Assembly (NCBI GenBank): GCA_016788785.1
Contig: JAEUSM010000012.1
Span: 62,001-126,000, forward strand
Reading direction: 5' to 3'
Length of the DNA: 64,000 nucleotides
DNA from: Candidatus Kapaibacterium sp.
GTDB lineage: Bacteria; Bacteroidota; Ignavibacteria; Kapaibacteriales; JAEUSM01
Part shown: in pieces, positions 1 through 64,000 of the stretch
How the letters are laid out: every line of letters starts with the position of its first letter
How positions within the stretch are numbered: the stretch's first letter is position 1
Position numbers and translations under genes: made by a program
The notes under the pieces: model-generated
What the model was told of the DNA's origin: nothing
What the model saw: the letters and a program-made list of their open reading frames with translations, nothing else
Database searches by the model: none

Positions 1-1422
1 TTGTAAATAATCAGAAAATACTAATTTGGAATTATACTGTTGCAAACCAGGATTTTTGACTTCACCAATGACATTGACATAATCCAAGCGTTTTAAAATT
101 ACAATTGAGTCTCTATGTTCTAAAACCACGTTATCTTCGATGCGTTCTTTTTCTAACAAACGTGCAAAGTTTACAGCCATTTGTCCTTTTGTCGAACGAT
201 TTTGTACAGTCAAATACTGACGTTCAGCATCAGTTAATTCTAAGTCACTATTTTTTTTCTGAAGTCGAAGTAACTCCTTATCTTCCGGTTGCTCTTGATG
301 ACGAACAAAAAACGATGTTTCCAAACTCGCTGTGGGTAATACACCTCCAGCACGCTTAAGAATACTTAGTAATCTTTCCTCAGGTCCAATAGAATATCTT
401 CCAGGGAAACGAACTTCTCCTGTCAAGGAAATATATCGCAATTCGAAATATTTCGATTTTGCACGTACATAGATTCTATCTCCCAAAATGAGATTCATAT
501 CATTCGGAAATGTTGCATTAGGTTGATAAAATGTTTCTTGTTTCCATGCGGAAGCATCTATGACATAAATATTCGTTTCGTTGGTTTTATAATTTAAACG
601 AACGAGTTCTACAGAATCTATTAAAGATTTTGGAGTAAATCCACCTGCAAAACGAATAATCGTTGAAACTTTATCACCTTCACGAAACTCATATTTTTTC
701 TCTTTGTTATTTGCAACTTCTCCATTTATTTCAATGAAATTTGTTTTTCCATCTGTAAATGGAACAACAATGACATCACCACCTAACATTGTAGGATTAT
801 GAGTTTTGTCACCGAGTGCATAATATTTCATCAAATCTACATTGAGAACTGTTCCGTTCTCTCGTTTTATCAAAATATTTCTCGTAGAGGCATTTTCCAA
901 TGGACCACCAGCGCGAACCATTATCTCAGACAATCTTACTGCTTGTGTAGCATTAACATAAGCAGGTGTTCGAACTGCTCCAAGAATTGATACTTTGAAT
1001 TCTGATAGTTTAGAAAGTGACAAAGAAACTTCCGTTGTTTTGTACATCTTTGTAGCACGTTGCATTACTTCTTTTTCTACTTCTGCTAAAGTTTTACCAT
1101 TAGTGGAAATAACACCAACATCTTTGATGACAATACTACCATCTGGATTAACAGGTATCTCAAATTGTCTTGATGGGAATGTTAATACTAAGAAAGTAAG
1201 TTTATCTCCTGGAGAAACAAGATACGTGTTTTTATCAACGGGAGTTTCTTGAATGTTTGTAACTTCTTTTGTGATTTCTAATAAATTTTTGACCCCCAAT
1301 GTATCGTACTCACCTGGTTTTTCTACACCCTTTGTAGGGAAAGTGATTCCCTGCATTTGACTAAATAGAGCAGAAGGAAGAAAGATTACAAGGAAAGTGA
1401 TTGCAAATAAAATACTGCGCAT
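1..1422 (-). CDS. SLBB-domain polysaccharide export outer-membrane protein (3' end outside window)
   Basis: The minus strand is open for 474 codons from ATG at 1422 to the window edge, so the C-terminus is missing. My translation starts with a signal peptide (charged start, ILFAITFLVIFLPSALFS, then Q). A poly-export domain follows (about residues 60-125, with YLVSPGDKL and VNPDGSI). Then come SLBB beta-grasp repeats, each with a signature such as ILGAVRTPAYV, INGEVAN, LTGEVRFPGRY and, at the cut edge, VIGEVKNPG. Family members (Wza/BexD type) form periplasmic/outer-membrane conduits for capsule or exopolysaccharide. The matching Wzz-like inner-membrane protein is not adjacent; one lies at 23787-25022. 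A TATATTTG box lies 40 nt upstream of the start. The family call is secure; the exported polymer is unknown. Confidence 0.88.
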   Translation of the reverse strand, partial: MRSILFAITFLVIFLPSALFSQMQGITFPTKGVEKPGEYDTLGVKNLLEITKEVTNIQETPVDKNTYLVSPGDKLTFLVLTFPSRQFEIPVNPDGSIVIKDVGVISTNGKTLAEVEKEVMQRATKMYKTTEVSLSLSKLSEFKVSILGAVRTPAYVNATQAVRLSEIMVRAGGPLENASTRNILIKRENGTVLNVDLMKYYALGDKTHNPTMLGGDVIVVPFTDGKTNFIEINGEVANNKEKKYEFREGDKVSTIIRFAGGFTPKSLIDSVELVRLNYKTNETNIYVIDASAWKQETFYQPNATFPNDMNLILGDRIYVRAKSKYFELRYISLTGEVRFPGRYSIGPEERLLSILKRAGGVLPTASLETSFFVRHQEQPEDKELLRLQKKNSDLELTDAERQYLTVQNRSTKGQMAVNFARLLEKERIEDNVVLEHRDSIVILKRLDYVNVIGEVKNPGLQQYNSKLVFSDYLQ

Positions 1423-1460
1423 ACTGTCTTTACGACTGAAAAATTTGTTGTTGAGATTTA

Positions 1461-1468
1461 CAAATATA
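1461..1468 (-). promoter_or_regulatory. Bacteroidota-type -7 box (TATATTTG) for the SLBB export gene
   Basis: The minus strand reads TATATTTG, an exact match to the TAnnTTTG -7 consensus of the Bacteroidota primary sigma factor. It would give a leader of about 35 nt before ATG 1422. No TTTG is visible at the expected -33 distance, so confidence is limited. Confidence 0.4.
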
Positions 1469-1500
1469 CGAAAATTACGGTTACTATCTATTATTACTCT

Positions 1501-2286
1501 ATGGATTTGAATAATTTACAAACGGTTGCTATTGATGCTGCTATACAGGCTGGAAAAAAGTTACGAGAAGGTTTTGGAAGTGCATTTGAAATATCGAATA
1601 AAGAAGGTGTTCACAATTTAGTGACAGAATATGATTACATTGCCGAGCAAACAATTATTTCACAAATAAAACACTCGTTTCCTAATCATTTTATTCTTTC
1701 AGAAGAAGCTGGAGCAAATGATTCAACATCGGATATTCGCTGGATTATAGACCCATTAGATGGGACAGTAAATTTTGCTCATTCCATTCCAATATTTTGT
1801 GTTTCTATTGGTGTAGAGATGGCCGGTGAAATGGTAGTTGGAGTGATTTACAATCCAATGCTTGAAGAGCTTTTTGTTGCAGTTCGTGGTAAAGGTGCGA
1901 CATTAAATGGTCGTCAAATCAGGGTTTCTACGACAACAAACTTAAAAGACGCTATTTTGGTAACAGGATTTCCCTATAATGTTGCTCAAAATATTGATGG
2001 TTGTATTGATGATGTCGTAACAATTCTCAAATTAGGTTTACCACTTCGACGATTAGGTTCTGCTGCATTAGATTTGGCATATCTTGCAGCTGGAAGATTT
2101 GATGGGTATTGGGAATCGAGATTAAATCCTTGGGATATTGCAGCCGGAATGTTGATTGTTCGAGAAGCCGGTGGAAGAATTACTCATTACGACAACAGTG
2201 ATTATAAACTTTCTAACGGAACTGTACTCGCCACAAATTCCTTGATTCATGACGAGTTGTCCAAAGCTTTACATCCAAATCTTTAA
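1501..2286 (+). CDS. suhB: Inositol-1-monophosphatase family phosphatase (SuhB-like)
   Basis: This 261-residue protein has the usual length for the family and its two metal-binding signatures. These are WIIDPLDGTVNFAH (about residues 81-94, with SEEAG just upstream supplying the Glu ligand) and WDIAAGMLIVREAGG near residue 215. Such enzymes hydrolyse myo-inositol-1-phosphate or related sugar phosphates with Mg2+; bacterial SuhB also moonlights in rRNA transcription. It is cytosolic, with no signal peptide. It is transcribed away from the SLBB gene. Its stop codon directly abuts the convergent exonuclease III stop with no bases between them. Relatives such as CysQ or histidinol-phosphatase cannot be excluded, so the substrate is uncertain while the fold is not. 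Confidence 0.9.
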   Translation: MDLNNLQTVAIDAAIQAGKKLREGFGSAFEISNKEGVHNLVTEYDYIAEQTIISQIKHSFPNHFILSEEAGANDSTSDIRWIIDPLDGTVNFAHSIPIFCVSIGVEMAGEMVVGVIYNPMLEELFVAVRGKGATLNGRQIRVSTTTNLKDAILVTGFPYNVAQNIDGCIDDVVTILKLGLPLRRLGSAALDLAYLAAGRFDGYWESRLNPWDIAAGMLIVREAGGRITHYDNSDYKLSNGTVLATNSLIHDELSKALHPNL

Positions 2287-3054
2287 TTACACACCTAATT
2301 CAATCACTACAGGGCAATGATCTGACCCTTCTTGTTGGTCTTGATGGTAACTTTTTTTGACAGCTGGAAGTAATTCATGCGTTACCATATGGTAATCTAT
2401 TCTCCAACCAACGTTATTGGGTCTGGCTCGTTGTTGTACAGACCACCATGTATATTGGTCACCTTCTTTACTAAATTCTCTGAAGGTATCAACATACCCC
2501 AAATCGATTATTTTATCTATTTTTTCACGCTCAATGGGCATAAATCCACTTGTTTCAATGTTCTGTTTTGGTCGAGCCAAATCAATTTCTTTATGAGCTG
2601 TATTGTAATCGCCAGAAATCAATAGATTCTTTTTGGTTTTTCGTAATTGTTCGCAATAATCAAACAAAGCATCATAAAATTCCAATTTGTATTGAACTCG
2701 ATGATCACCGGTTCCACCATTAGGAAAATATATACTCATAATGGTTAAATCTGGTAAGTCTATTTGAATGACTCTCCCTTCATTATCAAATTTTGGGTCT
2801 CCAAAGCCATAGCGAACTTCTATAGGTTTTTGTTTTGTAAGAATCCCCACACCACTATACCCTTTTTTCACAGCACATGGAAAGAAATAGCCATAATAAT
2901 CATCTGGATAATGGAATACATCTTCAATAGTATCCAATTCAGCACGAACTTCTTGTAAACAAAGAACATCTGGGTTCTCTTGTTCGATATAATCTATAAG
3001 CCCTTTTTTGACAGAGGCTCTGACGCCATTAATATTCCAAGAAACAACTTTCAT
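2287..3054 (-). CDS. xth: Exodeoxyribonuclease III (AP endonuclease, Xth family)
   Basis: This endonuclease/exonuclease/phosphatase-fold enzyme cleaves DNA 5' to abasic sites in base-excision repair. Visible motifs in order: MKVVSWNINGVRA at the N-terminus (Asn metal ligand), PDVLCLQEVRA (catalytic Glu), SIYFPNGG, LLISGDYNTAH (Asp/Asn), and the C-terminal GWRIDYHMVT with GSDHCPVV (catalytic Asp-His). I chose ATG 3054 rather than an in-frame ATG at 3087. The downstream start gives the canonical N-terminus, has GGAG about 8 nt upstream, and the upstream codons lie inside the terminator hairpin of the preceding E2 gene. The protein is 255 residues, normal for the family. It follows the E2 gene on the same strand but is separated from it by that terminator. 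Confidence 0.93.
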   Translation of the reverse strand: MKVVSWNINGVRASVKKGLIDYIEQENPDVLCLQEVRAELDTIEDVFHYPDDYYGYFFPCAVKKGYSGVGILTKQKPIEVRYGFGDPKFDNEGRVIQIDLPDLTIMSIYFPNGGTGDHRVQYKLEFYDALFDYCEQLRKTKKNLLISGDYNTAHKEIDLARPKQNIETSGFMPIEREKIDKIIDLGYVDTFREFSKEGDQYTWWSVQQRARPNNVGWRIDYHMVTHELLPAVKKSYHQDQQEGSDHCPVVIELGV

Positions 3055-3065
3055 ATTTTTACTCC

Positions 3066-3100
3066 AAAAAAAAACCCGATGTTCCATAGAAACATCGGGT
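3066..3100 (-). terminator. Rho-independent terminator after the E2 gene
   Basis: A perfect 10-bp stem (acccgatgtt, 3074-3083, with aacatcgggt, 3091-3100) encloses a 7-nt loop. On the minus strand it is followed by a run of nine T. It lies 17 nt beyond the E2 stop codon. Confidence 0.85.
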
Positions 3101-3116
3101 AATAGATAAAAGTGAA

Positions 3117-4535
3117 TTACATCATTATAGTATTTTCATTCATTTTTTCCAACGATTTGCAAATTGCATTGAGACATTGACCTGCTAAAGCTCCGTCAAC
3201 TACTCTATGATCGTATGTTAATGACATATAGACCATATGACGAACAACAATTAAATCGTTTCCATCAACTTCTATAACAACTGGGCGTTTTTGAATTGCT
3301 CCAATTCCCATAATTGCAACTTGTGGTTGATTGATTACTGGGTTTCCAAATAAAGAACCAAATGTACCAACATTAGTAATAGTAAATGTACCACCTTGGA
3401 TATCATCTGGGCTTAGTTTTTTCGAACGTGCACGACCTGCTAAATCAGTAACCGCACGTGCTAATCCTGTGATATTTAATGCATCAGCATTTTTGATAAC
3501 GGGAACAATCAAGTTACCATCATCCAAAGCAGTAGCAAAGCTAAGGTTCAATTTTTTGTGTTTAACGATGTTTTTACCGTCTACACTGACATTCACATCT
3601 GGGAAAGCTTTTACACCATCTATAGCTGCTTTCGCAAAGAAAGGTGTGTATGTTAATTTCATACCTTCACGTTTTTCAAATGCAGCTTTATTTTTCTCTC
3701 TGAACTTCACGATGTTAGTAACATCAGCTTCTTGAACACTGGTTACGTGTGGTGAAGTTAGTTTTGATTTCACCATATGCTCAGCAATCAACTGACGCAC
3801 TCGATCCATTGGAACGATTTCAACATCATCACCCCAGTTTTTCGGTAATTCTGGAGCACTTGGTGCTGAAGGTGCAGATGGAGTTGGAGTAGCTGCAGGA
3901 GTTGCATAAACAACTGTAGGTGAAGGAGCTGCAACACCATTTGTTCCTGACGTTCTATTTTGAATATATCCTAATAAATCAACCTTGGTAACTCTACCGT
4001 CAATTCCAGTTCCTGTGATTGTGTCTAACTCTTGAACAGAAACTTTTTCTGCTTCTGCTATAGAACGTACCAAAGGAGAATAGAATCGTGAACCTGATTC
4101 ACGTGGAATATCATAAGTTTGAACGCCATTAGATGCTGCAGGTGCAGGAATTGGAGCAGAAACAACAGGAGCAGGTGCAGGAGCTGCCACAACAACAGGA
4201 GCAGGTGCAGGAGCCGGAGCTGCTACAGTTGCAGGAGCAGGTTCGGGTGCTTTTGCGGGTGAGGGTGCAGTTGAACCTCCAGATGCAGCAGCTGTTACGT
4301 CTGTTTCTATAATACCAACCACAACACCAACTTCTACAGTATCGTCAGGTTGTGCTAAAATTTTCACTAATATACCGTCAACAGGTGCTGGTACTTCTGT
4401 ATCTACTTTATCAGTAGAAATTTCCAGAATTGGTTGATCACGTTCAATTTTTTCGCCTTCTTTTTTGAGCCATTGAAGAACCTTACCTTCTTGGATAGAT
4501 TCTCCCATTTTGGGCATAACAATTTCAACAGTCAT
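3117..4535 (-). CDS. 2-oxoacid dehydrogenase E2 component (dihydrolipoamide acyltransferase)
   Basis: This core subunit of a pyruvate-, 2-oxoglutarate- or branched-chain-oxoacid dehydrogenase complex passes acyl groups from E1 to CoA through a swinging lipoyl arm. Domains: lipoyl domain at residues 1-76 with the lipoylated Lys43 (EISTDKVDTEV); a long Ala/Pro linker (80-140); a peripheral subunit-binding domain for E1/E3 at 151-192 (FYSPLVRSIAEAEKV, GTGIDGRVTKVDL); a second Ala/Pro linker; and the catalytic acyltransferase domain from about 235, ending in SLTYDHRVVDGA with the active His and Asp. The length of 472 is typical. No E1 or E3 gene is adjacent, so the substrate cannot be assigned; the MGESIQEG start resembles SucB/BkdB rather than AceF. 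Confidence 0.93.
   Translation of the reverse strand: MTVEIVMPKMGESIQEGKVLQWLKKEGEKIERDQPILEISTDKVDTEVPAPVDGILVKILAQPDDTVEVGVVVGIIETDVTAAASGGSTAPSPAKAPEPAPATVAAPAPAPAPVVVAAPAPAPVVSAPIPAPAASNGVQTYDIPRESGSRFYSPLVRSIAEAEKVSVQELDTITGTGIDGRVTKVDLLGYIQNRTSGTNGVAAPSPTVVYATPAATPTPSAPSAPSAPELPKNWGDDVEIVPMDRVRQLIAEHMVKSKLTSPHVTSVQEADVTNIVKFREKNKAAFEKREGMKLTYTPFFAKAAIDGVKAFPDVNVSVDGKNIVKHKKLNLSFATALDDGNLIVPVIKNADALNITGLARAVTDLAGRARSKKLSPDDIQGGTFTITNVGTFGSLFGNPVINQPQVAIMGIGAIQKRPVVIEVDGNDLIVVRHMVYMSLTYDHRVVDGALAGQCLNAICKSLEKMNENTIMM
4161..4214. repeat. Two direct 24-bp repeats encoding the E2 Ala/Pro linker
   Basis: The 24-bp unit beginning aacaacaggagcaggtgcag occurs at 4161-4184 and again at 4191-4214, offset by exactly 30 nt (10 codons). 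It encodes alternating Ala-Pro and Val in the flexible linker after the lipoyl domain. This is probably replication-slippage sequence; length variation would not disturb the frame. Confidence 0.8.
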
Positions 4536-4583
4536 GTGTGCTTTTTGAGTATGTTGATAGAATAAATTTTTTTCCTAATGAAA

Positions 4584-4614
4584 CAAAAGTACGAAAAATA
4601 TTGCCTCGTTCGAA
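4584..4614 (-). promoter_or_regulatory. Putative promoter of the E2 gene (TTCG-N19-TACTTTTG)
   Basis: TACTTTTG on the minus strand (4584-4591) fits the TAnnTTTG -7 consensus. A 3/4 match to the -33 TTTG lies 19 nt upstream (4611-4614). The predicted leader is about 45 nt. Confidence 0.4.
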
Positions 4615-4615
4615 C

Positions 4616-5524
4616 CTATTGGAGTAAATTCCTTATTGCTGGCTCTATTTTTTCGTAATCAAATTGAAATCCTTCTGCGATTAATCGACGTGGCGGAGCA
4701 TTTTGACCTAAAAGTACAATACCACTCATTTCACCTAAAAGTAAACGTAATGCAAAGGATGGAACAGGGAAAATGGATGGTCTATGAAGTACACGACCAA
4801 TTGTTGAGCTAAACTCTTTCATTGACACCGGATTCGGTGCAGTTGCATTGTATATTCCTTCTACGTGTGAATTGGTAAGTGCAAACATAAATACGTTTAC
4901 CAAATCTTCACGGTGAATCCAAGAAAGCATTTGCGTACCACTTCCAAGACAACCACCAACAAAAAATTTATACGGAAGTGCTAATTTGGCTAACGCTCCT
5001 TCATTAGGATCTAAGACAACTCCAATGCGTATTATGACCTTTCGAACATCTTTTCGTAAGTTTCTCGTTGCATTTTCCCATTGAAAGCATACGTTAGCTA
5101 AAAAATCAGTTCCGTTTATATGACGTTCATCACAAATAATAGAATTGGGTGAATCTCCATAAAATCCAACACCGGATGCTGAAATAAATGCTTCTGGAGG
5201 AGTAGATGAAGTGTTGATAACAGAAACTAACAACGAAGTAGAATCAACCCTACTGGAAAGTATTTCTTGTTTGTACTGTTCGCTCCATCGTTTGGTACCA
5301 ACATTGGCACCAGTCAATTGAATAACGGCTTTTGCCGATTGAATATATTTAGTCCAATCTCCAATGGTAGTAGCATCCCATTGAATACGTGAATATGTCT
5401 CAAAATCTTTCGATTCTTTACGAGAAAGGACATACACTTTGTAGCCACTCCTGTGAAGAATATTCGCCAGTGCTGTACCAATAAAACCAGAACCACCTGC
5501 AATAACAATATGTTTCATACTCAT
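4616..5524 (-). CDS. TIGR01777-type NAD(P)-dependent epimerase (YfcH/SDR39U1-like)
   Basis: This 302-residue extended short-chain dehydrogenase has the Rossmann glycine motif IVIAGGSGFIGTALA at the N-terminus. It also has the family-typical IQLTGANVGTKRWSEQYKQEI, followed by SASGVGFYGD. Near the end it carries the DUF1731-like segment (PRRLIAEGFQFDYEKIEPAI). Its relatives (YfcH, SulA-type epimerases) are conserved but their substrates are not established, so I give no pathway. It starts at ATG 5524; an alternative ATG lies two codons in (5518). It lies downstream of rplI, behind that gene's terminator, with a possible promoter of its own. Confidence 0.85.
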   Translation of the reverse strand: MSMKHIVIAGGSGFIGTALANILHRSGYKVYVLSRKESKDFETYSRIQWDATTIGDWTKYIQSAKAVIQLTGANVGTKRWSEQYKQEILSSRVDSTSLLVSVINTSSTPPEAFISASGVGFYGDSPNSIICDERHINGTDFLANVCFQWENATRNLRKDVRKVIIRIGVVLDPNEGALAKLALPYKFFVGGCLGSGTQMLSWIHREDLVNVFMFALTNSHVEGIYNATAPNPVSMKEFSSTIGRVLHRPSIFPVPSFALRLLLGEMSGIVLLGQNAPPRRLIAEGFQFDYEKIEPAIRNLLQ

Positions 5525-5530
5525 TAAAAC

Positions 5531-5563
5531 AAAAAAAAATCGTAGGAAAGTTTCCTACGATTT
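5531..5563 (-). terminator. Rho-independent terminator after rplI
   Basis: A 13-bp perfect inverted repeat (5537-5549 with 5551-5563; arm aaatcgtaggaaa) leads into a T-run on the minus strand. It starts 27 nt past the rplI stop codon and separates the ribosomal genes from the epimerase gene. Confidence 0.85.
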
Positions 5564-5564
5564 A

Positions 5565-5572
5565 CAAAAGTA
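5565..5572 (-). promoter_or_regulatory. Possible -7 box (TACTTTTG) for the epimerase gene
   Basis: TACTTTTG on the minus strand lies directly upstream of the rplI terminator hairpin. If it is used, transcription would start at the hairpin base and the hairpin would sit in the epimerase leader. No -33 element is visible, so support is weak. Confidence 0.22.
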
Positions 5573-5589
5573 CAAATAAATGTGGAAGA

Positions 5590-6036
5590 TTAGTCTGTGC
5601 TAATAACCCAAATTTTAATAGTTGCAGAAACATCTGCATGTAATTTCAATTTAACGTCGAATACACCCAATGAACGAATAGGTTGTTCGATGTTAATTTT
5701 GCGGCGATCGATATCATACCCATGAACTGTAAGTTCTTGAGAAATCATTTGTGGCGTAACTGTACCGAAAACTTTTCCACCTTCGCCTGTTTGCATTGGG
5801 ATAGTCAATTGTAAATCAGCTAATTTCACTGCTAATACTTCTGCATTTTCTTTGATTTTAGCCATTTTAGCAAGGTGAATTTGTTTTTCAACCTCTAATG
5901 CTTTGATTGCTCCCGGAGTAGCAAAGTATGCGAAACCTTGAGGGATAAGATAGTTACGAGCATAACCGTCTTTAACTTTTACAATATCACCAATTGAACC
6001 TAAATTTTCGACATCTTGTCGTAATATAATTTGCAT
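5590..6036 (-). CDS. rplI: 50S ribosomal protein L9
   Basis: This 148-residue protein of the large ribosomal subunit matches L9 throughout. It begins MQIILRQDVENLGSIGDIVKVKDGYARNYLIP with the signature GYARNYLIPQGFA. A long connecting helix follows (residues about 40-75), then the C-terminal domain with VFGTVTPQMI. It follows rpsF by only 14 nt on the same strand and both are probably co-transcribed from the promoter at 6542-6573. The usual partners ssb and rpsR are absent between them. Confidence 0.97.
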   Translation of the reverse strand: MQIILRQDVENLGSIGDIVKVKDGYARNYLIPQGFAYFATPGAIKALEVEKQIHLAKMAKIKENAEVLAVKLADLQLTIPMQTGEGGKVFGTVTPQMISQELTVHGYDIDRRKINIEQPIRSLGVFDVKLKLHADVSATIKIWVISTD

Positions 6037-6050
6037 TATGTTTTTGTCCT

Positions 6051-6467
6051 TTATTCAGTTATTGATGAAGTTTCGTTTGTTACCACAACTTCGGCAGAAG
6101 CAGCTTCACTTGCTTCTTTTTCAGCAAGTAATTGTTTTGCAGCAGCTCTTTCGATACGGAAAGTGCGAAGTTTTTGAGAAAGTACCATCGTCAAATGACG
6201 CATAATACCATCATCTAAAATCATAAAACGTTCCATTTGTGGGATGGTTGATGGTACAGCATTGAAAGCGATGTACACATAGTATCCATTAAATTTTTTG
6301 TTAATTGGGTAAGCCAATCTGCGACGTCCCCAGTGGTTGATTTCAACGATTTCTCCACCTTTATCTTCGATGAAGCTTTGAACTCTATTGACAATTGTAT
6401 GAATGTCGGCATCTTCCAATGCTGCATTCACGATAAATGTCGTTTCGTATAACTTTCGATTACTCAT
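6051..6467 (-). CDS. rpsF: 30S ribosomal protein S6
   Basis: S6 binds the central domain of 16S rRNA together with S18. The ferredoxin-like core is clear: YETTFIVNAALEDADIHTIV at the start, GGEIVEINHWGRRRLAYPINKKFNGYYVYIAFN in the middle, then ILDDGIMRHLTMVL. Beyond about residue 110 there is an Ala/Glu-rich tail (KQLLAEKEASEAASAEVV) that gives a total of 138 residues, longer than the E. coli core; such tails vary among species. It is the first gene of a two-gene rpsF-rplI unit. Confidence 0.96.
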   Translation of the reverse strand: MSNRKLYETTFIVNAALEDADIHTIVNRVQSFIEDKGGEIVEINHWGRRRLAYPINKKFNGYYVYIAFNAVPSTIPQMERFMILDDGIMRHLTMVLSQKLRTFRIERAAAKQLLAEKEASEAASAEVVVTNETSSITE

Positions 6468-6541
6468 TTGTAACCTATCCTATGGTTGTTAATAAACAGC
6501 GTAAAATGTATCTTCTACGCAGGAAAAATTTTTGGTAGCCA

Positions 6542-6573
6542 CAAATATACGACATTTATTTATCAAATCCAAA
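6542..6573 (-). promoter_or_regulatory. Promoter of rpsF-rplI (TTTG-N20-TATATTTG)
   Basis: On the minus strand TTTG (6570-6573) precedes TATATTTG (6542-6549) by 20 nt. This is a full match to the Bacteroidota -33/-7 promoter. The predicted leader is about 70 nt. Confidence 0.6.
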
Positions 6574-6659
6574 ATCTAGTAAGTAATTCGTGAAAATATA
6601 ATAAAAGTAGAATTTGGTACTGTTTTTGAATGATGTCAGTTAAATTTTAGAATTTTTTC

Positions 6660-6686
6660 TCAATTTGTACAAAAAAAATCCGATAA
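6660..6686 (+). promoter_or_regulatory. Sigma-28 (FliA)-like promoter of the flgN-flgK-flgL operon
   Basis: TCAATTTG, 11 nt, then TCCGATAA closely follows the flagellar sigma-28 pattern TAAAGTTT-N11-GCCGATAA: 5/8 at -35, 7/8 at -10, and exact spacing. It ends 7 nt before the flgN start codon, so the transcript would begin at or within a couple of nt of ATG 6694. flgK and flgL are late sigma-28 targets in well-studied flagellar systems, which fits. Confidence 0.55.
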
Positions 6687-6693
6687 TCACATA

Positions 6694-7149
6694 ATGACAC
6701 TTGCAGAAGAATTACATACATTGTTACAAGAGGAAGTTCAAATTCTCAAAGAATTGGTTGAATATGGAAATAGTCAACGTGATGCTCTTGTTTCCTACAA
6801 TATCGAACAGTTAGAAGAAATTACTCGAAAACAACAAAAATTATCTGCAGATTTACGGACGTTGGAACAAATGAGAATTCGTTTCATTGCCTCTATGCTA
6901 TCGCTTTCTGCAAGAGAGGCACAAGTGATGACTCTCTCAGAAGTACAAACAAAACTTCCACAAGAACAAGCTCAATTGTTTGATATGACGAAAATTCAAA
7001 TTGCTGCTCTGTTTTCAAAACTTCGTGGTATCAATAGCATAAACAGATATTTACTCAATAGGGCATCAAATTCTATTCAAGATTTAATTTCTGTTATTAA
7101 AAGTGGAGGAGATTTTAGAGATCCTTCTATGTGTAACGTAACCGTGTAA
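6694..7149 (+). CDS. flgN: FlgN-like flagellar export chaperone
   Basis: This 151-residue, almost entirely helical protein begins MTLAEELHTLLQEEVQILKEL and has heptad-like coiled-coil character through about residue 120, as in the FlgN family. FlgN is a cytosolic chaperone that keeps hook-filament junction proteins FlgK and FlgL export-competent and delivers them to the flagellar type III apparatus. The assignment rests on the helical pattern and on position: flgK begins 5 nt downstream, then flgL. Sequence conservation in FlgN is always low. A sigma-28-like promoter ends 7 nt before the start codon. Confidence 0.8.
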   Translation: MTLAEELHTLLQEEVQILKELVEYGNSQRDALVSYNIEQLEEITRKQQKLSADLRTLEQMRIRFIASMLSLSAREAQVMTLSEVQTKLPQEQAQLFDMTKIQIAALFSKLRGINSINRYLLNRASNSIQDLISVIKSGGDFRDPSMCNVTV

Positions 7150-7154
7150 AAGCT

Positions 7155-8588
7155 ATGTCATTTAGATCACTCAATATAGGTAAACGAGGTGTTTTAGCAC
7201 AACAATTCGCTCAAAATGTTGTGTCCAACAATATTTCTAATGTCAATACTCCCGGTTACTCTCGAAGAGCCGCTGTATTAACCGAAAACTTTGCCCAAAC
7301 TACCAAAGGTGGGCAGCAAGGAAATGGTGTATTTCCTGAGGCAGTTCGCTCATATCGTGATTTCTTTTTTGAACGAGATTTTCGTGATAATACATCTCGT
7401 TTAAATAGATCTACCATGGATTCGACAGTTGTACAACGTATCGAGACCTTACTAGGCGAACCCTCTGATGGGGGATTGGACTTTGCTATTGAGCAACTGT
7501 ATACAGCATTCGAACAAGCTTCTTTGAAACCTGAGGATATTGGCTTACGGTCGTTGATTCTTACCAAAGCCGACTCAGTAGTTAAACAGTTTCGTGATAT
7601 TGACCAACGAGTTAATGAACTTCGTTCTGATATGTTTGTTAAAACTCGATTTAGTCTCCAAGAAGTTAATCGCATTACAGCAGAAATTGCAAATCTCAAT
7701 AAAGAAATTGGTAAGTTCCCTACTGAAGAAGCGGCTGCAATTTTTGTTGATCAACGTTCCGAACTTCTAATCAAACTTGCCAAATATGGCGATGTTACAG
7801 TATCCAATGATCGTGGTGGTGCGATAAATATCAATTTAGGTAATATGCCAGTTATTGCTGGAACAGAAAGTTACAATTTAGATTTGAGAGAATCTGTTGC
7901 ACCAACTGGCGAAAGAACTGCATTCATTGCTCGTGTTGATAACTTTGGAAATCAATTGTCAGTTGTAACTCCTAATTCAGGGGAATTCGCATCATTTTTG
8001 CAACACTACAATCAAACGTTAGATGATCAAGATTCGAGTGGTGGATATTCTATTATGAGTCGATTCAATGACCTAGCAAATGCAATTGGTACAAGAATAA
8101 ATGATGTTTTTTCAACCGGATATGGATTAGATGACCCAGCAGGACCTCCTCCTGGATTAAATTTCTTTGAGGCTCAAGGTGGAGGTGCAATTTCAGCAAG
8201 AAATATTCAAATTGCAACAACCATCAATGGTCAACCTCGAAGATTAACATTATCAGATGCACCCAATGAACCAGGAAATGCAAATATAGCAAGAGCAATT
8301 TCCAATTTGTCTACTGACCAAACAATTATTTCAGGACGTTCAGCTGCAAACTTTTTAAATCACACATACTCTGAATTAGGAAATATTGGTGCCGATGCTG
8401 CAACTGGTGTTACTGCTTTTAATTTAGTTGCAGAACAGCTCACAATTCAGCGTGAAAATGCTCAGGGTGTTAATCTTGATGAAGAAACCGTTGATTTGAT
8501 GAAATTTCAACGAGCTTTTCAAGCCTCTGCTAGAGTTATCACAACATCAAATGAATTATTACTCACAATTATCAATTTGGGAAGGTAA
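7155..8588 (+). CDS. flgK: Flagellar hook-associated protein 1 (FlgK)
   Basis: FlgK forms the first junction zone between hook and filament. The N-terminal rod/hook helix signature is clear: LNIGKRGVLAQQFAQNVVSNNISNVNTPGYSRR. The C-terminus GVNLDEETVDLMKFQRAFQASARVITTSNELL is the matching D0 helix of the FlgK/FlgE family. The 477 residues are in the short-to-normal range. The variable central region (about 200-400) contains a Pro-rich loop, DDPAGPPPGLNF. There is no signal peptide, as expected for flagellar type III export. It lies between flgN (5 nt upstream) and flgL (8 nt downstream) in one operon. Confidence 0.95.
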   Translation: MSFRSLNIGKRGVLAQQFAQNVVSNNISNVNTPGYSRRAAVLTENFAQTTKGGQQGNGVFPEAVRSYRDFFFERDFRDNTSRLNRSTMDSTVVQRIETLLGEPSDGGLDFAIEQLYTAFEQASLKPEDIGLRSLILTKADSVVKQFRDIDQRVNELRSDMFVKTRFSLQEVNRITAEIANLNKEIGKFPTEEAAAIFVDQRSELLIKLAKYGDVTVSNDRGGAININLGNMPVIAGTESYNLDLRESVAPTGERTAFIARVDNFGNQLSVVTPNSGEFASFLQHYNQTLDDQDSSGGYSIMSRFNDLANAIGTRINDVFSTGYGLDDPAGPPPGLNFFEAQGGGAISARNIQIATTINGQPRRLTLSDAPNEPGNANIARAISNLSTDQTIISGRSAANFLNHTYSELGNIGADAATGVTAFNLVAEQLTIQRENAQGVNLDEETVDLMKFQRAFQASARVITTSNELLLTIINLGR

Positions 8589-8596
8589 GATAAAAA

Positions 8597-9619
8597 ATGA
8601 GAACTACCCTTAATTCGATGACGTTTTCGTTTGAACGCACAATGCAACAACTTCAAGCGAAACGTTTTAACCAACAAGTTCAATTACAAACTGGTTCACA
8701 ACTCACAAGTGTTTCTAATACACCAGAAAAATTCGCAGCAGCAGGACAAATTTCTAATCTCATTGCTCGTTCTGAAAAACATCAAGTTTCAATTGACAGA
8801 GGTTTAGATGAATTACGTGCATCTGAGGAAGCACTTTCATTTGTTGCAGAATCGCTAATAGAAATTCGTATGACTGCTCAAGAAACTACCAATGCAACGA
8901 ATTTTGATAAAATACCAACTTTGGCAGTTAACATTAAAAACAAACTGTTTGATTTGATTCGATCAGCAAATCAAGATTTCGATGGAAAATACTTGTTTTC
9001 AGGTACGAAAACTACTGCTGAATCTATAGAAATTCCTGGAGTATTGCCTCCTGGAGTTATCGCAGGAGATGTTGATACAAATCCTTTTCAAGTGGTGAAT
9101 GCTACTCCAAGTTTAGCTAATCAATCTGGTTTAACTGTACTTTTTAAAGGAAATTTCCAGTCACGGTTGATTAATACTTCTGTTACATCAACTGAACAAG
9201 TGAATGTGACGGCTGATACCGCTTTTGGAGGAACTACTGGTACGTCCGTTTTTGATACTGTTGTGAAATTATATAATACAATGGCGTTTAATGAAGATGG
9301 TACTCCTAAAGAAGAAAACCAAAATTATACTGCCAATGAATTAGAAATAGTTATCGAATCTATCAAAGAAATTTCCAAAAAATATGACGAAATAAATGCA
9401 ACTATTTCGAATGTTGGAATGCAGATTATTCGATTACAAACAATGTCTGACCAATCTGACACCGAACTTACAAGATTGCGGGAATTCAAATCTCGTGAAG
9501 TTGACACAGATTACGCAAAAACTGTAACTGAGTTGCAAAAAACGGAACTAACTTTGCAATATTCCTTAAAAGTTGGTTCAAGTTTATTTCAACAATCTCT
9601 ACTTGACTTTTTACGTTAA
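8597..9619 (+). CDS. flgL: Flagellar hook-associated protein 3 (FlgL)
   Basis: This 340-residue flagellin-superfamily protein forms the second junction layer. Conserved parts: LQTGSQLTSVSNTPEKFAAAGQI at residues about 30-52, ELRASEEALSFVAESLIEIR, the FlgL hallmark DFDGKYLFSGTKT near 127-139, and a C-terminal helix TELQKTELTLQYSLKVGSSL. A variable domain sits between. It is the last gene of the flgN-flgK-flgL unit and is followed 18 nt later by a strong terminator. No filament or motor genes lie in this window, so the rest of the flagellar regulon is elsewhere. Confidence 0.94.
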   Translation: MRTTLNSMTFSFERTMQQLQAKRFNQQVQLQTGSQLTSVSNTPEKFAAAGQISNLIARSEKHQVSIDRGLDELRASEEALSFVAESLIEIRMTAQETTNATNFDKIPTLAVNIKNKLFDLIRSANQDFDGKYLFSGTKTTAESIEIPGVLPPGVIAGDVDTNPFQVVNATPSLANQSGLTVLFKGNFQSRLINTSVTSTEQVNVTADTAFGGTTGTSVFDTVVKLYNTMAFNEDGTPKEENQNYTANELEIVIESIKEISKKYDEINATISNVGMQIIRLQTMSDQSDTELTRLREFKSREVDTDYAKTVTELQKTELTLQYSLKVGSSLFQQSLLDFLR

Positions 9620-9637
9620 TTGTCAAATTCTAAATTT

Positions 9638-9664
9638 AAAGACGTCAAATGACGTCTTTTTTTT
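9638..9664 (+). terminator. Rho-independent terminator of the flgN-flgK-flgL operon
   Basis: The stem aaagacgtca/tgacgtcttt (9638-9647, 9650-9659) has a 2-nt loop and is followed by a continuous T-run to 9664. Confidence 0.9.
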
Positions 9665-9753
9665 CTATTTTGGGTTGCCGAACACAAAATCACCAACTAT
9701 ATTCGAAAAAAATCGTAAATTGTCAAATTATACATTTCAACAGGTATTTTACT

Positions 9754-12678
9754 ATGAAAAAACTTTTACCTCTTATACTATTATTTGCTACGGTTTCATT
9801 GTTTTCTCAATCCAAAGACAAAGAAATTATTGATGCTCGTTTTCAATTGTTGATGAATAGAGCTCATCCACAACCGGAACAAACCTCACAAACAATCGGT
9901 GTGGGTAAATATGCAAAAAAAATAGGTACAATTCGTCCTTTTTTGATTCCAACTGAATTACAATCTTCGTTAATACCGTCGATTTTTATGAATATTTCTA
10001 TGGCATTGGATGGCAATGACCCTAATCCAACCCAAAATGAATCTTCTATAGCAGTAAATCCTACAAATCCTCTGAATTTAATATCATCTGCTGTTGACTA
10101 TCGTGGTAATTCATCAACATGGGTTTATGTCTCCCAAGATGGAGGAAAAACATGGACCAATACTAATTTGGGAAAACCTTTCAATAATGCTGCTTGGCGT
10201 TCAACCAACGACCCTTCTGTTACATATTCACTTGATGGTATTGGTTATTTGTGTTATGGAGGTTTCAATAATATTGGTACTGGTGCAAATGGAGTGCTTT
10301 CTGGTAGAAATGGAGTTTTTATTAGTAGAACTCGAGATGGTGGACAATCATGGGATATGACTCACAAGCCTGTCATTGTCCATACGGATGAACCAACTTT
10401 AGATTCTGCATTTGAAGACAAATATTATGTCCATGTTGATAATTCACTCACCTCACCAACAAAAGGATGGTTGACTGTGCCTTGGAAACGTGTAATACCG
10501 CGAGATTCTTCTACTCAAATTGTACTTTCTCGTTCAACGAATGAGGGTACAACATGGTTAGAAGTTGTCAATGTTAGTGATAAACTTTCAGGAAGTTCTG
10601 AAGACACAACTTTTGGGCAAAGTTTTCCTCTCGCTTGTACTGGTCCTCAGGGAGAATTATATGTTGTATGGAATCATGGGATTGAAAAAGGAATTGGTTT
10701 TGCTGCTTCGTTTGATCAAGGATTAACCTTTACCACACCTCGTATTATTCATAAAAAAAATCCACAAGGAATTCCTTCTACTATTAATGGTGCAACGCAA
10801 AATCGTTTAAAAGGAACCGTAAGAGCAGAAAGTTACCCAACTTTTGCTTGTAATGTAACACAAAACACTCCTGGCTATGGTAATATTTATTTAGTTTGGT
10901 CAGCAGATAGAGTTCCAAATATCTATTTTTCCAAATCTTCTGACAATGGTAATACTTGGTCAACTCCAAAAATTATTCATTCAGATACAACAAACGATCA
11001 ATTCTGGCCTTGGTTGGCATTAGATCCAACAAATGGTGAGATTGCCGTTATGTATTCGGATTCGCGTAATGATCCATCGAATATGATGGTGGAATGTTAT
11101 GTCAGTTATTCAAAAGATGGTGGTGAAACTTGGTCTGACAGATTAGTTTCTGATGTTGCTATGGATTTGCGTCGTAATCCTTTTGGAGGAACCTTTGCTG
11201 GAGATTATTCCGGTTGTGCATTCCATGCTGGAAAGGTATATCCTTCTTGGGTAGATATGCGAAATTCTGCAAATGCGGCAACCCTTGCTGATAACGATGT
11301 ATATACTGCCTATATCAATGTCAATGCTCCAGAACCTGTGGCTAACTTCATGGTTCGCACAATTGCTGACCAACCAACAAATCTTCGTTTACAATGGGTC
11401 ATTCCAACCCAACGTTCGTTTGGTCAACCTTTAAATCCTAATGATTGTTCCTATGAGATATACAGAGATTCTGTTTACTTAACAACAGTACCAGGAACTA
11501 TGCAAACATATCTCGATCAAAATTTGCAACAATACAAAGAATATAGTTATGAATTAGTTGTTGTTAGTGGCACAGATTCTTCAGCACCTCGACACGCATC
11601 TGCATTTGCTGGTGGCTCTCCCAACCCAGATAAACCAACGATATTATATTCGAATGGCTCTGAAACAAGAGAAATCACTATTGCTGCACAAATGCCTCGT
11701 TTGCGAGAGGATTCACTAACGGCTTTAATAAATTTATCATCAGTACAAATTTTTAGAGATAGTGTCTTTTTAAAAGAAGTGTCAGTGAGTACTAATGATA
11801 CGAATAGTACTGTTTTTTTTACAGATACTCCTGATGAAATTGGTTGGTATGTGTATCAAATGAAAGCTGTTGATGGTTCAAATCCCAAAAATACCAGCAA
11901 ATTGAGTAATGCAACCTTAGTATTTTCCGGACCTTTTTCAACATCTTTCTATGATGACGTCAATGAAAATGAGAAAAAATATTTCAAACGTGGTCGTTGG
12001 GGAAGAACGAATGAGTTTTTCTTGGGGAACGAAGGTTTTTCAATGAAAAATATTCCAAATACCAACTATCGTGCAAATCAACAAGACACATTATTGTTAT
12101 TCCCAGTTTATCAAAATAGTCAACAAGATCCAAAACTACTTTTCTGGGAGTCAGCATTTATTCATAGATCAGACACAGGATTTGTTCAATTATCTACTGA
12201 TATGGGTCGCACTTGGACAACCATTTCAACAAGAAATGCAACGGATTATGCACCTTGGGAAGCGAATCAGATGACACAAGATGCGTGGAAATATACCGTA
12301 CTTGATTTGCCCGGTTCAGCAAGAGATACCTTAGTTGTTCGATTTGTCTTTGTATCAGGACCCATCCAACACTCAAGAGGTTGGTTTGTCGATAACATCG
12401 AAATCGGTGTCGTACCAGTTTCTGTTAAGGACATGGAAAAAGGCTTTACACTCTATCCAAACCCAACAAACGAAATTGTCCATATAACAGGTTTGCAAGA
12501 GGAAGTATTGGAAGTAGTGTCATCCAACATATTAGGAAACTCCGTCAATGTGCCAATCCTTTTCCAATCAAACACACAAACAACATTATCACTAAAAGGA
12601 CTGCCAACAGGAATCCGTTTTCTCGAACTAACCCTCAAAAACGGCAAAAAAATCCGAACATCCATCATGATTCAGTAG
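9754..12678 (+). CDS. Secreted Asp-box (BNR/sialidase-fold) protein with T9SS type A sorting domain
   Basis: I start at ATG 9754 because it opens a clean signal peptide (MKKLLPLILLFATVSLFSQS). The longer frame from 9649 runs through the flgL terminator. The 974-residue protein carries a beta-propeller-like region with at least six Asp boxes (SQDGGKTWTN, TRDGGQSWDM, SSDNGNTWST, SKDGGETWSD and others), a FN3-like region (about 560-640), and a late STDMGRTWTT box. It ends in a C-terminal T9SS domain (FTLYPNPTNEIVHI ... LPTGIRFLELTLKNG). Such proteins are exported by the Por system and anchored at or released from the surface. I see Asp boxes but no sialidase catalytic set, so an enzymatic role is not supported; it may bind glycans or proteins. 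Confidence 0.85.
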   Translation: MKKLLPLILLFATVSLFSQSKDKEIIDARFQLLMNRAHPQPEQTSQTIGVGKYAKKIGTIRPFLIPTELQSSLIPSIFMNISMALDGNDPNPTQNESSIAVNPTNPLNLISSAVDYRGNSSTWVYVSQDGGKTWTNTNLGKPFNNAAWRSTNDPSVTYSLDGIGYLCYGGFNNIGTGANGVLSGRNGVFISRTRDGGQSWDMTHKPVIVHTDEPTLDSAFEDKYYVHVDNSLTSPTKGWLTVPWKRVIPRDSSTQIVLSRSTNEGTTWLEVVNVSDKLSGSSEDTTFGQSFPLACTGPQGELYVVWNHGIEKGIGFAASFDQGLTFTTPRIIHKKNPQGIPSTINGATQNRLKGTVRAESYPTFACNVTQNTPGYGNIYLVWSADRVPNIYFSKSSDNGNTWSTPKIIHSDTTNDQFWPWLALDPTNGEIAVMYSDSRNDPSNMMVECYVSYSKDGGETWSDRLVSDVAMDLRRNPFGGTFAGDYSGCAFHAGKVYPSWVDMRNSANAATLADNDVYTAYINVNAPEPVANFMVRTIADQPTNLRLQWVIPTQRSFGQPLNPNDCSYEIYRDSVYLTTVPGTMQTYLDQNLQQYKEYSYELVVVSGTDSSAPRHASAFAGGSPNPDKPTILYSNGSETREITIAAQMPRLREDSLTALINLSSVQIFRDSVFLKEVSVSTNDTNSTVFFTDTPDEIGWYVYQMKAVDGSNPKNTSKLSNATLVFSGPFSTSFYDDVNENEKKYFKRGRWGRTNEFFLGNEGFSMKNIPNTNYRANQQDTLLLFPVYQNSQQDPKLLFWESAFIHRSDTGFVQLSTDMGRTWTTISTRNATDYAPWEANQMTQDAWKYTVLDLPGSARDTLVVRFVFVSGPIQHSRGWFVDNIEIGVVPVSVKDMEKGFTLYPNPTNEIVHITGLQEEVLEVVSSNILGNSVNVPILFQSNTQTTLSLKGLPTGIRFLELTLKNGKKIRTSIMIQ

Positions 12679-12685
12679 TTTTTTG

Positions 12686-12733
12686 ACCACTACCGTAGAG
12701 ACGACCATATAGGTCGTCACTACAGTTTGTGGT
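12686..12733. repeat. REP-like imperfect palindrome
   Basis: gtagagacgacc (12695-12706) and ggtcgtcactac (12712-12723) form a 12-bp stem with one mismatch around a 5-nt loop. An outer accac/gtggt pair (12686-12690, 12729-12733) extends it. It is more GC-rich than its surroundings and lacks a T-run, so it is not a simple terminator. Short gtagagacg-type palindromes are widespread extragenic repeats in bacteria; only one copy is seen here. Confidence 0.5.
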
Positions 12734-12771
12734 GACCAATCCCACCAAACCAAGAGAGGGGAATTTGATAC

Positions 12772-12801
12772 AAAAAAAGCCCATCATTGATGGGCTTTTT
12801 T
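12772..12801. terminator. Bidirectional terminator between the Asp-box gene and dnaK
   Basis: The stem gcccatca/tgatgggc (12779-12786, 12788-12795) is flanked by an A-run before and a T-run after. It can therefore terminate transcription from both convergent genes. Confidence 0.85.
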
Positions 12802-12820
12802 GTTGATTTAGTGAAGTGGA

Positions 12821-14725
12821 TTACTTATCGTCAACGATGGTGTAATCTGCTTCTTCTACTTTCGATGAAGTGTCGTTTGGAGTTGCACCGGCGTTTGAGG
12901 CACCATCAGCTGGAGGTGGAGTAGATGCTCCTTGTTGATACATTCTGGTAGATACTTCTGACCAAATGTTGTTCAAGTTATCCATTGCACCTTGTATGTT
13001 GGTGTTGTTTTTTAATGCTTCTGCAAGTTCATTTTTCGCAGTTTCAATTTTAGCTTTATCATCATCAGAAATTGAATCTTTCAAATCGTTCAATTGTTTT
13101 TCTGTTGAATAGACCAAATTATCTGCTTTGTTTTTAATTTCGATTTCTTCTTTACGTTTTTTGTCTTCGTTTGCATTTGCTTCAGCGTCTTTTCTCATTT
13201 TTTCGATTTCATCTTTGTCAAGACCGCTTGAAGATGTAATACGAATAGTTTGTTCTTTGTTCGTCGCTTTATCTTTTGCAGAAACGTTCAATATACCGTT
13301 AGCATCGATATCGAAAGTAACTTCTACTTGTGGTACTCCGCGAGGCGCAGGTGGAATCCCATCCAAGTGGAATTTACCCAAAGAACGGTTGTCACGAGCC
13401 ATTGAACGCTCACCTTGTAAGATGTGGATTTCCACAGATGTTTGGCTATCAGCAGCAGTAGAAAATGTTTCCGTTTTCTTTGTTGGGATAGTTGTATTTG
13501 CAGGAATCATTGTAGTTGTAACACCACCTAAGGTTTCGATACCTAAGCTAAGAGGAGTAACATCAACTAACAAGACATCTGTAACATCACCAGAAAGAAC
13601 CGCACCTTGAACCGCAGCACCTAATGCAACAACTTCGTCAGGGTTTACATTACGTGAAGGCTCTTTGCCGAAGAAGTTTTTCACTAATTCTTGAATTTTT
13701 GGAATACGAGTAGAACCACCAACTAGAATTACTTCATCAATTTGAGAAGGAGTGACTTTTGCATCACGAAGTGCATTTTCAACAGGCTTTAATGTTTTAT
13801 CAAACAAATCAGCACATAATGTTTCGAATTTTGCACGAGTGATATTGATGTTCAAGTGTTTTGGTCCATCTTGTGTAGCAGTAACGAATGGCAAGTTCAC
13901 ATCAGTTTGAAGCATTTGTGAAAGCTCAATTTTTGCTTTTTCAGCAGCTTCACGAAGGCGTTGCAATGCCATTGGGTCTTTACGAAGATCGATACCATCA
14001 GATTTCAAAAATTCGTCAGCTAAAAAATCAATAAGTTTATGATCAAAGTTGTCTCCACCAAGGTGAGTATCACCGTTTGTCGATTTAACTTGGAAAACAC
14101 CATCACCAATTTCTAAAACAGACACGTCGAAAGTACCACCACCAAGATCATAAACAGCGATGGTCATATTTTTACCTTTTTTATCCAAACCGTATGCCAA
14201 AGCAGCAGCTGTTGGTTCGTTAATGATACGTTTTACGGTTAGACCAGCAATTTCACCAGCGTCTTTTGTTGCTTGACGTTGAGAATCATTGAAGTAAGCA
14301 GGAACTGTGATAACAGCTTCAGTAACTTTCTGCCCCAAATAATCTTCAGCAGTTTGCTTCATTTTTTGAAGAATCATTGCAGAGATTTCTGGAGGAGAAT
14401 ATAAACGACCGTCTATGTCAACCTTTACAGAATCAGATCCAGATGATGCAGTGGTTTTGTATGGCACCATAGCAGCTTCTTCGCTCACTTCATCTTGACG
14501 ACGACCCATAAATCTTTTGATAGAATAAATTGTATTTTTTGGATTTGTAACTGCTTGACGTTTTGCAGGTTGACCAACTACACGTTCCCCATTTTTTGAA
14601 AATCCGACAATTGAAGGTGTTGTTCGTAATCCTTCAGAATTTGCGATAACGACAGGTGTAGACCCTTCCATAACAGCAACACAAGAGTTTGTTGTTCCGA
14701 GGTCAATTCCAATGACTTTTCCCAT
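12821..14725 (-). CDS. dnaK: Chaperone protein DnaK (Hsp70)
   Basis: This 634-residue Hsp70 is full-length. The ATPase domain starts [20 protein letters not shown] and contains the phosphate/adenosine motifs [21 protein letters not shown] and [14 protein letters not shown]. The substrate-binding domain includes [16 protein letters not shown] helical lid and a Gly/Ala/Pro-rich linker lead to the conserved tail ([12 protein letters not shown]) for co-chaperone contact. It folds nascent and stress-denatured proteins with DnaJ and GrpE, neither of which is adjacent. The only Hsp100-like partner gene in the window is the half-length ClpB at 57330. A TATATTTG box lies about 100 nt upstream; no CIRCE element is visible. 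Confidence 0.98.
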
Positions 14726-14824
14726 TTTGTATTCCTTTTGAAATAATTAAATTTTACAATTTTTTAACTTCCTATCAAGATTATGCCAAATTGATAAACA
14801 ACTAAAAAGTATGTAAAAGACTGC

Positions 14825-14832
14825 CAAATATA
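14825..14832 (-). promoter_or_regulatory. -7 box (TATATTTG) of the dnaK promoter
   Basis: TATATTTG on the minus strand has TATG (3/4 match to TTTG) 21 nt upstream. It predicts an approximately 95-nt leader. The TGTCA repeats at 14851-14887 lie immediately upstream and could influence it. Confidence 0.45.
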
Positions 14833-14850
14833 CACACTAAGTTTCTATAC

Positions 14851-14887
14851 TGTCATAACTAACTGTAAAAATGTCATATATCTGACA
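14851..14887. promoter_or_regulatory. Possible operator: TGTCA repeats in the dnaK/epimerase divergent region
   Basis: tgtcata occurs at 14851 and 14872, exactly 21 bp (two helical turns) apart. The second copy forms an inverted repeat TGTCA-N6-TGACA (14872-14887). The cluster lies between the dnaK -7 box and the -7 box of the divergent epimerase gene. No regulator can be named from sequence. Confidence 0.28.
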
Positions 14888-14900
14888 GAAAAAAATTCCG

Positions 14901-14908
14901 TACATTTG
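14901..14908 (+). promoter_or_regulatory. -7 box (TACATTTG) immediately before the epimerase start codon
   Basis: TACATTTG ends only 3 nt before ATG 14912. With the consensus centred at -7, the transcription start would fall on the A of the ATG, implying a leaderless mRNA. No clear -33 TTTG is present. Confidence 0.35.
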
Positions 14909-14911
14909 TAC

Positions 14912-15904
14912 ATGAATGTTCTAATTACTGGGTCTGGTGGGTTTGTAGGAAGTCACTTGGTTGATGAGTACGTACGTCGAGGACATAATGTTTCGGTTGT
15001 AATTCGCAATGAAACGACGTTGCGTTGGATAGATTCTAACAAGGTTTCAATCTACAAAGGAAGTTATAATGATACTACTTTTTTACAGAATGCAATCAAA
15101 AATCAAGATATTATTATACATTCAGCTGGAGTTTTAGCCTCATCGGATTATGTTGGATTTTACGAAGGTAATGTCGAGGTTACAAATAATCTGTTGGAAG
15201 CTGTTTTACAAGTAAACCCAACCGTTAAACGTTTTGTGCATATTTCGTCACTTGCTGTCTCTCTTCCTTCACCGTCGATAGAACAACCGACCACTGAAGA
15301 AAATAGTACCCAAGAACCTTTAACAAAATACGGAAAAAGCAAGTTAGAAGCAGAAAAAGTCGTACATACTTTTATGGACAAAATTCCTATTACCATAGTT
15401 CGACCACCAGCAATATATGGACCTCGAGATGAGGCAATTTATGACTATTTTCGTTTGCTAAGTAAAGGATTTATTGCTCCAATAATGGGATTTGATAACA
15501 AACGAATGAGTTTGATTCACGTTAATGATTTAGTTCGAGGAATTTACGAACTATGTCAAACTGAAAAGACTATTTCACAAACGTACTATCTTACATCCAA
15601 AGAGTTTTATTCGTGGCTTGATATAATTCGAGCAACAAAAAAAGCTTTAAATAAACCATTTTTAGTACCAATTCCTTTACCACATTTCATAATATTACTC
15701 AATGGTTATGTTTCAACGTTTATTGGAAATATAAGAAAAAAACCACCAGTATTTGATAGAGAAAAAGCAAAAAACTTCACACAACGTCATTGGATTTGTT
15801 CGCATAAAAAAGCGGTAAACGATTTTCAATTTGAACAACAAATTTCTTTGCAAGAAGGAATACAACAGACAATGGATTGGTACAAAAACAATGGTTGGTT
15901 GTAA
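14912..15904 (+). CDS. NAD-dependent epimerase/dehydratase (extended SDR)
   Basis: This 330-residue Rossmann-fold protein begins MNVLITGSGGFVGSHLVDEYVRRG (nucleotide-binding GxxGxxG). It has the catalytic YGKSKLEAEKV (Tyr and Lys four residues apart), followed by ITIVRPPAIYGPRDEAIYDYF and, around residue 195, RMSLIHVNDLVRGIYEL. These are marks of the extended SDR family that includes sugar-nucleotide epimerases, dihydroflavonol-reductase-like and 3-beta-HSD-like enzymes. The substrate is unknown. I prefer ATG 14912 over an in-frame TTG at 14906. It is followed 6 nt later by the penicillin-acylase-family gene, with which it is probably co-transcribed. Confidence 0.87.
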   Translation: MNVLITGSGGFVGSHLVDEYVRRGHNVSVVIRNETTLRWIDSNKVSIYKGSYNDTTFLQNAIKNQDIIIHSAGVLASSDYVGFYEGNVEVTNNLLEAVLQVNPTVKRFVHISSLAVSLPSPSIEQPTTEENSTQEPLTKYGKSKLEAEKVVHTFMDKIPITIVRPPAIYGPRDEAIYDYFRLLSKGFIAPIMGFDNKRMSLIHVNDLVRGIYELCQTEKTISQTYYLTSKEFYSWLDIIRATKKALNKPFLVPIPLPHFIILLNGYVSTFIGNIRKKPPVFDREKAKNFTQRHWICSHKKAVNDFQFEQQISLQEGIQQTMDWYKNNGWL

Positions 15905-15910
15905 TTAAAG

Positions 15911-18463
15911 ATGAATTTCATTATAAAACATTTCATTGGAATAATAACGGTAACGATAGTCTTTGTTAGCTGTTTATTACTGTTTTTGTTTGCCTTAGCC
16001 TCTAAATCAATCCAACAGCAGAAAATTGAAGTTTCACATACAGGTATTTTAGAATCAAATGCATCGATACAAGAAGATAGATATGGCATTCCGTATATTT
16101 ATGCTTCAACTTCTTCTGATGCAATGTTTCTTTTGGGAGTAACTCACGCGAAAGATCGTTTGTTTCAAATGGATTTTCTCCGTCGTGCAGGTCGTGGTCA
16201 ATTGTCAGAGGTTTTAGGTTCATCTTATGTAGAATCAGACAAATTTGCTCGTACTTTACAACTTCAATCGATTGCAACATCACAAGCACGAATGGCAAAT
16301 GATACTATTCGAGCTATGGTTTCATCATATTCCCGTGGCGTTAATTACTTCATAAATACAAATAAAAATTCTCTTTCAATTGAATTTGACAACTTAGGGT
16401 ATGTACCAGAACAATGGACTATTGAGGATTCGTATTTACTGTGGAAATTACACTCTTTAGAATCAGATGTATCATTTTGGGCAAGTTTGACAGCAGCCGA
16501 ATTACAATATTCATTAGGAGAAGAACATGCAAAAGATTTGTTAGCGTTTACTATTAAAGATAAAGGAACTGTAATTGATACAACTTCTAAAAAACAGAAT
16601 TCAATTTCATTTATAATTTCAATCACAAGTGACACCAATGTTTTTTTACCGTATGTACCACCTTTTACACTGCAAAAAAAATTAGAAAGCACAACAAAGG
16701 AAAAGTCTGCTTCCAAGAATCAATCATTTGATGAATTTTCGAAACAATCGAAAGAATTCAAAGCTGTTTTAGGATGGAATCAATCAAAATCTGCATGTGC
16801 ATCATGGGTGTTTTCAACAAATAAGGATACTTCAAAATCAATAATTGTAGTTGCTGATATTCATGCTACGTTACAATTGCCCGCTAAATGGTATATATGT
16901 TCCATTGTAACACGTGAAAATGTAGTATCAGGTGCTACATTGCCTGGAATTCCATTTGTAATTAATGGAAGAAATCAATCTCAGTCTTGGTCATTTACTT
17001 CATACTCTGCAGACCAAACTGATTTATTTGTAGAAGTTTTGAATGATAATGCCACTGAGTGCTCAAAAAACAATGGTGAATCTGTACCAATAATCTATCA
17101 AGTTGATACAGTAATCCAAAAGAATGATGAACCAATTTTCTTTCGTCGAAGAAGTGTCAATGGAATGCCGATTATATCGGATTGGTTTCCTAAAGAGTCA
17201 TCTTGGCTACAAAAAAGTACTAAACCAAAAAAGAATATCCATATAGATTATGTCTTATCACTGAAAAGTTTGCTGTATGATTCTATAGTAGATCCATTTT
17301 CTATTTTACATGCTGTAGCATTATCTCCAACAAGTTCATTAGCAAAAAGGGCAGTTTCTAATTGGAGATATCCAACGCAATTACTACAAACAGCTGACAA
17401 ACAATTTGGTACCTATCTTCAACCAATTGGAGCAATTCCTCAAAGAAATCCTGAATGTGTATTCACTTTTACCAATCCCGGATGGAATGACCAACGGTTT
17501 GGCTGGACTAATACGTATGAATATCTTCAAGATCAGGAACCAAAACAATCTGTTCAACAAAAACAGTATTCAATTGGAACCAATACTGAGTTTCAATTTA
17601 TGAATGGTAAACAATATCATGGTTGGTATGAACAATATTTTCGAAATAAAAGAATTACGTCACTTCTCGGTAAATATCAAGAGTATTCTGTTCGTGAAGC
17701 TCAATTTATGTTAAATGATGTAACTTCCTTATATGCAATTGAACTTTTACAAGAAGTAAAGGGACTTTATCCTTCTATTGAAAAAACTCTGAGTAATGAA
17801 GAACAATCATTTGTGAAGTTATTATTCGATTGGGAAGGAATTTATTCAAAAAATGATTCATTATCGTTGGTATATTCACTATTTCACCAAACATTATTAA
17901 AAGAACTTTATTTTGATGATTTGGGTGAGTATTATTTTGCTGAATATGGGACCTTACCATCGATGCGTTCTACAAAAACGTTACTAATACTTCGAGATAC
18001 ATTAGAATCAAAATGGACTGGTACTGTTGCCAAAGAACGTTTTGATACAAAAAAGAATATGTTAGTGAATGTATTTAAAAAGACTTTGAAAGAGTATAAA
18101 AAAGTCAAACAACAAAATAGTACAAATAGATTGCAAGTTAAATTTACCCATTTGACTGAATCCATTCCATCAATACGGACAATCTCATCGTTAGGACCAT
18201 TTGAATACAAAGGAGATGAGTTTACTATACAATCTTTTGAACAATCGCTTCTAAAAACAAAATCGAAAGGTTCATCCTTCCGATTTATAACAAATTTGTT
18301 TGAAAATTACTATTATTGCGTTGTTGCTGGTGGTAATTCTGGTGAGCCATTAGATGTTCATTATTCTGATCAAATTCAATTGTGGCTCAATGGAGGATAT
18401 TGTAAGGTTTATGTTACAAATCAACCACTTCAAAATTTGACAACGATATACTCTTTCTATTGA
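15911..18463 (+). CDS. Penicillin acylase family hydrolase (S45) with Cys at the nucleophile position
   Basis: This 850-residue N-terminal-nucleophile hydrolase precursor has an N-terminal signal/anchor helix (IITVTIVFVSCLLLFLFALA) and an alpha-chain region. The alpha-chain carries the family motifs EDRYGIPYIYA, THAKDRLFQMDFLRRAGRGQL and SSYSRGVNYFI. The presumed cleavage site is followed by a 555-residue beta chain with LPGIPFVINGRNQSQSW. In S45 enzymes the beta chain starts SNxW. Here the aligned residues are C-A-S-W, with Cys296 (codon 16796-16798) in place of Ser. The family deacylates penicillins, acyl-homoserine lactones or other amides in the periplasm. Cys can serve as an Ntn nucleophile in other families, so activity is possible but unproven. 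Its 3' end overlaps the convergent WYL gene by 7 nt. Confidence 0.85.
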   Translation: MNFIIKHFIGIITVTIVFVSCLLLFLFALASKSIQQQKIEVSHTGILESNASIQEDRYGIPYIYASTSSDAMFLLGVTHAKDRLFQMDFLRRAGRGQLSEVLGSSYVESDKFARTLQLQSIATSQARMANDTIRAMVSSYSRGVNYFINTNKNSLSIEFDNLGYVPEQWTIEDSYLLWKLHSLESDVSFWASLTAAELQYSLGEEHAKDLLAFTIKDKGTVIDTTSKKQNSISFIISITSDTNVFLPYVPPFTLQKKLESTTKEKSASKNQSFDEFSKQSKEFKAVLGWNQSKSACASWVFSTNKDTSKSIIVVADIHATLQLPAKWYICSIVTRENVVSGATLPGIPFVINGRNQSQSWSFTSYSADQTDLFVEVLNDNATECSKNNGESVPIIYQVDTVIQKNDEPIFFRRRSVNGMPIISDWFPKESSWLQKSTKPKKNIHIDYVLSLKSLLYDSIVDPFSILHAVALSPTSSLAKRAVSNWRYPTQLLQTADKQFGTYLQPIGAIPQRNPECVFTFTNPGWNDQRFGWTNTYEYLQDQEPKQSVQQKQYSIGTNTEFQFMNGKQYHGWYEQYFRNKRITSLLGKYQEYSVREAQFMLNDVTSLYAIELLQEVKGLYPSIEKTLSNEEQSFVKLLFDWEGIYSKNDSLSLVYSLFHQTLLKELYFDDLGEYYFAEYGTLPSMRSTKTLLILRDTLESKWTGTVAKERFDTKKNMLVNVFKKTLKEYKKVKQQNSTNRLQVKFTHLTESIPSIRTISSLGPFEYKGDEFTIQSFEQSLLKTKSKGSSFRFITNLFENYYYCVVAGGNSGEPLDVHYSDQIQLWLNGGYCKVYVTNQPLQNLTTIYSFY

Positions 18464-19539
18464 TTTTCTGAAAAATTTTTGATAACATCCTGCAATTCAG
18501 AAACTACTTTGTCTTTAAGTGTCGAGGGTTTTATATCAGAAAAAGCACTTGACCAACGTATAACCCATGCTACAAAGTCGGGCTTCAATGGCACTTCCAT
18601 TTTCACTACCAATTTACCATTTCTGGTTGTTGTCGTTTGAGAAATATGCCAACTCCTGTTTTCAAATAATGACCTAAATTCATCTTTTACTGTCAAGGAA
18701 ACTTTCTCCAATTTTCCTTCGTATACAGCAAATCGTGAACGTAAAAACTCTTTTTGATCAAATGGAATTATATTTACCATTTCATCTGCTTTCTCAATTC
18801 GTTTAATATGGTGCGTTGAAAGTGTAAATGGTTTTTTATGCCCTGGATGATACATATATGCGTACATCAATCCTTCGTATGAATACACAATGAAAGGAAA
18901 CACTCTTCTTTTTTTCTCTACATTATCTTTCGTAGAAAAAAAAGTAACATCTATCCAATGACGTTGTAAAGTAGCGTCTAAAAGCTTATGAAGAACAGTA
19001 TCAGGTACATTTCTGTCGATAGTTGCAACACCGGGTAGTTGATTCCAATATATTTTTTGTTCATTTTCAGTACTTTCATCTTCTTCATCATCTGGTGAAT
19101 CCAAAAAATAGGTTAGATTGCTTCCAAAGCTTTGTTGAATTTTAAGAATAATTGTTTCAATTTCTTTAGAAATAAAGGAATTTTTGAAATTTGATATTAA
19201 TTGCTTGAGAACATACAATGAAAGTAACTGATCTGTAGTAAAAGTGCGTGAGGAAGAAGGTCCAAAAGTAGTTGCACAGTAGACTCTATTTTTAGATTCA
19301 AATCTTTTTGGAATATTTGTTACTAAATTACAATCTTCTAATATTTTCACATATCGACGAACTTGACGTTCGGAAACTTCCGCTACAAAAAGAGAATGCA
19401 TTTCTTTGATGGTAAGTTGTTTCCCCATTTCCATTAAATTTAAAATGGCTAACACAGCTTTTGGTTGAAAATTAGGGTCTCCATCTTCAATAACGATTTT
19501 ATACTCGTTATCTCTGTTTTTTTCAATGTAGTTCATCAT
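18457..19539 (-). CDS. WYL-domain transcriptional regulator
   Basis: This 360-residue protein has an N-terminal winged-helix region (about residues 25-90; LTIKEMHSLFVAEVSERQVRRYVKILEDCNLV). A linker holds an acidic stretch (DSPDDEEDESTENEQ). The C-terminal WYL-type ligand-sensing domain (about 190-270) has RRVFPFIVYSYEGLMYAYMY and PFTLSTHHIKRIE. A C-terminal helical WCX-like extension follows. Such regulators (PafBC/DeoR-like) respond to nucleic-acid or nucleotide ligands and often control DNA-damage or defence genes. No defence genes lie nearby; the convergent neighbour is the penicillin-acylase homologue. The target is unknown. Confidence 0.82.
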   Translation of the reverse strand: MMNYIEKNRDNEYKIVIEDGDPNFQPKAVLAILNLMEMGKQLTIKEMHSLFVAEVSERQVRRYVKILEDCNLVTNIPKRFESKNRVYCATTFGPSSSRTFTTDQLLSLYVLKQLISNFKNSFISKEIETIILKIQQSFGSNLTYFLDSPDDEEDESTENEQKIYWNQLPGVATIDRNVPDTVLHKLLDATLQRHWIDVTFFSTKDNVEKKRRVFPFIVYSYEGLMYAYMYHPGHKKPFTLSTHHIKRIEKADEMVNIIPFDQKEFLRSRFAVYEGKLEKVSLTVKDEFRSLFENRSWHISQTTTTRNGKLVVKMEVPLKPDFVAWVIRWSSAFSDIKPSTLKDKVVSELQDVIKNFSENQ

Positions 19540-19573
19540 AATAAGAATAGTAAGAAGTAATTCCGAAAAAAAA

Positions 19574-19605
19574 CAAATCTACGAAATATAACGATAATAA
19601 TCACA
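19574..19605 (-). promoter_or_regulatory. Putative promoter of the WYL regulator (TGTG-N20-TAGATTTG)
   Basis: TAGATTTG on the minus strand (19574-19581) is an exact -7 consensus match. A 3/4 match to TTTG lies 20 nt upstream (19602-19605). The leader would be about 31 nt. Confidence 0.4.
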
Positions 19606-19636
19606 CATAAAAAAAGGCGTTGTTTCCAACGCCTTT
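19606..19636 (-). terminator. Rho-independent terminator after the aconitase gene
   Basis: The stem aaaggcgttg/caacgccttt (19613-19622, 19627-19636) has a 4-nt loop and is followed by a T-run on the minus strand. It lies 24 nt past the aconitase stop. Confidence 0.88.
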
Positions 19637-19660
19637 AGAATGTGTCAGTATACCAATATG

Positions 19661-21907
19661 CTATTTTTGACGAGCAGCTATCAAATTCAAGGCAGAACCA
19701 GCATAAAACCAATCAATTTGTTGTTGATTGAATGAATGTTTTACTTCTATTGTATTAGTAGACCCATCTTCATGAGTAATTGTGCCTGTTAGATTGACAC
19801 CCGGTGCAAAAGACTCAAGATTCAAGGCAAATTTATCACCTTCTTTGAACAAATCGTAATCAGCTGGGTGAACAAAAGTAAGAGGTAACATTCCTTGTTT
19901 TTTCAAATTCGTTTCGTGAATACGAGCAAATGATTTCACCAAGATAACTCTTCCACCCAAAAAACGAGGTTCCATTGCAGCATGTTCACGAGAAGAACCT
20001 TCTCCATAGTTCTCGTCACCAACGACAAACCAAGGGATGGAATTTGCTTTGTAATATCGAGCGACTGCAGGAACTTCTCCATATTCACCAGTTTTCGCAT
20101 TTTTTATGGAATTTGCTTTATCATTCGCTGCATTGATAGCACCAATGAACATATTATTGGAAATATTATCCAAATGTCCACGGAAACGTAACCACGGTCC
20201 AGCTGCAGAAATGTGATCTGTCGTACATTTTCCTTTTGCTTTGAAGAGTAGTTGTAAGTTTTTATAATCTGCAATGTCATTTTTCGCAAATGGAGTTAAT
20301 GCTTGAAGTCTATTAGAAGAATCAGCAATATTTACGGAAACTGAGCTACCGTCAACTGCAGGGGCTACATATCCTTCTGTATCTGGAACAAATCCTTTTG
20401 AAGGTAATTCATCTCCAGTTGGTGGTTGTAACTTCACACCATCAATAGTGTCAGTCATAAAATTGAACGTCAATTTTCCAGCAATTGCAAATGCAGTAAC
20501 TGTTTCCGGGGAAGCAACAAATGCATGTGTTTCAGGGTTGCCGTCATTACGACCAGTGAAGTTTCTATTGAAAGATGTTATGATAGAATTTCTATCTCCT
20601 TTTTCAACATCATGGCGTTTCCATTGTCCGATACATGGTCCACAAGCATTAGCAAGTACTACCCCACCAATTGATTCAATTTTTTGTAAAATTCCATCAC
20701 GTTCTATTGTTGCACGGACTTGTTCTGAACCAGGAGTTACAGTAAATTCTGATTTTGCTTTTAAATTGTTAGCAACTGCATATTCTGCAATTGATGCAAC
20801 ACGAGCCATGTCCTCATATGATGAGTTTGTACAAGAACCAATCAACGCTACTCGCAATTCTTCAGGCCAGTTATTAGCTTTCACAGCATCAATAAATTCC
20901 GAAAGAGTATGAGCTCGGTCAGGAGTAAATGGTCCGTTGATATATGGTTCTAACGTTGAAAGGTCAATATGGATTACTTGGTCGTAATATTTTTCGGGGT
21001 TTGCTTCGACTTCTGGGTCTGGACGTAAACAATCTTTGATGCCATTAGCAAGGTTTGCAATTTCCGAACGATCAGTTGATGCAAGATAACGACCCATAGA
21101 ATCATCGTAAGGGAATAATGACGTTGTTGCACCAATTTCTGCACCCATGTTACAGATAGTTCCTTTACCTGTTGCAGAGAAATTAGCACATCCTTCGCCA
21201 AAATACTCGATGATTGCCCCAGTTCCACCTTTTACCGTCGTAATACCTGCGAGCTTTAAAATAACATCTTTTGGTGACACCCAACCAGACATTTTTCCAG
21301 TTAATTTCACACCTATCAATTTCGGCATTTGTAGCTCCCAAGGCATTCCAGACATAACGTCCACTGCATCAGCACCACCAACACCAATTGCTATCATCCC
21401 CAAACCACCAGCATTCGGTGTATGAGAGTCAGTTCCAATCATCATCCCACCTGGGAAAGCATAGTTTTCCAAAACAACTTGGTGAATGATACCAGCACCT
21501 GGCTTCCAAAAGCCGATACCATATTTTTTAGAAACTGAACCTAAAAAGGAAAATACTTCTTCATTTTCAGTAAATGATTGAGCCAAATCACTTTTAGCAC
21601 CATGTTCTGCACGAATCAAATGATCACAATGTACTGTTGATGGAACAGCCACAGTTGGAATTCCTGCTGACATAAATTGCAACAACGCCATTTGAGCAGT
21701 TGCATCTTGCATTGCAACTCTATCTGGATTAAAATCTACATACGAAGCTCCACGAGTTGGTGTAGTTCCAACTTGATCTGGTGTAAAATGAGAATAAAGA
21801 ATTTTTTCCGCCAAAGTCATTGGTCTACCCAACAACTGTTTGGCTTGTTTGATTTTCTCAGGATATTCAGCATATACTCGCTGAATCATGTCTAAATTAT
21901 GAATCAT
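19661..21907 (-). CDS. acn: Aconitate hydratase (mitochondrial-type)
   Basis: This TCA-cycle 4Fe-4S enzyme interconverts citrate and isocitrate. I start at ATG 21907 ([19 protein letters not shown]). The in-frame extension to 22030 runs through the PBP2 gene and looks like basic junk. This gives 748 residues, the size of mitochondrial-type aconitases. Visible elements: [29 protein letters not shown], the cluster cysteines in [15 protein letters not shown] and [12 protein letters not shown], and the swivel-domain [21 protein letters not shown]. It is the last gene after Wzz-like and PBP2 genes (16 nt gap after PBP2), an unusual neighbourhood, and is followed by a strong terminator. Confidence 0.97.
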
Positions 21908-21923
21908 AGTTTTTCCAATATGT

Positions 21924-23780
21924 TTATAGTGTTTTGTTTTTTTGTTTCTTCTTGTCAGTTGGTATATTTTTTTGAGTTGCAATTGCAACTGTCGAAGTTT
22001 GTGCCTCAGAAAGTCGCTTGTGTTTGTCAAGATAAAATTTTGTCAATCGAGATGCAATTGGTGCAGCAACTGTAGCACCAAATCCAGCATTCTCTGCTAA
22101 AACGCAAATGGCAATTTTGGGATTTTCCATTGGTGCAAATGAAACAAACCACGAGTGGTCTTGCCCATGAGCATTTTGAGCAGTTCCAGTTTTACCGCAT
22201 AGTTTATACTCACCCAAACGAGCATTTGTAGCAGTTCCACCTCCAACATTGACTACGTCGTACATACCATTATGAATGATATCAAAAATTTCTTTTTTGA
22301 TAGGAAGTTCACGAGATTCAACTTCCATCGGGTCAAAGGAATTTGTTCGTTTATTATAAATTGCTTTCACAACGTGCGGTCTATTCAATATTCCTTTTGT
22401 TGCAATAGCAGAAGTATAGACTGCTAATTGTAGAGGCGTTACACCCAATTCCCCTTGGCCAATGCCAAGATTTACTAACACACCATTGGACCATTTACCT
22501 TTGCCAACGACTTTGTCATACCATGCTTTAGAAGGTAAAAGTCCTGCTTCTTCATTTGCAACGTCTATACCAGTTCTTTTTCCGAAGCCGAACATTTCAC
22601 CGTATTTGTAATACGTATCTAAACCAATTTCTAACCCTAACTTATAGAAAAATACATTTGAAGAAACATGAATAGCTTTTCTAGCGCCAATTGCACCATA
22701 AGCACCATGGTCTTTCCATGTTCTTCCTCCATAGGTAAAAGAACCATTACAAACAATTTTACCATCCAATGGTAGGATACCTTCGTTCATTGCTGCAATA
22801 ACCATCAACATCTTCCACGTTGAGCCTGGAGGATATTTGGTCATTATCACTCTGTCAAATAGTGGTTTGTGAGGATTGGTTGAAAGCTTGGCGTATTCGG
22901 AAGCACTTGTTCTTCCATTAAATATTTCTAAAGAGTAGTCAGGTTTTGAAACATATGCTAAAATTTCTCCAGTTGTTGGATCAATGGCTACAACAGCACC
23001 TCGTTTTCCATTGAGTAATTGCTCAGCTTCAAGTTGTAGATCTGAATCTATGGTTAATTGCAAATCAAAACCTTCAACAGCAGGAATTGTATTTTTTCCT
23101 TCATAAAAAGCAGACACCCTTTGTCCAAAGGCATTAACAGCAATAAATTCAGAACCTTTTTGCCCACGCAATAAACGTTCAAAAGCAGATTCGACACCAC
23201 CATTGCCAATTGGGTCACCAGGTCGGTAGAAATCGTCATTACGTTTTAATTGTGATTCACTAATTTCACGAGTATATCCAAGAAGATGGGAGAGATTTCC
23301 TTCGAATTCGTAAAATCTTCCAGATTCTACTGCAACGTCAACTCCCGGCAAATCTGCGAGATTTTCTTCAATGGAATTAGCTTGAACATGAGAAACGTCT
23401 TTGAGAATTGGGAAGGGTGTAAAGGGAGATTTGGTTTTAAATTTTTTATAATTTGATTGAAGTAATTGTACATCAACACCCAACAAGGTTGCTAAGGTTG
23501 GAAGCATTTCCTCGTCAAAATCGGCAGGAGTAACACGAATGACAAATGAGGGTTTATTATGTACAATCTTTCTTCCTTCTCTATCTAAGATAATACCTCG
23601 AAACGGAGTGTTGATTACCTCTTTAATCGCTTGAGTTTCTGTTTTGAGAAGGTACAAATTACCGTGAATAATTTGTAAATATGCTAATCGAACACTAAAC
23701 AACACACAAACACTGATAAAAAGTGTCAGGAATATCTTTGCTCTTAAAGAAGAGCCAAATTCATCTCTTCCTAATTCCAT
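21924..23780 (-). CDS. mrdA: Penicillin-binding protein 2 (peptidoglycan transpeptidase)
   Basis: This class B PBP of 618 residues cross-links peptidoglycan during cell elongation. It has one N-terminal transmembrane anchor ([21 protein letters not shown]). The dimerisation domain shows [24 protein letters not shown] and [16 protein letters not shown]. The transpeptidase domain carries all three active-site motifs: STWK (in [15 protein letters not shown]), SSN ([12 protein letters not shown]) and KTGT (CGKTGTAQN). The C-terminal tail is Lys-rich. The usual mreBCD/rodA neighbours are absent; it sits 6 nt after a Wzz-like gene and 16 nt before aconitase. Confidence 0.95.
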
Positions 23781-23786
23781 TGTGTC

Positions 23787-25022
23787 TTATTTCGATTTAG
23801 ATTGTAATAATAATGATGTATAATAGGGTTTAAATCGAAGATTAAACTGTTTGTATTGATAACGAAGAAGTACAATCATCATTAAAAGAACAAATGTTCC
23901 TGCAAAAGCACCAGCAGAAATGAGTGTCCTACGAGGTTTAGTTTTTTCCGACAAGGGAATTGCTTCATCTAAAACATATGCAGATGGAACATTCCGAGTT
24001 TCATCCAATTTAGCTTGTTCTAATAACGGAAGTAAAAATGCTTTGACCTTTGAAAACGTTTCAATTTCAGTATACATTCTTAGGTACTTTCCACCAACAC
24101 TAGCAGCATCTTTCAGTGCGAAATTTCCTGCATAACCTGGTGTATTTTCTATAGAACTTATTTTTGAGGTAATCATGGAAAGTATTTCTTTTTGAGCTAT
24201 ACTACGAGGATCGTCTTCACCATATTGACCTTTAAAGAAATCATACAATATTTCTTGTTTCATTTTTTGACTTTTAATTTCTCCATAGCCTTCTGCTAAA
24301 GATGCACCTTGGTCAATAGGTGAGAACAATAAGGTTTTTTTAGAATACAATGCCAACGAGTCAGTTAATCTATCGATAGCTGTATTTAATTGAGCAAGTC
24401 GTTGCTCCAAATATACACGTTGAGTAGTAGCTTCTTTGACATCCATTGTACGTGCAATAGTATTGGCAAGTTGTAGTACTCTATTTGCCATTTTAGCAGC
24501 AATGACTTTATCTGTATGCATGCAGGTTACTACGTAGTTACCTTCAACTTCTAATGCTACATCGTAGTTTTCATCCAGAGCATTGTACAATGCTTTATAA
24601 TTTGTATCTGGAATATCATAGAGCTTGGCTAAGTTAAATTCTTTGATAAGACTATCTTTGATTGTCCGTGAAAATAGAATCGTATTGAAGGAATATGACT
24701 CAGATTTTCCACTGAGTTTTTGTAAACCTATATCTTTCAATGTAGATGAAATGGAAGAGATAGCACCTTCTAAACTGGAAATCTGACGTTTTGGAGGTAC
24801 AAAATTTACAGAAGCTTCGTACCAATTGGGTTGAAAGTGAAGATAGATATAGGTACCAATACCTACCAGCAGTGAGACAAGGAAAAAAACAAATCTAAAA
24901 CGATAAAGTAATGCCCAAACGATGTATCGATTGTTTTGGAAATGTATTTGTTCATGTTGCGGTTCTAAGCCTTGGTCCGAGGAGGAATTTTGGACAGGCT
25001 GGAGTTCATTGTTATTTGACAT
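23787..25022 (-). CDS. Wzz/GNVR-type polysaccharide chain-length or co-polymerase protein
   Basis: This 411-residue inner-membrane protein has two transmembrane helices at its ends (LYRFRFVFFLVSLLVGIGTYIYLHF and ISAGAFAGTFVLLMMIVLLRY). They enclose a large periplasmic, helical domain with coiled-coil character (about 170-320), the Wzz/polysaccharide co-polymerase layout. A Pro-containing segment (SEKTKPRRTLI) precedes TM2, as in the family. No tyrosine-kinase domain is attached. It probably sets polymer length for O-antigen or exopolysaccharide and may work with the SLBB exporter at the window start. I prefer ATG 25022 (GGAG 4 nt upstream) over TTG 25031. Confidence 0.85.
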   Translation of the reverse strand: MSNNNELQPVQNSSSDQGLEPQHEQIHFQNNRYIVWALLYRFRFVFFLVSLLVGIGTYIYLHFQPNWYEASVNFVPPKRQISSLEGAISSISSTLKDIGLQKLSGKSESYSFNTILFSRTIKDSLIKEFNLAKLYDIPDTNYKALYNALDENYDVALEVEGNYVVTCMHTDKVIAAKMANRVLQLANTIARTMDVKEATTQRVYLEQRLAQLNTAIDRLTDSLALYSKKTLLFSPIDQGASLAEGYGEIKSQKMKQEILYDFFKGQYGEDDPRSIAQKEILSMITSKISSIENTPGYAGNFALKDAASVGGKYLRMYTEIETFSKVKAFLLPLLEQAKLDETRNVPSAYVLDEAIPLSEKTKPRRTLISAGAFAGTFVLLMMIVLLRYQYKQFNLRFKPYYTSLLLQSKSK

Positions 25023-25028
25023 TTGCTC

Positions 25029-25036
25029 CAAATATA
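25029..25036 (-). promoter_or_regulatory. -7 box (TATATTTG) close upstream of the Wzz-like gene
   Basis: TATATTTG on the minus strand lies 6 nt upstream of ATG 25022 and predicts transcription starting about 3 nt before it. It overlaps the GGAG that precedes the start. No -33 element is visible. Confidence 0.33.
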
Positions 25037-25060
25037 ATAAAAAAATTCGAGATAATGCGA

Positions 25061-25684
25061 TTATTCGTAGAGAGAGCTTATTACTTCTTGTGCGTATTGA
25101 CGATTAGACGGTGAAAAAAATTCATTTCCAAATGATAAAAGCTCTAAAAGTACATTTTGTGAACAACCAACATTTTTTGCACCTCGAAGATGTGAGTACA
25201 GTTGTTTTTTCCAACCTTGAACTAATAACACAGAAACTACTAATATCTCGCGTTGTTGAATTGATAAGCCATTACGTGACAGTGTTTTGCCATAACCGTC
25301 AATAAGCATCCATTCTTGTAATTGTGGCGAATATTCTTTTAGTTTTGCCATTAATGGTGCGAATGTATTGGTGTAGACTAATTCGCACGTTTTCAAACCT
25401 CGATCCTTATAGGTTTGAAAATGATATGGTTCGTTATCAATTATATCTACAATTGAACTTTTGGGGTTAATTTGTTGAAATTCATTATATAACATTGAAA
25501 GTGCTGTTAATGAACAAGGATAACCTGCGAACAAATGTAATTGCAATAACGCCTCGTATACTGATTGAAAACTATACGATTGAAGATATTCATTACACAA
25601 TGTTCTAAGTTTGGTCTCATTATTTTCCAGTGCAGTTAGTGTAATCGAAATAAGTAACTTCAGTTCATCCGTTATGATGTTCAT
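25061..25684 (-). CDS. Carboxymuconolactone decarboxylase-like (AhpD-fold) protein
   Basis: This 207-residue helical protein resembles two CMD modules. The first region has YEALLQLHLFAGYPCSLTAL (about 43-62). The second has SIQQREILVVSVLLVQGWKKQLYSHLRGAKNVGCSQNVLLELL, which is the CMD core (RELhhvsvL...Q...H..gA...G.s). The CxxC of peroxidase-type AhpD is absent, so a redox role is unlikely to follow AhpD chemistry. Function unknown. It starts inside the 3' end of rdgB (20-nt overlap), so the two are translationally coupled. Confidence 0.65.
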   Translation of the reverse strand: MNIITDELKLLISITLTALENNETKLRTLCNEYLQSYSFQSVYEALLQLHLFAGYPCSLTALSMLYNEFQQINPKSSIVDIIDNEPYHFQTYKDRGLKTCELVYTNTFAPLMAKLKEYSPQLQEWMLIDGYGKTLSRNGLSIQQREILVVSVLLVQGWKKQLYSHLRGAKNVGCSQNVLLELLSFGNEFFSPSNRQYAQEVISSLYE

Positions 25685-26279
25685 TGATTGTTTTGTAAAA
25701 TTCTAAAAATTTTGAGAGAGCTTTTTTTCTATGCGAATATTCATTTTTTTCTAACATATCCATTTGACCAAACGTTTTTGAAGAACCAGAAGGAATAAAA
25801 ATTTGGTCATAGCCAAATCCACGTTCACCAAATTCTACGTTCGTAATGGTTCCTTCACAAACTCCTTCGAAAAAGATTGTTCTCAAATTGTCTGTATAAC
25901 ACAAAATTGTTCGAAATCTGGCAGTTCTCTTTTCGGATGGAACATTTTTTAATTCTTCTAATACTCGTTTTCGATTTGAAGAATCAGATGCGTTTTCACC
26001 AGAGTAACGAGATGAAAAAACACCAGGTTTTCCATCCAAAGCATCTATTTCCAATCCACTATCATCGGAAAGTGTGGGTATTTGTGCAAAATTGAATATT
26101 TCAATAGACTTCAAATACGCATTCCCCTCAATGGTATCCAAACTCTCGACAATATCAGGAGCATTCTGCGAATACGAATCTAAGGATAATATGGAAGAAT
26201 CTGAAATTACTGAGCGAAAAACCTCTTGTATTTCCAAAATTTTATGTTGGTTTTTTGTTGAGAGTAATAATTCAGGCAT
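25665..26279 (-). CDS. rdgB: XTP/dITP diphosphatase (RdgB/HAM1 family)
   Basis: This 204-residue house-cleaning enzyme hydrolyses non-canonical purine nucleotides (dITP, XTP) to monophosphates and so keeps inosine and xanthine out of DNA. Diagnostic motifs: LLSTKNQHKILEI at the N-terminus (TxNxxK-like nucleotide contact), TLSDDSGLEIDALDGKPGVFSSRYSG in the middle, and GFGYDQIFIPSG near residue 150, with HRKKALSKF at the end. It lies 5 nt after the aminotransferase gene and overlaps the CMD-like gene by 20 nt, so the three look co-transcribed. Confidence 0.95.
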   Translation of the reverse strand: MPELLLSTKNQHKILEIQEVFRSVISDSSILSLDSYSQNAPDIVESLDTIEGNAYLKSIEIFNFAQIPTLSDDSGLEIDALDGKPGVFSSRYSGENASDSSNRKRVLEELKNVPSEKRTARFRTILCYTDNLRTIFFEGVCEGTITNVEFGERGFGYDQIFIPSGSSKTFGQMDMLEKNEYSHRKKALSKFLEFYKTINEHHNG

Positions 26280-26284
26280 AGATA

Positions 26285-27322
26285 TTAGTAATAAGTGGAA
26301 ATAATAGAAACTAATTGTTCAATTTCAGATTTTTCAATAAATCCGAAGTTACCTATCCGAAAATAGTCTGATTGTAAATGGTCTTGAGCTCCAATAAGTT
26401 TGATTGCATGTTCATTATTGAGGATTTCAAGAAAATTTTTTCTGGGTGGTAGTGCTAATACAGTGACAGCGTGAAGTGAGTTTTCACCAAAAATAGTAAT
26501 GTAATTATTCGAAAGTAAATCACAAAGATATTTTTTGTTATCAGCAACGTGTTGGATATATCTATCGGTACCGAAATTACAAATCATTTCTAACGAATGT
26601 TCAAACGCATAGTACAGTTGAATGGGTGGTGTCCAAGGCTGTGCAACGACATTTTGACCCAAAGAGTCGGAAAATCGAAGATCGTTTTTTCCAAGTATCT
26701 CCTTTTTTGTAAAAACACATCCCAATCCTGCTGGAGAAATCAATCCCTTACAGCTTGATGTGAAGGCAATGTCGATATTCCAATCGTCAAAATAGAAATA
26801 CTCAGTACCAATGGAACTCACTGCATCCACAATGCAAAGAATCGATGGATTGAACGATTTAACAATTCGAACTAACTTCTCAATTGGATTTAAAACACCT
26901 GTCGAAGTTTCACCATGAACAAACCAAACTGTTGAAATTGAAGGATTGTTTTCTAAATATTCTAAAAGTTTCGATGGTGAGTGTGAAACTCCATGCTCTT
27001 CGTCATAAGTTAATACAGTAAATTTTTTGCGTTGTAGAAGTACAGCCCATCTTTTGGAAAAACGTCCATTACAACAAACTAAATGTTGTGTCGTTGGGAT
27101 AGATACAAGAAAATTGTCAACGATGGATTCGGCAGTAGTAGTTCCAGATCCAGTGAGAAGAAATATATTTCCAGAACACTTTACAATTTTTTTCAAGGAA
27201 TTTTGAATATTTGTCAGTACATTTGAAAATTCTTTCGAATGATGATGCACAATTTCCTTAGACATCGCCGCTATTGATTCTTGGGGAACAAAGGATGGAC
27301 CTGGAAAAAAAACAGATCGCAT
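26285..27322 (-). CDS. Class V aminotransferase (serine/alanine-glyoxylate aminotransferase family)
   Basis: This 345-residue PLP enzyme begins FFPGPSFVPQESI, the family's typical start, with LLTGSGTTTAESIVDNFL (phosphate-cup Gly/Thr), VDAVSSIGTEYF (PLP-ring Asp), and the Schiff-base lysine in FTSSCKGLISPAGLG. Family members transaminate alanine, serine or phosphoserine with glyoxylate or oxoglutarate; others are 2-aminoethylphosphonate-pyruvate transaminases. It is somewhat short (usual 360-400). Substrate not resolvable from sequence. It is divergent from the MscS gene with a 20-nt gap. Confidence 0.85.
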   Translation of the reverse strand: MRSVFFPGPSFVPQESIAAMSKEIVHHHSKEFSNVLTNIQNSLKKIVKCSGNIFLLTGSGTTTAESIVDNFLVSIPTTQHLVCCNGRFSKRWAVLLQRKKFTVLTYDEEHGVSHSPSKLLEYLENNPSISTVWFVHGETSTGVLNPIEKLVRIVKSFNPSILCIVDAVSSIGTEYFYFDDWNIDIAFTSSCKGLISPAGLGCVFTKKEILGKNDLRFSDSLGQNVVAQPWTPPIQLYYAFEHSLEMICNFGTDRYIQHVADNKKYLCDLLSNNYITIFGENSLHAVTVLALPPRKNFLEILNNEHAIKLIGAQDHLQSDYFRIGNFGFIEKSEIEQLVSIISTYY

Positions 27323-27342
27323 AATTTAAAATAATTGTATAG

Positions 27343-28989
27343 ATGAAGTATTTATTTGTAATTGTATTTTCGGTAGTGATTTTGGCTTTGGGATTCAAAC
27401 CAAGTTTTTCTACAACCTTAGATATCAATTCCTATGATCATGAAAACTTAGAGTATTCTCTGGCATCACCCTATCACACGGTGCTAACGCATGTTTTTTA
27501 TCTTCAAAAGCAAACATACAGACCCTACCTTTCAGCTAAAGCATTAGATCAGAGTGCTAAAATAAGTAATGATGATAAACAACTTGCTATTAGATTAAAA
27601 GCAATATTTGATGGAAAAGGTTTAACGATAGACTTTAATACATTTCCCAAAAATGCCGATTATATTGATTCAACGACAAAGTTGCCTATCTATTATCCAT
27701 TTCCAAAGTATAAAGAAATTTATTTAGAAAAAGAAGGAAACAAGTGGTATTATTCCAAGTATACTGTTAGCAAAATTAACGCAATGTATGATGGAATGTT
27801 TATACTTGGAACTGCAGAATTGGCATCAAAAGTACCATTCCAATTATGGCAAATCCTTTCATCAATAGTACTCATTGTCTTGGGTGTTCTACTCTTTATT
27901 TTTTTAAATATATTTCTCAGAAAAATTCTTTGTTTTGTCATTGAGAAATATTGGTACAAAGGAATTGAGAAAAAATTTTGTAAAGGTGTTTCAAAACCAA
28001 TAGCAGCTGGTTTAGTTCTCATTCTTATTGAGGAGCTTCTTCCAGTTACACAATTGGGAACAAAAGTAATGCAATACTCACTAACGAGTGTTTCAGTTAT
28101 GATGAGTATCACATTTACCTTGTTTGTTTATAACCTCTCTTCACTAATTCTTTCTATTGTTAGTAAAACAGATGAAACTGAGAAAGAAATTGAAGTAACA
28201 ACTCCTAACATAAACATCCAGTTAGTATCATTTTTAGTTAAAACTTTTAAAGTGTTAACAGTCATTACCGGTTTTGTTTTAGTACTCAATTCACTTACTG
28301 TCAACATAACTGGTGTACTCGCAGGTCTGTCGATAGGTGGTATTGCTTTAGCCTTAGCAGCTCAAGATACCGTCAAAAACCTTTTTGGATCTGTAATGCT
28401 TTTAGTGGACAAACCATTTAATGTAAATGATTATATCAAAACAGATCAAATTGATGGCGTAGTGGAGGAAATTGGATTTCGATCAACAAGAATACGAACA
28501 TTAGAGGATTCATTGATTTACATTCCCAATGGACGATTAGCAGATATGACCATAGACAACTTTGGTTTGCGAAAATATCGTCGAATTAGAGCTGTCATAC
28601 ATTTGGATTATAATACCCATACACCTTCAATTGTTGCTTTTACTTCTGCAATTCGAACGATGGTTGAAGAACATCCTTTATCGAGAAAAGACTTTTTAGA
28701 AGTTAATTTAAATGATTTGGGAACAAATTCTTTACAAGTTTTGATTTTGACGTATTTTAATTTCCCAACATGGCAAGAAGAACTTCAATATAGACAAGAA
28801 TTTCTCATAAACATATTGGAATTAGCACGAAGTTTGGGGATTCGATTGGCATTTCCATCTCAAATTGTTTTTCTTGAAAATGAAGAAATTTTAGCGAAAA
28901 GAGCATCATTTCAAATGGAAAAAGACCCTAAAAAAATAGTTGACGAATTTTTTGAACAGAAGAACAAAGAAAAACCCGAAGAAAATTAG
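27343..28989 (+). CDS. MscS-family mechanosensitive ion channel with periplasmic N-terminal domain
   Basis: This 548-residue channel of the small-conductance family releases osmolytes on hypo-osmotic shock. A signal peptide (FVIVFSVVILALGFKPSFS) and about 130 periplasmic residues precede several membrane helices. The pore helix TM3 is INITGVLAGLSIGGIALALAAQDTVKNLFGSV. The cytosolic beta domain follows: FNVNDYIKTDQIDGVVEEIGFRSTRIRT and YIPNGRLADMTIDNFG. The extra N-terminal domain makes it larger than E. coli MscS (286 residues), resembling the YbdG/YnaI/MscM-like multi-domain members. It ends in a charged tail. Confidence 0.92.
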   Translation: MKYLFVIVFSVVILALGFKPSFSTTLDINSYDHENLEYSLASPYHTVLTHVFYLQKQTYRPYLSAKALDQSAKISNDDKQLAIRLKAIFDGKGLTIDFNTFPKNADYIDSTTKLPIYYPFPKYKEIYLEKEGNKWYYSKYTVSKINAMYDGMFILGTAELASKVPFQLWQILSSIVLIVLGVLLFIFLNIFLRKILCFVIEKYWYKGIEKKFCKGVSKPIAAGLVLILIEELLPVTQLGTKVMQYSLTSVSVMMSITFTLFVYNLSSLILSIVSKTDETEKEIEVTTPNINIQLVSFLVKTFKVLTVITGFVLVLNSLTVNITGVLAGLSIGGIALALAAQDTVKNLFGSVMLLVDKPFNVNDYIKTDQIDGVVEEIGFRSTRIRTLEDSLIYIPNGRLADMTIDNFGLRKYRRIRAVIHLDYNTHTPSIVAFTSAIRTMVEEHPLSRKDFLEVNLNDLGTNSLQVLILTYFNFPTWQEELQYRQEFLINILELARSLGIRLAFPSQIVFLENEEILAKRASFQMEKDPKKIVDEFFEQKNKEKPEEN

Positions 28990-28997
28990 TATATTTG
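28990..28997 (+). promoter_or_regulatory. -7 box (TATATTTG) upstream of the glutamine amidotransferase gene
   Basis: TATATTTG begins just after the MscS stop codon (28989). It predicts a leader of about 80 nt before ATG 29080. No -33 TTTG at the right distance. Confidence 0.3.
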
Positions 28998-29068
28998 CCA
29001 CGTTCATTTGTAAAAACAACCAAGATTGTTCTTACAATCATAAAAGAAAAACGGATTACGTTTTTTAC

Positions 29069-29074
29069 AGGAGG
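29069..29074 (+). promoter_or_regulatory. Perfect Shine-Dalgarno (AGGAGG) for the class II amidotransferase
   Basis: AGGAGG lies 5 nt before ATG 29080. A full-length Shine-Dalgarno is exceptional in this window, where most starts have only A-rich leaders. It fixes the start and suggests strong translation. Confidence 0.75.
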
Positions 29075-29079
29075 AAAGT

Positions 29080-29973
29080 ATGTGTAGATTTATAGCATAT
29101 ATAGGACCAGAGTTAGTAGCAGAAGATTTGCTCTACAAACCGAAATATTCATTGATAATGTCGCAAACAACAAATGCGGCAGAAATGTCTGTGAGTGTGA
29201 ATGGTGATGGATTTGGAGTAGGATGGTATGCACCCGAAATTGATAATGATCCTTGTGTCTTTAGAAGTATCAAACCAGCGTGGAGTGACCAAAATTTACG
29301 CAATCTTTCCAAAAAAATTAAATCACCGTTGATGTTTGCTCACGTTCGAGCAGCATCTCCGGGAATGACCATTGATGAATTAAATTCCCATCCTTTTACT
29401 TGTGGTAGACTAATGTTTATGCACAATGGGATGATATCAGATTTTAAAAAGATTCGTCGACAACTTTTGCGTTTGCTCAATGATACTGCTTATGATGCCA
29501 TCTTGGGGTCGACTGATAGTGAGCACATGTTTGGTTTGTTTTTGAACCATATTGCTGATCCGTTTGGCGAAGTAACATGTGATGAAATGGTAGAAGCAAT
29601 GAAAAAAATGTTACAGGATTTGTCTAAATTGCTTATCGACCATGATGTAAAAGCTCACTCGTATTTGAATTTGTGTGTATCAAATGGAACAAGTATTGTT
29701 TCGGTTCGCTATACCACAAATTCCAATGTGCAACCGGCTACATTGTACTACATGTATGGTAAACAGTATCATTCTGATAATGGAAATTCCTACATGGAGC
29801 CAACATTAGGAAAACCAACAGCAATTGTGATAGCTTCCGAACCATTTACACTTCGTCGTTCCGATTGGATGAAGGTTGAGCGAAACGCTATGATGATTGT
29901 CGATGAAACCTTACGAATTAGATTTCAAAGTATAGAACTTCCTATTGAAGAAGCTATGCTTGAAGTCGTTTAA
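29080..29973 (+). CDS. Class II glutamine amidotransferase (YafJ/EgtC-like)
   Basis: This 297-residue N-terminal-nucleophile glutaminase-type protein begins MCRF, so Cys2 becomes the nucleophile after Met removal. Further family marks: VNGDGFGVGWYAPE (residues about 44-57), LMFAHVRAASPG, HPFTCGRLMFMHNG (the Asn-Gly of the oxyanion hole) and GSTDSEHMFGLFL. It lacks any fused synthetase domain, as in YafJ and the ergothioneine enzyme EgtC. No ergothioneine genes are near, so the acceptor substrate is unknown. A perfect Shine-Dalgarno precedes it and nuoL follows after 39 nt. Confidence 0.88.
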   Translation: MCRFIAYIGPELVAEDLLYKPKYSLIMSQTTNAAEMSVSVNGDGFGVGWYAPEIDNDPCVFRSIKPAWSDQNLRNLSKKIKSPLMFAHVRAASPGMTIDELNSHPFTCGRLMFMHNGMISDFKKIRRQLLRLLNDTAYDAILGSTDSEHMFGLFLNHIADPFGEVTCDEMVEAMKKMLQDLSKLLIDHDVKAHSYLNLCVSNGTSIVSVRYTTNSNVQPATLYYMYGKQYHSDNGNSYMEPTLGKPTAIVIASEPFTLRRSDWMKVERNAMMIVDETLRIRFQSIELPIEEAMLEVV

Positions 29974-30012
29974 CATTAAATTAATAACAACAACATACTA
30001 CGAAGTAATTAC

Positions 30013-31962
30013 ATGGCAGAACTCATTTACTTAGTACCTCTTTTTCCTTTGATAGGATTCATTTTCTTAGGGTTGTTTGGTAAAAAAATCAAAAGTGAAG
30101 CACTAATTGGAGCTATTGGCTCTTCAATGGTGGGACTTTCGTTTTTAGTTACTTGTGGAATCCTTTTCTCAATGATTTCCTCTCCAGTAGACCAACGTTC
30201 TACTATTGTTCGGTTGTTTTCTTGGATTCAAACAGGAAATTTTTCTGTTGATATTGCCTATCAGGTAGATCAACTTTCGATTTTGTTTACAATGATTATC
30301 ACTGGTGTTGGGACCTTGATTCACATATATTCTATCGGATATATGCACGGTGATAGAAGTTTTTACCGATTCTTTTGTTATCTAAATTTGTTCATCTTTA
30401 TGATGTTGAATTTAGTTTTAGCAAACAATCTTCTTTTAACCTTTTTGGGTTGGGAAGGTGTTGGATTAGCTTCATTTTTACTCATTGGATTTTGGTACGA
30501 CCGTAAGTTTGAGGGAGTTTCCATTATTTGGACAGGTGATGCTGCTAAAAAAGCGTTTATTGTCAATCGAATAGGAGATTTCGGAGTATTATTGGCGATG
30601 TTTTTGTTGTTTACAACGATAGGAACATTAGATTATAATCAAATTAATGCACAAGCTTCAACTCTTACACCAATAATGGTAACAGCAATTGCTTTGTTGT
30701 TGTTTTTGGGTTGTACAGGAAAATCAGCACAAATTCCTTTGGGAGTTTGGTTGCCAGATGCCATGGCTGGTCCAACACCTGTTTCAGCATTAATTCACGC
30801 TGCAACGATGGTAACTTCGGGGATTTTTCTCATTGCACGTACTTCGAATTTATTTGCTCATTCTACTACTGCAATGGCAGTTGTAACTGGAATAGGGATT
30901 ACGACAGCACTTATTGCAGGGACTGTAGGATTAGTGCAAAATGATATCAAAAAAGTATTAGCATATTCTACGGTCTCACAACTTGGATTTATGTTCGCAG
31001 CCTTAGGTGTTGGTGGATTTACTCCAGGTGTGTTTCACGTAATGACCCATGCTTTCTTCAAAGCATTGTTATTTTTGGGTGCAGGTTCTGTAATTCATGG
31101 TATGCATGAAGAACAAGACATCAAAAAAATGGGTGGTTTGAAAAAGTATATGCCAAAAACATATTTGACTTTTCTCATTGGAACTATAGCCATATCTGGT
31201 ATCCCTCCATTTGCAGGTTTCTTCTCAAAAGACGAGATTCTTTGGTATGCTTGGGACAAAGGTAGTCCGGTTTTGTGGGGAGTTGGAGTAGTGGCTGCTT
31301 TCTGTACAGCTTTTTATATGTTCAGATTGTTCCATTTGACGTTCAATGGAAAAGAACGCTTCGACCATCATCATGTTCATCCACATGAGTCACCAGCAAC
31401 AATGACTATTCCTTTGATGATTCTTGCCGTTGCATCCGTTTTAGGAGGTTTATTAGGTGTACCTTATGTTCTTGGATTCTTCATTTCTGACCATCCAAAT
31501 ATCCTTGATAATTGGTTGTCGCCAATCTTTGCTTCTGCAAACGAAACATTGCAGTATCATGCACACCACGAAATTCATGCTATTGAATACATATTGATGG
31601 CTATTTCAACAGGGGTTGCGTTAACTGCAATTCTTTTGGCTACGAAATTGTATAAAAATTACTCTAAAGAAGCTTCATCTGATGAATCAAGAAACTTCTT
31701 GTGGAAGCTTTTGTGGAATAAATATTACGTTGATGAATTGTATCAAATCAAGGTACGTTCAACCTATGTAGTTTCCAATTCAATCTTGTGGAAGATAGTT
31801 GATGTGCTTATTATTGACGGAATTGTGAATAGTGCTGCACGTTTAGTAGGTATATTTGCCGAAATTATTCGTCGAGTTCAAACCGGTTTTGTTCAAAATT
31901 ATGCCATTATGATGTTGCTTGGAATTCTTGCAATTATCGGATGGTTAGTTATTCGCTACTAG
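30013..31962 (+). CDS. nuoL: NADH-quinone oxidoreductase subunit L
   Basis: This 649-residue antiporter-like membrane subunit of respiratory complex I has about 16 helices. Signatures: FTMIITGVGTLIHIYSIGYM, LTFLGWEGVGLASFLLIGFWY (key Glu in TM5), KSAQIPLGVWLPDAMAGPTPVSALIHAATMV (Lys and His proton path), and the C-terminal lateral helix region ending in further membrane segments near residues 580-649. A His-rich loop (FDHHHVHPHES, about 454-464) is present. It starts an L-M-N cluster; nuoA-K are not in the window. Confidence 0.97.
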   Translation: MAELIYLVPLFPLIGFIFLGLFGKKIKSEALIGAIGSSMVGLSFLVTCGILFSMISSPVDQRSTIVRLFSWIQTGNFSVDIAYQVDQLSILFTMIITGVGTLIHIYSIGYMHGDRSFYRFFCYLNLFIFMMLNLVLANNLLLTFLGWEGVGLASFLLIGFWYDRKFEGVSIIWTGDAAKKAFIVNRIGDFGVLLAMFLLFTTIGTLDYNQINAQASTLTPIMVTAIALLLFLGCTGKSAQIPLGVWLPDAMAGPTPVSALIHAATMVTSGIFLIARTSNLFAHSTTAMAVVTGIGITTALIAGTVGLVQNDIKKVLAYSTVSQLGFMFAALGVGGFTPGVFHVMTHAFFKALLFLGAGSVIHGMHEEQDIKKMGGLKKYMPKTYLTFLIGTIAISGIPPFAGFFSKDEILWYAWDKGSPVLWGVGVVAAFCTAFYMFRLFHLTFNGKERFDHHHVHPHESPATMTIPLMILAVASVLGGLLGVPYVLGFFISDHPNILDNWLSPIFASANETLQYHAHHEIHAIEYILMAISTGVALTAILLATKLYKNYSKEASSDESRNFLWKLLWNKYYVDELYQIKVRSTYVVSNSILWKIVDVLIIDGIVNSAARLVGIFAEIIRRVQTGFVQNYAIMMLLGILAIIGWLVIRY

Positions 31963-31983
31963 TATTTACAAAAGGATCATTCT

Positions 31984-33633
31984 ATGGGTGTTTTGTCCCT
32001 ACTATTAACCTTATTTGTTCCATTGCTTGGAGCGATTGCGGTTTTATTTATCAATAAAGAACAATCGAAAGCGATAAAAAGTACAGCATTTGTTATGTCA
32101 ATTGTTACTTTTTTGCTCTCTCTTTTATTATTACCAAATTTCGACTCATCTAATCCAACATTTCAGTATGTAGTAAATCAATTGTGGATTCCATCATTAG
32201 ATGCTGGGTTCAGAATTGGTTTGGACGGAATGTCGCTATTGTTGGTATTGTTAACTACGTTCATAATGCCAATAGCCATTGCATCTTCATTTTCAGGAAT
32301 TAAAAAACGTGAAAAAGAATACTATGCAATGTTGCTTATTCTCCAATTTGGTATGACTGGTGTTTTTGTTGCATTAGATACCTTCCTATTCTATGTTTTT
32401 TGGGAATTGATTTTGATACCAATGTTCTTTATAATTGGTGTTTGGGGTGGAAAAGATAAAATCTACGCTTCCATCAAATTCTTCCTTTATACATTAGTTG
32501 GTTCATTACTAATGTTAGTCGCTATTATATGGATTGGCTTGTATGCAAAAGACCCTGCTGTATACGGAAAATTCACAACTGATCTTGTAGCTATCAAAGG
32601 ATTTATAGGTTCTATTCCATATGACATTCAAGTTTGGTTGTTTTTAGCTTTTGCAATTTCATTCTGTATTAAAGTACCTCTTTTCCCATTACATACATGG
32701 TTGCCTGATGCACACGTTCAAGCACCAACTGCTGGTTCCGTAATACTTGCTGGTGTATTACTGAAAATGGGAACGTATGGTTTGATTCGTTTCAACTTAG
32801 AATTGTTTCCATTAGTATCATCTCATTGGGCAACACCTATAGCATGGCTTTCTGTCATAGGAATCATCTATGGAGCTTTAGTAGCAATGGTACAAACGGA
32901 TGTGAAAAAGTTGGTAGCGTATTCTTCAGTTTCACACTTAGGTTTTGTTGTTCTTGGAATCTTCTCAATGACAGTAGAAGGTATACAAGGAGCAATTATC
33001 CAAATGGTCAACCATGGTTTGTCAACTCCAATGCTCTTTCTTTGTGTTGGCGTTATTTATGACAGAAGACATACAAGAGAAATTTCCGAATATGGTGGAA
33101 TTGCAAGAGTAATGCCAATTTACACAGTATTATTCGCAATTGCAATGTTCGCATCTGTTGGTTTGCCAGGTCTTAATGGATTTGTTGGTGAATATCTAAC
33201 ATTGATTGGTGCTTTTGTTTCTCCTGTTTACAACAATACATTATTTGCTATACTTTCTGCTACAGGGGTTATTTTTGCTGCTGTCTATCTTTTGTGGATG
33301 TGGCAACGTGTTATGTTCGGAACAAATGACAATCCTGAAAATCAGAATTTACAAGATGTTACAAAACAAGAATTATGGCAAATGATTCCACTCGTAGTCT
33401 TTATAGTTTGGATTGGAGTTTATCCTGGAACATTCTTGAAATTTACCGAAGCTTCTACAAGAGCTTTGGTCGGTAAAATTGAGGCAGTAAATGGAATTTC
33501 TCCTCGATACAATTCTTTACCAACAATACAAAAGGCAAGTCATCAACACAAACAAAGTGATCATAAATCACACAATGGTGCGGATAAACATGACAATGCT
33601 CATCCATCAACAGATTCTAAACCACATAAGTAA
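31984..33633 (+). CDS. nuoM: NADH-quinone oxidoreductase subunit M, with His-rich tail
   Basis: This antiporter-like proton-pumping subunit has 549 residues. Conserved elements: FRIGLDGMSLLLVLLTTFIMP, FYVFWELILIPMFFIIGVWGG (TM5 Glu), CIKVPLFPLHTWLPDAHVQAPTAGSV and KLVAYSSVSHLGFVVLGIFS. It is preceded by nuoL (21 nt) and followed by nuoN (19 nt). The last approximately 32 residues form a hydrophilic extension with seven His (HQHKQSDHKSHNG ... AHPSTDSKPHK) that is not part of the conserved fold and could bind metal. Confidence 0.97.
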   Translation: MGVLSLLLTLFVPLLGAIAVLFINKEQSKAIKSTAFVMSIVTFLLSLLLLPNFDSSNPTFQYVVNQLWIPSLDAGFRIGLDGMSLLLVLLTTFIMPIAIASSFSGIKKREKEYYAMLLILQFGMTGVFVALDTFLFYVFWELILIPMFFIIGVWGGKDKIYASIKFFLYTLVGSLLMLVAIIWIGLYAKDPAVYGKFTTDLVAIKGFIGSIPYDIQVWLFLAFAISFCIKVPLFPLHTWLPDAHVQAPTAGSVILAGVLLKMGTYGLIRFNLELFPLVSSHWATPIAWLSVIGIIYGALVAMVQTDVKKLVAYSSVSHLGFVVLGIFSMTVEGIQGAIIQMVNHGLSTPMLFLCVGVIYDRRHTREISEYGGIARVMPIYTVLFAIAMFASVGLPGLNGFVGEYLTLIGAFVSPVYNNTLFAILSATGVIFAAVYLLWMWQRVMFGTNDNPENQNLQDVTKQELWQMIPLVVFIVWIGVYPGTFLKFTEASTRALVGKIEAVNGISPRYNSLPTIQKASHQHKQSDHKSHNGADKHDNAHPSTDSKPHK

Positions 33634-33652
33634 TCATTATTGAGAAAACACT

Positions 33653-35080
33653 ATGGAACAATATAACTTTTTTGGTGCATTACCTTTTGTCGTAATGTGG
33701 TTTGTGGTACAGCTTGGGATTTTGTTGGAAGTATTGGTGAAAAACCCAAAACGAGCAACATTTCTTTATTCTTGTATCGGTTTAGGACTTGTTGCAATTT
33801 CTGCAATTATCGTTTATCCCCAATCTGGAACTACCTTTCAAGGTATGATTAATTTTGGTGGATATGTATCATTCTTTGATATTCTTTTTACAGTTTCTGG
33901 TATATTAACTATTATCGCTGCAAGACCATATTTGAATAACGCTGAATTTGAACATGATGAGTTTTATTCGGTCGTTATACTTGCAGTCAGTGGTATGATG
34001 TTAATTGCAAGAGCAAATAATTTGTTAGTGCTTTTCATTGGAATAGAAGTTATGTCAGTAAGTTTTTACATACTTTCAGGATATTTCCGTTCCAATATTC
34101 GATCAATCGAATCTGCATTGAAATACTTCCTTTTAGGGGCATTTGCAACTGGATTTCTACTTTATGGAATTGCATTGATGTATGGTGCTACAGGAAGTAT
34201 AGAATATGCTTCATTAACAACTGCAATTACTGCTGATTCAGCATTACAACTCTATTTCTTTTTAGGAGTAGCGTTGTTTTTAGTTGGACTATGTTTCAAA
34301 TTAGCAGTATTTCCATTCCATCAATGGGCACCTGATGTGTACCAAGGTGCACCAAGTGTGGTTACTGGATTTATGTCAACGGCTGGTAAAGCGGCTGCAT
34401 TAAGTGCATTTATTCCATTTTCTTTGGCAGTGTTTCAAACGCCAATTGCTCAAAAGTATCAGTTAATTCTTGCGATTCTTTCTGCTGGAACAATGATTAT
34501 TGGGAATGTTTCTGCAGTTGCACAAACGAATGTAAAACGAATGTTAGCATTCTCATCTGTTGCTCATGCAGGTTATCTTATGATGGGGTTAGTATCCTCA
34601 AATACTGCTGGTTTACAAGGAATTTTATACTACTCTGCTTCCTATATCTTAATGCAAATTGGGGCTTTTGTGGTTGTATCAGTTATTGAGAAAAACAATA
34701 GCGAAAATTTGGAATTTTCAGATTATGCAGGTTTAAGTAAAAAATCTCCATACTTAGCTGGTTTGATGTCAGTATTTATGCTTTCCTTAGCGGGTATTCC
34801 ACCTTTTGCAGGTTTCTTCGGTAAGTATTTATTATTTACCTCATTATTAGATTCTGGATTTCTATGGTTAGTAATAGTTGGGGTTGTTTCTTCTGTTATT
34901 TCATTGTACTTCTACTTAGGGCTTATTGTACAAATGTACTTCAAAGACGGAAATGATACAGAATTACCTACCGAAACAGGTATTGCTTCGATTACATTAA
35001 TTGTTGCAACTATCGGAGTGGTTCTCTTAGGTGTTTTACCATCGTTATTAGTAAATACCTTTACGTTCTTACCAAAATAA
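33653..35080 (+). CDS. nuoN: NADH-quinone oxidoreductase subunit N
   Basis: This 475-residue third antiporter-like subunit of complex I is recognised by FIGIEVMSVSFYILSGYFR (TM5 Glu), LCFKLAVFPFHQWAPDVYQGAPSVVTGFMSTAGKAAA and NVKRMLAFSSVAHAGYLMMG. It ends the nuoLMN unit and is followed by a strong terminator 10 nt on. The three pumps form the distal arm of the enzyme that couples NADH oxidation to proton translocation. Confidence 0.97.
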   Translation: MEQYNFFGALPFVVMWFVVQLGILLEVLVKNPKRATFLYSCIGLGLVAISAIIVYPQSGTTFQGMINFGGYVSFFDILFTVSGILTIIAARPYLNNAEFEHDEFYSVVILAVSGMMLIARANNLLVLFIGIEVMSVSFYILSGYFRSNIRSIESALKYFLLGAFATGFLLYGIALMYGATGSIEYASLTTAITADSALQLYFFLGVALFLVGLCFKLAVFPFHQWAPDVYQGAPSVVTGFMSTAGKAAALSAFIPFSLAVFQTPIAQKYQLILAILSAGTMIIGNVSAVAQTNVKRMLAFSSVAHAGYLMMGLVSSNTAGLQGILYYSASYILMQIGAFVVVSVIEKNNSENLEFSDYAGLSKKSPYLAGLMSVFMLSLAGIPPFAGFFGKYLLFTSLLDSGFLWLVIVGVVSSVISLYFYLGLIVQMYFKDGNDTELPTETGIASITLIVATIGVVLLGVLPSLLVNTFTFLPK

Positions 35081-35090
35081 TTTCGAGTTT

Positions 35091-35118
35091 AAGCCCTCAA
35101 TTGAGGGCTTTTTTTTTT
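35091..35118 (+). terminator. Rho-independent terminator after nuoLMN
   Basis: The perfect palindrome aagccctcaa/ttgagggctt (35091-35110) is followed by a run of ten T ending at 35118. Confidence 0.9.
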
Positions 35119-35303
35119 ACCATTTTTACAGATACAGAATAAATATTTGTAAAATGATAAAGAAGATGACAATAAAGTTTTATAATAATGAATTTTTTCT
35201 TACATTAGCAAGATAGTTTATAAATTCTGCTTTAGAAACTTGTTGAAAAATTACTACACTTCAAGTATTCTAAAAGCTCATTCTGATTTTGATTTTCTTT
35301 CGT

Positions 35304-37979
35304 ATGATGAGACTTTGTATACCTTTGTTACTTCTTATGGTTGTTTTAAATCAACAATCGGCACTCTCGCAAACAACACCTTCTAAAAATACTACAAAAA
35401 AAACCAATAAAGTTGAAGAAACATCAAAAAAATCAGACAATACTGATGAAGACTTTTTTGATGAAGTAGACGAAAAATCTGCACCAAAAAAATCAACAAC
35501 CAAGACTACCAAAAAAACTCCTGTCGAAGTAGATCCATTTGAAGAAGAAGAGACTCCAAAAAAATCTACTACAACCAAAAAATCAACACCAGCAACAAAA
35601 ACTTCTGAAGTCGATCCTTCTGATGAGGAACCTAAAAAGGAAACACCTACTAAGAAAAAAGTTAAAAAGAAAAAGAAGAAAACTCCTCCAAAACCCGTTG
35701 AAACAACTCCAACTGAAGTGAAATCTGATAAACCTGATGCGGATTTGGATGGTTTATTAGATGGGTATTTGGATTTAAAGTCAGTTAGTAATGTTGACGT
35801 ATCGGCGGCTTCACGAACATCGTCAAGTTCATCAAAATCAGCACCTGCAACAATATTGACCATTACAAGTGAAGAAATTGAGATTCGTGGATACCAATCG
35901 CTTATAGATGTATTGATGGATTTACCTGATTTTCAAGTTCAAACAAACAATGATACCGAATCACTTCATGGAATAGTAACACGAGGTTTAAAAGGACAAG
36001 ATAAATTTGTCATACTTTTGGATGGAATTAGAATTTCCTCACCAACGAATGAGATTATGCCAATTTTGGAGAATTACCCAGTCCATATTGCAAAAACAAT
36101 TGAGGTTATCTACGGACCAGCCTCAGCTTTGTATGGTGCTGATGCTTTTGCTGGTATAATTAATATAACAACGAAAAAAGGGTTTGATGTTCAATCAAAA
36201 ACCCAAAGTACTATTCAATATGGTATGTTTAACAAAACAAACGCTACGTTTTTATATGCAGATAATCTTGGTGAAAGAATCAATTTAACAGTTGGTGGTC
36301 AATATATGTATGACCAACAACCAGATTTGAGTACCTACTTCCCAACGGATTTTGCAGGTATATCATCCTTAAGAACAGGCTCATTTCGGACAGCAAATAG
36401 TGCTTTTGGTGCTCCTGAAGTTACACCCAAAACTCCTGTTTCACCCGAATACAAAATCCCAATTTTAGCCTATAACGCATTTGCAAATTTACAAATTGAA
36501 GATTTTCAATTTTCTTTTTTCCATAATTACGCACAAACACCAACAGCAACTTCGTATACACCTGACAATGCAATATACAATGAGGATGCCTTTTTTGGAC
36601 AAAGTATAACTGCTATTAGTGGAACATATACCAAAAATTTTGAAAAAGCAGTATCAATATCTGCATTTACATTAAGCAGATATGATTTGAATCCAAATTC
36701 GAATTATCGTAATGTCTTTGTTGGTTTAGATCCAGGGTATAAATATGCCTTTGGTGCTATGATGAAGGCTGAACAACTTATTGGTTATACTGTCAATGAT
36801 GATTTATCATTAACTTCTGGTGTAACCTATGAAAGTTTTTATTCTGTTCCCAAAGGAACTGATCTTGAGTTTCCAGTTAATACCAAAAATGCTATATCAG
36901 GACTTATAAAAGGTTCAGTGATTCCACAATTTCCATCTGGATATCCAGCTGAATTCTTTCAACTAGCATATTCAAATTTGGGTGGTTTTTTACAAGCTCA
37001 ATATCTTCCTGACCCAACAATAGCATTTACTGTCGGAACTCGTGTTGATCATAACTCTCGTTTTGGAACAACTATTAATCCACGTGCTGGAGTTGTATGG
37101 AGACCATCAGATAAATTTACTTTAAAAACACTTTACGGTGCAGCATTTTTAGCACCTGCCCCAAGATATGCTTTCGAATACTTTGGTTCAGTTACCTATG
37201 ATAGTGTTGCTCAGCGTTTCAGAGGAGGTAATTGGAGACTGCCGAATCCTGATTTGGGTCCAATGAAAAATCATACTTTTGAATTAGGAATTTCAACCTA
37301 TCTTACTCCTGAATTAAGTCTTTCAATAAACGGTTATTATTCCCTATATTCTGGATTGTTTAATATTGTCTTGGATAGTGGAAATACAAATTTATATTAT
37401 GATACAACTGCACGTGGATATAGATTTGGTGCTTTAGAAATAAATAGAGTTACAGTACCTCAAAACGCAGGTACTCAAACAAATTATGGAGCATCAGTTA
37501 TAGTTCAATGGCTCAAAACATTTGGAAAACTTCGTTTGAATACAAGATTGTCGCTAAGTTATGTAGATGGGACTACCGATTTGGACGAAAATCCACTTAC
37601 CCCACAAGAACAAATTGGATTTTTATCTCCCTTAATGTTCAAAGGATTAATAGACCTTACCTGGGGTGATTTTTCTCTTTCAACAAGAGTAATTTACATG
37701 GGTGATCAACGCGGTAATCAAGTTACGAAAGCGGACCCAACTGTTCGACAAACTATTCCTGGGTACTTATTAGTCAATATGTTTGCAAAGTATGCATTAT
37801 CTGAAAAGGTTGATTTTCATATTACGGCTCAAAATTTGTTGGATGCTAGATATAGGGTCGTGAATTTTGATATACAACCAGAAAATGTTGGTAGTCCAGA
37901 TGCGTACATATATGAGTTTCCAAATGGAACACCTCAAAATCCATTACGGATTATGGGTGGTGTATCGTTTAGTTTTTAA
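35304..37979 (+). CDS. TonB-dependent receptor with Lys/Thr/Glu-rich N-terminal segment
   Basis: This outer-membrane uptake receptor has 891 residues from ATG 35304; an in-frame TTG at 35289 is less likely. A signal peptide (LCIPLLLLMVVLNQQSALSQ) is followed by about 115 low-complexity residues rich in Lys, Thr and Glu with recurring PKKST and SEVDPSDEE/VEVDPFEEE units. The plug domain then starts (ITSEEIEIRGYQSLIDVLMDLPDF, VILLDGIRI, EVIYGPASALYGADAFAGIINI). The beta-barrel runs to a C-terminal Phe (GGVSFSF). The region is unlike the usual carboxypeptidase-regulatory domain of Bacteroidota receptors. Ligand unknown. A YfiR-like gene follows by 22 nt. A TACATTAG box at 35202 is only a near-match promoter. 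Confidence 0.9.
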   Translation: MMRLCIPLLLLMVVLNQQSALSQTTPSKNTTKKTNKVEETSKKSDNTDEDFFDEVDEKSAPKKSTTKTTKKTPVEVDPFEEEETPKKSTTTKKSTPATKTSEVDPSDEEPKKETPTKKKVKKKKKKTPPKPVETTPTEVKSDKPDADLDGLLDGYLDLKSVSNVDVSAASRTSSSSSKSAPATILTITSEEIEIRGYQSLIDVLMDLPDFQVQTNNDTESLHGIVTRGLKGQDKFVILLDGIRISSPTNEIMPILENYPVHIAKTIEVIYGPASALYGADAFAGIINITTKKGFDVQSKTQSTIQYGMFNKTNATFLYADNLGERINLTVGGQYMYDQQPDLSTYFPTDFAGISSLRTGSFRTANSAFGAPEVTPKTPVSPEYKIPILAYNAFANLQIEDFQFSFFHNYAQTPTATSYTPDNAIYNEDAFFGQSITAISGTYTKNFEKAVSISAFTLSRYDLNPNSNYRNVFVGLDPGYKYAFGAMMKAEQLIGYTVNDDLSLTSGVTYESFYSVPKGTDLEFPVNTKNAISGLIKGSVIPQFPSGYPAEFFQLAYSNLGGFLQAQYLPDPTIAFTVGTRVDHNSRFGTTINPRAGVVWRPSDKFTLKTLYGAAFLAPAPRYAFEYFGSVTYDSVAQRFRGGNWRLPNPDLGPMKNHTFELGISTYLTPELSLSINGYYSLYSGLFNIVLDSGNTNLYYDTTARGYRFGALEINRVTVPQNAGTQTNYGASVIVQWLKTFGKLRLNTRLSLSYVDGTTDLDENPLTPQEQIGFLSPLMFKGLIDLTWGDFSLSTRVIYMGDQRGNQVTKADPTVRQTIPGYLLVNMFAKYALSEKVDFHITAQNLLDARYRVVNFDIQPENVGSPDAYIYEFPNGTPQNPLRIMGGVSFSF
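35373..35735. repeat. Low-complexity A-rich tract encoding the receptor's Lys/Thr/Glu segment
   Basis: aaaaaatct/aaaaaatca-type units recur and encode degenerate modules beginning PKKS(T). Three modules can be seen, each ending in an acidic DP(F/S)xEEE-like stretch or a poly-Lys run (KKKVKKKKKK). The tract is prone to slippage and to length polymorphism. Confidence 0.6.
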
Positions 37980-38001
37980 TGAATGTGCGTAATAATATAC
38001 T

Positions 38002-38523
38002 ATGAAAAATAATCAGTACATTCGTTTGGTTTTGGTTCTATTACTATGTGTTTTTGGAATGTTTCATTCTTTAAAAGCACAAGATATGCCTATTCCAATT
38101 GAAACTCAAGTAAAAATATTTAAGAAAATATTTCAATTCAATCTTTCTTTTAGAAATCAAAGAGTAACGGTAATCGTTGCTTACAGTAGATTATCTGCTG
38201 GAATTAAGGACGATATTGTTGCAGCGTTCAAAGAACAAGGATTTCCTGCAAGAGCTGTACCTTCGAAAGACTTGGAAAAATATATTTCAAAAGCAAGAGC
38301 AGTTTACATTGCACCAGGGGTTTCTGCTGTTGATAAATTATGCAAAGAAAATGGGGTGCTTTCGATAACAGGAGTTCCTTCCATGGTGCAAAGTGGGAAA
38401 GCATCCGTTGGTTTAGGAACTCAAAACGGCAAACCTCGTATTTTTATTCATAAAACACAAAGTTTAGAAGAAAATCAAGAATTGTCGGATAATTTATTAC
38501 GTTTAGCAAAAGTTATTCAATAA
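38002..38523 (+). CDS. YfiR/HmsC-like periplasmic protein (DUF4154 family)
   Basis: This 173-residue exported protein has a signal peptide ([19 protein letters not shown]). The body matches the YfiR/DUF4154 pattern: [10 protein letters not shown] near the start, a central [18 protein letters not shown], then [22 protein letters not shown] and [28 protein letters not shown]. In Pseudomonas YfiR is a periplasmic repressor of the diguanylate cyclase YfiN; many relatives sit beside outer-membrane receptors and sensors. Here no diguanylate cyclase is adjacent, so the partner is more likely the TonB receptor upstream. Assignment is by motif pattern and moderately secure. Confidence 0.68.
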
Positions 38524-38540
38524 ATATTTGTTGTATCCTT

Positions 38541-40664
38541 ATGCAATTCAAAGATTTTTCAAATCTCAAAATCTCTATACCTTCACAAGATGCTATTATC
38601 GACCATCCTTCTAAAGTAACATTAGAAGGAATTGAAATATTTTCTCATTATACATCATCAGAAGTTTTAACAGCATTTAGTAATTCTTACTCTGGATTAC
38701 CTCCATATTTACGTGGACCTTACTCTGCGATGTATGTTCAAAAACCATGGACTATACGTCAATATGCAGGATTTTCTACTGCAGAAGATAGTAATGCATT
38801 TTATAAAAAGAATTTGGCTGCTGGTCAAATGGGGCTTTCGGTAGCCTTTGATTTGGCTACTCATCGTGGGTACGACTCTGACAATCCACGTGTTGTTGGG
38901 GATGTTGGTAAGGCAGGAGTTGCAATAGATTCTGTTGAAGATATGAAAATTCTTTTCAATGAAATACCATTAGATAAAATGTCTGTGTCTATGACAATGA
39001 ATGGTGCAGTTATACCAATTATGGCATTTTATATTGTCGCTGCGGAAGAACAAGGTGTATCACAATTATTACTTTCTGGAACTATTCAAAATGATATATT
39101 GAAGGAATATATGGTAAGAAATACCTATATTTATCCTCCAAAACCATCGATGAGATTAATTGCAGATATTTTTGCATATACATCTCAAAATATGCCAAAG
39201 TTTAATTCTATTTCCATTTCTGGTTACCATATGCAAGAAGCAGGTGCAAGTGCTGATTTGGAGTTAGCATATACACTTTCAGATGGAATAGAATATATTC
39301 GAACAGGATTAAAAACTGGTCTGACTATAGATTCATTTGCCCCTCGACTATCATTTTTTTGGGCAATTGGAATGAATTATTTTATGGAAATTGCTAAAAT
39401 GCGTGCTGCACGAGTATTGTGGGCAAAAATGGTAAAAGAATTTGAACCAACAAACTCAAAATCACTTCTCCTACGTACGCATTCGCAAACTTCTGGTTGG
39501 TCATTAACTGAACAAGAACCATTTAATAATATCACAAGAACATTTATTGAAGCATTTTCTTCGATTATGGGTGGTACACAATCCCTTCATACAAATTCTT
39601 TGGACGAGGCTATTGCTTTACCTACCGATTTTTCTGCAAGAATTGCTCGTAATACGCAATTGTTTTTGGAATCAGAAACAAACGTTACTTCTGTTGTAGA
39701 TCCTTGGGGTGGGTCATACTATGTAGAATATCTTACTGAACAATTAATTGAAAAGGCATGGTCACACATTGTAGAAATCGAAGAATTAGGTGGAATGACT
39801 GCTGCTATTGAAGCTGGAATCCCAAAACTTCGCATTGAAGAAACTTCAACAAAACGACAAGCATTGATTGACTCCAGTAAAGAAATAATTGTAGGTGTGA
39901 ATTTTTTACGTCCAGCAGAACAATCAGAGATTGAGATTTTAGAAGTTGACAATAAAAAGGTGTTAGATTCTCAAATTGAACGATTAACTTCAACTAAAGC
40001 AACAAGAGATCAACAAAAAGTAAATAATGCGTTAGAGCAATTACAATTAGCTGCAAATTCAAATCAAAACATTTTAAAATTTGCAATCGAAGCAGCTCGT
40101 TGTCGTGCTACGTTAGGTGAGATTTCTGACACATTAGAATCAGTTTTTGGAAGGCATAAAGCAACGATGAAATCAGTGAGTGGAGTCTATTCCCAAGAAT
40201 ATGGAAATCAAGATACAATAGAATCAGTTCGTGTTATAACAAATGAATTTGCAAATAACAATGGTCGTCGTCCAAGAATTTTGGTTGCTAAAGTTGGGCA
40301 AGATGGTCATGATCGTGGAGCAAAAATCATTGCCACATCATTTGCAGATTTGGGTTTTGATGTTGATATTGGTCCTTTGTTTCAAACACCGGAAGAAGTA
40401 GCAAAACAAGCAATGGAAAATGATGTTCATGTTGTCGGTATCTCTTCTTTAGCAGCTGGTCATAAAACACTAATCCCACAATTACGAACAGCACTTAATG
40501 CATTGGAATGTGAGGATATTTTGATAATAGTTGGAGGGGTGATTCCAAAACAAGATTATGAGTTTTTGTATGAACATGGGGCAAATGCTATTTTTGGACC
40601 AGGTACTTCAATTCCTTCAGCTGCAATGGAAGTATTAGACTTAATACAATCGAAGCAAGAGTAA
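38541..40664 (+). CDS. mutB: Methylmalonyl-CoA mutase, catalytic subunit
   Basis: This adenosylcobalamin enzyme of 707 residues interconverts methylmalonyl-CoA and succinyl-CoA (propionate metabolism). The catalytic TIM barrel contains [56 protein letters not shown] and [15 protein letters not shown]. The C-terminal B12 domain has the cobalt-ligand motif [16 protein letters not shown] (DxHxxG) and LIIVGGVIP. It is complete and typical of the large or homodimeric subunit. Neither a small subunit, MeaB nor epimerase gene is adjacent. It follows the YfiR-like gene by 17 nt, with no evident functional link. Confidence 0.97.
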
Positions 40665-40679
40665 TAAATTTTAATCTCT

Positions 40680-41798
40680 TTAATCTAAATACATTATTGC
40701 AGGTAAAGAAATTTCTACTGAAGTTCCAACACCTTTTTCACTTTTCACCATCATATAACCACCGTGAAGTTCAGCTGTTCTTTTGGCTATAATAAGTCCT
40801 AAACCAATTCCTTGTTGTTCATTTTCAAATCGACCAAATTGTGCAAAAGGTGCAATAGAGTTGATTTCCTCTTGTGACATCCCAATTCCTTTGTCAGATA
40901 TTGAAAGATGAAAAGAATTGTCTTTTAACCAACCCTTCATTTCAACAATTGTTCCCTCTTGAGAAAATTTGAAAGCATTATCTAAAAGCTCATCTAATAC
41001 CTTACCGTAATGCTGTGATGATAAAGTAACATAAAAATCTGTTACTTCAGCTTCAATAAGCAAATCGTTGAGTCTGTTGTATTTTTGTGCCTTTAATGGA
41101 GCTATATCATATGCCATTGCAGCTGGTTCATCGGTTTTAAATGAACGTAATTGATCTATTAATTTTTGAGAATTCGATGCAGCTTCAATTTGTGCATAAA
41201 AGAGGAAATTTTCAGTAATTCTTTGAAGTCTTCGTGCAGAAACTATAATATCATCTGTTAATTCAATAAGTAGTTCCTTCTCTATATCATCGATTATATT
41301 TTTAATTGTTCCTGCAGAATTGATGATACCATTAAGAGGAGTTCGAAACTCATGTGGAAGTGCAAAGGAAAGATTTTTTTCAATCCCTTCTTGACGAGTT
41401 TTTATTTTTTCGATGATTTTACTTCGTTTTTCCCATTGAGCATCAATAGAAGAGATTAATTCTTCACGGGTAAAAGGCTTAATCAAATAATCATCAGCAC
41501 CTTTTCCCATACCGGTACGAATGTCAATTTTATCAGCTCTGGCAGACAAAAATATGAACGGTATATCACTTGTTTGGGAATTAGCTCTAATTTGCTCTAA
41601 AAGTCCAAAACCATCTAAATTAGGCATAGAAACATCGCACAAAATCATATCAGGATGATATTTGTTTGCTTTTTCTAAGCCTTCTAAACCGTCTTGAGCA
41701 GTATAGACATTATATCCTTCAAATTCTAAAAGAGTTGCGGTACCTTCTAAAATAAATTCTGCATCATCGACAATTAAAATGGTTTTTTGAGAGCTCAT
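40680..41798 (-). CDS. REC-histidine kinase hybrid protein
   Basis: This 372-residue soluble signalling protein has an N-terminal receiver domain (residues 1-125) with IVDDAEF, phosphoacceptor Asp55 (ILCDVSMPNLDG) and Lys in YLIKPFTREEL. A HisKA dimerisation domain follows with PHEFRTPLNGI (His near 152) and an HATPase domain with ELLDNAFKFS (N box), DKGIGMS (G1) and GLGLIIAKRTAELHGG (G2). It has no membrane helix and no DNA-binding output. It is the last gene of a five-gene minus-strand unit, 12 nt after the larger kinase, and is a plausible phosphorelay partner for it. Confidence 0.9.
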   Translation of the reverse strand: MSSQKTILIVDDAEFILEGTATLLEFEGYNVYTAQDGLEGLEKANKYHPDMILCDVSMPNLDGFGLLEQIRANSQTSDIPFIFLSARADKIDIRTGMGKGADDYLIKPFTREELISSIDAQWEKRSKIIEKIKTRQEGIEKNLSFALPHEFRTPLNGIINSAGTIKNIIDDIEKELLIELTDDIIVSARRLQRITENFLFYAQIEAASNSQKLIDQLRSFKTDEPAAMAYDIAPLKAQKYNRLNDLLIEAEVTDFYVTLSSQHYGKVLDELLDNAFKFSQEGTIVEMKGWLKDNSFHLSISDKGIGMSQEEINSIAPFAQFGRFENEQQGIGLGLIIAKRTAELHGGYMMVKSEKGVGTSVEISLPAIMYLD

Positions 41799-41810
41799 AG
41801 TATAGTTGTT

Positions 41811-44786
41811 TTAGGAAATCAATTCAGTTTGAGATTTAGATTCTAAAAGTATAGTAACGGTTGTACCATCACCAATAGTGGATTTGACAAAAATTTCTCC
41901 CCTATTTATCTCTATAAATTCCTTTGCTATGGATAAACCTAAGCCACTTCCAGAAATATTGGAAGTATTTGAAGCACGATAAAATGGAGAGTATATATTG
42001 TCAATTTCATCGGCAGGAATACCGATTCCATTGTCTTTAATTGTAGTGATTATGGTGTTATTCTGATTGGAAATATGTACTTCTACTAATGAATTAATAG
42101 GAGAATATGTAATACAATTCATTATTATATTTTGAATGGATTGACGTAACATGCTTTCATCTATTAGAACATAATGCACATCTCTATCTGTTGTAAAAGA
42201 AACAGTGATATTTTTTTGTTCAAAATGTGACTTATTATCTTCAATGATTCGCGTAACAAAATTATTAAACTCATGGAATTGTGGATTGAATCGTTCTTTA
42301 ATTCCTAATTTTGAAGACTGAACGATGAAATTATTCATCAGTTTTGTTAAATCTTCAACGCGAGATTTAATCTTACCAATTTCTATATTTAATTTTTCTT
42401 GTGTCATCTTTTGAGAATACACCTCAATTAACTCACAAGAAGTCAATATACCTGTTAAAGGAGTTCGAAATTCGTGGGAAACTGTTGTAACAAACTGATT
42501 TTGTAAAGAAGCAAGTTCACGTTCTTTTTCTAAGGTTCGTAATAATTCGGTTTCAATTTCTTTCCGTGATGTAATTTCGTAAGAAAAAATTCTATAATAA
42601 TTTGTTTCCGGTAGATAAAAGACACTTTGTTCAAATACTATACCATGAAATTCACTTTCTATAGTTAAAGGAAAGTTCGTTGTAGTAGAAATTTCTAAGT
42701 TTTTGAAAATATCATGAAATACTCCTTCGGTAGCAATCGAAGGAAATCGTTGGACTGCATATGGATTAATATAGATTGTATTCATCTCTGCGTCAATTTC
42801 CAAAATAATCATAGGTGTTTGTTCAGCAAATGAAGCCAAATGCTTTAATTGTTGTTCATCATTCTTTTCTTTAGAAATGTCAATAATGACACAAATGTAC
42901 CGAGATTGAAAATCAGAAATATAGTATTTACTTTGCTGAATTTGAACCCAAACAAATTCATTCTCTATAGGTGTTGTTAACTGAACATTGAACTTAAATA
43001 CAGTTCCATCATTTGCTTTATCCCATTGTTCAATCAATTTTGAATAAATTTCAGAAGATTCTATCGACATACTTTCACGAAGTATGTTTTTGCGTAAATC
43101 GTTAATTGATTCTAGTTGAAGAAGTTTTAAGGTAAATGGGTTAGTTCGTTCAAAAACAAATTGTTGATTTTCTTCTGGATAATACGAGTATTGAATTACA
43201 CCAATTGGCAGTAAATCTATCAACATACCTTGTAATTGATCAGATTCACGCAATTTGTGTTGAACTTCTTTTTGTATAGTGATATCAACTGCAGAACCTA
43301 CAATTTCTGTAGTTACATTATCAACGATTATTGGTTGGAACCAGAACAAAATGTATCGATTATTAAAATACATTTCATTTTGGATTGATTTTCCAGTAAA
43401 ACAATATTCTAATGAGGGTTGAAGACCTTTTCGAAGAGTTGTGTCAAAATGTTTATGAAAATACACTTCTTCTTTGACAGTAAGTCCTAATTCTTTTGCT
43501 AAAATACCTTCGCAAAACAGAATAACATAATATTTATTCTCTTTACGAATACGAAGCACTAAATTCAAAAGATTTTCAACTGTTGTTAGCAAATCAGCTT
43601 TCAAAGCTTTTGTTAATGCTAATTCGGCAATTTTCAGATTTGAAACATCAACCCCAATTTGTGTTAATGCATAAGGATTATTATTTTCATCAAAATCAGC
43701 ATAAAGAAAATTTTTCAACCAAATTTGTTCTCTAAAGTAGTTATAACCTCGATAATCTAATGTCATAACACTTTGAAAATTATTTAATGCCCAAGTATCA
43801 TATTGATTCTTTACCGCAGGCAAATCCTCTTCGTGAATATAACCTAATCGTTGTTCGGGTGTCAAATCCCTCAATACATCTACTGATGCTCCAAATTGTT
43901 TTTCGAAAGCGTGGTTGGAGAATTCGTAGGTGTTAGTAGAAATAATGTACCTTGTGATTGAAACAGGGAGATTATTGACTAAATCAAAAAACTTTTTCTC
44001 ATTTATCTTTAATGATTCTTCAACTAACTTTCTTGATTCTTCCTCATTCTTTTGAGCAGTAATATCTTTAAGGGTTATGAGAAATGATGAATGAGAGGAA
44101 AAACGAATTTTCTCTAAATTATAAATGAAATATCGAGTCTGATTATTAATGAATAGTTCAATTTCAAATTCATTATGAGGAATTTCAACAGTAAAAAACG
44201 TTGGATTAAGCATGAACTCATTCTTCACAACAAATTGATTGTGAATATCAATAAACAAAGAATTCTCAATTCTATTTTTTAGTAAAAAATAGTTTCTTGC
44301 TGAATCATTAACAAAAGTAATATTTCCACTTTCATCGACAGTTATAATACCATCTTTTATAGCATTAAAGGCTTGAGTTAATGAATTTTTTTGTTCAACT
44401 AAATCTTGCTCGAGTTTGTGCTTATGGAGAAGAATTTCAATGTTTATTTTTAACTCTTGAGCATCAATGGGTTTTTGAATATAACTGAATGAAGAAGTCG
44501 TTGTAATTCTTTCAATTTTGGTCGCATCAAAATTTGACAATAAGAAAATATGTGGAATTGAATATTGAGAATTTATTTTTGATGCTAAAGAAATACCATC
44601 AATTTCTTCACCCAAATTAATATCCATTAAAATGACTGAGGGAATTGATTTTTTTAAGTGTTGTAATGCTTCTTTTGAATTTCTTGCAATGGAAATATTC
44701 TTGTAACCTACCGTAAGTAGGATATATTTAGTATTCTGTGCAAGTACAAAGTCATCTTCTACTATCAGTATAGATTTTTCATTCAT
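41811..44786 (-). CDS. REC-multi-PAS sensor histidine kinase
   Basis: This 991-residue cytosolic kinase has an N-terminal receiver (1-125; ILIVEDDF, Asp55 in ILMDINLGEEIDG). Several PAS-type modules follow: about 130-245 (AFNAIKDGIITVDESGNITFV), 265-385 (FDLVNNLPVSITRYII ... ALTQIGVDVSNLK), 385-510 (phosphate-acceptor-free sensor region), 515-640 and 640-740. HisKA is TVSHEFRTPLTGILTSCELIE and HATPase has IQNIIMNCITYSP, KDNGIGIPADEIDNIYSPF and GSGLGLSIAKEFIE. No transmembrane segment is seen, so it senses an internal or redox signal. It lies between the LRR gene (43 nt) and the REC-kinase (12 nt). Confidence 0.9.
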   Translation of the reverse strand: MNEKSILIVEDDFVLAQNTKYILLTVGYKNISIARNSKEALQHLKKSIPSVILMDINLGEEIDGISLASKINSQYSIPHIFLLSNFDATKIERITTTSSFSYIQKPIDAQELKINIEILLHKHKLEQDLVEQKNSLTQAFNAIKDGIITVDESGNITFVNDSARNYFLLKNRIENSLFIDIHNQFVVKNEFMLNPTFFTVEIPHNEFEIELFINNQTRYFIYNLEKIRFSSHSSFLITLKDITAQKNEEESRKLVEESLKINEKKFFDLVNNLPVSITRYIISTNTYEFSNHAFEKQFGASVDVLRDLTPEQRLGYIHEEDLPAVKNQYDTWALNNFQSVMTLDYRGYNYFREQIWLKNFLYADFDENNNPYALTQIGVDVSNLKIAELALTKALKADLLTTVENLLNLVLRIRKENKYYVILFCEGILAKELGLTVKEEVYFHKHFDTTLRKGLQPSLEYCFTGKSIQNEMYFNNRYILFWFQPIIVDNVTTEIVGSAVDITIQKEVQHKLRESDQLQGMLIDLLPIGVIQYSYYPEENQQFVFERTNPFTLKLLQLESINDLRKNILRESMSIESSEIYSKLIEQWDKANDGTVFKFNVQLTTPIENEFVWVQIQQSKYYISDFQSRYICVIIDISKEKNDEQQLKHLASFAEQTPMIILEIDAEMNTIYINPYAVQRFPSIATEGVFHDIFKNLEISTTTNFPLTIESEFHGIVFEQSVFYLPETNYYRIFSYEITSRKEIETELLRTLEKERELASLQNQFVTTVSHEFRTPLTGILTSCELIEVYSQKMTQEKLNIEIGKIKSRVEDLTKLMNNFIVQSSKLGIKERFNPQFHEFNNFVTRIIEDNKSHFEQKNITVSFTTDRDVHYVLIDESMLRQSIQNIIMNCITYSPINSLVEVHISNQNNTIITTIKDNGIGIPADEIDNIYSPFYRASNTSNISGSGLGLSIAKEFIEINRGEIFVKSTIGDGTTVTILLESKSQTELIS

Positions 44787-44829
44787 ACTGCAATATAGTA
44801 AAAAAAATATTTGTAAAAGAAAATAGTAC

Positions 44830-47043
44830 CTAAAATGAGATTACAATCGTAGGAAACATGTTTTTTATCTTTTCCTTTTCGTAGTAATCAAATCGATTTC
44901 CCCACAAACTAATTTGTGATAATTGTGTTAATTGGAGTAATTCAACTGGAAGAAATGTAAGTTGATTGTTCGAAAGAAATAACTGAGTAAGTTTTTTTAG
45001 ATTTCCCAATTCGGGTGGTAATTTAGTAATTTTGTTCTTGTAAATATTCAGCTCAGTTAAATTACGAAGATTGCCAATTTCTTTTGGTAATGTCTGAATA
45101 GAATTTTGTTTCAAAGTTAATTGAACTAATTGTGTTACTAAACCAATTTCAGGCAATACAAAGCGTAAGTTTGAGTTAGTAAAATCAAGATGAGTAACCT
45201 CTTTACACAAAGATAACTTTTGGAATCCCTTCGAAATCCAGTATGAACCTAACTCAGTTGTAAGAGTATTGTTTTTGCAAAGTACAGTTACAACCTCACG
45301 GAAACTATCAGCACCTAAGGCTAAAACCATTTCTTTGAAGCGTTTAGTTAGCCTATATGCTGTATCAAAAAAAGTAGCATGATGAAATACTTCTTCAGTC
45401 TTAAAATTTGTACAAATGACATCAATAATGTCTCGTTCAACTATTTTATCACGCATTGAAGATTTCCAATGTGTAGTGAATGTTTCAAGAAAAATTTTGG
45501 ATGTATACTTTTGAATAATAGTAAACGCTTTTTTTCTTAATGAAGCTCTTTCGTGAAAGCAGAAAATACCCAATACTATGCCCATTATTTCTGGTGAACA
45601 GCCACAACTATCAATAGTATTAAGAGCAATTTTTACATTAGCAGCATCAGCATCAAAAAGGAGTCTTTTTAAATTCTCAGAGATTTTTGCTGTCGAGTTT
45701 TCTTCTAAAAATGCTTTCTCAATGTGAGGCAGTAACCATTCTAAATGCGGTTCGAAGGCAATTTTCAAACCTTCGCTATACTTTTGATAAGCCTCTTTAC
45801 CACTTCCAAATCCAGCAATGTAAAATTGCACTGTATGATCGAAATCTCGTTGAATTTTTACATCATAATCTTTTAGTCGTTGTTTTGCTTGTTCAATATC
45901 GAGATTTCTAAATCTCCCAGAAATATAAAAAACTGAACCAATAGGATGAAACTCTTCTTTGAAAGGATGTCCTAATAGATCAGAAAGAGCCAAAATACCG
46001 ATATTTCGTACTTCAATTACCGTATGGTCTAAAAAATCAAATAATTCCTCTATCGTAAAATGAATTTTTGCATATTCTACTGCTTCTATTGTGTTTTCTA
46101 AATACAGTGAAAAAAGTACCAATCTCCATCGTGCTTCTAATGAAGACTCTATAAATTTTCGAATTTGAAAATGTGCTTTTTTGATTGATTTACTTGTATC
46201 ATTGACAAAATGTAATTCGATATCAGGATTTTGTAATAAAGATGCCTCAGCAGGTATTGTGTCAATTGATAATGTTATTGAACGAAGTGAAGTATTTTTA
46301 GAAATGATTTGAAAGAAATCCTTCCAATCAATTGTTGAAACATTATGAATAATTACTGTTTGCAGGTTTGGAATAGATGCCAAAATTTCAATAGTTGAAG
46401 TAGACAGCAAAGAATGACAACTTGAAAGATTTAGTTCAATTAATGATTTTAAAGTTAGAATTGAATTTGGTAACGAAATTAAAGGATTATGGCTAACATC
46501 TAATGAAACTAAGTTTGGTAAACTGCCTAAAGAATCTGGTAAGTATGTTAGGTTATTGTTGGATACATTCAAAGTGGTTAGATTGCGTAACCCACCAATC
46601 TCCTCTGGCAACGTATGAAGTTTGTTTGAAGCCAAAGAACACTCTTGTAATTTTATTAATTTTCCTAATTCTGATGGGATAGACTCTAAAGAATTATTAT
46701 TCAACTGTAATTCAACCAAATCTTGCAACTTCCCAATTTCTTCAGGAATTATCGTTAAAAGATTGTTACTTACATCCAATCGTTGCAGATAAAACAAATT
46801 ACAAACATCAGAAGAAATCGACTCTAATTTGTTCTCACTCAAATTGAGTTCTAAAATATTTTTTAGCGAATAAAATTCCTTAGGTATAGAATTTATAGCA
46901 TTTTGACGAACATCTAAATGAAATAGATTTGGTAAACTATCTATTTCCAAAGGAATAGTTTGAAACCTTCGTTTACGAAGCTGAACTTTAAAGACATTTT
47001 CAGGATCAGAAACTATTTCTTTAAGCGATGTAAATGTTTTCAT
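44830..47043 (-). CDS. Leucine-rich-repeat protein with internal BRCT-like and HEAT-like region
   Basis: This 737-residue protein has no signal peptide, so it is probably cytosolic. Residues about 20-255 are bacterial LRRs (for example LDVSNNLLTIIPEEIGKLQ, LNVSNNNLTYLPDSLGSLP). A helical, HEAT-like stretch (295-360) follows, then a segment at 366-440 that reads like a BRCT domain (GSVFYISGRF, AKQRLKDYDVKIQ, FYIAGFGSGKEAYQKY, LEWLL). More helices (450-600) precede a second LRR block (615-725). It overlaps the RND pump gene by 23 nt, implying translational coupling, and is followed by two kinase genes. LRR-flanked architecture suggests a protein-interaction scaffold; function unknown. The BRCT call is by eye. 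Confidence 0.75.
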   Translation of the reverse strand: MKTFTSLKEIVSDPENVFKVQLRKRRFQTIPLEIDSLPNLFHLDVRQNAINSIPKEFYSLKNILELNLSENKLESISSDVCNLFYLQRLDVSNNLLTIIPEEIGKLQDLVELQLNNNSLESIPSELGKLIKLQECSLASNKLHTLPEEIGGLRNLTTLNVSNNNLTYLPDSLGSLPNLVSLDVSHNPLISLPNSILTLKSLIELNLSSCHSLLSTSTIEILASIPNLQTVIIHNVSTIDWKDFFQIISKNTSLRSITLSIDTIPAEASLLQNPDIELHFVNDTSKSIKKAHFQIRKFIESSLEARWRLVLFSLYLENTIEAVEYAKIHFTIEELFDFLDHTVIEVRNIGILALSDLLGHPFKEEFHPIGSVFYISGRFRNLDIEQAKQRLKDYDVKIQRDFDHTVQFYIAGFGSGKEAYQKYSEGLKIAFEPHLEWLLPHIEKAFLEENSTAKISENLKRLLFDADAANVKIALNTIDSCGCSPEIMGIVLGIFCFHERASLRKKAFTIIQKYTSKIFLETFTTHWKSSMRDKIVERDIIDVICTNFKTEEVFHHATFFDTAYRLTKRFKEMVLALGADSFREVVTVLCKNNTLTTELGSYWISKGFQKLSLCKEVTHLDFTNSNLRFVLPEIGLVTQLVQLTLKQNSIQTLPKEIGNLRNLTELNIYKNKITKLPPELGNLKKLTQLFLSNNQLTFLPVELLQLTQLSQISLWGNRFDYYEKEKIKNMFPTIVISF
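45724..45948 (-). other. BRCT-like segment inside the LRR protein
   Basis: Codons for residues 366-440 of the LRR protein. The order of hydrophobic strands, the Gly positions (GSVF..SG and AGFGSGK) and the closing LEWLL follow the DNA-ligase-type BRCT pattern (G-fvltG, GsK-kA, efl-ll). This is visual similarity only. Confidence 0.45.
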
Positions 47044-50000
47044 TTTGAATTTTTGGTTTCTTATTAAATGTTAGAATAAGATATAATGCCGGAATAACAT
47101 ATAAGGTAATAATGGTCGACACTAACATACCTCCAACGACAGCAATTCCCATTGAAACCCTACTTTCAGCTCCAGCTCCTAATGCTAAAGCTACTGGTAA
47201 AAATCCTAATATTGTTGACAAAGAAGTCATTAGAATTGGTCTAAATCGAGAAATTGTTGCCTCAAATACTGCATCATATAGTGTTAATCCTTCATTATAT
47301 TTTGCATTGGCAAATTCTACTATAAGTATTCCATTTTTTGTAACTAAACCTATAAGCATAATTATTCCAATTTGAGAAAATATGTTCAAGGTTTGATTGA
47401 ATACATACAGTGATAAAATTGCTCCAAATAAAGCTAATGGTACTGTAAAGAGTATTATAATTGGATATCGAAAGCTTTCAAATTGAGCACTAAGTGTTAG
47501 ATAAATCAATAGTAGGGCTAATACAAAAACAAAAAGCAATCCAGAAGAACTTTCTGCAAAATCTCGAGAAGGTCCATCTAATGAAGTACGGAAATCATCG
47601 CCTAATACAGATGCTTTGATTTTATCCATTTCCTGCAGTCCATCTCCGATTGTTTTTCCGGGAGCTAAACCAGCCGACACTGTTGCAGAAACAAATCTGT
47701 TATAGCGAAAAAGTTGGGGAGGTGAAACAGATTCTGAAAAAGTAACTAAGTTGTCTAAACGAACTAACGAGCCGTTAGTAGAACGAACAAATAGATTGGC
47801 AATATCTGTAGGTTTTGAAGAAGAATTTTTTATCACCTCTCCAAAAACATAATATTGTTTTCCATTCATAGTAAATTTACTGTAACGCAATCCTGAAAAC
47901 GCAAATTGAATACATTCTGCAATCGCAATAGGTGATACACCAGCTAATGTTGCATATTCACGATTAATACTCAAATTCACTTCTGGTTTTGTAAACTTTA
48001 AATTCACATCAACTGTTGAAAAGGTAGGGTTTTTTCCAGCTTCTTCTAAAAAAGAAGGAAGAATTTTTTTCAATTGCTCCAAAGTTGGAGCTTGAAGAAT
48101 ATATTGAATTGGAAGTCCACTATTCCTTTCACCAATTGTAGGTTCTTGAGTTGGAAAACTCTTTGCAAACGAATAATTACGAAGTGGTCCATTCAATGAT
48201 GAAACTATTTGGTCTTGCGAACGTTGACGCTTCGTAGGATCTGTTAAAATTATAATAGACATTCCAGAATTTACTGCTGTAGCACCTCCCATTCCTGGTG
48301 CAGTGATAGAGATGATTGCTTCAGATTCGGGAATGATTTTTTTCAAATCTGAGGATAATGAATACACATATCCATCCATTTGTTCATACGATGTCCCTTC
48401 AGGTGCTGTTGACATAATTCGCAAACGACTTCTATCTTCTAATGGAGCTAATTCACTTTTTAATTGTGTATATAAGAGAACAAAAGAGATACAAGCTACA
48501 ACTAAAATAATAACACCCAAAATAGGCTTTTTCAGAAAAGAAGTAAGTGTTTTACTGAAAAAAGAAGTAATTGATATAAATATTGGTTCAGTAACTTTAT
48601 ACAACCAATTTTGGGAGGTTGAATGTTTTAATAACTTCGAACATAACATTGGGGTTAACGTCAATGCAACAAACGCAGAGATTATTACAGCACCACTAAT
48701 GACGATTGCGAATTCTCGAAATAGTCGTCCAGCAAGACCACCTAAGAATATTACTGGTAAAAACACCACAACTAATGCAATTGTTGTTGCTATTATGGCA
48801 AAAAATATCTCTTTAATCCCTAAAAAGGATGCCTCTTTCGGTGAGAGTCCACTTTCAACCTTACTATAGATATTTTCTAAGACAACTATTGCATCATCAA
48901 CGACAATTCCAATTGATAATACAATTCCCAACAGTGTAAGTATATTGATGGAAAAATTGAAAAGATACATAATGAAAAATGTACCGATTAACGAAATTGG
49001 AATAGCAGTAATTGGAATAAGGGTTGAACGCCATTCTCGCAGAAACAAGAAAATGATGAGTATGACTAATCCTAAAGCAATTAAAATTGTTTCGCCAACT
49101 TCAACAATCGCAGCTTTCACAAATTCAGTTGAGTCAAATCCTAAGGAAATTGAAACATCTTTTGGAACTTCTTTTCTAAATTGTTCTATTCGTTTGTTTG
49201 TTTCATTGGCAATGTCCACAGAGTTTGCACCCGACTGTGCTACAACTGCAATTCCCAACATGGGTTGTAGATTTCTTCTGAGAAGTACTCGTTCATTTTC
49301 GGGTAGTAATTTTGCATAACCAACATCAGAAAGTCGAACGATACTTTTTGAATCTGACAGCAAAATCAATGAATTAAAATCTTCTTCTGTTTTTAACTCT
49401 GCTGAGGTTTTTACTGATAATTCTGTTGTGGATCCTTCTATTCTTCCACTAGGCAAATCAACATTTTGTCTATCTAATGCAAGGCGAATATCTTGTGGTG
49501 TTAATTTATATAACGACATTTTTAATGGGTCAAAAAACAGTTTCATAGCGTACCGTTTTTCACCCCAAACTCTAACCTCAGAAACACCTTGAATCGTCTG
49601 TAACCGATCTTTTAGTTCTACAGCAATATCATTAAGTGAAAGCAATGAACGTTCTTTGCTGTAGATGTTATAAAAAACAATCGGGTCGTTATTAGCATCA
49701 GATTTAGAAACAATTGGGACTTCAGCATCTTTTGGCAAATTCCTTACCGCAGATGAAACCTTGTCACGCACATCATTTGCAGCCTCATCAAGATCTACCC
49801 CCAATTCAAATTCTACACGAATTGAAGAACGTTGTTCCCGACTTGTTGAAGTAATTGAGCGAATTCCATTTATACCGTTAATTGCATCTTCTAATGGAAG
49901 AGTTATTTGTGATTCTATTACCTCGGAACTAGCACCTGGATATGATGCTGCGACATTGATAATTGGAGATTCTGTGATTGGAAATTGGCGTATACCCAAA

Positions 50001-50092
50001 AAACGAAAACCAATTACACCAAATAAAATTATAACAAGTGAAAATACTAATGTAAGTACGGGTCTTTGAATTGAAACACTTGATAGACTCAT
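47021..50092 (-). CDS. RND-family multidrug efflux pump (HAE1/AcrB type)
   Basis: This 1023-residue inner-membrane proton antiporter has the twelve-helix RND layout. N-terminus: SIQRPVLTLVFSLVIILFGVIGF. TM4 has GIVVDDAIVVLENI with the proton-relay Asp pair, and TM10 has GLVTKNGILIVEFANAKYNEG with the Lys. The EFAIVISGAVIISAFVALTLTPMLCS motif is typical, and periplasmic porter domains are full length. It exports drugs, dyes or lipophilic compounds with the adaptor encoded just upstream (4-nt ATGA overlap) and an outer-membrane TolC channel not found here. The following LRR gene begins inside its 3' end. Confidence 0.95.
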   Translation of the reverse strand: MSLSSVSIQRPVLTLVFSLVIILFGVIGFRFLGIRQFPITESPIINVAASYPGASSEVIESQITLPLEDAINGINGIRSITSTSREQRSSIRVEFELGVDLDEAANDVRDKVSSAVRNLPKDAEVPIVSKSDANNDPIVFYNIYSKERSLLSLNDIAVELKDRLQTIQGVSEVRVWGEKRYAMKLFFDPLKMSLYKLTPQDIRLALDRQNVDLPSGRIEGSTTELSVKTSAELKTEEDFNSLILLSDSKSIVRLSDVGYAKLLPENERVLLRRNLQPMLGIAVVAQSGANSVDIANETNKRIEQFRKEVPKDVSISLGFDSTEFVKAAIVEVGETILIALGLVILIIFLFLREWRSTLIPITAIPISLIGTFFIMYLFNFSINILTLLGIVLSIGIVVDDAIVVLENIYSKVESGLSPKEASFLGIKEIFFAIIATTIALVVVFLPVIFLGGLAGRLFREFAIVISGAVIISAFVALTLTPMLCSKLLKHSTSQNWLYKVTEPIFISITSFFSKTLTSFLKKPILGVIILVVACISFVLLYTQLKSELAPLEDRSRLRIMSTAPEGTSYEQMDGYVYSLSSDLKKIIPESEAIISITAPGMGGATAVNSGMSIIILTDPTKRQRSQDQIVSSLNGPLRNYSFAKSFPTQEPTIGERNSGLPIQYILQAPTLEQLKKILPSFLEEAGKNPTFSTVDVNLKFTKPEVNLSINREYATLAGVSPIAIAECIQFAFSGLRYSKFTMNGKQYYVFGEVIKNSSSKPTDIANLFVRSTNGSLVRLDNLVTFSESVSPPQLFRYNRFVSATVSAGLAPGKTIGDGLQEMDKIKASVLGDDFRTSLDGPSRDFAESSSGLLFVFVLALLLIYLTLSAQFESFRYPIIILFTVPLALFGAILSLYVFNQTLNIFSQIGIIMLIGLVTKNGILIVEFANAKYNEGLTLYDAVFEATISRFRPILMTSLSTILGFLPVALALGAGAESRVSMGIAVVGGMLVSTIITLYVIPALYLILTFNKKPKIQNENIYIA

Positions 50093-51159
50093 ATCATCCT
50101 TTCAATAAGTTTGATAATAACGGGCATATTGGGCTTCAAATATGGTAAACCTGTTGTTATTACAGTATCTCCTATTGTTAATCCAGAGAGTATTTCAATA
50201 TCATAGGCAGTTCGTAATCCAGTTGAAACTGATACTAACTTTGCCTTTCCATTTTTTACAACGTATAAATTTGATTCCTTGGAACTACCTACTAACGCTA
50301 TTGTTGGTACTTTTACTAAAGAAATTGCTTGCTGTTCCATTTGAACGACTGTTGTAGAGCCTACAAAAACTTGTTCTTTGGTTACAAACTTTGCACGAAT
50401 TGTTATAGATTTTGTGAATTCATCAATTGAAGGTTGTACTGATTCTATTGTTGCTTTTATTGGTTGATTGACATTTGAAACGATGATATCAACCGTGTTT
50501 CCAATTTTAACTGAATTTGACTGTTTTTCAGATATTTTAAACTCCGCTAATAAATCATTGGTAGAAAATACAGTTGTTATTGGAGTTCCTGTTGAAACAA
50601 ACGAACCTGAAGACACCAATTTTGTTGAAACTGTTCCACTAAATGGAGCAACAATATTCATTTTAGATTTTCTGATTTTGAATAGCTCAATTTCTGCTTC
50701 TAATTGTTCTAACTCAGTTTCTAATTGTTCAATAATTTCTGAGCTAACACCATTTTTATGAAAAAGTAATCGTTGTCGTTCTAACTTACTTTTTAAAAAA
50801 TCTGACATCTTTGTACGCTTTTCAATTTCTGCATTCACTTCACGTTGGTCAATTGTTGCAAGCAATTGCCCTTTGCTAACTTTTTGACCGTCTCGAAAAT
50901 TCACAGTTCTCAAGATTCCAGCAACTTCAGATGTAATGGTTGCTGTTTCACGAGCAATGATTAGGGCAGGGTATTGTTGTACTTTAGCACTTTTGATTGT
51001 ATCAACGACTAACGTGTTGACAGAAAGTGGAGGTTGTTTCATTGGAGAATCTTTTTTTGTACTTCCGATAAGTACACTATCTTTACTCAAATAATTGTAT
51101 CCAATTACTACACAAATACCGATAATCACTGTGATTGGAATGAGAATTGTTTTCTTCAT
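50089..51159 (-). CDS. RND efflux periplasmic adaptor (membrane fusion protein, HlyD/AcrA family)
   Basis: This 356-residue protein is anchored by an N-terminal helix (TILIPITVIIGICVVIGYNYL). A lipoyl/barrel-sandwich half is visible (ETATITSEVAGILRTVNFRDGQKVSKGQLLATID). A coiled-coil hairpin follows (about 115-165), then the second sandwich half (MNIVAPFSGTVSTKLVSSGSFV). The beta-barrel and membrane-proximal domain end in GLTIGDTVITTGLPYLKPNMPV. It bridges the RND pump encoded next (4-nt overlap) to an outer-membrane channel. No lipobox is present. A TATATTTG promoter box is only 4 nt upstream of its ATG. Confidence 0.94.
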   Translation of the reverse strand: MKKTILIPITVIIGICVVIGYNYLSKDSVLIGSTKKDSPMKQPPLSVNTLVVDTIKSAKVQQYPALIIARETATITSEVAGILRTVNFRDGQKVSKGQLLATIDQREVNAEIEKRTKMSDFLKSKLERQRLLFHKNGVSSEIIEQLETELEQLEAEIELFKIRKSKMNIVAPFSGTVSTKLVSSGSFVSTGTPITTVFSTNDLLAEFKISEKQSNSVKIGNTVDIIVSNVNQPIKATIESVQPSIDEFTKSITIRAKFVTKEQVFVGSTTVVQMEQQAISLVKVPTIALVGSSKESNLYVVKNGKAKLVSVSTGLRTAYDIEILSGLTIGDTVITTGLPYLKPNMPVIIKLIERMI

Positions 51160-51163
51160 GCTA

Positions 51164-51194
51164 CAAATATAATAAATTTATTAACAACGGTAAA
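51164..51194 (-). promoter_or_regulatory. Promoter of the efflux/LRR/kinase operon (TTTA-N19-TATATTTG)
   Basis: TATATTTG (51164-51171) on the minus strand has a 3/4 -33 match (51191-51194) at the normal 19-nt spacing. The predicted transcription start is 1 nt before ATG 51159, that is, essentially leaderless. Confidence 0.45.
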
Positions 51195-51241
51195 ATAATT
51201 TTGTAAAAAGTGAAAATAATCCTTTTACAAAGCAGAAATGT

Positions 51242-51272
51242 TTTGCACTACGACGAAAACAACGTAGATTTG
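51242..51272 (+). promoter_or_regulatory. Promoter of the solute-binding protein-gatC-kdsB unit (TTTG-N19-TAGATTTG)
   Basis: TTTG (51242-51245) and TAGATTTG (51265-51272) are separated by 19 nt. This is an exact Bacteroidota -33/-7 promoter with about 17 nt of leader before ATG 51293. Confidence 0.65.
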
Positions 51273-51292
51273 TATAGATTCATTGGAAAATT

Positions 51293-52516
51293 ATGAAAAT
51301 AAAACTTCTCTTTCTTTCTGCATTTTTGATTCTCCACGGTAGTAGCTGCACAAAAAAAAATACGAACCCTCAAGAAATTACGTTTTGGCATTTTTGGTCA
51401 GAACCTTCCCAACGTGCTGTTTTAGATTCATTAGTTACGGTTTTTGAAAATGAAAATGGATGTAAGATTAAAACTACCGAATTAAGTTGGTCGGATGGTA
51501 AAACCAAACTTTTGGCAGCTTTTAATTCAAATACTGCTCCTGATGTTTTGGAGTTAGGTTCAGATTGGATTGCTCAATTTTCTTCATCAGGTGTGTTATA
51601 TCCATTTTCTTCTAAAGAAATTTCCTTACAAAATTACATTGATATTACTCACGAAGCTGCTCAGTATCAACAAAAGCTCTACGCTGTTCCATGGACAGTA
51701 GATACAAGAGTTTTATATGTTAATACAACTCTTTTGCAAGAAATTGGTATTTCAATAGAATCAATTAAAACTTGGGATGATGTTTTAATAGCTTCAAAAA
51801 AAATTCAGGCACTTCCTTATTCCGATGTATATGGTTTTGGAGCAAATGGGTCGGATCCACATCGACTATACAAACGATTGTTGCCGTTTTTTTGGTCATA
51901 TAATGGTACTATTTTCAAAGATAATCAATTGCAATTGATGAGTCAGGAAAATATTCAAGCACTTTCGATGTATGTTGCTTTATCAAAAGAGGGAATTGTT
52001 GAAACGCAACGTCATTTAGATGGATTATTTGTCAAAGGAAAATTAGGATTTTGGTTTTCAGGTTCTTGGTTGCTTACTAAATTAGCGTCTGCTGAGAAAA
52101 AATTTACTTTTGATGTACGTACACTTCCTTCTGGTACATCACAAGGTATTTCCTTCGCTGGTGGAGAATTTTTGGCGATGAATGCTGGAACTTCTAAGAA
52201 AGAATTAGCAATTAAATTCATTCAATTTTTAACTAATAGTGAACACTCTCTCCAATTTTGTACATCATTACCAGAAGCTGGATTTCCAGCTTCTAAACAA
52301 TATTTTTCCGACAAAAGTCTTTTGACATTGCCGTATAAATCTGTTTTTGCACAACAATTGCTCTCTTCAAAAATGACACCGGTTGAACCAATGTGGTTGG
52401 ATATGGAAACAATTATCGAAAATTCAGCAGTTGAGGCAATGTTAGAAGTGAAAACAGTCAATCAGGCGTTATATGACGCTCAAGTAACAATTCAAGAAAT
52501 ACTTTCTTATAAATAA
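51293..52516 (+). CDS. Extracellular solute-binding lipoprotein (family 1, sugar-type ABC)
   Basis: This 407-residue protein has a lipoprotein signal (LLFLSAFLILHGSSC, lipobox GSSC). The fold is a family 1 binding protein: ITFWHFWSEPSQRAVLDSLVTVFENE at the start, APDVLELGSDWIAQFSSSGVLYPF, LYAVPWTVDTRVLYVNTTLLQEIG and the Gly/Trp-rich GKLGFWFSGSWLL. These bind mono-, di- or oligosaccharides or polyols and deliver them to an ABC permease. No permease or ATPase gene is adjacent; instead gatC and kdsB follow at 4 and 285 nt. The gene may be an orphan or use a distant transporter. Confidence 0.9.
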   Translation: MKIKLLFLSAFLILHGSSCTKKNTNPQEITFWHFWSEPSQRAVLDSLVTVFENENGCKIKTTELSWSDGKTKLLAAFNSNTAPDVLELGSDWIAQFSSSGVLYPFSSKEISLQNYIDITHEAAQYQQKLYAVPWTVDTRVLYVNTTLLQEIGISIESIKTWDDVLIASKKIQALPYSDVYGFGANGSDPHRLYKRLLPFFWSYNGTIFKDNQLQLMSQENIQALSMYVALSKEGIVETQRHLDGLFVKGKLGFWFSGSWLLTKLASAEKKFTFDVRTLPSGTSQGISFAGGEFLAMNAGTSKKELAIKFIQFLTNSEHSLQFCTSLPEAGFPASKQYFSDKSLLTLPYKSVFAQQLLSSKMTPVEPMWLDMETIIENSAVEAMLEVKTVNQALYDAQVTIQEILSYK

Positions 52517-52520
52517 TTCA

Positions 52521-52802
52521 ATGAATACAACTGAAGTAGCCCACATTGCATCTTTATCAAAATTACATTTTTCAGAAAACGAATTAGAAACCTTTTCAAA
52601 GGAATTTTCTGAATTGGTTTCGTATGTCGATATTATCAATCATTTAGAGATTGATTCTGTTGAACCATTAGAACAAATTGTTTCAACAGATGGTCTTTTA
52701 CGAGATGATGAAGGTCGTCCATCATTGACAACTAAAGAAGCATTGTTGAATGCTCCAAAAAAGAGTGATACCTTCTTTAAAGTTCCAAAGGTACTTGAAT
52801 AA
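52521..52802 (+). CDS. gatC: Aspartyl/glutamyl-tRNA amidotransferase subunit C
   Basis: This 93-residue subunit stabilises the GatCAB complex that converts misacylated Glu-tRNA(Gln) or Asp-tRNA(Asn) to the amide form. Recognised by TTEVAHIASLSKLHFSENELETFSKEFSELVSYVDIINHLEID, followed by LLRDDEGRPSLTTKEALLNAPK and FFKVPKVLE at the end. It is full length. gatA and gatB are not adjacent. Its stop shares one base with the kdsB start (TAATG). Confidence 0.95.
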   Translation: MNTTEVAHIASLSKLHFSENELETFSKEFSELVSYVDIINHLEIDSVEPLEQIVSTDGLLRDDEGRPSLTTKEALLNAPKKSDTFFKVPKVLE

Positions 52803-53548
52803 TGAGAATTGGTGTCATTCCTGCTCGATATGGCTCTACACGTTTTCCCGGAAAGCCCTTGGCATTAATTTCTGGAAAACCAATGATTCAATATGTATAC
52901 GAATCTACCATTCAATCAAAGGCATTTGATGCTGTGTATATCGCAACAGATGACATACAAATAGAGCAAGTTGCAAATGATTTTGGTGCCTCAGTTGTTC
53001 TTACTCCAACAACATTGCAAAGTGGAACAGATAGAGTTCATGCTGCGATTCAACGCTTGAAATTACAAAAGAAAATATCGGCTCCATCAGTAATAGTGAA
53101 CATTCAAGGTGATGAACCACTTTGTCCTCCAGAATTATTCCGAGATTTAGTTTCAACATTCGAACAAAATAATTGTGAAATTTGTACACCTATTTCACTT
53201 ATTGAAAATGAAGAAGAGTTTCTTAATCCTAATGTAGTAAAAGTAGTCATTAATAATGACAACAAAGCATTGTATTTTTCACGTTCTCCAATTCCATATT
53301 CAATAGGTTTCAATGCAGATTTACAACGCTTTAAACACATAGGTTTATATGCCTATTCACCAGAAGTTTTAGAATTCTTTGCAAATTCTTCTCCATCGAG
53401 TTTGGAACTACAAGAAAATTTAGAACAATTACGTCTATTACAACACGGATATTCAATTCTATGTTTTGAAACAGATTACACATCTGTTGCTGTAGATAAA
53501 CCTGAAGATATCCATAAAGTAGAAAGCATACTTTCACCGACAATTTAA
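52802..53548 (+). CDS. kdsB: 3-deoxy-manno-octulosonate cytidylyltransferase
   Basis: This 248-residue CMP-Kdo synthetase activates Kdo for the inner core of lipopolysaccharide. The N-terminus IGVIPARYGSTRFPGKPLA is the nucleotide-binding signature. TPTTLQSGTDRVHAA, INIQGDEPL-like VNIQGDEPLCPPELF and FSRSPIPY complete the pattern. The length is normal. It is translationally coupled to gatC (1-nt overlap) and confirms a Gram-negative outer membrane in this organism. Confidence 0.96.
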   Translation: MRIGVIPARYGSTRFPGKPLALISGKPMIQYVYESTIQSKAFDAVYIATDDIQIEQVANDFGASVVLTPTTLQSGTDRVHAAIQRLKLQKKISAPSVIVNIQGDEPLCPPELFRDLVSTFEQNNCEICTPISLIENEEEFLNPNVVKVVINNDNKALYFSRSPIPYSIGFNADLQRFKHIGLYAYSPEVLEFFANSSPSSLELQENLEQLRLLQHGYSILCFETDYTSVAVDKPEDIHKVESILSPTI

Positions 53549-53576
53549 GGTAAAAATCACCCATTTTTACTCAATT

Positions 53577-53608
53577 TTTGTAAACGCCATTAAATTTCCG
53601 TAAATTAC
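53577..53608 (+). promoter_or_regulatory. Possible promoter of the T9SS cargo gene (TTTG-N20-TAAATTAC)
   Basis: TTTG (53577-53580) is 20 nt ahead of TAAATTAC (53601-53608), a 6/8 match to the -7 consensus. The predicted leader is about 43 nt. Confidence 0.33.
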
Positions 53609-53654
53609 GAAGTTGAACATTAATTTTAATACTATATTTTCTAAGGTTTTAACA

Positions 53655-55718
53655 ATGAAAAAACTTTTCCTACTCTTGGGTTTAGTAGCTGCAACAGGCT
53701 CTGTCTTAGCAATTACTCCTCCAAAAAATTCGCAACAAACTCCACGAACACCTTCAATCAAACAGTTAACGACACCTCCGTCAAATGATATATTGTTAAG
53801 CAATATTCAAAAAACTGTTGAAACACCTTCAGCTGTAACGTATACTCCAATGGGATGGGGGGAGTTCTCTTCAAGATTTGCCGTTGGAGCTAACACCTCT
53901 CCATTTGCTTATGACCCTGCTTCAAAATCCTATTATGCAGTAGGTATGTACAGAATCTTTACGAATAATGTTTTTCAAGGTGCTAGAACATCATTGTACA
54001 GACTTCAAAATGGTAGAGTCCTATGGGATTCAATCTCTATGTTGAATCAACCAGGCGTAGTTGGTGGGTTTTATCCATCAGTTGGAGTAATCAATCCAAC
54101 AAGTTCTACTGATGCAAAAGATGTTTCAGTGTTATTCTACAATACTGCTATCAAACCTGCCGGAGCTAACTGGACATTCCAAGGTGGAAAATTTATGATG
54201 GGAACAATTGCAGCATCAGCACCATTTGCAAAAGATTTGATTGTTGATGAAGAATTCCAAAACGTGGATAATACTTTTGGGACTACTCAAGCTTGGCAAT
54301 TAGCGAAAGTTAATGGTACTGCAAATGGTTCACAAAAGCAAGCTTTGTATACTGTTGGAACCTTATCACCAGCTACTGGTCAGCAATTTGGATATTATGG
54401 ATTTTTGGGGATTAATGATGATGGTTCAGAATTCCAAAATAGAATTCCCCAACAGTGGAATATAACTAACTTTAGACCTTCTACTACTTTAGATAGATCA
54501 TTTCAAAGTCCTTTAGAAATTGACACTGATCCATTAGGAAATGTTTATGCAGCATGTTTTAATTTACCTGTTGCTTCCGGTAATTCTTTTACTGCTCGGG
54601 TACCAATGGTTTCCAAATCAACAAACTTTGGCGCTGATTGGTCAGAATTTATCATTTGTCCAGAAGATAAACTGAAAGAATTTGCTGTCATTAATGGTTT
54701 TGCTGATCTTGGAACTTCTTCAGTTAGTCCATTCCAAAAAAATGCTTTTGTAGTATATGGTGATAATAAATATTCTTTCTTCTTTAGAGCTTCTTTTTTA
54801 AGAGAATCTCAAACAACACCTGGTTCTTTTGAAATAGCAAAAAACTCGATTATTGAAGCACGTTACAATGGATCTGATTGGTCAATTCATTTGATAGCTG
54901 ACCTTGTACAAACAGGATTAGTAACTTTTGAACAAGATTTAGATATCCAGGGTGTAGCATTTACAATTCAAGAGCATGGTTTAGGAAATGAATTACAAGC
55001 TTCTAAAACTAAAGATGGTCAAAATATTATTCTTAAATGGATTGACGTAAATCCTAATAGAATCGATGTATTAAATCCTCCTTTAACAAATTTCTTTCAA
55101 GAATTATTTACAGATCCTACTGATAATATTGAGAAAAAACGTTTTGTAACTGTTGATACTGTCGATGTAACAGATGTGTATTGCTCCTATAGAAATGTCA
55201 ATAGTGGAAATTGGATTTCTCCTGTAAATGTTACAGATGATAACGTCTGGAATCATTCAACTTGGTTACCTCCAGTTTCAGAATCATTAAGTGATCTAAT
55301 GTTGTTTAGTCCAAGAATTTTACAGAACTTTAACACTCAGTTCCCAGCATTACAACTCGAATCTGTAAAAAATAGATTAACTTGGGGTCATTATTATCGT
55401 TCAACAGTTGCTAAATTTGCATTAGATGGTACATCAGCTGGTAATGAAAAACCTATGGAAGTTACTATCAACAATGTGTATCCTTCTATTGCTTCGAATC
55501 AAGCGTCAATTGAATTTGTTTCTCCGGTTGAAGTTGCTACTTCCATTGAAATTACAAATATCAATGGTGAAGTGGTAAAAACTATCTTCAATGGTGTTTC
55601 GAATGTAGGTCAAAACCTAATTGGATTTACTGTTAATGATATGCCAAATGGTGTGTATTTCGTTACAGTGAAAACTGGTGGAACTGTTCAAACAAGTAAG
55701 TTTACAGTGTTGAAATAA
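53655..55718 (+). CDS. Secreted protein with T9SS type A sorting domain
   Basis: I start at ATG 53655, which opens a signal peptide (LFLLLGLVAATGSVLA); an in-frame ATG at 53613 would bury it. The 687-residue protein has a large beta-rich body with no domain I can name (WGEFSSRFAVGANTSPFAYDP; Asp-box-like STNFGADWSEF). The C-terminal T9SS sorting domain is clear (VYPSIASNQASIEFVS, VATSIEITNINGEVVKTIF, NDMPNGVYFVTVKTGG, then Lys at the end). It is therefore exported by the Por system and may be a surface or released protein. It is followed by a terminator. Function unknown. Confidence 0.8.
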   Translation: MKKLFLLLGLVAATGSVLAITPPKNSQQTPRTPSIKQLTTPPSNDILLSNIQKTVETPSAVTYTPMGWGEFSSRFAVGANTSPFAYDPASKSYYAVGMYRIFTNNVFQGARTSLYRLQNGRVLWDSISMLNQPGVVGGFYPSVGVINPTSSTDAKDVSVLFYNTAIKPAGANWTFQGGKFMMGTIAASAPFAKDLIVDEEFQNVDNTFGTTQAWQLAKVNGTANGSQKQALYTVGTLSPATGQQFGYYGFLGINDDGSEFQNRIPQQWNITNFRPSTTLDRSFQSPLEIDTDPLGNVYAACFNLPVASGNSFTARVPMVSKSTNFGADWSEFIICPEDKLKEFAVINGFADLGTSSVSPFQKNAFVVYGDNKYSFFFRASFLRESQTTPGSFEIAKNSIIEARYNGSDWSIHLIADLVQTGLVTFEQDLDIQGVAFTIQEHGLGNELQASKTKDGQNIILKWIDVNPNRIDVLNPPLTNFFQELFTDPTDNIEKKRFVTVDTVDVTDVYCSYRNVNSGNWISPVNVTDDNVWNHSTWLPPVSESLSDLMLFSPRILQNFNTQFPALQLESVKNRLTWGHYYRSTVAKFALDGTSAGNEKPMEVTINNVYPSIASNQASIEFVSPVEVATSIEITNINGEVVKTIFNGVSNVGQNLIGFTVNDMPNGVYFVTVKTGGTVQTSKFTVLK

Positions 55719-55741
55719 TTTTTTCAGTACTATCTCGTTCT

Positions 55742-55770
55742 AAAGGGGACTATTTTAGTCCCCTTTTTTA
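55742..55770 (+). terminator. Rho-independent terminator after the T9SS cargo gene
   Basis: The stem aaggggacta/tagtcccctt (55743-55752, 55756-55765) has a 3-nt loop and a T-run. Confidence 0.9.
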
Positions 55771-55863
55771 TTTTTTTTTAATAAAAATGAACTTATCAAT
55801 TTAAAAGTATGTTCTTGCCATCACCAAGGGATACATTTTTTTATACACATTTTTAAGGTTTTT

Positions 55864-57210
55864 ATGAAAATCTCATCAAGATTATTGTCATTATTGGCAC
55901 TAATGACATTTACAACAGTTTTTCTTTCTTCCTGTTCAGAAGATCCATTGCCACCTACAACAAAATCTAAAGTTCGTGTTATTCATGCTGCTGCTGATGC
56001 ACCAGCTGTGAACGTAACTGTTGATAATGCAACTGCAATTTCAAATTTACAGTACAAATCAGCATCTGGGTATGCTGAGGTAACTTCTGGCGATCGAGAT
56101 ATCAAAGTAATTGCTCCATCGTTATCAAATGCAGAAGTATTTGGTGGAAAAATTTCATTTGCAGAAAATGCTAATTATACTGTATTTGCTGTAGGACCTG
56201 TTACCGGTGGAAAAATCTCTACTGTTCTTTCCAATGATATGAATACACCTGTTGCTGGAAAAACAAAAATCCGTTTTGCACATATGTCACCTGACGCACC
56301 AACAGTAGATATTAGAACTGCAGCTGGTGCTCCATTATTTACAAATGCTGCCACTAAAACTGTTTCAGGGTATTTAGAAGCAGATCCAGGATCTATTTCT
56401 TTGAAAGTAACTACTCCAGGTGGAGCAACTACTTTATTTGAATTTGATCCAATTACTGTTGCTGCTGGTCAGGTGTTTACTGCAGTTGCAATGGGAACTG
56501 TTGATGCAACTGATAATATTCCATTCTCAGTTCGTATTTATACTGATACTGAAGACGGTGTTGGTCCAATTGATTTAGTTCAAAAAACGCAAACAGCAGA
56601 AATTATGTTAGTTCACGCATCTCCAGATGCTCCAGCAGTAGATATACTTGTGAATGGAACAAAAGCTACAACTACTCCATTAGCGTTTCCTAATTCTTTA
56701 GGATACCTTGCAGTTCCAGTTGGTAGTGGTAACCCTACATTTGCTTTGCAAGTACCTAATACCACAACTGTTATTCCTGTTCCTGCAAATGCATTACCAA
56801 CATTAGTTGCTGGAAAAAAATATACAGTATTTGTAACTGGTCAACTTTCAAACAACACATTAGATTTCAAAGCAGTTGAAGATGTGTTTACTGTGGATGC
56901 TACAAAACCAATTCTACGTTTTGCCCATATGTCTCCGGATGCACCTGCTGTGGATATATTTTTAGTAATTCCTGGTGTAGGAGATTATCCAGTACCATCA
57001 TTAGATAATCAATCATACAAAAATGTAACTGGTTTTGTTCCTGGACAAGCTGGAACATTTGACATTAAAGTCAAATTAGCTGGAACTGAAACAGTTGCAT
57101 TGACTGTACCAAGTTTTACTTTTACTAACGGAAAAGTAATCACAATTTTTGCAAATGGATTAGCTGCTGGTACTCCTGCATTAAGTGCTGGTGTGATTAA
57201 CCACAACTAA
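55864..57210 (+). CDS. DUF4397-repeat lipoprotein
   Basis: This 448-residue protein has a lipoprotein signal (LLALMTFTTVFLSSC, lipobox LSSC) and four DUF4397-type repeats. Each opens with a variant of (V/I/L)R(V/F)(I/A)HASPDAPAVDI: VIHAAADAPAVNV, FAHMSPDAPTVDI, VHASPDAPAVDI and FAHMSPDAPAVDI. Repeat bodies are about 100-110 residues. The family is common in envelope proteins of Bacteroidota and others; its role is not established. It is likely anchored in the outer membrane or periplasm. It sits alone between two terminators. Confidence 0.85.
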   Translation: MKISSRLLSLLALMTFTTVFLSSCSEDPLPPTTKSKVRVIHAAADAPAVNVTVDNATAISNLQYKSASGYAEVTSGDRDIKVIAPSLSNAEVFGGKISFAENANYTVFAVGPVTGGKISTVLSNDMNTPVAGKTKIRFAHMSPDAPTVDIRTAAGAPLFTNAATKTVSGYLEADPGSISLKVTTPGGATTLFEFDPITVAAGQVFTAVAMGTVDATDNIPFSVRIYTDTEDGVGPIDLVQKTQTAEIMLVHASPDAPAVDILVNGTKATTTPLAFPNSLGYLAVPVGSGNPTFALQVPNTTTVIPVPANALPTLVAGKKYTVFVTGQLSNNTLDFKAVEDVFTVDATKPILRFAHMSPDAPAVDIFLVIPGVGDYPVPSLDNQSYKNVTGFVPGQAGTFDIKVKLAGTETVALTVPSFTFTNGKVITIFANGLAAGTPALSAGVINHN

Positions 57211-57238
57211 TTTCAACGTACGTACAATCGACCATTAC

Positions 57239-57267
57239 CAAAGCCCTACAGTTGTAGGGCTTTTTTG
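57239..57267 (+). terminator. Rho-independent terminator after the DUF4397 gene
   Basis: The stem aagccctaca/tgtagggctt (57241-57250, 57253-57262) is followed by T's to 57267. It leaves only about 60 nt before the ClpB-like gene, so no upstream ClpB sequence can be hidden there. Confidence 0.9.
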
Positions 57268-57329
57268 TTTGAAAAAATACTGTTATAATTTCATCGTTAT
57301 CTCAAAAAAAAGAACTATTTTTGAATGAT

Positions 57330-58649
57330 ATGATAGAAGAAACGCAATCAACAAAACGCAGAATTTCTGAAATAGAATCAGAATTATCGCAGTTATATAG
57401 TAAAAGAGATATTCTCAAAAAACAATGGATTTCTGAAAAAGAAACATTGGGTGCTGTTCGTATGCTTAAAGAAGAATACGAACGTCAAAAAAATCTTGCC
57501 TCAGAATATGAACGTAATGGTGAATATGGCAAGGTTGCAGAAATCCGTTATGGAATCTTAGTCGATTTGCAAAATAAAATTGTCGAGGCAACTGACAAAA
57601 CAAAATCATTACAATCACAAGAAACTTTATTGACTGAGGAAGTTGGTGCAAATGATATTGCCGAAATCGTATCTCGATGGACTGGAATACCAGTTCAGAA
57701 TATGTTAGAATCCGAACGAACAAAACTCCTCAAAATCGAAGAACGAATTCATTCTCGACTTATCAACCAAACAGAAGCCGTTTCTGTCATAGCGAATGCA
57801 ATACGTCGCTCACGTGCTGGTTTGCAGGATGCATCAAAGCCAATTGGGTCATTTATCTTTTTGGGCTCAACAGGCGTTGGTAAAACTGAATTAGCAAAAG
57901 CATTAGCTGAGTTTTTGTTTGATAATGAATCGGCATTAGTACGCATTGATATGAGTGAATATATGGAAAAACATTCCGTTTCAAAACTCATTGGTGCACC
58001 TCCAGGGTATATAGGTTATGAAGAGGGTGGTCAATTGACAGAAGCAATTCGTGTTCACCCATATTCTGTCGTATTGTTAGATGAAATTGAAAAAGCTCAT
58101 CAAGAAGTATTAAATGTGCTGTTACAAATTTTAGATGATGGACATATTACTGATAGCAAAGGAAGAACTGTCAATTTCAAAAATACAATTATCATAATGA
58201 CATCGAATCTTGGTTCAGATTTATTGCAGCAGGTTATTCCAATGATGAATGAAACCAACCGTGATACGGTACTCAACGAAGTTCGACCAGGTATTCAGCA
58301 ATTGTTACGACAATATTTGCGACCAGAATTTTTGAATCGAATTGATGAATTGGTTCTTTTCAAACCGTTAATTTATAGTGAAATTCAACAAGTAGCTTTG
58401 TTGCAATTGGAAAAAGTTATTCGTTTATTAGCAGAACGATCCATAGGATTTGACATTACCGAAGATGCATTGGATTGGTTAACGAAAAGAGGATTCGATC
58501 CTCAATATGGAGCTAGACCAATGAAAAGAGCAATCCAAAAATACATCATTGATCCACTTTCCATTCATTTGTTATCAGTTGATTTTACAAATGGTGATAC
58601 CATCATTGTAGATGTAAACGAATCTACGTTTGTTTTTAGAAAAAAATAA
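57330..58649 (+). CDS. ClpB-like AAA+ disaggregase lacking the N-domain and NBD1 (M-domain plus NBD2)
   Basis: This protein of 439 residues (from ATG 57330; TTG 57321 is also possible) aligns to roughly the second half of ClpB. It begins inside the coiled-coil M-domain (KRRISEIESELSQLYSKRDIL ... EYGKVAEIRYGILVDLQ), then the linker WTGIPVQNMLESERTKLLKIEE. NBD2 follows: Walker A GSTGVGKTELAKALA, pore loop GAPPGYIGYEEGG, Walker B VVLLDEIEKAH and sensor 2 FDPQYGARPMKRAIQ. The C-terminal small domain is complete. A normal ClpB has about 860 residues. The preceding terminator at 57241-57267 leaves no room for the missing half. A VWA-OmpA-SPOR gene follows 4 nt later, so the fragment is expressed as a gene rather than a random remnant. 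Confidence 0.9.
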   Translation: MIEETQSTKRRISEIESELSQLYSKRDILKKQWISEKETLGAVRMLKEEYERQKNLASEYERNGEYGKVAEIRYGILVDLQNKIVEATDKTKSLQSQETLLTEEVGANDIAEIVSRWTGIPVQNMLESERTKLLKIEERIHSRLINQTEAVSVIANAIRRSRAGLQDASKPIGSFIFLGSTGVGKTELAKALAEFLFDNESALVRIDMSEYMEKHSVSKLIGAPPGYIGYEEGGQLTEAIRVHPYSVVLLDEIEKAHQEVLNVLLQILDDGHITDSKGRTVNFKNTIIIMTSNLGSDLLQQVIPMMNETNRDTVLNEVRPGIQQLLRQYLRPEFLNRIDELVLFKPLIYSEIQQVALLQLEKVIRLLAERSIGFDITEDALDWLTKRGFDPQYGARPMKRAIQKYIIDPLSIHLLSVDFTNGDTIIVDVNESTFVFRKK

Positions 58650-58653
58650 TTCT

Positions 58654-60627
58654 ATGAAAAATATATTGATTTCGGCATTGTTGTTGGTTGCTATGGGTTG
58701 TAGCAGTTCGAAAGATTTGACAAAAGAACAAGAGCAATCTGCAAAAGAATTACTCAGTTCCAAAAAACCGAATTTAGAAAACTTTTCGTATTCTCAAGAG
58801 GTTGAGTTTGGAGCTGTTGGTACTGCACAATGGTGGTTTTCCAATGCGATTTCGGTATATTTTCCTCACACAAGGGTATTTTACAAAGCGAGTGATAAGA
58901 TTTCCTTTACCATCAATGAGTCAAAAGAATTAAAACTGATTGCAACGAATGCAAGTGGTGATACAGCAATCCACACATTTTTTATAACGGTTGTTCCACC
59001 GAAAAAACCATCAAATTCCTATACAATCAAAGGTCCTATTCAACCGAAAAATGTTCAATTTCCAATTGGAAGAAGTACTAAAGAAACTAACTACATAGCC
59101 GGAATGTCTGACTTTTCCGAAAGTAGTATTGAACAACTTTCAATACGAAATATCATTTCAGATGATACAACGCTTTCTGTAACTGTTTTACCGTTAGATA
59201 CAAAAGGAAACTTCATAGCAAATTTAGATGCTCAAGAGGCTTTGACATCGTGGACAATCCATGTAAAAAACGGTACTCAAACAATGGTAGCGCCAGTTAG
59301 CAATATTCAAGAGCAAGTATGGACAAAAGAAAGTCCAAAACCTTTAGATATTTCCTTTGTAATGGATAAATCATCAGAGGCAAATTTGCAAGGGTTGTTT
59401 CGCCAAATGTTACCATTTTTAGCGATAACTACGGATGAGGACAAATATAGTTTATTTACCTTTAATCAGGACGTACAAACTTTAGCATCTGGTCAGAATA
59501 AAAAGGAAATGGTTGCCACGATTCAGAACTCATTGTCTCAAACATCATGGGGAATGTCTGCTCCTTATACCGCCTTGCAAACAGCATTAGATGAAGCCTC
59601 CACTCGAACAAATGAATTTGTCAATCCAATGATAGTTCTTATTGCACATTCTAATGATAATGCTTCCATCAATACAAATGTTACTGATGTTATTAAAAAG
59701 GCAAGAACATTAAGAATTCCGATATCCATTATCGCCTACGGTAATTCCATAGATAGCTATTATTACAAACTCATTACGAGTGCTACTGGTGGTGCATACT
59801 ATTCTATGGATAACTCCAATAATGTTATGGAATTTGTTAGTATTATTCAAGAGATGTATTACGCACAAAAAATCGGATATACATTAACGATTCCATTCCC
59901 CAAAATGGATAATGCAACTGATAATCTCACTTTACAAGTTTCTGCTAAACAAGTTTCAAAATTTCCTTCATTTGAAGACAATTCGGCAAACAAACCCAAA
60001 GTGGTTGTTTCTTCAGAGATGGATTACATCTATCAATACGACAGTTTACAAGTGTTAGAAACTGCTTCAATATATTTTGGATTTCAACAAAGTGTTATTA
60101 ATCCTAATTATAAAAGTATTCTCAAAAAAATTGCAACTATTTTGGTGAAAGATCCTACAAAACAGATTCTCATATCTGGAAATACATCCCCAAAAGAGTT
60201 TAGTTCTTCAAAAGAACATAGTCTTCTTGCATTAAATCGAGCAAAATCAATTGCGACAGAACTACAAAATGAGGGTGTGATGTCTTCACAAATTCAATTA
60301 AAAGAATTAGGAGCATCAAAACCGTTGTATTCAATAGAAAAAAGTCAATGGGAAGAAGAATCAAATAGAAGAGTAGAAATTGTGTGGCTGGATGCAGTAA
60401 GAAAACCATTTGAAATTAGTGCTGGAGCCGTTGGATCAGAACTAGAAGCGCAACAAAAAGTACAGGAATGGAATGAAAGAGGCATCAAATCGTATTATGA
60501 TGCCTACTTAGTTGATAAAATGCCGATGTATAAGATTATACTTTGGGGTTATACTTCAAAAAATGAAGCAGAGATGAGTGCGAAAAATCTTTCCAAAAAA
60601 TATAACGTAAAATTGTCAGTAGATTAG
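58654..60627 (+). CDS. VWA-OmpA-SPOR outer-membrane lipoprotein
   Basis: I start at ATG 58654 to give a lipoprotein signal (ILISALLLVAMGC, lipobox AMGC). The 657 residues contain a PKD/FN3-like N-terminal region, then a VWA-like domain at about 225-390 (LDISFVMDKSSEANLQ, imperfect MIDAS DxSxS). An OmpA-C-type peptidoglycan-binding domain follows at about 450-580 (ASIYFGFQQSVINPNYKSIL, LNRAKSIATELQNEGV, NRRVEIVWL). A C-terminal SPOR-like segment (KVQEWNERGIKSYYDAYLVDKMPMYKIILWGY) completes it. OmpA plus SPOR suggests a protein bound to septal or denuded peptidoglycan. It directly follows the half-ClpB gene. Confidence 0.8.
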   Translation: MKNILISALLLVAMGCSSSKDLTKEQEQSAKELLSSKKPNLENFSYSQEVEFGAVGTAQWWFSNAISVYFPHTRVFYKASDKISFTINESKELKLIATNASGDTAIHTFFITVVPPKKPSNSYTIKGPIQPKNVQFPIGRSTKETNYIAGMSDFSESSIEQLSIRNIISDDTTLSVTVLPLDTKGNFIANLDAQEALTSWTIHVKNGTQTMVAPVSNIQEQVWTKESPKPLDISFVMDKSSEANLQGLFRQMLPFLAITTDEDKYSLFTFNQDVQTLASGQNKKEMVATIQNSLSQTSWGMSAPYTALQTALDEASTRTNEFVNPMIVLIAHSNDNASINTNVTDVIKKARTLRIPISIIAYGNSIDSYYYKLITSATGGAYYSMDNSNNVMEFVSIIQEMYYAQKIGYTLTIPFPKMDNATDNLTLQVSAKQVSKFPSFEDNSANKPKVVVSSEMDYIYQYDSLQVLETASIYFGFQQSVINPNYKSILKKIATILVKDPTKQILISGNTSPKEFSSSKEHSLLALNRAKSIATELQNEGVMSSQIQLKELGASKPLYSIEKSQWEEESNRRVEIVWLDAVRKPFEISAGAVGSELEAQQKVQEWNERGIKSYYDAYLVDKMPMYKIILWGYTSKNEAEMSAKNLSKKYNVKLSVD

Positions 60628-60637
60628 GAATTGTAAC

Positions 60638-62068
60638 TTAATGTGCAACTGAAGATTTTTTTAATACCATCGAAAGTAATGGTGGAGTCATAAGCGTTGT
60701 TACAATAACCATAATCACAATTATTGAATAAATTTCATCGTTCACAACCCCAATAGCCTTACCAGTTGAAGCAAAAATAAGTCCTACTTCACCTCGTGGA
60801 ACCATCCCAATTCCAACTAATAATTTGTTTTTACCTTTACCAGCACCAAGCCCTGCAAGAATTTTTCCTGCTACAGCCACAGCACTAATTGCAAGTCCAC
60901 TCAGCAAGATTTCTACTTGCATAAATGTTCTTAAATCAACCATCATTCCCGTCAATACAAAAAAGACTGGAGTAACAAACATACCCAAAGGAGCAACTAA
61001 TTCTTCCACATGATGATGGTCATGTTTTTTGAGAGAAATTTCAATTTCGTTCTTTAACTCGGTTGAACCACGAGAAACAATCGAACGAATTTCTGTTACA
61101 AATAACGAAGAATCAAAATGTTTATAATGAACTTGATCTAAGACTAATCCTGCGGCAAATGCTCCAACAATTGGGGCTAATCCTATCAAATATGCCAAAT
61201 AAGAAAATAAGAGACAGAATGAAATTACGAACGTAAATTTCATTGAACCTGACTTTGAAATTATAGATAAAAAGCGAGTTAATAACGGTGCTCCATAATT
61301 CCCAACGACTACAGCCCCCACTAAAAATCCAATAGCTTTTGCTAAAATGATAACAACATCCAACCCAGAAACTGAACCGACTTTGATAATTGCAGTGACA
61401 ACTGCTAAGATAATTAAACCCAATACATCATCAATTACTGCAGCACCTAAAACTATTTGTGACTCCTTCGAACGAAGAACGTTCAAATCTTGAAAAACTC
61501 GAGCAGTTATACCAACAGAAGTTGCAGTAAGTGTTGCACCTAAAAATAAATATACATGATCTATAGTTATGTTTGAAGGAAGGGTAGTAAAATGATCTTT
61601 CGGAATAAGAAGAGGACCAACAACAAACGTACCTAATGCAAAAGGAACAATAACACCTATAAGTGCTACAACTAACGCTGGAACTCCTACTTTCTTCATA
61701 TCATTAATTGTAGACTCTAAACCAACTTGAAAAAGTAAGATTATGACACCAAGTTCAGCAATGAACTTGACGTACATATCCGTTTTAATGGGTTCAAACC
61801 AGTGAATATTCACCAAAGCAAGATTTCCCAAAATCACACCAATAAGTAATTCACCCAGAACAGCTGGTTGTTTGATTTTTTCAATAATACCGGAAAGTTT
61901 GGCAACGATAAGGAGTAATGCTACCCAAAGAAACGTTGATTCAAAACCCGATGTTCCACCAGCAAAAACAGTTTCGAATCCTAACATAAACAATCCAATT
62001 CCAAATGCGATTTGTTTGTTGCTTAGTGAATTTAGTCGAAATGAAGTGAACATTGATCGTAGATTCAT
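60638..62068 (-). CDS. CPA2-family cation:proton antiporter
   Basis: This 476-residue membrane protein has about 12 helices. Family signatures: KQPAVLGELLIGVILGNLAL, ELGVIILLFQVGLEST, GATLTATSVGITARVFQDL, and VLGAAVIDDVLGLIILAVV with the key Asp-Asp pair. Later come APIVGAFAAGLVLDQVHY, MFVTPVFFVLTGMMVDL and GMVPRGEVGLIFASTG. Such NapA/KefB-like carriers exchange Na+ or K+ for H+ for pH and ion homeostasis. No regulatory TrkA-N domain is attached. It ends 10 nt from the convergent VWA gene and has its own promoter upstream. Confidence 0.93.
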   Translation of the reverse strand: MNLRSMFTSFRLNSLSNKQIAFGIGLFMLGFETVFAGGTSGFESTFLWVALLLIVAKLSGIIEKIKQPAVLGELLIGVILGNLALVNIHWFEPIKTDMYVKFIAELGVIILLFQVGLESTINDMKKVGVPALVVALIGVIVPFALGTFVVGPLLIPKDHFTTLPSNITIDHVYLFLGATLTATSVGITARVFQDLNVLRSKESQIVLGAAVIDDVLGLIILAVVTAIIKVGSVSGLDVVIILAKAIGFLVGAVVVGNYGAPLLTRFLSIISKSGSMKFTFVISFCLLFSYLAYLIGLAPIVGAFAAGLVLDQVHYKHFDSSLFVTEIRSIVSRGSTELKNEIEISLKKHDHHHVEELVAPLGMFVTPVFFVLTGMMVDLRTFMQVEILLSGLAISAVAVAGKILAGLGAGKGKNKLLVGIGMVPRGEVGLIFASTGKAIGVVNDEIYSIIVIMVIVTTLMTPPLLSMVLKKSSVAH

Positions 62069-62097
62069 TCTTGTCCTATGATAGTAATAAAAGTCTA

Positions 62098-62129
62098 CAA
62101 AAATACGATATTTCTAAAGAAGGAACAAA
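62098..62129 (-). promoter_or_regulatory. Promoter of the CPA2 antiporter gene (TTTG-N20-TATTTTTG)
   Basis: On the minus strand TTTG (62126-62129) precedes TATTTTTG (62098-62105) with 20-nt spacing, an exact Bacteroidota promoter. The leader is about 26 nt. Confidence 0.6.
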
Positions 62130-62147
62130 AGTAAAAGAAAATATCCG

Positions 62148-62155
62148 TATATTCG
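62148..62155 (+). promoter_or_regulatory. Possible -7 box (TATATTCG) for murI
   Basis: TATATTCG is one mismatch from TAnnTTTG. It predicts a transcript starting near 62159 that includes the small upstream frame and the TTG start of murI. No -33 match. Confidence 0.28.
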
Positions 62156-62172
62156 CTTTTTAGAAGATAGTA

Positions 62173-62205
62173 ATGTTCGATAAAAAAGAAATAAATTTAG
62201 TTTGA
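62173..62205 (+). other. 10-codon upstream reading frame overlapping the murI start
   Basis: ATG at 62173 opens the frame MFDKKEINLV ending with TGA at 62203-62205. The stop overlaps the murI TTG start (62202-62204) as TTGA, the arrangement used for coupled re-initiation. Expression is not shown by the sequence. Confidence 0.3.
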
Positions 62206-63050
62206 TATATACAGAGATTGAAAACCTTACCGCTCCAATTGGAGTATTTGATTCTGGAGTTGGAGGTTTAACAGTACTAAATCGATTATTAAAAGTTCTT
62301 CCAGAGCAATCCTATATCTATTTAGGAGATACTGCAAGAGTGCCTTATGGGAACAAATCAAAAGAAACTGTTCAACAATATGCCCTGCAATGTTCGCAAT
62401 TTTTGGTTGAACAAGGTGCAAAACTTATTGTTGTTGCTTGTAATACTGCCTCAGCAGTAGCTTTGGATTACATAAGAAATTTGATTCCAATACCTATAAT
62501 TGGCGTTATAGATGGTGCTGCTGAAGTTGCTGCTAATGTCACCAAGAATCTTTCCATTGGAGTGATCGGTACTAAGGCAACAATTCGTTCTGAAGCTTAC
62601 AAAAAAGCAATAGTTGAACATTCAACAAAAGAAGTTTCTATCACTTCCGTAGCTTGTCCATTGTTAGTTCCAATCGTTGAAGAAAATTGGCAATATCATC
62701 CTTCAACAGAATTGATAATTGCTGAATATGCAAAAATATTACATCAAAATTCTATTGATACGTTAGTGTTGGGTTGTACACACTATCCTATGTTGAAACA
62801 ACAATTTATGAAGGAGTTTCCTGGTGTAACCTTAGTAGATTGTGGTCAATCAACTGCCGAAATAGTTAGAAAAATTGTGCCGATTCCAACAAGGAGTAAT
62901 CAAGAAACAAAAGATTCTACGACAAGAGTAGAATTTTACATTACTGATAACGACTCAAACTTCCCAAAAATTGCTCAAACTTTTTTAGGGTTTGAGCCAG
63001 AAAAAATCCAAACAATTGATATTGATTCGGTTAATAAAACAACGAATTAA
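62202..63050 (+). CDS. murI: Glutamate racemase
   Basis: This 282-residue enzyme makes D-glutamate for peptidoglycan. Motifs: PIGVFDSGVGGLTVLNRL (Asp-Ser), YLGDTARVPYGNKS, the first catalytic Cys in VVACNTASAVALD, and the second in VLGCTHYPMLKQ. The only reasonable in-frame start is TTG 62202: no ATG or GTG precedes the conserved start, and the nearest ATG (62173) is in another frame. Start choice is therefore an inference from homology. It is followed 29 nt later by the HD-GYP gene. Confidence 0.93.
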   Translation: MIYTEIENLTAPIGVFDSGVGGLTVLNRLLKVLPEQSYIYLGDTARVPYGNKSKETVQQYALQCSQFLVEQGAKLIVVACNTASAVALDYIRNLIPIPIIGVIDGAAEVAANVTKNLSIGVIGTKATIRSEAYKKAIVEHSTKEVSITSVACPLLVPIVEENWQYHPSTELIIAEYAKILHQNSIDTLVLGCTHYPMLKQQFMKEFPGVTLVDCGQSTAEIVRKIVPIPTRSNQETKDSTTRVEFYITDNDSNFPKIAQTFLGFEPEKIQTIDIDSVNKTTN

Positions 63051-63079
63051 TACCTAAAAACCGTAAAAAAATAGAATAT

Positions 63080-63970
63080 ATGAGTTCAGCAGTTTCCATT
63101 GAATTACTTCAAAAACAATTAGAAGATGCTTCAACAGAACTTGCACAAAGTTTTTTGAGTACCATTGATATAATGGAATCACTCATTTCAACAAATGAAC
63201 GATTCTATGATGGTAGCCATTGCAGATTCGTTTCTGCCAAATCCGCACTCATTGCACAGCAAATGGGAATGGAAGGTTATGAAATTTTTGAAATTCAAAC
63301 TGCAGCCTTGTTGCATGATATTGGAAAAATAGGTTTTCCAGATTATATTTCGTCAAAATATTATTCTGAGTTTACCAATGAAGAACAAAAGATTTATTAT
63401 AAACATCCAGAATTAGGCAAACAATTATTGAGTGTCAATTCTAATTTTGACTCAATTGGGAATATCATTCTACAGCATCATGAAAAACTTGATGGAAATG
63501 GATTTCCCAATCATTTGTCTGGAAGTGAAATTCATATTGGTGCACAAATCATTTCTGTTGTTGATTTCTATCATAATGCAGTATTTAGACGTAAACGCGA
63601 TAGAACCCAAATTTCCGATTCTTCCCTTTCCGCTATCAATGGGACTGCATTGGTAACTCAATCCCAAAAACGTTCAACACAAGCAGTACAATACCTTCTT
63701 TCAAAAAGAAAAACAGTATACAATGCTGAAGTAGTTGATTTGTTTGTTCGTATGGTAGAGTATGAACGTGAAAATTTGAGCGAACAAACAATTTTACGAT
63801 GTTCTGTCCATCAGTTGACAGAAGATATGATTATAGCACAAGACTATTATACAACCTATGGTTTGTTAATAGTTGCCAAAGGTGAGCATGTAAAACCCCA
63901 TATTCGAAATGCTCTCATTAAATTTGCAAATAATGGAGAAGTTCCTCCAAAAATTTTAGTAATGCGATAA
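63080..63970 (+). CDS. HD-GYP-type phosphodiesterase domain protein
   Basis: This 296-residue protein has an HD-GYP-like domain (about 20-180): LLHDIGKIGFPDYI (HD metal site), HPELGKQLLSV, and ILQHHEKLDGNGFPNHLSG followed by IGAQIISVVDFYHNAVF. The GYP signature is GFP here. Family members hydrolyse cyclic di-GMP or related dinucleotides. No receiver domain precedes it, unlike RpfG. The C-terminal part (CSVHQLTEDMIIAQDYYTTYGLLIVAKGEHV) resembles the tail domain seen in many such proteins. Partner unknown. Confidence 0.85.
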   Translation: MSSAVSIELLQKQLEDASTELAQSFLSTIDIMESLISTNERFYDGSHCRFVSAKSALIAQQMGMEGYEIFEIQTAALLHDIGKIGFPDYISSKYYSEFTNEEQKIYYKHPELGKQLLSVNSNFDSIGNIILQHHEKLDGNGFPNHLSGSEIHIGAQIISVVDFYHNAVFRRKRDRTQISDSSLSAINGTALVTQSQKRSTQAVQYLLSKRKTVYNAEVVDLFVRMVEYERENLSEQTILRCSVHQLTEDMIIAQDYYTTYGLLIVAKGEHVKPHIRNALIKFANNGEVPPKILVMR

Positions 63971-63971
63971 T

Positions 63972-64000
63972 ATGATACAGTTTATAATTAGAAAAATCTT
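63972..64000 (+). CDS. Possible start of the next gene (truncated by the window)
   Basis: ATG 63972 opens a frame (MIQFIIRKI...) 1 nt after the HD-GYP stop codon, continuing off the window. Too short to identify; the close spacing suggests a co-transcribed gene. Confidence 0.3.

Follow-up and report, generated by a model that had tools for sequence, protein, structure and literature searches.

A gene in the 64,000 nt stretch of Candidatus Kapaibacterium sp. DNA analysed here (the window) encodes a protein, P0001, in which a single BRCT domain lies between two blocks of leucine-rich repeats (LRRs), with a helical stretch on either side of it. The protein is probably a cytosolic, non-enzymatic scaffold or adaptor, in which two LRR solenoids and helical spacers would hold a BRCT of the ligase/RFC1 type, and it may be a reduced, stand-alone relative of WGR-TPR-LRR-BRCT-LRR proteins. 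A scaffold is the most likely role because searches of the Pfam and NCBIfam families found no catalytic family in P0001. Known domains are combined here in an unusual new way, without amounting to a new kind of system.

The reading frame on the minus strand is intact, with no interruption between its coordinates. The domain layout, the neighbouring genes and the related genes of one other genome (G325) are listed in the table.

Table. Positions of the LRR-BRCT gene, its domains and neighbours in the window, and of the related gene cluster in genome G325.
Feature	Position	Strand	Residues	Remarks
LRR-BRCT ORF (P0001)	44830..47043	(-)	737 aa	LRR - helical - BRCT - helical - LRR
P0001 N-terminal LRR block	46198..46998	(-)	~16-282	23-residue repeats; Pfam LRR_8/LRR_14 and repeat listing
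P0001 first helical stretch	45964..46185	(-)	~287-360	boundaries approximate; alignment with G325 proteins and low-confidence helices in single-sequence model
P0001 single BRCT	45724..45948	(-)	366-440	
P0001 second helical stretch	45208..45723	(-)	~441-612	alignment with G325 proteins
P0001 C-terminal LRR block	44890..45207	(-)	~613-718	
Membrane-fusion protein (HlyD type)	50089..51159	(-)		first gene of putative operon
RND efflux permease (ACR_tran)	47021..50092	(-)		upstream of LRR-BRCT gene
Receiver-PAS-histidine kinase	41811..44786	(-)		43 bases downstream of LRR-BRCT gene
Receiver-histidine kinase	40680..41798	(-)		last gene of same-strand run; gap 12 bases
G325 cluster	L019:4320-13096 (G325:C27, ~99.3-108.1 kb)			P0003, P0002, 317-aa unknown, MoxR-like AAA_5 ATPase, DUF2201 VWA
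P0003 (G325)				longer copy; WGR - TPR - LRR - helical - BRCT - helical - LRR
P0002 (G325)				short copy; LRR - helical - BRCT-like - helical - LRR

Both ends of P0001, described as leucine-rich in the initial annotation, match Pfam LRR families strongly (LRR_8, 125 bits; LRR_14, 121 bits). The tandem LxxLxLxxNxL repeats score over the LRR family cut-off, and regular 23-residue repeat starts were listed at residues 40-178 and 639-708. The repeats are of the same 23-residue class as those of SHOC2-like and Leptospira LRR proteins (LIC11098 and others), which are the strongest PDB sequence matches; unlike in P0001, neither a BRCT nor a helical insertion is matched between the LRR blocks by these hits. 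Type III effector names from NCBIfam were matched via the LRRs only, far under their cut-offs, and were rejected. Elsewhere in the genome of the window, LRR_8 matches just one locus, in a 192-aa frame (L183, G000:C18:96756-96929). Neither helical stretch matches a Pfam family, and Pfam finds no WGR domain in P0001. The second helical stretch includes NVKIALNTI (469-477), which is common to both G325 relatives. The domain limits originally proposed for the BRCT were retained, and the strings on which that proposal was based were located at residues 369-376 (GSVFYISG), 413-421 (GSGKEAYQK) and 434-438 (LEWLL). Of the BRCT elements, beta1 includes S375-G376, alpha2 begins at about 415 and alpha3 includes W436.

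The Pfam BRCT model (PF00533; curated cut-off 21.3 bits) matches residues 369-421 of the whole protein at 13.4 bits (E = 0.09), and the excised fragment at 17.5 bits (E = 0.005); in the genome scan the score was 16.9 bits. All of these are under the cut-off. A profile built solely from DNA-ligase BRCTs scored 10.7 bits on P0001; the middle region, shuffled 2,000 times, reached at most 4.4 bits, and the other frames of the window at most 3.4 bits. Compared by hhalign with a ligase BRCT alignment, the fragment alone gave 89.6% probability over 70 aligned columns, rising to 97.0% (E = 1e-10) when it was aligned with P0002. The joint P0001 and P0002 profile, searched against all PDB sequences, placed the human RFC1 BRCT first (E = 0.002) and LigA next behind it, with one designed protein between them. 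As a single-sequence PDB query, the fragment returned unrelated chains on top and RFC1 fifth (E = 0.38); the domain has diverged too far for a search of that type. Within the class, the best non-self BLAST match of the middle region is the BRCT of a DNA ligase (L006, E = 0.003), and a second ligase BRCT occurs lower down (L009, E = 0.07). A profile of three proteins (A2) had matches in 138 of the phylum's 396 genomes, mostly at model positions ~70-145, and the weakly matching loci that were opened (L024-L051) proved to be ligase BRCTs in 28 of 28 cases. The signature residues G376 (after beta1) and W436 (alpha3) are present, and the GG turn before beta2 is DYD.

The single-sequence model of the whole protein left residues 366-440 unfolded (pLDDT 20-35) and the middle of the protein uninformative. 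A model of residues 356-450, made with 17 ligase BRCTs from viral contigs in the alignment, reached a pLDDT of 88, and its predicted order of elements is that of a BRCT fold (b1-a1-b2-b3-a2-b4-a3). Foldseek searches of PDB with this model gave LigA (E = 5e-5) and the RFC1 BRCT (1.7 A, 25% identity) as top matches, followed by Dbf4, TopBP1, XRCC1 and others, nearly all of them BRCT proteins. Having ligase BRCTs in its alignment makes the model partly circular; the sequence evidence is independent of it.

The BRCT fold inferred in the initial annotation is accordingly supported by sequence profiles, relatives and, with the circularity just noted, the model. That the resemblance is accidental, and that the region has some other fold, is scarcely credible. 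The low single-sequence scores in Pfam and PDB, and the failure of the single-sequence model at these residues, are what such a reading could draw on, but the independent profile, relative and fold evidence converges on BRCT, with nothing in it indicating a different fold, and P0003 carries a BRCT of curated level at the same place (23.5 bits, over the Pfam cut-off). Judged by these comparisons, residues 366-440 are homologous to BRCT domains beyond chance.

Bacterial BRCTs had been described as largely confined to DNA ligase and a few DNA-associated proteins, and in the order to which the window belongs they are indeed essentially ligase domains: a BRCT over the cut-off was found in 108 of 119 genomes, nearly always in LigA-sized frames and about once per genome. 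A weak extra match (20.3 bits) outside ligase lies in a 109-aa frame with a stop (G025:C67:38838-38999). The BRCT of P0001 shares with those of LigA and RFC1 (PF00533), which are its best profile and fold matches, the single domain, the strand-helix order of the model and a TG/SG ending beta1. It differs from them in lying between LRR blocks and outside a DNA enzyme, in the loss of the GG turn and of the pocket Arg, and in its low similarity (~20% identity, below the Pfam cut-off).

From its residues, phosphate reading by this BRCT is possible, with only part of the pocket kept. The alignments pair S375-G376, which closes beta1, with the T/S-G of LigA and RFC1; K416 falls at the beginning of alpha2, displaced in them by one or two positions. 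Where ligase BRCTs have an invariant Arg (column R19 of alignment A4), which in the RFC1 alignment is the R of 'IER', P0001 has I383. In P0002 and P0003, V-G and L-G take the place of S/T-G. In RFC1, the S/T-G, the Arg and the Lys belong to the phosphate pocket. The domain might then bind a phosphoprotein, for example one active in signalling, or DNA ends that bear a 5' phosphate, with the LRRs recruiting a partner there, as RFC1 and ligase BRCTs do. This is an unlikely reading. It would agree with the Ser-Gly and Lys residues, with the phosphate/DNA-binding RFC1 and LigA BRCTs as best profile and fold matches, with the two histidine kinases downstream in the gene run, and with the precedent of single BRCTs, which can bind phosphopeptides or DNA phosphate (reviewed in PMC10386641). 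The replacement of the invariant Arg, the offset of the Lys and the absence of S/T-G from both relatives argue against it. Of the phosphopeptide- or protein-scaffold module first suggested for the BRCT-LRR protein, the scaffold is plausible and phosphopeptide reading is not established, the pocket Arg being lost and the relatives being without the Ser/Thr.

Among 396 genomes of the phylum, proteins of the same domain order were found in only one other, G325, where two lie side by side, and only G325 gave matches across the whole middle region of P0001. The adjacent P0003/P0002 pair is followed by the 317-aa protein, the MoxR-like AAA_5 ATPase and the DUF2201 VWA protein, so that P0003 lies upstream of the MoxR-like ATPase and VWA genes. 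P0003 has a WGR domain (55 bits, Pfam) and TPRs, both absent from P0001; the Pfam BRCT model finds no match in the corresponding region of P0002. All three proteins share the order LRR - helical - BRCT - helical - LRR and an NVxxAL motif after the BRCT. P0001 and P0003 align end to end (E = 6e-19), with the LRRs contributing much of the score, and the middle region of P0001 is only ~18-23% identical to those of the G325 relatives; common ancestry with these proteins over the full length is suggested by the sequences. The G325 protein turned up in a single one of the 250 genomes searched in its genus, and the family is therefore sporadic.

BLAST with P0001 in 60 relatives found nothing outside its own genome. 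Searches of genome contigs and viral contigs with P0001, a relative or the three-protein alignment gave no relatives, a plasmid search gave none, and a phage search returned only LRR matches. Weak BLAST hits in L007, L014 and L015 lay in unrelated frames, and a long weak profile hit in G583 was a RecN-like ATPase; these were discarded. Among the papers searched, none described a bacterial BRCT-LRR protein; the nearest case joins a BRCT or a WGR domain to YwqG-like domains (PMC4275035). Of the initial view of the BRCT-LRR sandwich as an unusual architecture, the sandwich itself and its rarity stand, but it is not unique, since two G325 proteins have the same order.

The cluster in G325 raises a further reading, in which P0001 would be a conflict or defence sensor, a satellite of MoxR-VWA-WGR systems, its LRRs recognising an invader or effector and its BRCT and helical parts signalling. 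The G325 relatives adjoin MoxR-like ATPase and VWA genes, as in the MoxR-vWA ternary systems proposed as conflict systems (PMC7159879; that paper mentions LRR once and WGR never), they are sporadic, and P0003 has a weak PADLOC match (WGR_XIII). P0001 itself has no PADLOC match, there are no MoxR or VWA partners near it, and it sits among efflux and two-component genes with no defence gene beside it. No WGR over the cut-off and no DUF2201 (a VWA family) were found in the genome of the window, and a system of the G325 type is therefore absent here. A sensor of this kind is clearly unlikely.

The LRR-BRCT gene directly follows an RND efflux pump, and its first 23 bases are shared with the 3' end of the permease gene (47021-47043). 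Downstream of the best RND matches in the loci of 20 relatives, about nine have a separate ORF of outer-membrane-channel size and about four more a long ORF that runs on without a break from the permease; the three separate ORFs checked were all of the OEP family, and no LRR gene was found in this position in the 20 loci. Because the RND loci of relatives carry channel-size (OEP) ORFs there, the LRR-BRCT gene occupies the slot where a channel gene usually sits. The MFP-RND pair of the window (47021-51159) is without the outer-membrane channel gene that many relatives have next. The GC content of the LRR-BRCT gene is 0.308, compared with 0.346 for the window, and is similar to that of the adjacent kinase gene (0.294). 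Elsewhere in the window, an aconitase-like ORF (19661-22030; TTG start as listed) overlaps a PBP2-like ORF (21924-23780) by ~107 bases, and its actual start is probably more internal.

As a scaffold, P0001 would present partner-binding surfaces on its LRR solenoids and helical spacers, and the BRCT held between the solenoids would be a further docking module, for a protein, a phosphorylated ligand or a DNA end. The larger proteins of which it may be a reduced relative accompany MoxR-like ATPase and VWA proteins. Placed in an efflux-pump and histidine-kinase run, it presumably acts with the products of those genes or is merely co-expressed with them. That it is a phosphate-reading adaptor coupling the two-component pathway to the efflux pump is highly unlikely; if true, a BRCT would serve signalling, not DNA repair, in bacteria. 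A BRCT between LRR solenoids, together with a WGR-bearing cousin beside MoxR and VWA genes, suggests that the domain has been recruited into scaffold-like proteins, and P0001 offers a small, testable case of what a bacterial BRCT can bind outside DNA repair.
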